From a virus: a stretch of DNA of 25,486 bases. The notes under the pieces were generated by a model. That model had not been told where the DNA came from. It did not search any database and was given only the letters and a program-made list of their open reading frames with translations. Shown piece after piece: positions 1-25,486 of the stretch. Position numbers and translations under genes: made by a program. The first letter of the stretch is position 1; each line of letters begins with the position of its first letter. The stretch spans positions 1 to 25,486 of IMG/VR virus record IMGVR_UViG_3300003702_000433; one strand, written 5' to 3'.

Positions 1-189
1 AGTTACAGGTGGAGTTACAGGAGGTGTTACAGGAGGTGTTACAGGAGGTGTAACAGGAGGTGTTACAGGAGGTGTTACAGGAGGTGTAACAGGAGGTGTT
101 ACAGGAGGTGTTACAGGAGGTGTTACAGGAGGTGTTACAGGAGGTGTTACAGGTGGAGTTACAGGAGGTGTTACAGGTGGAGTTACAGG
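1..189 (-). repeat. 12-bp tandem repeat coding (VTPP)n
   Basis: Fifteen full 12-base units plus most of a sixteenth run from the window edge. The commonest form is tgttacaggagg, with substitutions only at a few places (tgt/agt, tta/taa, agg/tgg). Read on the minus strand every unit codes Val-Thr-Pro-Pro or its permutation. The unit length is a multiple of three, so gains or losses of units keep the frame. The array touches base 1, so its true length is unknown and it may be the reason the sequence ends here. Confidence 0.95.
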
Positions 190-1281
190 CTCAGAAGGCG
201 TAACAGTAACAGATTCCCACCACCAAGGGGATTGCCAGCCCTCCTCATCCATGCCGCCACCTTGTATAACTGTATCTTTATAATCTTCGGCTGTTTGCCA
301 TACTACATTTGACTCGCTAAGATCTCTTATATAAACCTTACCATCTTCGCCCATAAATATATCGGGGGTGGACTGCGAAACTACATATATTTGACCATCC
401 TGACCGATAATAGTAGAGCCAACTTCTGGGATTGCATTGTGCGCACCAATAACCGTAATAGTTTCGCCAACTGTTGCATCTCTATATTCTGTTCCAGGAG
501 TGTGTTGAAAAATAGAGTTAGGATCAAAGTTGCCATCTTCGTCAAGGCCACCCGAAAATCCAACTGGAACCCAAATTGTTGTTGTTTTCTCTTGTGCTAC
601 CAACTCTCCATTTTCATTCTCAACATAAACAGTATCAGTACGCTCATCGCGCATTAATATCTGTCCATCGCTGACGATATATGTGCCTTTCGTAACTTGC
701 TCTGGATCCATACCAAGAGCTTTTATTTCTTCTGCAACCCTACGTCTAATTTCTTGTTGTTGTGCGTAAATCTCTCTAAATTCTATTTCTTCGGGTGTTG
801 CCTCATAAACATCATCAGGATAATTGTCATCACCCAAATAAGGTGGAGGTTTAGGAAAGAAAATAGGTAATCCCGATTGTGGATCTACATAATCACTATC
901 ATCAGCCAAAGGATCACCAAACACATCAGTAAGTGATGGGAGATCAGATGTTCCCGAATAATCAACCGGAATTTCATCTGGATCTGCTGGATCACCTGGT
1001 TGACTTGGGTCACCTCCTGGTTGTGGAAATGGCTGCAAAGGCGGTATAACAAAACCACCAGGCAAAACGATGTTGCCATACTCATCTATTGTATAAGCTG
1101 CCTCAGTAGGTGGAGGAGGTGGCGGTGTGGGAGGAGGTGATGGTGTTGCACCTAGATTCCATATATTGTTGATAATATCCTGTTCCCCCGCGATATAATC
1201 ATCAAAACCAGAAAAAGATTGCTCAAGTGCGGCTAAAGCGATTTCGGCATCAGTCATTGGCGGTGTCCACCCATTAGACAT
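1..1281 (-). CDS. Proline-rich late protein with VTPP repeats (3' end outside window)
   Basis: The frame is open from an ATG at 1281 to base 1 with no stop, giving 427 residues, so the C-terminus lies beyond the window. It begins MSNGWTPPMTDAEIALAALE. A proline run (PSPPPTPPPPPTE) lies near residues 51-63. A mixed acidic, probably beta-rich middle follows, and residues from about 365 onward are a tetrapeptide repeat (V-T-P-P). The start overlaps the end of the nucleotidyltransferase gene by 8 bases, so it belongs to the late operon. I do not recognise the family. The two proline-rich stretches look like extended linkers, as in virion-surface or fibre-type proteins, but that is inference. A search of the middle domain (about residues 150-360) would be needed to name it. 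Confidence 0.8.
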   Translation of the reverse strand, partial: MSNGWTPPMTDAEIALAALEQSFSGFDDYIAGEQDIINNIWNLGATPSPPPTPPPPPPTEAAYTIDEYGNIVLPGGFVIPPLQPFPQPGGDPSQPGDPADPDEIPVDYSGTSDLPSLTDVFGDPLADDSDYVDPQSGLPIFFPKPPPYLGDDNYPDDVYEATPEEIEFREIYAQQQEIRRRVAEEIKALGMDPEQVTKGTYIVSDGQILMRDERTDTVYVENENGELVAQEKTTTIWVPVGFSGGLDEDGNFDPNSIFQHTPGTEYRDATVGETITVIGAHNAIPEVGSTIIGQDGQIYVVSQSTPDIFMGEDGKVYIRDLSESNVVWQTAEDYKDTVIQGGGMDEEGWQSPWWWESVTVTPSEPVTPPVTPPVTPPVTPPVTPPVTPPVTPPVTPPVTPPVTPPVTPPVTPPVTPPVTPPVTPPVT

Positions 1282-1648
1282 TGTTAATGACCTCAATGTG
1301 ATCTTCTGTATTTACAACGCCTCGATAAAAGCAAGAGTTTGTGTGTTTGATTCTTTCCCATTGATCGCTCAATAGCTGATGGGTTTGCAGCTTAACTCCA
1401 GGCAAAGACTTTGACAGATAACGCAGCTCACCTTTCCAATCTTCTATGTTGTCCTGGTGTTGGACAATCAGCAAATCGGTGTCGCTATCTTCTCTGGCAG
1501 TTCCTTTGGCGTAGCTGCCAATCAACCAAACAAATTTAACTTTGTCTTTAAGTCTTTTTCTGTCTGCTTTTATTTTATTGACTAATGGCTCAAGACTAGG
1601 ATTAGCCTCGTATAGTGCAGACAAGCGATGTTTGTTTGCTGCTGCCAT
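1274..1648 (-). CDS. MNT-type nucleotidyltransferase-fold protein
   Basis: This 124-residue protein carries the DNA polymerase-beta-superfamily nucleotidyltransferase signature. Residues 42-62 read LIGSYAKGT...SDTDLLIV, that is the GS(x)nG...SDxDL motif with the two metal-binding aspartates D56 and D58. The length fits minimal nucleotidyltransferases such as MntA. The third acidic residue normally found on the next strand is not obvious around GVKLQTHQLL (residues 84-93), so activity is uncertain. It starts with ATG in a TAATG junction with the gene upstream and overlaps the proline-rich gene by 8 bases. No HepT-like partner is adjacent, so a MntA/HepT toxin-antitoxin pair is not supported. 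In a phage late operon it could modify a protein or RNA by NMP transfer; the substrate is unknown. Confidence 0.75.
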   Translation of the reverse strand: MAAANKHRLSALYEANPSLEPLVNKIKADRKRLKDKVKFVWLIGSYAKGTAREDSDTDLLIVQHQDNIEDWKGELRYLSKSLPGVKLQTHQLLSDQWERIKHTNSCFYRGVVNTEDHIEVINNV

Positions 1649-1824
1649 TATTCATCTTTATTGTGATTATCACATCTCGGCTGTGCGTGTTTGACGTTCA
1701 AAGACAGCTTGTGCAAAACACCCAATATCTTCTGTTTTTTAGCATTTGACTGTGGTGGCACAAGGGCAGCAAACACAGAGGCAACCGCTACTGTCCACAC
1801 TAATATTTTTAATACAATTAACAT
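1648..1824 (-). CDS. Small protein with N-terminal membrane segment or signal
   Basis: The ORF codes 58 residues. Residues 1-24 (MLIVLKILVWTVAVASVFAA then LVPP) form one hydrophobic segment that could be a membrane anchor or signal peptide. The rest is basic and polar and ends CDNHNKDE. A good Shine-Dalgarno GAGGT lies about 7 bases before the ATG. The stop shares one base with the next start (TAATG), and the gene sits directly after the holin and a coiled-coil membrane protein, so a role in lysis is possible. It lacks a lipobox cysteine near the hydrophobic segment, so it is not a typical outer-membrane spanin. Function unknown. Confidence 0.6.
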   Translation of the reverse strand: MLIVLKILVWTVAVASVFAALVPPQSNAKKQKILGVLHKLSLNVKHAQPRCDNHNKDE

Positions 1825-1832
1825 GATTTACC

Positions 1833-2069
1833 TCACTTGTTTATTTCATCAATCTTTTCTTCGAGCTTGTCAAAACGCTTGAACAGTCTGTCCATGTCAT
1901 GTATCAGCTCTGTTTTGGTTACATATCTCCTTGGCAGTTCTTCTCTTGTCTTGCTCAACAAAATATCAATTCTTTTAATTTCCATAATATTTGTGCGAAT
2001 CCCATAAATCAGCGGCGCGTAAATTAGACTGAGTACGACATTCCAAAAAATAAGCGTATTTGTTTCCAT
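1833..2069 (-). CDS. Small membrane protein with coiled-coil tail, lysis region
   Basis: This 78-residue protein has one N-terminal transmembrane segment (about residues 7-25, LIFWNVVLSLIYAPLIYGI) followed by a charged helical region. That region ends in a likely coiled coil (ELIHDMDRLFKRFDKLEEKIDEI, residues 54-76). The start is 1 base from the holin stop. The one-TM plus coiled-coil plan resembles small accessory lysis proteins; XhlA proteins have a similar composition but the reverse order. An inner-membrane spanin-like role is possible but not shown, because no outer-membrane partner is visible. Confidence 0.7.
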   Translation of the reverse strand: METNTLIFWNVVLSLIYAPLIYGIRTNIMEIKRIDILLSKTREELPRRYVTKTELIHDMDRLFKRFDKLEEKIDEINK

Positions 2070-2070
2070 G

Positions 2071-2454
2071 TTATTTCGTTAATCCTTTCAACTTCTCGAA
2101 AGACCTCATACCGCCTAGACCTAAAAGCCCAAGCACTATTGTCATCAATGAACCCATATCAAACTCAGGCAAGTCGTAATCAAGACCATTGACCGACATC
2201 GTAAACACAATGATCGGCTGCAAGATAAAGTGATATGCCAATGCAAGCCCACAAGTCCAGCCGATAAATGGTCGCCAACCAGCCACAAAGACTGTGCGAT
2301 GCAATGCCTCGGCTTTATTGACCTCGATTTGAGCGATGTTCGCTTTTTGTATTTCAAGTTTTATTTCATGTTCTAGTTTTTCTTTTAAATCTTTGTCAAC
2401 AATAAACTTGTCTAAAATTCTCGCTACCGGTTTTATTAATGCCTCAATCATCAT
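2071..2454 (-). CDS. Phage holin, GTA three-TM family
   Basis: This 127-residue protein has an amphipathic charged N-terminal half. It then has the segment FVAGWRPFIGWTCGLALAY (about residues 56-74), a continuing hydrophobic stretch (FILQPIIVFTMSV, to about 87) and a C-terminal hydrophobic segment (MTIVLGLLGLGGMRSFEK, about 104-121). The GWRPFIGW and LGLLGLGGMRSFEK patterns match the holin family known from gene-transfer-agent release and many alphaproteobacterial phages. Holins form inner-membrane holes that time lysis. The start overlaps the preceding small gene by 11 bases; MM at the start leaves the second ATG (2451) as an alternative. The endolysin it would serve is not in the window. 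Confidence 0.85.
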   Translation of the reverse strand: MMIEALIKPVARILDKFIVDKDLKEKLEHEIKLEIQKANIAQIEVNKAEALHRTVFVAGWRPFIGWTCGLALAYHFILQPIIVFTMSVNGLDYDLPEFDMGSLMTIVLGLLGLGGMRSFEKLKGLTK

Positions 2455-2593
2455 TGAATTTCATTTCATCCTTTTTCCATAATTTCAGATCATTCATGTC
2501 CAATTCTTTTAACTTGTTTATTGGTTTGTTTTTATCTTCAATTATCGTGTAGCCTCTTTCATCTGGATAAATAATGATTTTTTTCTTTTTCAT
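2444..2593 (-). CDS. Small lysine-rich hypothetical protein
   Basis: The ORF codes 49 residues, beginning MKKKKIIIYPDERGYTIIED and ending MKFNDD. Its ATG overlaps the preceding stop as ATGA and its TGA overlaps the holin start by 11 bases, so it fits a translationally coupled series. It is basic at the N-terminus and acidic at the end, with no recognisable motif. Support comes from spacing and coding style rather than homology. Function unknown. Confidence 0.6.
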   Translation of the reverse strand: MKKKKIIIYPDERGYTIIEDKNKPINKLKELDMNDLKLWKKDEMKFNDD

Positions 2594-2739
2594 TTCTTTT
2601 TTCTGTGATAAGACCAATTTTTATAGTAAGAGCCATCAGCGTAAGCTGCTTTCGCTTGTTTTAAAGCACCAGCAATGGTCTTGTAAACTTTGCCTTGTTT
2701 ACCCCATCTGTAACCGTCTTTTACTTTTTTAATTGGCAT
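2590..2739 (-). CDS. Small basic phage protein (MPIKKVKDGY type)
   Basis: The ORF codes 49 residues: MPIKKVKDGYRWGKQGKVYK, then a short helical Ala/Lys stretch with QAKAAYADG, ending in a run of basic residues. Small proteins with this start and the K-V-K-D-G-Y-R-W-G pattern recur in tailed phages near the head or packaging genes; I recognise the pattern but know no function. The start shares one base with the preceding stop (TAATG) and the end overlaps the following gene by 4 bases. Confidence 0.7.
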   Translation of the reverse strand: MPIKKVKDGYRWGKQGKVYKTIAGALKQAKAAYADGSYYKNWSYHRKKK

Positions 2740-2921
2740 TAGTGTATCGTTGTTTCTTCGTGATGGATCAGCTTGCTGTCCTCATCTAAAACATCAGACA
2801 AAAACAACAGCACCAATTCTTTTGCGTGTTCTAAATCTCGCGCCTTGATTCCTTGAGCTGTAAATACCATATCGCCCTCAAGAAACTCAAGATCAAAAAA
2901 TTTATTATATTCCTGATCCAT
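2739..2921 (-). CDS. Small acidic hypothetical protein after portal
   Basis: This 60-residue acidic protein (MDQEYNKFFDLEFLEGDMVF) has a predicted helix rich in Glu and Leu (DLEHAKELVLLFLSDVLDED). The gene overlaps the 3' end of the portal gene by 17 bases and abuts the next small gene at TAATG, which suggests translational coupling. No domain is recognised. Its position directly after the portal suggests a late, perhaps assembly-related, role. Confidence 0.65.
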   Translation of the reverse strand: MDQEYNKFFDLEFLEGDMVFTAQGIKARDLEHAKELVLLFLSDVLDEDSKLIHHEETTIH

Positions 2922-5079
2922 TAGTCTTGAACAATCCTCCAGCTTGGGCTTTTGCTAACTGTCTCAATGCCTCACGATCACGTTCCATCAAAGCATTGAT
3001 TTCGGCAATATTGACTTGGGTTCCATACTTGGCCTCTAATTCAACCGCTTTCAAAACAAACTCAGCCTCGGCTTTATCGCGCTTGAGATCATCTTCCATG
3101 ATGATTTTTAGCCTGTCAGTCTCGGCATCGACAACATCTCGCTGTGCCTCAACCATGACTCGTTGCGTTTCTGCCTCTGCTTTTTGAATCTCTGCTTGAG
3201 CAAGCATCGTAGCTGGATCGCTGTCTTGTTGTCCTGGTTGCTGTGGTGGCATCGGTGGTATATTGTCGCTTACAAATGAACTTGCATCTTTGAATCCAGC
3301 AAGCTCGATAATGCGTGTTAGCGTGTTAGCGTATTGTTGCAGCGACACTAATGGATTCTGTGGACCCAGCGTTTGCAGTATTTGTTCTTGTTTTGTTGCA
3401 AATTGAGATAACACTTGCATCCGTTCTTCATCGCTGCTTTTACTGATAGCCACGTTCACAACTAAGTCTTTGTCTGAATCCCAATATCTCGGGTCAATAG
3501 CAATAAACTCGTTATTGAGTCTGAATATATCTTCTTTGTCTTGATTCTTGATTACAAGATTGTTGACTAACTTAAACAAGTCTTTCATGCCGCCTTCTGC
3601 AAAATGCCTACAAATAAGCTCAATTCTGCCTGTTGCACCACTTATTGTAGCTGCAACAGCAGCTCTCGTTGAGCTTTGCAGAGCATCAGCGTTTAAACCT
3701 GCTGATGCCTTTGAGACTCCAGTACGGTTTTCCTTTGCATCGTCTAGGTATTGCAAAACAGGAAACGCCTCTTTACCAACAAAGGGTATCGTAAACGCTT
3801 TCACCATACCTGGTGCGCGTACTCGTATAGGCTGCCCTATATCAGTATTGAGAACATCGTCAATATTTACCTGTCCTTCGACAATGGACATTCTAGGAAA
3901 GATGGCGTGGCCAAGCGAATCAAGGACATCTCGCATGATTTGAGACTTAGCCGCTTGAATCGGCATCAGATAGTCCGCGGGACATGAGCCAATGGAGGTG
4001 TGTGGCTCTGGATCTGGGGAAAAGAGAGTGAGGGGTAACTCATCCCAAGGGCTGACATTAACAATGTTCAGGCCATTTCCTGCGGTACAAACCCTGATGC
4101 GTTCCGCTATGCCATCGCCATCCAGGTCATAAAATAAATAATTTTCAACGTATAAGACATTTTTGTATCCAGGATCGTTGACATCAGGATAAGTCATCGT
4201 ATCAACAGGACTTCTTGCCTCTTCCTCTTGATACGTTGCATCGTCAAGCGTGTTGCCTGAGCCTGCATATTGCTCCATATCTTCCTGGTTGTAGCCCATA
4301 GCCACTAAATCTGAAACAGTCTTAATCATGCGATGAGCAACATAAGGCGAAGTATGAATGTCTCTTGCACTTCTTGAGATCAACACTTCTTCAGGAGGAA
4401 CAGACTCAATAACAACTTGGTCTTTAGGCTTGACTCGCCTGATTGTTACGTCAAAACTCACAGGAGTTTCTTGCGTAATCTGTTCACCTGTTATTTCGTC
4501 AACAATCGTAGAGCTTTCTGTTGTTTCTGATTCTTCGACAACTTCAACATTTTTGTCCATGAGAAGTGCCATATACGCTGCTTGCGACAAATCAGTATAA
4601 GAATGAGTTGATGTCGTTATAGAGTCATCCCAATAGGCTTTGACAAAACCTGTTTTTCGCACTAACGCATCTTTAAAGGCATCGTAGAGGACGTGGAAAC
4701 CAGGATTCTTCTCCTGGATAAGGTAATTAATATATTCTGTCTGCTGTTTAGCAATCGGTATGTCCTCTTTTGAATGAGGCACAAACTCGACAACTTTTTT
4801 AGTGCCAAAGAAAGTACGCATAATCGAGGGCAGCATAAACAATATGCTGTCGCGTACATCAGTTGATATGAACTCTGACTGGAGACTGCTTTCAGAGCCG
4901 GGCTTTTTGCCTAAATAATAATTTGTTGCCTCTGCTCTATCTTCGCCAATCTGGTCAATAAAATCTTTCGCATCATCGTATTCTGCTTTGAGAATACCAC
5001 CTAGCTTTTCTTTTGTTGCTGCATCTTCGTTGTCTTTAGATATAGCCTCTTGTGTTGATTTCTCTTTGTCGTATTTCAT
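2905..5079 (-). CDS. Portal protein, P22-like
   Basis: This 724-residue protein lies 6 bases downstream of TerL, the usual portal position. Residues 226-250 contain SVPPEEVLISRSARDI followed by PYVAHR, a pattern typical of podovirus portals of the P22-like group. Residues 75-95 (VRDSILFMLPSIMRTFFG) fit the conserved N-terminal region. The C-terminal 625-695 stretch is a long charged Ala/Glu-rich coiled coil (AQAEIQKAEAETQRVMVEAQ), comparable to the barrel or crown helices of P22-type portals. The length is close to that of P22 gp1 (725 residues). The portal dodecamer forms the DNA entry and exit vertex, docks the terminase during packaging and later holds the tail. ATG start at 5079. Confidence 0.9.
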   Translation of the reverse strand: MKYDKEKSTQEAISKDNEDAATKEKLGGILKAEYDDAKDFIDQIGEDRAEATNYYLGKKPGSESSLQSEFISTDVRDSILFMLPSIMRTFFGTKKVVEFVPHSKEDIPIAKQQTEYINYLIQEKNPGFHVLYDAFKDALVRKTGFVKAYWDDSITTSTHSYTDLSQAAYMALLMDKNVEVVEESETTESSTIVDEITGEQITQETPVSFDVTIRRVKPKDQVVIESVPPEEVLISRSARDIHTSPYVAHRMIKTVSDLVAMGYNQEDMEQYAGSGNTLDDATYQEEEARSPVDTMTYPDVNDPGYKNVLYVENYLFYDLDGDGIAERIRVCTAGNGLNIVNVSPWDELPLTLFSPDPEPHTSIGSCPADYLMPIQAAKSQIMRDVLDSLGHAIFPRMSIVEGQVNIDDVLNTDIGQPIRVRAPGMVKAFTIPFVGKEAFPVLQYLDDAKENRTGVSKASAGLNADALQSSTRAAVAATISGATGRIELICRHFAEGGMKDLFKLVNNLVIKNQDKEDIFRLNNEFIAIDPRYWDSDKDLVVNVAISKSSDEERMQVLSQFATKQEQILQTLGPQNPLVSLQQYANTLTRIIELAGFKDASSFVSDNIPPMPPQQPGQQDSDPATMLAQAEIQKAEAETQRVMVEAQRDVVDAETDRLKIIMEDDLKRDKAEAEFVLKAVELEAKYGTQVNIAEINALMERDREALRQLAKAQAGGLFKTNGSGI

Positions 5080-5085
5080 TTATGA

Positions 5086-6618
5086 TTATCCAACTCTTAT
5101 AATTCTCGTTTTAAGCGGCTTTTTGAAACTATAACCCAGTTGATTGAAACTTGACGAAAAACTTGCCGCGCTACTTGCCATCGTCAACGCAAGCGCATCA
5201 GCCTTGTCTGGGCTCTTGATACCACGCTTTTTCATTTGCTCTTTTGCCTCAATCTTCAATTTGCCTGAGCTTGTGTAAGTATAAGATGGCGAGACAAGTT
5301 CTGCAATTAACTCATCATCATCGGGCAATCTGCAATCTCTTTTAGCTAGCCAATCTTTCATCGCAAACCAGAGTTCTGCGCGTAAATTCAAGAAATTCTT
5401 TCTGCTTGCTGGCGATTCAGATACATTGACGCCGCGCACAGGCAAGTCTTGTTCTGCTAAACGATCAACGACACCGCTGCCGAGACCGATGACATCAATA
5501 AGTATTTCAGCAGGTCGATTCAGCACAGTTGAACCATCGTATTGGTGCTTGATTGCGCCACAAAGCTGCATGAGATCCATCGACTTGAACACTTTTATCT
5601 CAAACACAGTATTGCCTTGTCTTATGCAAAGAGCTGAATTGTCTGCGCCGAAACGTGCTACGTCTAATCCCCAAAGAATCGGCTCACTTGCAGTCAAAGC
5701 AACATCACGATTTACAGCAGCTCTAGCAAGCTCAATCGGAATCACAGTATCGTCATCAGCTCTCGGAAACTCACCAAGCACTTCGACTCTCGCTACTGTC
5801 GAATCTTCACCGTATTGCTCAAGCATCTTCTGAAACAACTGTTTGTCTGTTTCTTTGACTGAGCGTGAATCAATCTGATTGCTTTGCCAAAAGTTGCGTT
5901 TCGAGTGAAACGAGTCGTAGAAGGGTCCTGAGTTTCTGCGTGGGTTTGAGAACGCAAACCAAAAACGACTCTCGGTAGGCTCAGTAAAAAATCCTTCTGA
6001 GACAGAATAGATAGGCGCTGGAATGCCAGATGCCTCGTCCATCAATAGGCACACTCCATGATTGCTGTGGATGCCCGCGAAAGCGTCCGGGTTTTCCAAA
6101 CTCCACAACTGGCTTTGTGCGTAGTAATAGCCTGTGTCAATCTGCAAATCTCGTATCAACAGTTCTTCAAACCATGCTTGCGGCTTTAGTGAGGTCGCAG
6201 TTTTCAAAAACCAATGACCGTTTATGGCAAGCGTTAACCATTTGCCAAGTTCCGCCCACGTTCTTGAGCGTAGCTGCTGTTCTGTGTTCGCTGTTACGAT
6301 TACAGTTGAACCGAGTCTTGTGCTTAACATCCAGAGAATTATCCAAGCGACTAGAGCTGACTTGCCGATACCTCTGCCTGATGCGAGAGCATATCTGAAC
6401 ATTTCAGGGTTTTCAGCTTTTTGATTGCGTAAAACATGATTTTCAATTTCGCGTAAAAATTTTTCTTGCCACTCTCTCGGACCCGAAAAGCCTTCAAGGG
6501 GGGTGCCTTCTTGATTCCACGGAAAGATGTAACGCACAAAGTTTAATGGCGAATCTTTGATGTTTAGCGACCACACTTCTGTCATCAATTCTTCTTCTTG
6601 TTTCGCGCTGTATTTCAT
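5086..6618 (-). CDS. terL: Terminase large subunit
   Basis: This 510-residue packaging motor has both expected domains. The ATPase has Walker A GRGIGKS (residues 81-87), Walker B LLMDE with the catalytic glutamate (191-195) and a coupling motif around FAFSNPRRNSGPFYDSF (221-237). The RNase-H-like nuclease has aspartates at WGLDVARFG (D319), LIDVIGLGSG (D375) and ADALAL (D474). TerL cuts concatemeric DNA and pumps it into the prohead through the portal encoded next. The N-terminal PREWQEKFLREI is typical of the group that accompanies P22-like portals. All key residues are present, so it should be active. It is preceded by an unusual non-coding stretch (see 6619-7079). Confidence 0.95.
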   Translation of the reverse strand: MKYSAKQEEELMTEVWSLNIKDSPLNFVRYIFPWNQEGTPLEGFSGPREWQEKFLREIENHVLRNQKAENPEMFRYALASGRGIGKSALVAWIILWMLSTRLGSTVIVTANTEQQLRSRTWAELGKWLTLAINGHWFLKTATSLKPQAWFEELLIRDLQIDTGYYYAQSQLWSLENPDAFAGIHSNHGVCLLMDEASGIPAPIYSVSEGFFTEPTESRFWFAFSNPRRNSGPFYDSFHSKRNFWQSNQIDSRSVKETDKQLFQKMLEQYGEDSTVARVEVLGEFPRADDDTVIPIELARAAVNRDVALTASEPILWGLDVARFGADNSALCIRQGNTVFEIKVFKSMDLMQLCGAIKHQYDGSTVLNRPAEILIDVIGLGSGVVDRLAEQDLPVRGVNVSESPASRKNFLNLRAELWFAMKDWLAKRDCRLPDDDELIAELVSPSYTYTSSGKLKIEAKEQMKKRGIKSPDKADALALTMASSAASFSSSFNQLGYSFKKPLKTRIIRVG

Positions 6619-6730
6619 GTCAAAAATTAAAAAATTTTAGCTCAACGCCTACGCAAACGCTAGAGCCCGCGCTCTGCTCGAAGGGGGGGGTATTTTTGTT
6701 TTTAGAATCATTCTAATTTAATCATAATCG

Positions 6731-6982
6731 TTAATAATTCATAAGCGATGTTCTTAACAAGAACATCACTAATGTTGTACCTATCAATGTTTCAGAGCAA
6801 CGCAGCAAACATAAACTGCTATGATCTAGTTTTTCGTTTTGGTTTTCTAACTTGAGCTGCTGAACTCGAACTGGTTTCGGTTTGGCAGTTTGAGTTTTCA
6901 AACTGAAACCTGAACCTAAGCTGGTTCTAGTTTGCTCCCCCTCTTTTTTTTCATCTGTTTTATTATAATTACAAAGACTCAT
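6731..6982 (-). CDS. Doubtful 83-residue ORF in TerS-TerL spacer
   Basis: An ATG-started frame codes MSLCNYNKTDEKKEGEQTRT, then a Lys/Gln-rich middle, then a hydrophobic end (LIGTTLVMFLLRTSLMNY). The direction agrees with the flanking late genes, but no convincing Shine-Dalgarno precedes it. Its middle is encoded by the inverted-repeat cluster at 6886-6927, so its composition may be dictated by DNA or RNA structure rather than by protein. No family is recognised. It may be a chance ORF. Confidence 0.25.
   Translation of the reverse strand: MSLCNYNKTDEKKEGEQTRTSLGSGFSLKTQTAKPKPVRVQQLKLENQNEKLDHSSLCLLRCSETLIGTTLVMFLLRTSLMNY
6886..6927. repeat. Inverted-repeat cluster between terS and terL
   Basis: A perfect hairpin (CAGTTTGA, loop GTTT, TCAAACTG; 6886-6905) can be extended by GGTTT/AAACC pairing (6879-6883 with 6906-6910) if two G are bulged. 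It is followed directly by a second hairpin with GAACC (6912-6916), a 6-base loop and GGTTC (6923-6927). Several AACTG/AACC words recur nearby (6862-6930), so the whole block has a repeated, structured character. Confidence 0.75.
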
Positions 6983-7079
6983 AATGTATTAAAACTCTTG
7001 TGCAACAACACTCTCAAACATTCTTCTGTGTTTCATAGCTGCTTTCATTTGTCATCAAACAGAGCAGTTATTCAACTTT

Positions 7080-7469
7080 CTATTCATCTTTTTCTAATCT
7101 TTTAAGTTCAGGAGTAACATCTATCAACCTTTTTTTAGCTGAACTCAACACAGTATTGAGATTAATACTGTGATTCGTTGTTGTCTCGACTCGATCTTTC
7201 CATCTGACTTCATCTCTGTTTTTCAAATAGAAAATGCTTGCAACTACATTGCCTTTCATCGACTGTTCATACAAAGAGTTTGCAACGTCAGCTATACCTT
7301 TTGCTACGCCTCGCTGATAAGCAGCCTCAAACTCTTTATGTCGTTTGCGATTCTTGTTTACAGTCTCCCAACTCACACCCATAGCTGTTGCAATTTGTGT
7401 TGTTCCTAATCCTCTACTAGCCAATCTCTCGACTTCTTTAGGATTTAAAACTATCTTTTTCCTGCCCAT
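7080..7469 (-). CDS. terS: Terminase small subunit-like DNA-binding protein
   Basis: The gene codes 129 residues. The N-terminus is a helix-turn-helix (residues 20-40, GLGTTQIATAMGVSWETVNKN), followed by helices (EFEAAYQRGVAKGIADVANS) and the pattern MKGNVVASIFYLKNRDEVRW (71-90). The KG(N)xxA(x)xFYLKNR...W pattern is typical of phage small terminase or DNA-packaging proteins. TerS binds the packaging start site and loads TerL. The position upstream of TerL on the same strand agrees, although a 461-base spacer separates them. It starts at ATG 7469, just after the stop of the PD-(D/E)XK gene. Confidence 0.8.
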   Translation of the reverse strand: MGRKKIVLNPKEVERLASRGLGTTQIATAMGVSWETVNKNRKRHKEFEAAYQRGVAKGIADVANSLYEQSMKGNVVASIFYLKNRDEVRWKDRVETTTNHSINLNTVLSSAKKRLIDVTPELKRLEKDE

Positions 7470-7472
7470 AAT

Positions 7473-7880
7473 TTAGAGTCTTTTAATTGTATCAACAAAC
7501 GAGTTATGCTCTAACTGTTTGTTAAAGCGATCTTCGTTTACGTTAAAGTGAACTACTCCTCTGTTCATAACAAAATAAACTAACTTCTTGTCTAATGCTA
7601 CCATCGCAAAAATCTGTACTACATCTTGGTCATAAATCTCTGACTCTGATCTTTTGAAACTAAATCTATATCTGTTTTGTTTTCTGTCAGTCTCAAGTGC
7701 TGCTTTGCTCGTACTCTTTACTTGCACACCGAAATACTTTCCTCTGTTTCTGCTTTCTTCAACAACAAGATCACGTTTTCCAGTCTGTAAAGGAACATAT
7801 ACGTTCCATCTGTTCATTAGAAATCTATACGCTGCTATGACTTCTCCTGCTTTTCCATAATGTTCTGTTTTAGCTGTCAA
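7473..7880 (-). CDS. PD-(D/E)XK-type endonuclease-like protein
   Basis: This 135-residue protein fits the PD-(D/E)XK fold: E13 in an N-terminal helix (KAGEVIAAYRFLM), D37 in KRDLVVE and the Q53-x-K55 pair in FGVQVKSTS. The resemblance is to small PD-(D/E)XK proteins of the group-I-intron-endonuclease/PDDEXK_5 type. The second acidic position is Gln (QxK), which some active members tolerate. It overlaps the preceding gene by 11 bases and ends 3 bases before TerS. This placement suggests DNA processing before or during packaging, for example trimming of branched DNA, but a free-standing homing nuclease is an alternative. Role unproved. Confidence 0.65.
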   Translation of the reverse strand: MTAKTEHYGKAGEVIAAYRFLMNRWNVYVPLQTGKRDLVVEESRNRGKYFGVQVKSTSKAALETDRKQNRYRFSFKRSESEIYDQDVVQIFAMVALDKKLVYFVMNRGVVHFNVNEDRFNKQLEHNSFVDTIKRL

Positions 7881-8364
7881 TTATTTCTACATTCCCAAAT
7901 GAGTTAAAAAACTTCTTCTTAATTTCAAAAACGTCATCAGGAACTAACTCTAACAACTCAGAGACACTAAAGAAATAACTGGGTTTTTCTGCTGCTGCCA
8001 TAGAACTGATGAACTTTAAATCATCAGAATCTAAACAAACAATAATCTGCTCTTTAGTCTTAGGATGATTTGTTACCCACACATCAGGTTTCAACTCAAC
8101 AAACCCATTAACTTTAAGATTACTAACACAACTGTCTAATCCTCTAATCATACCTTCTGAGTGTGTTTTAATTTTTGCGTAATCAAGTCTCGATACAGCA
8201 AGACTCAAAAGTTGTTGTTGTCTCGACATCTTTATTTTCAAGTCAGGCTCAATCAGAGTTAATACTCTGTTAAACCCAAATGTCTTATCAATGCTCAATC
8301 TATGTTTAAGCATTTTCACATAAGCTGCATCAGCTTTGTTTTTTAATGTTTCATCTTTAGCCAC
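7870..8364 (-). CDS. Hypothetical protein downstream of putative origin
   Basis: This 164-residue protein starts MAKDETLKNKADAAYVKMLK. It has a helical N-terminal half and a mixed alpha/beta C-terminal half (FVELKPDVWVTNHPKTKEQI; FSVSELLELVPDDVFEIKKK). I recognise no family. It is the first gene after the iteron/hairpin region and overlaps the PD-(D/E)XK gene by 11 bases, so it is expressed with the packaging genes. A role in origin recognition is possible from location only. Confidence 0.7.
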   Translation of the reverse strand: MAKDETLKNKADAAYVKMLKHRLSIDKTFGFNRVLTLIEPDLKIKMSRQQQLLSLAVSRLDYAKIKTHSEGMIRGLDSCVSNLKVNGFVELKPDVWVTNHPKTKEQIIVCLDSDDLKFISSMAAAEKPSYFFSVSELLELVPDDVFEIKKKFFNSFGNVEIIDS

Positions 8365-8403
8365 AATAAGTAAGTCTCAAAAAAATAAAAAGACAAAACG
8401 CTA

Positions 8404-8441
8404 CGACACCCACGACACTCTATATAAGTGTCGTGGTGTCG
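8404..8441. repeat. Large imperfect palindrome at the origin
   Basis: Left arm cgacacccacgacact (8404-8419) and right arm agtgtcgtggtgtcg (8427-8441) pair over 15 bp with one bulged C, around the 7-base loop ctatata. The right arm runs into the first TGTCGCA iteron. Read leftward it is followed after about 5 bases by T-rich DNA (8381-8399), so a transcript terminator for the primase operon is a second reading. Confidence 0.85.
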
Positions 8442-8623
8442 CAAAGTCGTGAATTATATCTGTCATGTCTTAATCTTGTCGCAAGTGATGTCGCAGATTT
8501 TGTAAGTCATTGATATTATTATAGTTAATATTTTTATGTTTGTCGCAACTCTGTCGCAAGCTATGTCGCAAACTGCGACACTCTAATATTACGACAAAGC
8601 TATTCTGTTTAAGCGATGTCGCA
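8404..8623. other. Probable phage replication origin with TGTCGCA iterons
   Basis: The 281-base gap between the primase/helicase and the next gene contains seven direct copies of TGTCGCA (8437, 8477, 8489, 8541, 8552, 8564, 8617). One inverted copy, TGCGACA, is at 8574-8580. Further CGACAC-type half words occur at 8404-8409, 8413-8418 and 8591. Copies sit both close together (11-12 bases apart) and more widely spaced, around an AT-rich core (8500-8540). A large hairpin lies at the left end. Iterons plus an AT-rich segment plus a hairpin next to a replication gene is the usual look of an origin. Binding by the helicase/primase or by an unknown initiator is inference. Part of it may also act as promoter or operator. 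Confidence 0.65.
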
Positions 8624-8645
8624 GCAAATCTCTCAAATAAAACGC

Positions 8646-10460
8646 TCAAAACTCAGGCACATCTTTATCAGGAAACTGCGAGAGCATTGACGATGAAAAG
8701 ATCATCTTTTTGTCTGCAAGCTCTTTGATGTCTCTGTCGATAGTTCGCTTTGAAACGCCTGTTTGTGATGCTATTGAGTCTCTGTCAACGCCGTCATTTA
8801 CGAGTTTGATGACAAGATCTCTGCGCATATCTATATCGCTTTGGTCTTTTGACATGATGCCATCGCAGTATTTCCACAATACAGGTAATGTATCTCTGCC
8901 GTAAAAGTGTCTGCTCTTTTCAAACTTCCATTTGAAAGACGTTTCATATTTGTCTGAGTCGATGTCGAGTATCGAATCATCGTTGTCGTTTGTCAGCTCT
9001 GTCTGGATTACAGCATCTAAGATGACTGTTTTCGCCATGCTGCCGAGTTGTGTTCCTGCTTTTGATGAATGATGCACAAACCAGACACTTCTGTCTTGCT
9101 GTCGCATTTTCAGCAACATCGGGTTAACATCTCGCAGCCATTCTTCTGCTTGGTTGCCATCTTCAAACTGAAACAGCGTTAATAAGTTGTCAAGCACAAT
9201 AAAGTCAGGGTCTATTCTTTCGATCAGCTCATTAAACCATTCGAGTCCTTCTGCTTTGTTCAGCGGCGGCAACCCATGTTCTTGATCGTGATGACTCACG
9301 ATGATTAAATTCTTGTTGACGTTTTCGATCAGTTCTTTTTTGCGTTTTACGCTTTCTGTGTCGAACATGCTTTCCATGCTTGCGAATCTTTCTTGCAAAG
9401 CGATTGGTGGCATCTCTGCATCTATCAGCAATACTTTCTGCTGCTGTTCTATTGCGTAATGACCGAAGTCGTAGCCTGCTGCGAGACACATTGACAAGAA
9501 ACCTGTTGCGAGACTTTTGCAATGACCCGGTGCGCCATGAATCATTATCAGATGACCTCTTGCGATGAGCTGTTCTACTATCCAGACTTTTGGTGGATAC
9601 TGTTTGTCTTTGAAAACTGCGTAATCTTGATAAACGATGCGGCTTTCTTGTTCGTTCTTTTCTGCATAACTTAGTATGTCAATCGTTTCTTTGCGTTCAT
9701 AAGCATCGAACAAGTCATCTTTGTCTTTGAAGTGTTCAGGTGGTTTCACGACAACAGCTTTGATGTCAAGCGACTGCAACTGCTTTTTGAGCGAGTTAGC
9801 ACACTTGATGCCTGCATCGTCATTGTCAGGCCAGATGATTGCTTGCTTGTGCGTTATTTGCGACCAGTCTGATTGATTGAGAGCTGATACACCGCCATGC
9901 CATGCGATGCTTATGCCTTTGTATAGATTCTTTGCGCCTAGAAATGCTTTTTCGCCTTCAACAATAAGGCAAGGCAAGCTCTCATCGCCATCAGACATCA
10001 ATAGCGGCAACAACCCATCAGGTCGTTTCATCACCCATAAACCATCGTTTTCTTTCGTGAAAGGGCGATAAACTTTGCCTGAAAATCGCATGACAACGAA
10101 GTTTTCAGGATAGATTGAGCAGAACTCTGACTTGTCTCTGAGATTACGCATTTCTTTGTCTGTGTAACGCTTAGGCTTGAGCGTAGAGCCGTTTGCTTTT
10201 ATCTGTTGCAGTTTGTTATCAGATAGACCTAAAGACGTTAAAAACGAGCTTATATTGTCTTTGCCGCGTTCTCTTTCTATGAGCGCGATCATCCCACCAC
10301 CTGTTTGATTTTCGTGATCGAAGTAAGTGCCCTTTGATAGGTCGATTGAGAGCGATCCTTTTTTTCCGAATCTTAATTCATGTGAGCTGCTGAGTTTTTT
10401 GTTTGGCTCTCCAAGCAGGCTGTAAGCAATGGTTTTAGCGTGTAATGCAATATCAATCAT
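8646..10460 (-). CDS. TOPRIM primase / RecA-fold helicase
   Basis: This is a fused primase-helicase of 604 residues from the ATG at 10460; a TTG at 10478 would add six. The TOPRIM domain has LIVEGEKA (about residue 165) and AIIWPDNDDAG (about 207-217). Its helicase domain is RepA/AAA_25-like, with Walker A GAPGHCKS (309-316), LIDAEM (345-350) and Walker B DFIVLD (419-424). The C-terminus has a helix-turn-helix (IASQTGVSKRTIDRDIKEL, about 560-580). No N-terminal zinc-finger cysteines are visible. It should unwind DNA and lay primers at the fork. The Walker A cysteine replaces the usual glycine before the lysine. It lies directly upstream of the iteron region. Neither start has a strong Shine-Dalgarno. 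Confidence 0.88.
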   Translation of the reverse strand: MIDIALHAKTIAYSLLGEPNKKLSSSHELRFGKKGSLSIDLSKGTYFDHENQTGGGMIALIERERGKDNISSFLTSLGLSDNKLQQIKANGSTLKPKRYTDKEMRNLRDKSEFCSIYPENFVVMRFSGKVYRPFTKENDGLWVMKRPDGLLPLLMSDGDESLPCLIVEGEKAFLGAKNLYKGISIAWHGGVSALNQSDWSQITHKQAIIWPDNDDAGIKCANSLKKQLQSLDIKAVVVKPPEHFKDKDDLFDAYERKETIDILSYAEKNEQESRIVYQDYAVFKDKQYPPKVWIVEQLIARGHLIMIHGAPGHCKSLATGFLSMCLAAGYDFGHYAIEQQQKVLLIDAEMPPIALQERFASMESMFDTESVKRKKELIENVNKNLIIVSHHDQEHGLPPLNKAEGLEWFNELIERIDPDFIVLDNLLTLFQFEDGNQAEEWLRDVNPMLLKMRQQDRSVWFVHHSSKAGTQLGSMAKTVILDAVIQTELTNDNDDSILDIDSDKYETSFKWKFEKSRHFYGRDTLPVLWKYCDGIMSKDQSDIDMRRDLVIKLVNDGVDRDSIASQTGVSKRTIDRDIKELADKKMIFSSSMLSQFPDKDVPEF

Positions 10461-10552
10461 AATGTATGTTAAAAGCAACAGAGACAGGAAAAAATGAACT
10501 AAACCTGCCTCTGTGCAGATGAGATTCCTTTATCTATATTCGCTCGTATAAG

Positions 10553-11197
10553 TTAAAAAGGAATTTCGTCATCAAACGGAATATCTTTTGACGTTTCAGT
10601 TGCGATGTCTTTGTTTAGACTGCTCAACTCATCTGAAATAGATGATGTGTCGCTGAATACGTCATCAGGCTCCTCGAATGGTGAAGGCGGCTCAACATCA
10701 AACTCGTTTGTAGAAACCCATTTGATGATCTTGAAAAGCGGAACTCTAGTATTGCCACCTCTTGTACCGACTTTGATTGCATCTGAGCCTAGATATTCAA
10801 CGATAGGAACTAGCCCATCGTTATCTTCTAGTTGAGCGTGAATCTCAGAGTACAGTCGGTCAAAGCCCATTGTTGCGCCTGTGCCTGTTGCACTCCACGT
10901 TCTTAGACCAATCTCTTTACCAAACAAATCGACACTAAAGCCACGTTTGTATTCGAGCTTTTCTTCTTCTGTGTTGCCTGGTCTGCCGGCTCTGACGCCT
11001 AGTTTTTCGTCCCAATGCCAATCGGGTGCTAAGCCTAGTTGTATTTTACCCCAACCGCTGCGTACACTTTCAGGGTCAATCAAGATGTATTTGATCTCTA
11101 CTTCTTCATCACCTGTGCGCCAGGAATTGGTGCTTGGCATGAAACGGATATAATAACTTGAATCCGCTCCATCGTTTAATCCTAATAAACTTGTCAT
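10553..11197 (-). CDS. Probable single-stranded DNA-binding protein
   Basis: This 214-residue protein has a beta-rich first two thirds. Its Ser/Asp/Glu-rich tail ends DDEIPF, which closely matches the C-terminal tip of bacterial SSB (DDDIPF) that recruits partner proteins. The family is not the classical short SSB; phages often carry such diverged SSB-like proteins in replication operons. It is encoded just before the primase/helicase. The start is clear: a GGAGGT Shine-Dalgarno (11204-11209) lies 6 bases before the ATG. It should coat ssDNA and may assist annealing by the recombination genes. The N-terminal fold is not proved from sequence alone. Confidence 0.65.
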   Translation of the reverse strand: MTSLLGLNDGADSSYYIRFMPSTNSWRTGDEEVEIKYILIDPESVRSGWGKIQLGLAPDWHWDEKLGVRAGRPGNTEEEKLEYKRGFSVDLFGKEIGLRTWSATGTGATMGFDRLYSEIHAQLEDNDGLVPIVEYLGSDAIKVGTRGGNTRVPLFKIIKWVSTNEFDVEPPSPFEEPDDVFSDTSSISDELSSLNKDIATETSKDIPFDDEIPF

Positions 11198-11232
11198 AAT
11201 TTTACCTCCAGTAATTTATTAGTGTTATAAAA

Positions 11233-11261
11233 ATAGTAGCAATTATTAAAAATACTACCAA
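11233..11261 (-). promoter_or_regulatory. Possible promoter before the SSB-like gene
   Basis: On the minus strand TTGGTA (11261-11256) and TACTAT (11238-11233) are separated by 17 bases and lie upstream of the strong Shine-Dalgarno of the SSB-like gene. Each box matches four of six consensus positions. AGTAG and CTACT words form an imperfect inverted pair over the spacer. This is the only gap of note between the methyltransferase and the primase. Confidence 0.35.
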
Positions 11262-11294
11262 CCTCTCGAAACTGTCGTTTTTGAAGGGCATCTT

Positions 11295-12455
11295 TCAATA
11301 CTTTTCATCTTCATAATCTTCAAATTCTTCTGCAAAAAAGAAACTCATTTGCTTATCTTCTGGTATTAAATCTTCAAACTTCATTCTTTCGCCTTTTCTA
11401 AATATAGTTATAGGCTCACCAGAAATATCTACGTTGTTTACATTAACGCGAGATGCCATTGCGTAGCCGATGACTGCGACAAAGTTTGCATCGTCAAAGT
11501 TTTCTTTGATGTATTCAATCATCGGCATAACAATCTTGTTTGATACACCATTTGCGTAACAATCGCTGATGTTGATTGCGAGATAGCCGCCATCTTTTAA
11601 TGAGCGCCATGCGTGATTGAGCATTTGAAACAGATAGCCGTTTAGCCATGCGTTAAATGTGTCGAACTTTGTATGCGACTGAATAGAATCTTTGCTGCTC
11701 GAAGTCTGATAACGCTCAACTTTAAAATAAGGTGGTGATGTAAACACAAGATCAAAGAAGTTCTCAACAGGACAATCTATCTCGCTGCCTTTGAACTCGT
11801 ATTGCACTTGAACGTCAGTCTCGTAATACTGCTCTTGCAGCACATAGCCAGCGAATACAAGCGGGTTAACATCTCTGCAATAGTAGAACTCAATGTCGCT
11901 TGCCATCGCGGCTGTGAGTCTATCTCCCCAACCACCGCATGGGTCATAAATGCGTTTTGCATTAAACAATTCATACAGAGCTTTCGCAGCAGAAGGACGA
12001 AATTGACTCGCAATATACTTACGCATTGACAAAGCACTTCTTTTGTCTATCTCCCAAAAGCCTGATGTTTCGATTGACTTTCTTATCTTTGTGTCAAACC
12101 AACTTCTGACAGGGCTTGAGAAACGGTCTGCCTCACAGGACATTCTTGCTTGCCAATGATGAAAGTCTGATGACTTGAGACCGATCATGTTTCGTTTGAT
12201 TACATATTCACTTAAATACTCATCATCAATTTCACTTCTGCTTTGCCATACTCCTTTGTTTATGAGATCGACAAACGAATGTTTTTTCAAATTGTAGAAA
12301 TCTCCTATCGCTGCGTTTTCTTTGCATCTGATAATAGGAAAATCAGGTGCAGTCTCAATCAGCTCTTTCTTGTCTATGCTTTTTATTTCTTCGAGAAAGT
12401 TATCAAACGTAAGAGTTACTTGCGTAATTTCTTCTGTTGTCTGTGTGTCGCTCAT
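11295..12455 (-). CDS. DNA methyltransferase (TSPPY type)
   Basis: This 386-residue protein has a SAM-binding motif I variant (YDPCGGWGDR, about residues 170-179) and catalytic motif IV TSPPYF (239-244). The order I then IV and the S/T-P-P-Y motif are typical of amino-methyltransferases acting on N4-cytosine or N6-adenine in DNA. The region between YYCRDVNPL and DLVFTSPPY fits the Rossmann core. Residues 1-160 have no assigned role and may recognise DNA. No restriction partner is adjacent, so it is an orphan methyltransferase, probably protecting phage DNA or marking it for replication or packaging. The ATG at 12455 shares a base with the previous stop (TGATG). RNA or protein substrates cannot be excluded. 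Confidence 0.8.
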   Translation of the reverse strand: MSDTQTTEEITQVTLTFDNFLEEIKSIDKKELIETAPDFPIIRCKENAAIGDFYNLKKHSFVDLINKGVWQSRSEIDDEYLSEYVIKRNMIGLKSSDFHHWQARMSCEADRFSSPVRSWFDTKIRKSIETSGFWEIDKRSALSMRKYIASQFRPSAAKALYELFNAKRIYDPCGGWGDRLTAAMASDIEFYYCRDVNPLVFAGYVLQEQYYETDVQVQYEFKGSEIDCPVENFFDLVFTSPPYFKVERYQTSSSKDSIQSHTKFDTFNAWLNGYLFQMLNHAWRSLKDGGYLAINISDCYANGVSNKIVMPMIEYIKENFDDANFVAVIGYAMASRVNVNNVDISGEPITIFRKGERMKFEDLIPEDKQMSFFFAEEFEDYEDEKY

Positions 12456-12628
12456 CAATGTACTATCCTGTTGTGAAATTCATCACATAAAAACTTAAAG
12501 TTTGCGTTCAAGTAATCATCATAATTGACTATCGCTTTGTTGTGGCTCTTGTGATGATTAGTGTGTTCTTCGTACATCCATTTCACGAACTCTAAAAACT
12601 TATCGAAAGTTTTGCTGTTATCAACCAT
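12455..12628 (-). CDS. Small hypothetical protein between nuclease and methyltransferase
   Basis: The ORF codes 57 residues (MVDNSKTFDKFLEFVKWMYE to DEFHNRIVH), rich in aromatic and charged residues and probably helical. Its ATG overlaps the end of the upstream nuclease by 8 bases and its TGA shares a base with the methyltransferase ATG. It fills an otherwise empty 165-base gap in a tightly packed operon, which supports its being real. No homology is recognised. Confidence 0.65.
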   Translation of the reverse strand: MVDNSKTFDKFLEFVKWMYEEHTNHHKSHNKAIVNYDDYLNANFKFLCDEFHNRIVH

Positions 12629-13046
12629 AAATCGCCTTTAGATAACAAACAAACAAGTACATAAAATCTTCAATATTCATTCGAGCAGGGTATTCGTTGT
12701 AACTTGCAACGTCTTGTTCACGAAAAGAAAACAACATAACAGGAAACTGTATCTGTATGTCTTTTTGATAATCGTATTTATAAATAAGCAAAGGCACGTC
12801 ATCGTTTTTTTCGCTCTCTTGACAGACTTGAGACCACCATTGTTTCTGTGGTATGTCTGTTGAGTTTCTGCGATAACGCTTACACTCTATCTGAAAATTA
12901 GACAAACCTACGATGTCTGAGCCACCATCTCTTGTTTGCTCAAGATTTCTTGATACTGTGATTGGCAGCTTTGCACTCTCAAATTCTTGATTCAATAGAT
13001 TGACCATTGCTCTCTCAAAGTTGTGTCCTTTACTCCGTGAACTCAT
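12621..13046 (-). CDS. Holliday-junction-resolvase-like PD-(D/E)XK nuclease
   Basis: This 141-residue protein shows the archaeal-Hjc-like and phage PD-(D/E)XK arrangement. E11 lies in a helix after SKGHNFERAM, D44 lies in RDGGSDIVG and the E54-x-K56 pair lies in FQIECKRYRR. A conserved Gln follows (QKQWWSQV). Such enzymes cleave branched DNA formed during phage replication and recombination. It belongs to the early leftward replication unit, overlapping the RHH gene upstream by 17 bases and the small gene downstream by 8. All catalytic positions are present. A restriction-type nuclease is a less likely alternative. Confidence 0.75.
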   Translation of the reverse strand: MSSRSKGHNFERAMVNLLNQEFESAKLPITVSRNLEQTRDGGSDIVGLSNFQIECKRYRRNSTDIPQKQWWSQVCQESEKNDDVPLLIYKYDYQKDIQIQFPVMLFSFREQDVASYNEYPARMNIEDFMYLFVCYLKAIYG

Positions 13047-13218
13047 GCTTGTCTATTTCATCTTTTATTGCTTTACGCAACATATTACTTACAAGGTCTT
13101 GAATCTTCTTTTGCTTAAAAGCAGCGAGAGCGAGTATGTTGTCATGCAGTTCTTCATCCACCCATAATGCTTTGGATTTCATTTTGATTCTTTCTGATGG
13201 TTTGTTTTTATAGAACAT
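13030..13218 (-). CDS. Ribbon-helix-helix (Arc/CopG-like) regulator
   Basis: The gene codes 62 residues. Residues 13-52 (KMKSKALWVDEELHDNILAL and the following helix KKIQDLVSNMLRKAI) give the beta strand plus two-helix plan of ribbon-helix-helix DNA-binding proteins. It is the first gene of the leftward unit, beside a perfect AT palindrome (13245-13266) that overlaps the likely promoter, so autoregulation is a natural inference. An internal ATG at 13182 would give a 50-residue protein of more typical RHH length. The downstream overlap with a nuclease recalls antitoxin-toxin pairs, but that nuclease looks like a resolvase. Confidence 0.65.
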   Translation of the reverse strand: MFYKNKPSERIKMKSKALWVDEELHDNILALAAFKQKKIQDLVSNMLRKAIKDEIDKHEFTE

Positions 13219-13389
13219 GAGATTTGTTTGAATTTAATAAAGTAAAATATATATTTTTATATATTTCAATCTATAAAAAAGAACAATGCAGAAACAAATA
13301 GAGAAAATTTAGTTGCAACAGAGATAGATTTTGTTACTCTTACAGTATGGAAATGTACTTAAACAACTCAAAACGAGCTTGCGGTAGCT
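13219..13389. promoter_or_regulatory. Divergent early control region
   Basis: This AT-rich region separates the leftward replication unit from the rightward early/lysogeny unit. Leftward, TTGTTC (13286-13281) and TATATA (13263-13258) are 17 bases apart. Rightward, TTGCAA (13313-13318) and an extended -10 TGTTACTCT (13332-13340) are 16 bases apart. It is the best candidate for the main lysis-lysogeny control site. Box matches are moderate and no transcription data support them. Confidence 0.55.
13245..13266. promoter_or_regulatory. Perfect AT palindrome, probable operator
   Basis: AAATATATA (13245-13253) and TATATATTT (13258-13266) are perfect reverse complements with loop TTTT. The right arm covers the leftward -10 box at 13258-13263. 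The placement fits an operator for the adjacent RHH protein or the winged-helix protein. In AT-rich DNA a chance origin is possible. Confidence 0.5.
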
Positions 13390-13403
13390 ATGAACAACAA
13401 TAA
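13347..13403 (+). CDS. Possible 18-residue leader ORF
   Basis: ATG at 13347 starts MEMYLNNSKRACGSYEQQ, whose stop lies inside the first codons of the next gene (start 13390). The 14-base overlap and the closeness to the predicted promoter suggest a leader peptide that could couple translation of the first early gene, which itself lacks a good Shine-Dalgarno. Too short to be sure. Confidence 0.3.
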   Translation: MEMYLNNSKRACGSYEQQ

Positions 13404-13932
13404 AACATTAGAGTTTGAAAAAGAAACTTGCAGCAGATGTGGTGGCTCAGGGGAATATTCTTACAACCCAAGAGATGAATATGTCTGCTTTAAATGTGGT
13501 GGTCGTTGCGTAACTCTTACTAAAAAAGGCAAAGCAACTGCTGAGTTTTTTAGTAACTCGTTATTTGTTTTAAATTCAGAACTCAAAAAAGGCGATTACA
13601 TTTGGGATGAAGGTATCAACATCCCTGGACATTGCGAACCAGCTGGATGGCACAAGATTGATGCAATTACAGAAACAGATTCATACTTTATGTCTGTAAA
13701 TGGAGTTGAAAGCTCTGAACCTAACCTTGAGCTTAAATTTCAAACTACTGGCTCCTCAGTCGTTTCTTTGAACGGCAAAAGCAAAAAATATCCACAAGAC
13801 AAAAAGGGTAACTCTACAAAAAAAGCATTTCGTTCTTTAAAACAGAAAGCTCTTGAGTATCAATCAACTTTAACTAAGCAAGGAAAAGTTGCTAAAAGAT
13901 TTCAGAAAAAAGAATTAACTAACCGAGGATAA
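13390..13932 (+). CDS. Early protein with DnaJ-like cysteine motifs
   Basis: This is the first gene of the rightward unit and codes 180 residues. The N-terminus has two CxxC pairs (C14/C17 in CSRCGGSGE and C33/C36 in CFKCGGRC), resembling a DnaJ-type zinc module. A middle of unknown fold (about 50-125) follows, then a strongly basic C-terminus (KSKKYPQDKKGNSTKKAF onward) ending LTNRG. The basic tail suggests nucleic-acid binding. Its last codons lie in a 25-bp repeat shared with the ends or starts of the next genes. Function unknown; the position suggests an early host- or defence-directed role. Confidence 0.7.
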   Translation: MNNNKTLEFEKETCSRCGGSGEYSYNPRDEYVCFKCGGRCVTLTKKGKATAEFFSNSLFVLNSELKKGDYIWDEGINIPGHCEPAGWHKIDAITETDSYFMSVNGVESSEPNLELKFQTTGSSVVSLNGKSKKYPQDKKGNSTKKAFRSLKQKALEYQSTLTKQGKVAKRFQKKELTNRG

Positions 13933-13939
13933 AAAAATG
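13915..13939 (+). repeat. Gene-junction repeat, copy 1
   Basis: This is the first of three near-identical 25-bp junctions. It starts TTAACTAACCGAGG and ends in the ATG of the next gene (13937). It encodes the C-terminal LTNRG of the 180-residue protein, supplies the GAGG Shine-Dalgarno and includes the TAA stop. It differs from copy 2 by a single base. Confidence 0.9.
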
Positions 13940-14230
13940 AAAATAGAAGAAAATGACTATGCCTTTTATAACGAACCTGACTCAAAGATAGTGGTAAATG
14001 TGCCATGCAAGGTCTTAGAAGTTAAGAGGGTGTATGCTACTGTGCTGATGTTTGAAGATGAAAGGAATATGAACAATCCTGAACTTTGGGAAGTTCCAAT
14101 AGAAGATTTACAAGCTACTGATTCTTTTTATGTTGATCGTGGTCTTCCTTTTGCTGGAGATATGCTTTTTTCAGCAAAGACAAATTCAATAATTAGCCCA
14201 AGACAACTCAGGCTAGAAATTAAAAATTAA
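13937..14230 (+). CDS. Hypothetical early protein
   Basis: This 97-residue protein (MKIEENDYAFYNEPDSKIVV) looks mostly beta: KVLEVKRVYATVLMFEDE and LWEVPIEDLQATDSFYVD. It may form a small barrel of SH3-like size, but no family is recognised. GAGG lies 9 bases before its ATG inside the junction repeat, and a second copy of that repeat follows it. Unlike its neighbours it does not end in LTNRG; the stop TAA falls at the beginning of copy 2. Confidence 0.7.
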   Translation: MKIEENDYAFYNEPDSKIVVNVPCKVLEVKRVYATVLMFEDERNMNNPELWEVPIEDLQATDSFYVDRGLPFAGDMLFSAKTNSIISPRQLRLEIKN

Positions 14231-14251
14231 CTAATCGAGGATAAAAAAATG
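14227..14251 (+). repeat. Gene-junction repeat, copy 2
   Basis: It begins TTAACTAATCGAGG and ends at the ATG of the 105-residue gene. Here the stop of the upstream gene is at the left edge (14228-14230), so the repeat acts only as Shine-Dalgarno and spacer, not as coding tail. Confidence 0.9.
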
Positions 14252-14566
14252 ATTGAAAGAACTTACGCTGTTCTCACAACAACAGAAGTGAAATCGCAAT
14301 ACAAGATAGGAGCTAAAAGCGAGAAAGAGGCAAAAAGGATTGCTAATGATATTCAGTCTAATCGACTATCGACAGCGAAACTTGAAAACGATATTGCTTT
14401 TACAAGAAAAACAATAACCAAAGTAATTTCTACCGAAAAGTTTTGTCCTGTTTGTGGAAAATCTTTTCAAAATATGACTCAAGGAAAGACTGCGATATAT
14501 TGTACTTCTGCTTGTAGAGATACAGATTACAGAAGTAGAAAGATTCCTTTAACGAATCGAGGATAA
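14249..14566 (+). CDS. Early protein with C-terminal zinc-finger-like motif
   Basis: The gene codes 105 residues. The N-terminal half (MIERTYAVLTTTEVKSQYKI and the helix EKEAKRIANDI) looks like a small alpha/beta domain. The C-terminal part has four cysteines in CPVCGKSF (C66, C69) and YCTSACRDTDYR (C85, C89), the arrangement of short treble-clef zinc fingers found in many phage and bacterial DNA-binding proteins. It ends LTNRG, identical to the end of the 180-residue protein, because both ends lie in the junction repeat. Function unknown. Confidence 0.72.
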   Translation: MIERTYAVLTTTEVKSQYKIGAKSEKEAKRIANDIQSNRLSTAKLENDIAFTRKTITKVISTEKFCPVCGKSFQNMTQGKTAIYCTSACRDTDYRSRKIPLTNRG

Positions 14567-14573
14567 AACAATG
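14549..14573 (+). repeat. Gene-junction repeat, copy 3
   Basis: It begins TTAACGAATCGAGG and ends at the ATG of the 79-residue gene. It again encodes LTNRG and the stop of the preceding gene. It differs from copy 2 at two positions. A more distant relative (CGAGGAGC plus A-run plus ATG) lies at 17051-17067 before another gene. Confidence 0.88.
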
Positions 14574-14810
14574 CGATTATCAACACCATCAAATGAGTAT
14601 ATAACGCTCAATATTGCTTACAGCAACAAGAAGTGTGTCATACCGAAACGTGGTATTATCAGATACAATCAAGGTCTCGAAGGGTTTACACGAGTCGAAG
14701 TCGCTTATGCGAACGGAGACATCAAAAGATACTTAGTAAGAGAGTCGTTAGATGAAATTCAACACGACATAACATCGCGTTTAGCGTGGGAGCTTTCAAA
14801 TGACAGGTAA
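14571..14810 (+). CDS. Hypothetical early protein
   Basis: This 79-residue protein (MRLSTPSNEYITLNIAYSNK) has several probable beta strands (KRGIIRYNQG, FTRVEVAYANGDIKRYLV) and a C-terminal helix. The start follows GAGG in junction repeat 3. It overlaps the exonuclease gene by 11 bases, so the two are probably translated together. A partner role in recombination could be imagined from that coupling, but no motif supports it. Confidence 0.68.
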   Translation: MRLSTPSNEYITLNIAYSNKKCVIPKRGIIRYNQGLEGFTRVEVAYANGDIKRYLVRESLDEIQHDITSRLAWELSNDR

Positions 14811-15765
14811 AAAAACTCCTGACGATCAGATGTCTGGTTCAATTTTAGCTAGATTTTCACCTGATTTTCCTTACGGACAAACAATCAATGATGCGTTAGA
14901 TCGCTGCATCAGAGCGCGAAAAGGCGAAAACGTGAGAAACGATTTTCAGTCATCAATTATGCGTATGGGTGATGTATTAGAAAACCCTGTGCTTGTTGAG
15001 TGCTGCACAAGACTTAATCTTTCAAACGCAAGGTTGGATATTGAGAAACCCCTCACTCATCCATCCTTGCGGATGAATGGCAGTCCTGATGGTGTTGCGA
15101 CAGCAGGTGTTGATAAACCAATCGTTGTCGGAACTGATGCAGAAAAAGGAATCTATACGTTAAACGATACATATTTATATCTTCAAGGCGATGGAATTCT
15201 TGAGTGCAAAGTAACAAGAGACTGGGCAGATGATGTCTTGCCTAACTGGCGCGGCAAATGGCAAGCGATGGCGTATGCAGAAATGCTAGGTCTTTCATGG
15301 TGTGCAGTCGTTGTTTTGTATCAGTCAACAGACTTGAGAATCTTTGTCTTTGAGCGTGATCTTGAATGGGTCAAATGGTTTGAAAAAACTGTCATTGATT
15401 TTGAGCGCAGAATTGTCGAAGAAGATTATTATAATCCTGCTAATTCTGTTGACTGCAACACAATCTGGCCAACAATAGAATACGATGAATTGATAGAGCT
15501 TGATGACGAGCTGATCTTGTTTTTTGAAGAAATCAAAGCTGCTAAAGACGTTATCAAAGAAAAGAAACAGACTATTGATGATTGTGAGACAGTCATTAAG
15601 TCGCATATGAAAGAAAACAAACACGCAACTTGCGGTAACTTTAGAGCAACATGGGGTAGTCGCACATATAAAGCAAAACCTGAGCGTATTGTTCCTGCGA
15701 AAGAGTCTTATACGATTAGATCAAAAGTTGTATCAATCAAGGAGTTTGATAATGAATCAGTTTGA
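14800..15765 (+). CDS. YqaJ-type viral recombinase exonuclease
   Basis: This 321-residue protein has the lambda-exonuclease/YqaJ PD-(D/E)XK core. E61 lies in GDVLENP, D97 in NGSPDG, E135-x-K137 in ILECKVT and Q155 in KWQAMAYAEMLG. A C-terminal helical region follows (KAAKDVIKEKKQTIDDCETV), as in many phage YqaJ proteins. Such exonucleases resect DNA ends to expose 3' strands for single-strand annealing. The usual partner annealase (RecT, Erf or Redbeta) is not recognisable next to it; the SSB-like protein is on the other strand. All catalytic residues are present. The start overlaps the previous gene by 11 bases. Confidence 0.85.
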   Translation: MTGKKTPDDQMSGSILARFSPDFPYGQTINDALDRCIRARKGENVRNDFQSSIMRMGDVLENPVLVECCTRLNLSNARLDIEKPLTHPSLRMNGSPDGVATAGVDKPIVVGTDAEKGIYTLNDTYLYLQGDGILECKVTRDWADDVLPNWRGKWQAMAYAEMLGLSWCAVVVLYQSTDLRIFVFERDLEWVKWFEKTVIDFERRIVEEDYYNPANSVDCNTIWPTIEYDELIELDDELILFFEEIKAAKDVIKEKKQTIDDCETVIKSHMKENKHATCGNFRATWGSRTYKAKPERIVPAKESYTIRSKVVSIKEFDNESV

Positions 15766-16006
15766 AGAAAAGTATTTTGGCAAAGTAGTGTTCAACAGAA
15801 GAAAAAGAGCTGTTGAGACACATAAAGCAATACTTGAGTATTGCAAAGATCATGGTCATACACCGACTCGACAAGCGTTAGCAGACAGCATGGGTTTAAC
15901 GACAGGTGGAATTAACAAGCGATTAGTTACATTAAAAGAGTTTGAGTTAATCAGCTTTGATGAAAAGAATGGACAAATGATAGTTTCAAAGAGTGGTCTA
16001 GTTTAA
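15752..16006 (+). CDS. Winged-helix regulator, LexA-N-like
   Basis: Starting at ATG 15752, after an AAGGAG Shine-Dalgarno, the protein has 84 residues; an earlier ATG at 15689 lies deep in the exonuclease gene and is less likely. Residues 18-62 (THKAILEYCKDHGHTPTRQA, then LADSMGLTTGGINKRLVTLK) match the winged helix-turn-helix of LexA-like and MarR-like regulators, with a final wing (GQMIVSKSG). It lacks the peptidase domain of LexA or CI. It overlaps the exonuclease by 14 bases and lies two genes before integrase, so it is the best candidate for a lysogeny regulator. Confidence 0.7.
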   Translation: MNQFEEKYFGKVVFNRRKRAVETHKAILEYCKDHGHTPTRQALADSMGLTTGGINKRLVTLKEFELISFDEKNGQMIVSKSGLV

Positions 16007-16185
16007 TGACAGCAAAGAAAGAGACCTATTCAACTCGTAAGGCATGGGGATTTGGTACAGCAAAAAACTCAGAGGCAAAACATTTTGAAATCATCGCCAA
16101 CAGCTTGCGTAAAGAGAACAAGAAACAGAGAAAGCAGATAAAGAAACTAGAACAAACAATAGAGTCTCTTATGGAGGAAAAATAA
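16006..16185 (+). CDS. Small basic coiled-coil protein before integrase
   Basis: The ORF codes 59 residues: MTAKKETYSTRKAWGFGTAK, then a long basic helix (SLRKENKKQRKQIKKLEQ) with heptad-like spacing. Both ends are coupled through TAATG junctions, with the regulator at 16006 and integrase at 16185. Its charge and size recall excisionase-like or DNA-bending accessory proteins, but there is no helix-turn-helix, so this is only a suggestion. Confidence 0.65.
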   Translation: MTAKKETYSTRKAWGFGTAKNSEAKHFEIIANSLRKENKKQRKQIKKLEQTIESLMEEK

Positions 16186-17072
16186 TGGCTAAACACACTT
16201 ATATATTGAACGATATGTTTAAAGACAACGGATTATACGTTGCTAAATTAAAGCGAGACAATAGAAAAACAATCAAGCAAATAAGGTCTTTCTACGTCAA
16301 CAACATACAAAAAGAGCTTGGGCATAAAAAAATAGACAAGATTAAAAGAGTTGATGTGTTGAATCTTTTTAATGATATTACAGACAAAGGAACTCGTTAC
16401 AAAGCAAACAGAGTCATTAAGATTTTGAGTGCTGTTTTCAATGTAGCTATTAAGCACGAACTGATAACGTATAATGTTTGTTTGCAGTTTGAGAAAAACG
16501 CTGAGATAGAACGCAAAAGATATTGCAGCAAAGAAGAATTGCAGCGTATCTTTAAAGTGTTGCAAGACAAAGAAAACAACCACAAAAACAATAAACCATC
16601 AATCGCTTTCATTAAGCTGCTGATATATACAGGTGCAAGGAAGTCAGAGATCGCTAAAGCGAAGTGGACTGACTTGCAAGGTGACACTATCGTTCTTGAA
16701 GAACACAAAACAGATGACAAAGATGATGCTCGTAAAATTTTCCTTGATGACAACGCTCTTGATATTATCAATAATCTTGAGCGCAAAGGCAGCAAGATCG
16801 TTAATGTTACCTACATTGATAATTTCTGGAAAAGTGTCAGAGAAAAAGCAGACTGCAAAGATTTGAGACTGCATGACTTGAGACACAATTTCGCCAGTTA
16901 CGCATACAACAATGGCTTGACTCTTGCAGAAATAAGTACGTTGTTAGGTCATAAAAGTTTACAGTCAACAAAGAGATATTCACATGAATCAAGGGAAACA
17001 ACCCGCAAGAACGTCAATATCGTTGGCAACGAAATTTCTAAATCAATAAACGAGGAGCAAAAAAATGGCTGA
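16185..17072 (+). CDS. int: Tyrosine integrase
   Basis: This 295-residue tyrosine recombinase has a complete catalytic set. R152 lies in TGARKSEI, K175 in EEHKTDD, H230-x-x-R233 in LHDLRHNF, H256 in LLGHKS and the nucleophile Y265 in KRYSH. Residues about 15-105 form the SAM-like core-binding domain. The protein starts almost directly with that domain, so the arm-type-site-binding domain of typical phage integrases is short or absent. It should integrate phage DNA at an att site and shows a temperate lifestyle or recent prophage ancestry. GGAGG lies 10 bases before the ATG. No tRNA-derived att core was recognised nearby. Confidence 0.9.
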   Translation: MAKHTYILNDMFKDNGLYVAKLKRDNRKTIKQIRSFYVNNIQKELGHKKIDKIKRVDVLNLFNDITDKGTRYKANRVIKILSAVFNVAIKHELITYNVCLQFEKNAEIERKRYCSKEELQRIFKVLQDKENNHKNNKPSIAFIKLLIYTGARKSEIAKAKWTDLQGDTIVLEEHKTDDKDDARKIFLDDNALDIINNLERKGSKIVNVTYIDNFWKSVREKADCKDLRLHDLRHNFASYAYNNGLTLAEISTLLGHKSLQSTKRYSHESRETTRKNVNIVGNEISKSINEEQKNG

Positions 17073-17355
17073 TGAAGTTAAGACCGAAGAAGTAGAACAG
17101 AAACCTTTTGAGTGGACAAGTAATGGGGATCAGTTCTCTGAATCGCCTGATGCTTTTAGCGACCAGTTAAAAGAGGATATTAATAATATCAGTGCAATAG
17201 AAAATCTGTTGGCTGAAATGGACAACAAACACTTTAACGATCCTTTGCGGGTTGCTTATGTGGTCAGCAAAGCTCTGTTGCAAAGACATATTGCACCGGC
17301 AATCAAAGAGTTTGAAACGAAAAAGAACAAGATTGCATCAAAAGTCGTTCAGTAG
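17065..17355 (+). CDS. Hypothetical acidic protein after integrase
   Basis: This 96-residue protein (MADEVKTEEVEQKPFEWTSN) is acidic at the N-terminus and helical further on (KHFNDPLRVAYVVSKALLQR). The gene overlaps the integrase end by 8 bases and is preceded by CGAGGAG, a diverged relative of the gene-junction repeats. It is followed immediately by a GTG-started short ORF. No family recognised. Confidence 0.68.
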   Translation: MADEVKTEEVEQKPFEWTSNGDQFSESPDAFSDQLKEDINNISAIENLLAEMDNKHFNDPLRVAYVVSKALLQRHIAPAIKEFETKKNKIASKVVQ

Positions 17356-17435
17356 TGAAAAGTAAAGCGTATTACCCCGGTGACATACAAAGTGTTGATG
17401 AATTTCGCAAAGAGTTTGGACGAAAAAAACAATGA
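17355..17435 (+). CDS. Short GTG-started ORF (KSKAYY type)
   Basis: GTG at 17355 overlaps the preceding TAG by one base and reads (M)KSKAYYPGDIQSVDEFRK, then EFGRKKQ, to a TGA that overlaps the next ATG (17432) by 4 bases. The 26-residue product and both couplings suggest it is translated. Its first codons are repeated exactly after the next gene (see 17684-17702). Function unknown. Confidence 0.5.
   Translation: MKSKAYYPGDIQSVDEFRKEFGRKKQ
17357..17375 (+). repeat. 19-bp direct repeat, copy A
   Basis: The sequence gaaaagtaaagcgtattac occurs here, spanning the start of the 26-residue ORF, and again at 17684-17702, 327 bases away. Confidence 0.95.
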
Positions 17436-17692
17436 AAGACAGCGAGTTTTTTGTTGATGAGCTTATCCATGAGCGCGGTCTGCGTTATGGACATCCAGCT
17501 CGATTTTTCAGACAGCTTTCAAAAGCCTGGTCAGGTGTTGCTGATATAGATTTAAGCCCGCAACAATGTGTCGTAATGATGTTGCTGTTCAAAAATATTC
17601 GTCTATATAATAATCCTGACGATGATGACACTCAAAAAGACAGCAAGGGTTATCTGAAAATACTTGAAATAATCAACGAATTTGAAAAGTAA
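17432..17692 (+). CDS. DUF6378-like phage protein
   Basis: The gene codes 86 residues. The pattern HERGLRYGHPARFFRQLSKAW (about 13-33), then LSPQQCVVMMLLFKNIRLYN (42-61) and KDSKGYLKI (69-77), matches a common small phage family annotated DUF6378, which shares its overall plan with MazG-like helical proteins. Those proteins are often encoded among phage nucleotide and replication genes, but no activity is established for this one. Start ATG 17432 overlaps the previous TGA. The last codons and stop are within direct-repeat copy B. Confidence 0.72.
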   Translation: MKDSEFFVDELIHERGLRYGHPARFFRQLSKAWSGVADIDLSPQQCVVMMLLFKNIRLYNNPDDDDTQKDSKGYLKILEIINEFEK

Positions 17693-17702
17693 AGCGTATT
17701 AC
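17684..17702 (+). repeat. 19-bp direct repeat, copy B
   Basis: An exact copy of 17357-17375 overlaps the stop of the DUF6378-like gene. In the equivalent frame it again reads KSKAYY, but a TGA follows after five more codons (FILAN), so it looks like the remnant of a duplicated start of the 26-residue ORF. Confidence 0.95.
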
Positions 17703-17743
17703 TTCATACTTGCTAATTGAGTTAATTATCACTCACCTACACC

Positions 17744-17875
17744 ATGTTAAACCTCGCTGTGCAGAAGAACGATTATATTATTTCATTGGAAGAACAACTT
17801 GACCATTACCGGAAAGGGTATCGGTTGCTGTTGGCCTATTTAATCTTTGATGTGATCTTTAAGTTCTTTGTCTAG
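17744..17875 (+). CDS. Possible small membrane ORF at convergent junction
   Basis: The ORF codes 43 residues (MLNLAVQKNDYIISLEEQLD to a hydrophobic end LLLAYLIFDVIFKFFV). The C-terminal segment could span a membrane. It overlaps the end of the oppositely transcribed 17859-18047 gene by 17 bases. There is no clear Shine-Dalgarno, so it is tentative. If unreal, 17693-17858 is an empty convergent junction with no obvious bidirectional terminator. Confidence 0.35.
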   Translation: MLNLAVQKNDYIISLEEQLDHYRKGYRLLLAYLIFDVIFKFFV

Positions 17876-18047
17876 GTATTGACACATACGCCTCATTGAC
17901 TTTCTTTGTTGTTTTATCATCAGCAACATATCTGCCTTTCTTGTTTCTTGCGCGTACTAATACTGTCGTATTGATAAAGCGATCTCTGAATGTTTCGCTT
18001 AGTCCTAGATACCAATAATTTCTTTTTACTTCTTCCAACTTATTCAC
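17859..18047 (-). CDS. Hypothetical protein, last gene of right-hand minus block
   Basis: From GTG 18047 it codes 62 residues ((M)NKLEEVKRNYWYLGLSETF and on to VNEAYVSIPRQRT), basic overall. The GTG sits directly on the AAGGGG sequence, leaving no spacer. The TTG at 18038 is better placed after GGGGG (18046-18050) and may be the true start, giving 59 residues. It is the final leftward gene before the convergent plus-strand unit. Family not recognised. Confidence 0.6.
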   Translation of the reverse strand: MNKLEEVKRNYWYLGLSETFRDRFINTTVLVRARNKKGRYVADDKTTKKVNEAYVSIPRQRT

Positions 18048-18081
18048 CCCCTTGTTCTTGATATTGCTTTAAGTTTTTCAT
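18040..18081 (-). CDS. Possible 13-residue coupling ORF
   Basis: ATG 18081 overlaps the preceding TGA as ATGA and reads MKNLKQYQEQGGE. It ends two bases before the candidate TTG start (18038) of the next gene. It may be only a translational bridge that carries ribosomes to the next Shine-Dalgarno (GGGGG). Very short, hence tentative. Confidence 0.3.
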   Translation of the reverse strand: MKNLKQYQEQGGE

Positions 18082-18287
18082 TTGGTCTTGTTTGACTTCT
18101 TCAAAGACGGAAATTTGGCAAATACTTTTTTCCTTATTCTTGACAGCTCTGATGAAGTTGCAAATTGTGCGCCTCTAGCCAAAGCGTTTCTTGCATGGGA
18201 TATATCCTGGATTGGATAACGTCTGCCAGGAAGTGCAAAGTTCTTACCGCTTATCATCTTTCTGCCTCTCGTTGTTAGTTTTGCCAT
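18078..18287 (-). CDS. Small phage protein (FALPGRRYPI motif)
   Basis: This 69-residue basic protein contains KNFALPGRRYPIQDISHARN (residues 15-34), followed by ALARG and a helical basic end. Short proteins or domains with the F-A-L-P-G-x-R-x-Y-P-I-x-D...HA-R-N-A-L-A-R pattern are common in tailed phages and also occur attached to capsid- or portal-related proteins. Function unknown. The ATG follows the preceding stop by 7 bases. Confidence 0.75.
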   Translation of the reverse strand: MAKLTTRGRKMISGKNFALPGRRYPIQDISHARNALARGAQFATSSELSRIRKKVFAKFPSLKKSNKTK

Positions 18288-18294
18288 TTTCTTA

Positions 18295-20652
18295 TTAATA
18301 GGGTGGTGCTGTTGGTGTATTTAATTGACGAATTAAATCTACTGTTCCAGCACCTATTGAGCCAGGAACAGGACCCAAAGGCTGGGCTATAGTGCCTGGT
18401 TGTGCATCAATAGCAGCTTTTATTTGACTCGCTCTATGTAGTTCTCTTATGCTTTTTGTTCCTTGGCTTAAAAATGGCAACGCTGCGAGCCAAGGTTTTA
18501 AATCTTTTATGCCTAAAACAACAACTAGATTTCTGAATAAGTCTTTGAGTGCATTGAGTGTTGCTGGTGCTGTATTCGATGCGTTTATTTGAGTATTGAG
18601 CGTTCTGTTTGCGACTCTAGCAAACTGATTCAATAATGCTTGTTCTTCTGATGAATACAAAGCACTCATCAATGGCTGATTTTCGCGTAAAGTTTTATTA
18701 ACATTTTTTAACAACGCTGCACCGCTGATACTTGTTCCTTGTGGGTTTAGGCTTGCGTTAACGATTTTTAAATAAATTTCTTGTCTTAAACTACCCCATG
18801 CTGCTGGCGTTAGATGTTTTTTCATTTTTAATAAATCTCTTTGTAAATTTACTTTTGACAAGAAACCAAGATTGCTTGAATTAAAAATGTAATTTGATGC
18901 ACTTTCTGGAGAAACCTTAAACTCAACTATTGATGTGTTTTTAGGATTAACTTGCGTGAGTCTGTCCATTAGGTTTCCAGACTCCCAAGTTGATTTGTAA
19001 TCTTTCCATCCTTTTATTGCGTTTTTCCATGATTCTATAACAGCAGAGTTTCCCTTTAGCAACGCTGTATCAAGCAAGACATTAATTTTATTGTCGAGTT
19101 CTTTTTTTATGACTTTTAATGCAGCAGAAACAGGATCGCCTTTTCCAGTTCCAATTCTACCTGTAATGCTTGATCTATAGTCAAATATTTCTTTTATTGG
19201 AACATTTGTGCCCTTAGTCTCAAATAACGCGAGTTGCTTGAGATAGCTGTCAACTAGAGCAAGTTCTTTGTTTGCTGCTCCACCAATAGTAAGAGCGTGA
19301 TCGCGTGAAACTAAATCTCTTACTTTTTGGCTGAATCCTGAAAAAACACCCGCAGGAAGAACAGATCCCTCTTGAGCTGCTAATTCTCTTACATCTTTAT
19401 ATGCTTGGTTTGCCTCTCTGCTGGCTTTGTCGCGCCCTGCTTTTATTTCAGCTTGGACTATTTCTCCTGATTGTCCTTTAGTAATCACAGGGCTTTTACC
19501 TGCTATTTGCTCTGCAATAGCAGCCCTGTTTTGATCTATTGCTCGTTGTTGAGCAACTCTAGCTTGCGTGATAATTGTTTCTGCTTGGTCACCATAGACT
19601 CCTTTTCTTGCTAAATCTTCTCGCAGTTGGATTTTTGGCCTGCCTGAAAGAGTGCCTCTCGTTTGTGGAACAGGAACAGGAAGTGATTGTGCCTCTGCGT
19701 AGGCAGCTGCCTCCTCTGGTTTTGGTTGTAAATCGCTTGGCTTTATAAACTCATTTCTCAATCTGGCTTTGAACTCTTTGGTCATTGCTTTCCACTCAAC
19801 GCCAAGTTGTTTTAAAATTTGTTGTCCTTGGGCGGTAAGCTCTCCTGTTGATGAGAAAATTGAATCATCTGCTCCACCTGTCCTGGAATACTTGCCTAGT
19901 TTTATTTGTGTGTTTTTTAGTGCCGCAGCAAGACTTGGTATAGCTGAAAAAAGAACATCGCCAGCACCTTGAAATGCTGCTGTTGCTAAACCTGTTCCAA
20001 CTGCTTTGGGTAAACTTATGCCTAAATCTCTATCTAAAAGCCCTAGAGAGGATAAAGTTCCTTTTTGTTCGCCTCCTGTAAGTGTTGAAATAAGGTCTTG
20101 TCCTGCACTTAATAAGCCGCCTGTTGCCCCTGCTTTGAGTATATTTTTGCCGATTCCGGATCCTGGCGCACCAAGTTTTAAACCTCTGCCAATTCCCATA
20201 AAACTCAATATAGTGCCGACTGCGCTGAGTGTGTCTTGCGTACTCCAGCCTGGCTTGTTTATGTAATACTCTTTGCCACCGATAACGACTGTTGTGTTTC
20301 CGTACTTATCTTCTTTGAACTGTGCATCAGGAATATTGTTTTTAATTATGTTTTTGCCAACCTCGCCATGACCACCGGTTGCCAAAAGACCCGCTGATGC
20401 TTTAAATCCGCCTTTGCCCAATGACCTAAGACCACCTACTTCTGGTGCTGCACCTACCTCTCCGATAGTTGGGTCATGTCTGCCTTCTGCTGTAAATGCA
20501 CCTTTGATTTTCGCGCCTGTCGCTGTCCATGAATCAGCTCTAGCCCAGTTGGTATTGTCTTGTGGGTCGCCTCCTCTGAATACAAACTCTCCTGTTTCAA
20601 AGGTGTATTTTTTTCCAACTGCGGGTGGGTTTTGTTCGTTCCATATTGCCAT
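18295..20652 (-). CDS. Large internal virion / DNA-ejection-type protein
   Basis: This 785-residue protein is the largest in the window. Residues 1-110 are a Gly/Asp/Trp-rich N-terminus (GEFVFRGGDPQDNTNWARAD). Several Gly/Ala-rich hydrophobic stretches follow (about 165-190, KAGATGGLLSAGQDLI; about 215-245, GTGLATAAFQGAGDVLFSAI), then a long helical region to about 740. Helical bulk plus small-residue membrane-active patches is typical of podovirus ejection proteins, which are packed in the virion and cross the host envelope to make a DNA channel. The order gp10-like, 266, 515, 785 residues supports that role. No catalytic motif was seen. Homology is inferred by context. Confidence 0.65.
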   Translation of the reverse strand: MAIWNEQNPPAVGKKYTFETGEFVFRGGDPQDNTNWARADSWTATGAKIKGAFTAEGRHDPTIGEVGAAPEVGGLRSLGKGGFKASAGLLATGGHGEVGKNIIKNNIPDAQFKEDKYGNTTVVIGGKEYYINKPGWSTQDTLSAVGTILSFMGIGRGLKLGAPGSGIGKNILKAGATGGLLSAGQDLISTLTGGEQKGTLSSLGLLDRDLGISLPKAVGTGLATAAFQGAGDVLFSAIPSLAAALKNTQIKLGKYSRTGGADDSIFSSTGELTAQGQQILKQLGVEWKAMTKEFKARLRNEFIKPSDLQPKPEEAAAYAEAQSLPVPVPQTRGTLSGRPKIQLREDLARKGVYGDQAETIITQARVAQQRAIDQNRAAIAEQIAGKSPVITKGQSGEIVQAEIKAGRDKASREANQAYKDVRELAAQEGSVLPAGVFSGFSQKVRDLVSRDHALTIGGAANKELALVDSYLKQLALFETKGTNVPIKEIFDYRSSITGRIGTGKGDPVSAALKVIKKELDNKINVLLDTALLKGNSAVIESWKNAIKGWKDYKSTWESGNLMDRLTQVNPKNTSIVEFKVSPESASNYIFNSSNLGFLSKVNLQRDLLKMKKHLTPAAWGSLRQEIYLKIVNASLNPQGTSISGAALLKNVNKTLRENQPLMSALYSSEEQALLNQFARVANRTLNTQINASNTAPATLNALKDLFRNLVVVLGIKDLKPWLAALPFLSQGTKSIRELHRASQIKAAIDAQPGTIAQPLGPVPGSIGAGTVDLIRQLNTPTAPPY

Positions 20653-20654
20653 TT

Positions 20655-22202
20655 TTATCCTGAGGGTCCGCCTGCTAATGGCTCAAAGCCATAGAAAAAG
20701 AACTCATTTTTTTCTTTGTTGTAATACATTTGTCCTTCTTTTAGTTCTCCGTTTGCAACAGCTTGATCGAAGTCAACTATTCCAGTTTCTTTATCTGCTC
20801 TCATATCAAATTTTCTAAATAATTCAGGCTCTACCCATTTATTACCAAGGTCATCGACTCCTCTGCGTAAATCTGCATTAAAATTAAGCAAATTATCATG
20901 TGTGCCGATATATCTGTTTTTTAGCTCAAGCAATTTTCTATCTCGATCTACTGTTGCTAACATAAATTTGACAATTAATTTGTTTCCTTTTGGTGTTTTC
21001 TTGAGTGATGCAATCGCGGTTTGATATAGTTTTGCCTCAAAGTCTGATGTTGCACCAGAACCGATTTCTCTCATGCGAGGAACAATGTAAGCACTTAGAG
21101 CATCAAATAGCTCTTGCTCTGCAAGATCATTAGCGAAAGTTGCACCTCTATTGCCAAACTCATTTAGCCATGATCTTATTCCTAAGAGCGCATCTTCTTT
21201 TCTTCCTGTATCAAGACCACCATCTAGTAATAACTCCATCAAATAAAGCCTGTCGGTTACATTCTTGTTTTTCTCAAGCACCGATCTATCGCTCTCTGTT
21301 TCTTTCATCGCGGCCTCAAGAAGAAATATATCTTTTTTCTTGCCCATATCAAAAATTGGCTGTGTTGATTTTCGTTTTTCTGCCAAAAATTCTGAGTAGG
21401 TTCCCATCGCTATCTCATCTTTTTCGGTGATAGGAGTGCCGCGTGTAGGATCAGTCAACATATATTCTTTAAATGATGCTGGATCTGTTGGTGGTTTAGC
21501 TCCGGCTATTTCTGCTTGCTTTTGTAATTTATACATCTCTCCCAAAAATGATGGATCTGCTTTTGCATATTCACCCATCGCTGGTGACATTTGCCCACTT
21601 TTTATCATTTCATCTATTGTGCTTTCAAGTCCAAAGCGTTGTTTGCGTAATCTTTCTTGTTCTTGCATCTGTATCATTTGATTTGTTTTTGCCATGGCGC
21701 TTGTCTCTCTGGCTTGATATCCTTGACCGATGTTACGACCGGCAAACGCATCGCTCACTCCCATTAACAAGTTTCCTATGCCTTGAAATCTTGCTGCGTT
21801 TTGTGCTTTTTTGTAAGCATCTAAATCTGCTTGTGTTTTAAAGCCACCAGCGGTTATTGCTTGTTGCTGTTCTGTGGTTGGTAAAAAACCACCGCCTCTC
21901 ATCATCGCTTGTCTTGCCCTAGAAAGCTCTGGTGGTGGCAACAAAGTTGGCGGTGGTGATGCTTTTTGCTGTTGTTGCCTTCGACTGAGTATAAGATCAG
22001 TCAAAGATTGTTGTTGTGGCAAACCTTGTATAGCTTGATTATACATAGGTGGAAATTGCTGTGGTTGAAAACCCGCAACAGCTTGATTATATGTAGGCCT
22101 TGCTTGTAGTTGATTTGCAAAATTTGTTTTTTTGAGCAAATCTGGTCGCAACAAGTCAGTTAATAATTGTTGTTGATAAGGAGACTGGTATTGTGCAGCC
22201 AT
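20655..22202 (-). CDS. Internal virion / ejection-type protein, Gln-rich N-terminus
   Basis: The gene codes 515 residues. The first 110 are rich in Gln and Pro (MAAQYQSPYQQQLLTDLLRP, then polyQ and SPPPTLLPPPELS). The rest is mainly helical, with MIQMQEQERLRKQRFGLEST and LLEAAMKETESDRSVLEKNK. It lies between the 266- and 785-residue virion-type genes with gaps of a few bases, so it is probably the second of three ejection proteins. No enzyme motif is visible. Virion location would need proteomics or a structure-based search. Confidence 0.6.
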   Translation of the reverse strand: MAAQYQSPYQQQLLTDLLRPDLLKKTNFANQLQARPTYNQAVAGFQPQQFPPMYNQAIQGLPQQQSLTDLILSRRQQQQKASPPPTLLPPPELSRARQAMMRGGGFLPTTEQQQAITAGGFKTQADLDAYKKAQNAARFQGIGNLLMGVSDAFAGRNIGQGYQARETSAMAKTNQMIQMQEQERLRKQRFGLESTIDEMIKSGQMSPAMGEYAKADPSFLGEMYKLQKQAEIAGAKPPTDPASFKEYMLTDPTRGTPITEKDEIAMGTYSEFLAEKRKSTQPIFDMGKKKDIFLLEAAMKETESDRSVLEKNKNVTDRLYLMELLLDGGLDTGRKEDALLGIRSWLNEFGNRGATFANDLAEQELFDALSAYIVPRMREIGSGATSDFEAKLYQTAIASLKKTPKGNKLIVKFMLATVDRDRKLLELKNRYIGTHDNLLNFNADLRRGVDDLGNKWVEPELFRKFDMRADKETGIVDFDQAVANGELKEGQMYYNKEKNEFFFYGFEPLAGGPSG

Positions 22203-22210
22203 AATATTAT

Positions 22211-23011
22211 TTAATTACCCCACATTCCAGACTGCATTGAAATTCCTAGCAATCCACTTAATGCGCCTAAGTAATCTCCTGCACCTGTTTTTTGTTTTAC
22301 TGTTTCACCAACTGCTGGTGGCAGATGACTGACACCTGAGAGCAAGAGTCCGAGCTGTCTTGCTGGATAGTCAAATACACGACCGTACTGTCCATAGGCT
22401 GCATCCAAGCCAGCTTGCTGAACTGCTTGCTGTTGGGCGCCTATTCCTCCGAGCAATCCTAGTGTTTGATATTGGTCACCAAGCATTCCTTGTTGTACGC
22501 CTGTTCTATAATCACGATCAGACATTCCTAATTGTGCAGCAGTTTCAAAGCCTTGATGCCTTAACCCAGCGGTAGTTCTGCCGACAGAATCGAAATAAGC
22601 ACGATCAGCCTCACTTTCTAAAATGCCATGTCTTGCACCACCAAATGCTGATGCTGCTGCTGCTCGATCACCTGCTTGTATTTGTTGTATTTGTCTTGAG
22701 CGTTCAAGATCCGAAATTGCTGCATTGATTACATCGGTTTGGTAAGGATTTGCGTAGGCGCTGATGTCCAACGGATCTGTGGCCAATCCTGCCAATGCAC
22801 CACGTGGATCATAGCCCATTGATTCGTCAAGCATACCTCTCACTTGGCCAAATGATGCGAGTTGATCTGGATTGAATCCGGCAACTAAGTCACCATCGTA
22901 TGGTAAAAAGTCAAGCTCTGATGCTGATTTAGCACCAGAATAAACTTCTTTATACATCTCAAGTAGATCAGGATTAATGTCTGCTGTTGCTGTTGTTGTT
23001 CCTTTGCTCAT
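22211..23011 (-). CDS. Internal virion-type protein, Ala/Gly/Gln-rich
   Basis: The gene codes 266 residues. A central segment reads YANPYQTDVINAAISDLERS, then IQAGDRAAAASAFGGARHG and a helical Gly/Gln-rich stretch. The N-P-Y...(D/E)-L-x-R...A-S-A-F-G-G-x-R-x-G pattern is one I associate with podovirus-like uncultured marine phages, at this position before the ejection proteins. The C-terminal tail is Gly/Leu-rich (GAGDYLGALSGLLGIS) and could associate with membrane. It is likely a small ejection or tail-adaptor protein. The start overlaps the preceding gene by 4 bases. Confidence 0.65.
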   Translation of the reverse strand: MSKGTTTATADINPDLLEMYKEVYSGAKSASELDFLPYDGDLVAGFNPDQLASFGQVRGMLDESMGYDPRGALAGLATDPLDISAYANPYQTDVINAAISDLERSRQIQQIQAGDRAAAASAFGGARHGILESEADRAYFDSVGRTTAGLRHQGFETAAQLGMSDRDYRTGVQQGMLGDQYQTLGLLGGIGAQQQAVQQAGLDAAYGQYGRVFDYPARQLGLLLSGVSHLPPAVGETVKQKTGAGDYLGALSGLLGISMQSGMWGN

Positions 23012-23451
23012 AATTCTTTACTTATAATGTTTTCTTTTTTAAACCCTAAATTCTTTGCAGCTCTCGCCCAACCTGGTCTGCCGCCTCCCCATAGTCTTTT
23101 ACCACCAATCCTTTGACAAAAGATTTCGATACTCGGTAGCATGTCCTCAAGTTGTTCATACTTTCCGGCACAAAACAAAAGATTCATGCCAATCAAGCGT
23201 GGATAAGTAACAATTTCGGTAACGAATACAGATTCCTTACTTGGATGCGGCCATAATTGAAACTTTTTGTTAATTATGCCTTGCCTTACATCCTCAATAT
23301 TATACATATCCTGGTACTTTAAACACTTTCCAATTAATGGCTTGCACCATTCCCATACATTTTCTTTCTCGTTTTGAGGCTCGTCAAACAGCGGTGGTTG
23401 AAAGAACTCCCGCGTTTGAGACCTCGATTCTATATTTAGTCCCATCTGCAC
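23008..23451 (-). CDS. GNAT-like phage virion-region protein
   Basis: This 147-residue protein's middle and end (VFVTEIVTYPRLIGMNLLFC, then AGKYEQLEDMLPSIEIFCQR and GGRPGWARAAKNLGF) follow a pattern of acetyltransferase-fold phage proteins: E-x-V-x-Y-P-R, A-G-K/G, helix, then G-R-x-G-W-x-R-x-x-x-x-L-G-F. The same pattern sits beside podovirus tail genes in other phages, where an enzymatic role is unproved. Catalytic competence cannot be judged. The start overlaps the upstream 74-residue gene by 68 bases, an unusually long overlap here; ATG 23445 is a second choice and no closer start fits. Confidence 0.65.
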   Translation of the reverse strand: MQMGLNIESRSQTREFFQPPLFDEPQNEKENVWEWCKPLIGKCLKYQDMYNIEDVRQGIINKKFQLWPHPSKESVFVTEIVTYPRLIGMNLLFCAGKYEQLEDMLPSIEIFCQRIGGKRLWGGGRPGWARAAKNLGFKKENIISKEL

Positions 23452-23608
23452 TCACCAAAATTACTTGTGTATCATCCTGTCCATTAAGTTCCATTCGTTC
23501 ACCTACTTTAAATGCTTGCCCATCTCGTATTTCTAGTTCATTAATCAACTGACTTGTTGATGCAAAACTGTATTCATATGTTGCCTGGGGCAATGTTCTC
23601 CTACTCAT
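23384..23608 (-). CDS. Hypothetical protein between gp10-like and GNAT-like genes
   Basis: This 74-residue protein (MSRRTLPQATYEYSFASTSQ) is likely beta-rich (QAFKVGERMELNGQDDTQVI; LVSADGTKYRIEVSNAG). The ATG overlaps the stop of the gp10-like gene by 4 bases, and its last 68 bases overlap the GNAT-like gene in another frame. No family recognised; position suggests a tail-region accessory. Confidence 0.65.
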   Translation of the reverse strand: MSRRTLPQATYEYSFASTSQLINELEIRDGQAFKVGERMELNGQDDTQVILVSADGTKYRIEVSNAGVLSTTAV

Positions 23609-25115
23609 CTTCTGCCTCTAGGTATTACATCTGCCCTTATGTTTCCAATAACAAAATTTTCTGTGGTAACACCTTTAATTTTCATGCTTAACTGTGCTGC
23701 GTTAAATCTGCAACTGATATAACCATCATCATCAAACTGGTAAGAACCTAAATTCGTACTCGCGCCAAGTGGGTTTGGTTTACCGGTAAACTCCAAAGTC
23801 AGGCAAGGCAGATTATCACATGCCTCATCGGGCAATAATTCATTGACCTGGGATAACAGGTTGCCTTGTTTTATTTCCATCGGTGCAGTTTGCAAGTAAG
23901 GCACATTGGTACTTATATCCGGGCTGTCTGATAAATTCGTTCTCTCTTGTTGGTATATCTCACCGGCAGAATCCGCTGCCAGGGGAAAAGCAAAAATGCC
24001 TTTGTCGAGCCAACAGGTGCGTTGTATTGTTGTGCCAACCACCCAATGGTTCTCGCGATAATTCCATACGACATATCTATCTGGTGACTGGCTGGTTCCA
24101 GAGGGAAAAAACCACCAGACCTCACCCCACTCTGCATTGTGTCCACCGGCAGTTTTTTTGGCAAAGTTTTGAAAATGGAGTCAAAGATATAGTCATGCAC
24201 ATCAGAGTTGATTGGCCTTATTGTGCCATCATAGACAACAAATCCGTTATCTGTCATCCACACCATAAAGCCGGAAGTGCTGATAATCGCCTCAGAGCCT
24301 ATAGCACCGATTGACTCTGCGACTTTTTGTATTCCATAGACAAAGGGTTGCCCCTGGTAATACATCCGGTGCAAGCCATTTGAGGTAAAGAGCATAATGT
24401 CGGTTTGCCAGCGGATTGCACTCACTATTTTTCCTTTGGTGGTGAGCTGCAAAGAACCGGCAGAATTGGTTGATGATGCTGTCCAGGTGGTATTGTCCTC
24501 GCGGTCTGACCATTGTATTTTTCGTGGATCATCTGATGCACCGAGAGCCACAAGATGTCTTTCGTTGGTTACAATCAATCCCTCGCAACCGGTTGGTGCA
24601 TTGGTGATTGCTGCCGATATTGTGTCTGCTGTACCGCCTGAGTTTGATTCCCAGGTTAACAATCTGCCATCGCTGCTGCAACAGGCAACCAAGTCCTCAC
24701 CCCAATTATCAAGACTCCATCTGTCGAAAACTGTTTGCAAGCCTGACTGCGATCTTGCATCGCCATAATCTTCCCTACCATAGAGATAGGCACCGAAACC
24801 CAAAGCTGCGTTGCTCTCTGGCGCGACAAACGAGGTGGGCGTAATGTCAGTCCAAATATCTTGATAAAACACATAGAGCTTGGTACGAGTGCCAACCGCC
24901 ATAACCGGATCACCGGCGTTATCTTGCCAGGCGTGCATACTCATTGGCTCACCATCTAAAGGGCTGGAGGTGTATTTAGTCCAACCGCCAATCGGTCTGG
25001 CATTGCCATTGTGAAAGCGCATTAAGTCCGAATCTATATAACGCCCCATATTTGAGTAGTCAGTACCATTTGTACGGACTCCAGGTTTTTGGGGTGTTAT
25101 CTGAATGTAGCTCAT
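23605..25115 (-). CDS. P22 gp10-like tail accessory protein, split by -1 frameshift
   Basis: The N-terminal frame (25115 to 23913, 400 residues) begins MSYIQITPQKPGVRTNGTDY and resembles the phage stabilisation/tail accessory family of P22 gp10, which closes the short tail below the portal. About residue 320 the expected continuation leaves this frame. The -1 frame contains GGHNAEWGEVWWFFPSG, SPDRYVVWNYREN and a beta-rich end to 23605. Joining them gives about 503 residues. The switch must lie after a TGA of the -1 frame near 24180, and a perfect A_AAA_AAA slippery heptamer sits at 24159-24153 in the zero frame. It may be a homopolymer sequencing error, programmed frameshifting or real disruption. 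The family call rests on remembered patterns. Confidence 0.7.
24153..24159 (-). other. A_AAA_AAA slippery site at the frame switch
   Basis: Seven A on the minus strand follow CC, so the zero-frame codons are CCA AAA AAA CTG. A -1 slip gives AAA AAA ACT GCC GGT GGA and continues into the open -1 frame. The heptamer is in the exact X_XXY_YYZ phase. Only a weak downstream stem (CTGC/GCAG) is seen. Confidence 0.7.
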
Positions 25116-25123
25116 TTCGAGTG

Positions 25124-25480
25124 TTACTCGCCTATTGTTTTCGTTTCAGACGTTGGCGTTATTTGTTTGGTTATGTTCATATCAAGATGATCTTTAAATT
25201 TTTGCACTTCATCTGTACCTATAGCTGCCTCAGTCCAACCAGTAATAACTTCATTTGTCAGATCAGCAAACGGAATAAAGTCAGTACCAACATCTGCTAA
25301 TGATAAAAATTGAGTGCTATAAGTTGTTGAAGTATAGGGTACAGGCTCGCCATCTACTACATGGGTTTCTGAGCTAGTAGCCAAAAGCCGCCAATTCACT
25401 ACATAAACAACATCGTCAAGACTTTCATACGTTGGATAAACTTCAACTGTTTTACAATTCCATGTATAAGTATTTGCCAT
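25124..25480 (-). CDS. Phage protein of DUF7936-like type
   Basis: This 118-residue protein begins MANTYTWNCKTVEVYPTYES and continues DDVVYVVNWRLLAT. Its later pattern DFIPFADLTNEVITGWTEAA (about 68-87) is typical of a small phage family encoded between head and tail genes, where Y-x-W, V-x-W and F-x-x-(Y/F)-x-D-L-T-x-x-x-V-x-x-W recur. It is probably a tail- or head-associated protein. It starts at ATG 25480, six bases from the window edge, and its stop is 8 bases before the gp10-like start. Its upstream neighbours, expected to include the capsid gene, lie outside the window. Confidence 0.65.
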   Translation of the reverse strand: MANTYTWNCKTVEVYPTYESLDDVVYVVNWRLLATSSETHVVDGEPVPYTSTTYSTQFLSLADVGTDFIPFADLTNEVITGWTEAAIGTDEVQKFKDHLDMNITKQITPTSETKTIGE

Positions 25481-25486
25481 TATTCT

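Follow-up and report, generated by a model that had tools for sequence, protein, structure and literature searches.

An iteron array behind a phage primase-helicase gene is a probable replication origin that the helicase itself would recognise

In IMG/VR virus record IMGVR_UViG_3300003702_000433, whose 25,486 bases are the sequence analysed here (the window, W), a primase-helicase gene and a gene for a 164-residue protein are separated by a gap in which one 7-bp word recurs eight times. This raises the question of what the array does, and of which protein reads it. A first-pass annotation of the same DNA had suggested a phage origin, with either of the two neighbouring proteins as candidate initiator. 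Judging from sequence comparisons, we consider it quite probable that the array is the replication origin of this phage and that the primase-helicase encoded next to it serves as the initiator. The features of the locus are as follows.

8365-8645, no strand: proposed origin, intergenic, 281 bp (sequence, position between genes)
8404-8441, no strand: palindrome or hairpin with a TATA-type loop (pairing, shuffles, relatives)
8437-8443, plus strand: iteron TGTCGCA (word search)
8477-8495, plus strand: iteron pair 12 bp apart (8477, 8489), one core set (word search, relatives)
8496-8540: AT-rich centre between the iteron sets, proposed melting region (sequence, position in relatives)
8503-8515, minus strand: IHF-consensus-like site TATCAATGACTTA, 9/9, within the AT-rich centre (consensus match)
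8541-8570, plus strand: iteron trio 11-12 bp apart (8541, 8552, 8564), other core set (word search, relatives)
8574-8580, minus strand: inverted iteron (word search)
8617-8623, plus strand: iteron closest to the helicase stop codon, 22 bp off (word search)
8646-10460, minus strand: primase-helicase, 604 aa from ATG (Pfam, profile, fold, model)
7870-8364, minus strand: 164-aa gene, right edge of the exchanged cassette described below (cassette boundary)

The eight copies of TGTCGCA lie within 187 bp (8437-8623), seven of them plus-strand copies and one in inverted orientation, exactly as the first-pass annotation had counted them; since both flanking genes are on the minus strand, the word in gene sense is TGCGACA. 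The earlier statement that the array is far above chance also holds: when the window as a whole was dinucleotide-shuffled 40 times, the top count for any 7-mer per 187 bp was 3-4 and never more. Over the whole window there are 12 copies against 3.5 expected, and 12 or more were reached in none of 100 shuffles. Nothing coding overlaps the array, the only open reading frame that touches the gap being a spurious one of 62 codons with a TTG start. Only one 7-mer cluster in the window is stronger, that of a coding repeat at 2-189; this 12-bp tandem repeat of 15.7 copies is not an iteron array and encodes a (TPPV)n tail, part of an open frame of 432 residues truncated by the window edge.

The hairpin has perfect arms of 10 bp (8410-8419 and 8427-8436) and extends to 15 pairs over 8404-8441; a palindrome equally good was found in 0 of 200 shuffles of the 120-bp region. 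Its earlier description as a 15-bp palindrome is thus correct in the number of pairs, while one base is bulged out and unpaired. As in known iteron origins, short direct repeats above chance stand beside a replication gene, and an AT-rich region lies between or adjacent to the iterons. IHF-consensus-like matches number 4 across the window versus 2.7 expected, a weak excess. There are no DnaA boxes close to the array, Rfam and tRNA searches gave no match, and GC skew is uninformative in this linear window fragment.

The primase-helicase matches Toprim_3 and Toprim_2 above the Pfam cut-off and AAA_25 at 1.6e-18. It carries the Toprim domain of a bacterial (DnaG-type) primase, with primase activity predicted. 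By profile the motor is closest to RSF1010 RepA (1g8y, E 3.2e-13), and Foldseek finds the chain to resemble Twinkle, T7 gp4 and RepA, with TM by target of 0.72-0.75 (RepA 1g8y test), so that sequence and fold together place the motor domain in the RSF1010 RepA helicase family. A helix-turn-helix (HTH) follows at the C-terminus (~aa 541-590, recognition helix KRTIDRDIKEL); the HTH_11 match is under the curated Pfam cut-off, and the predicted model has three C-terminal helices at 542-583.

The window further encodes a portal protein, both terminase subunits (TerL and TerS), a holin and a DNA ejection protein; it also has genes for an integrase, for an exonuclease of RecE-like type and for a RusA-like resolvase. 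The phage is presumably temperate, given the integrase gene, and probably marine, to go by its nearest named relatives and the contig sources. Two proteins of 785 and 515 aa (18295-22202, minus strand) adjoin the DNA ejection protein; they had no PHROG, Pfam or PADLOC match and are probably virion proteins. The first gene of a divergent rightward operon (13390-13932, plus strand) encodes a protein of 180 aa that weakly resembles the Anti-TRAP zinc-binding family, at a Pfam score below cut-off.

Single-sequence searches of viral and genome contigs with the helicase or the 164-aa protein returned no relatives; a portal search and alignment scans gave 15 viral loci having both flanking genes. In all 15 the array precedes the 164-aa gene (product 188-195 aa in relatives), and a total of four words occur: TGCGACA in the window and L203-L208, degenerate in L204 and L206; GTGGACA in L209 and L210; GTGCAAAC in L211, L212, L213, L215, L216 and L286; and GTGGAAAG in L214. 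The recognition helix differs from one word group to the next (S[KV]RTI[DE]RD; [IV]NERT[VI]RRD; VSSTTI[ND]KD; VSNTTVNSD). The earlier expectation that TGTCGCA spacing would be conserved in relatives is therefore borne out for spacing and layout and not for the word itself; relatives without TGTCGCA do not speak against an origin, as a different word occupies the same positions there.

The shared layout is detailed. Iterons follow one another every ~12 bp and form two sets, which lie ~190-205 and 103-133 bp ahead of the start of the 164-aa gene, with an AT-rich centre between them and a palindrome beyond. Several loci have 52 bp between the sets and others 42 bp, which differ by roughly one turn of the helix. 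In every relative examined, the palindrome occupies about -84 to -44 relative to the 164-aa start; the sequence of its arms varies between groups while pairing is maintained, and the weaker palindromes taken singly (e.g. L203, L208) are not significant versus shuffles. An inverted iteron on the helicase-proximal side is also present in L203, L205, L207 and L208. An IHF-like site recurs at the corresponding position, with 9/9 in L208 and L210 and 8/9 in L204 and L209, and is absent from the GTGCAAAC group. Only three intact word copies remain in L204 (on a contig shared with L014). One or more genes separate helicase and array in L203 (identical to L090), L204, L207 and L208, where the array remains at the 164-aa gene; the inserted genes read as PAPS-reductase-like in L203 and cupin-like in L204.

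Two natural exchanges bear on which protein reads the word. Between L209 and either L211 or L212, and between L210 and L215, DNA identity is ~95% over the primase half, falls to ~55% across motor, HTH and array, and is back at ~95% from the start of the 164-aa gene. The exchanged cassette (motor, HTH and array) spans ~1.25 kb and is found in two phage backgrounds; the 164-aa proteins are 49% identical between these backgrounds, and the same two cassette types occur in both. Over nine non-redundant loci the word-tracking AUC is 0.97 for the motor, 0.96 for the HTH, 0.85 for the primase half, 0.76 for the small terminase subunit (TerS) and 0.71 for the 164-aa protein. The motor of the window is 65% identical to L203 and to L209 alike; its HTH has 51% identity to L203 versus 30% to L209, and L203 also has the same word as the window. 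Of the two candidates named earlier, the comparison thus favours the primase-helicase, as the word changes with the helicase half of the gene. We infer from its domain type that the HTH reads the word. The HTH adjoins the array, so that any contiguous segment exchange moves both and co-inheritance alone is no proof of contact; the swapped block also includes the motor, so that HTH and motor are not separated statistically. Specificity seems to reside in a linked block of motor, HTH and iterons that passes as one piece from one phage background to another.

Similar arrays are found beside other primase-helicases. Related primase-helicases taken from viral and bacterial contigs form 60 clusters at 70% identity, of which 25 have a significant 7-mer array (p<=0.01) within 500 bp after the stop codon, compared with 0 of 58 for the 500 bp upstream of the gene and 4 of 98 more distant stretches; the other 35 clusters, of more distant relatives, have no array at this threshold in the 500 bp downstream. 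The first copy is at most ~55 bp from the stop codon in all 25 array clusters except L222 and L304. Two small plasmids also have this layout: Komagataeibacter plasmid pKNA06 (L375) has GGTGGCA 12 times at 10694-11527, and a 9.7-kb Roseomonas plasmid (L376) has CCCTGGA nine times at 3038-3613, each directly after a VapE/DUF5906-type gene; in the latter, the primase-helicase-type protein is the sole replication-type protein among the genes scanned. Both arrays are candidate plasmid origins, and the gene table annotates no origin there; GC skew in the two plasmids is not aligned with the array. The isolated phage P8625 has the same layout, with eight copies of ATCGGCA after the primase-helicase.

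Among the matches listed, unrelated viral contigs also have clusters of TGTCGCA itself immediately behind genes for DUF3987, AAA_25 and BT4734/DUF5906-type proteins. The total of contigs with three copies is an "at least" value, as is that for the reversed control ACGCTGT, and raw abundance of the word is therefore not evidence; among the matches listed, clusters of mixed orientation make up 36 of 54 for TGTCGCA versus 3 of 91 for the control. A separate phage group (L086, L091, L101, L103, L130, L134, L140, L147, L153) carries 9-11 copies of TGTCGCA/TGCGACA in a conserved arrangement between genes, next to a ~157-aa protein, which is HNH endonuclease-like by eye and has no Pfam match.

An array of this kind could instead be an operator, at which a repressor or activator, possibly the helicase HTH, controls the promoters of the 164-aa gene and of the packaging and structural operon. 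Promoter-like sites overlap the array. On the transcribed strand, two perfect TATAAT boxes are separated from GCGACA words by 17-18 bp, the conserved palindrome lies ~58 bp before the 164-aa start, and the array keeps with the 164-aa gene where genes are inserted after the helicase, all of which fits such a role. We nevertheless think it unlikely, as promoter-like sites number 6 versus 4.0 expected, the word tracks the replicative motor gene, and related plasmids and phages with other genes downstream keep the array right after the primase-helicase. A double role of the array as origin and operator is possible.

That the 164-aa protein, the other candidate of the first-pass annotation, is an iteron-binding initiator or loader we regard as very improbable. 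Its gene is adjacent and always present, with the array just before it in all loci examined; yet the 164-aa proteins of L209 and L216 are 100% identical, and those of L210 and L215 96% identical, beside different words, which argues against this protein as the reader. Nor was a DNA-binding fold found: the protein had no family, sequence or PDB match beyond its own phage group, a bcl-2I13 Pfam match was below cut-off, and the predicted model is helical with no significant fold match. Still less credible is a packaging (pac/cos) site bound by TerS, an HTH-bearing protein encoded ~900 bp downstream of the array, even though direct repeats are present at known packaging sites: the TerS of L209, L210, L211 and L212 are 80-84% identical and their words differ, W and L203 have a common word and TerS that are 42% identical, and the array is exchanged together with the helicase half and not with TerS, so that TerS was rejected as word reader.

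The reading as an origin with iterons, the first-pass proposal, is thus well supported by comparison, and it is from this that we infer origin activity. In the mechanism we propose, the C-terminal HTH of the primase-helicase would bind the ~8 iterons, whose two sets lie ~52 bp apart, and an IHF-type bend might form between the sets; motors of the RepA/T7-gp4 type would form rings and melt the AT-rich centre; and the Toprim domain would prime the opened strands, perhaps aided by the palindrome.

Several known systems share parts of this arrangement. By fold comparison the protein is a primase-RecA-motor chain like T7 gp4 and Twinkle, to which it adds a C-terminal HTH; to our knowledge, T7 gp4 and Twinkle do not recognise an iteron origin. 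ORF904 of pRN1 likewise combines primase, helicase and a C-terminal winged helix, and its essential origin is just downstream of the gene. The helicase of P4 alpha belongs to SF3. P4 alpha is a single polypeptide that unites a Toprim primase, a helicase and a domain that binds the repeats of its origin (PMC4234260), as proposed for binding here, but helicase family and origin sequences of the window differ. The likeness to RSF1010 (IncQ) lies in the motor, whose closest solved relative is RSF1010 RepA, and in a sequence of iterons, opening and then priming, the last two proposed here; RepA, RepB' and RepC are separate in RSF1010 (PMC4234260), whereas in the window a single chain combines primase, motor and proposed iteron reader.

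In layout the array matches PICI/SaPI origins: these follow the initiator gene immediately on its 3' side and have an AT-rich region flanked by two sets of iterons (PMC6092414), and the helicase recognises them through its C-terminal domain (PMC7581432); there the layout is that of a proven origin, and the Rep-ori segment drives plasmid replication (PMC6092414, PMC7581432). The loci described here have the same two sets around an AT-rich region 3' of the rep gene, with intervening genes in four of them. PICI Rep helicases are of other families, of DUF927 and Primase_Cterm/D5 type (PMC7581432), whereas the window protein matches AAA_25 and RSF1010 RepA and has a motor of RepA/T7-gp4 type; and the window is no satellite lacking virion genes, but a phage with its own portal, TerL, TerS, DNA ejection protein and integrase. 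In the literature searched we found no origin-binding helicase of the RepA/T7-gp4 motor type with downstream iterons; as many subscription papers lay outside that search, the absence counts for little.

On balance, it seems to us about evenly poised whether a primase-helicase of the RepA/T7-gp4 (SF4-like) type is here an origin-recognition protein that works without a separate initiator or loader, the motor-HTH-iteron block being a specificity cassette exchanged as a unit, such that one recombination changes replication specificity. The natural swaps provide a ready test set for HTH-iteron recognition, and also serve the question of how ring helicases of the T7-gp4/RepA type could be loaded at an origin without a separate initiator. 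The origins of most uncultured phages are so far unknown. If our reading is true, arrays that begin ~20 bp past the stop codon in primase-helicase genes of the Toprim/AAA_25, DUF3987, VapE and DUF5906 kinds would amount to a general origin-finding rule; and if that rule holds, directly 3' of the primase-helicase and for any word, the origins of many phages, plasmids and islands would become readable from sequence.
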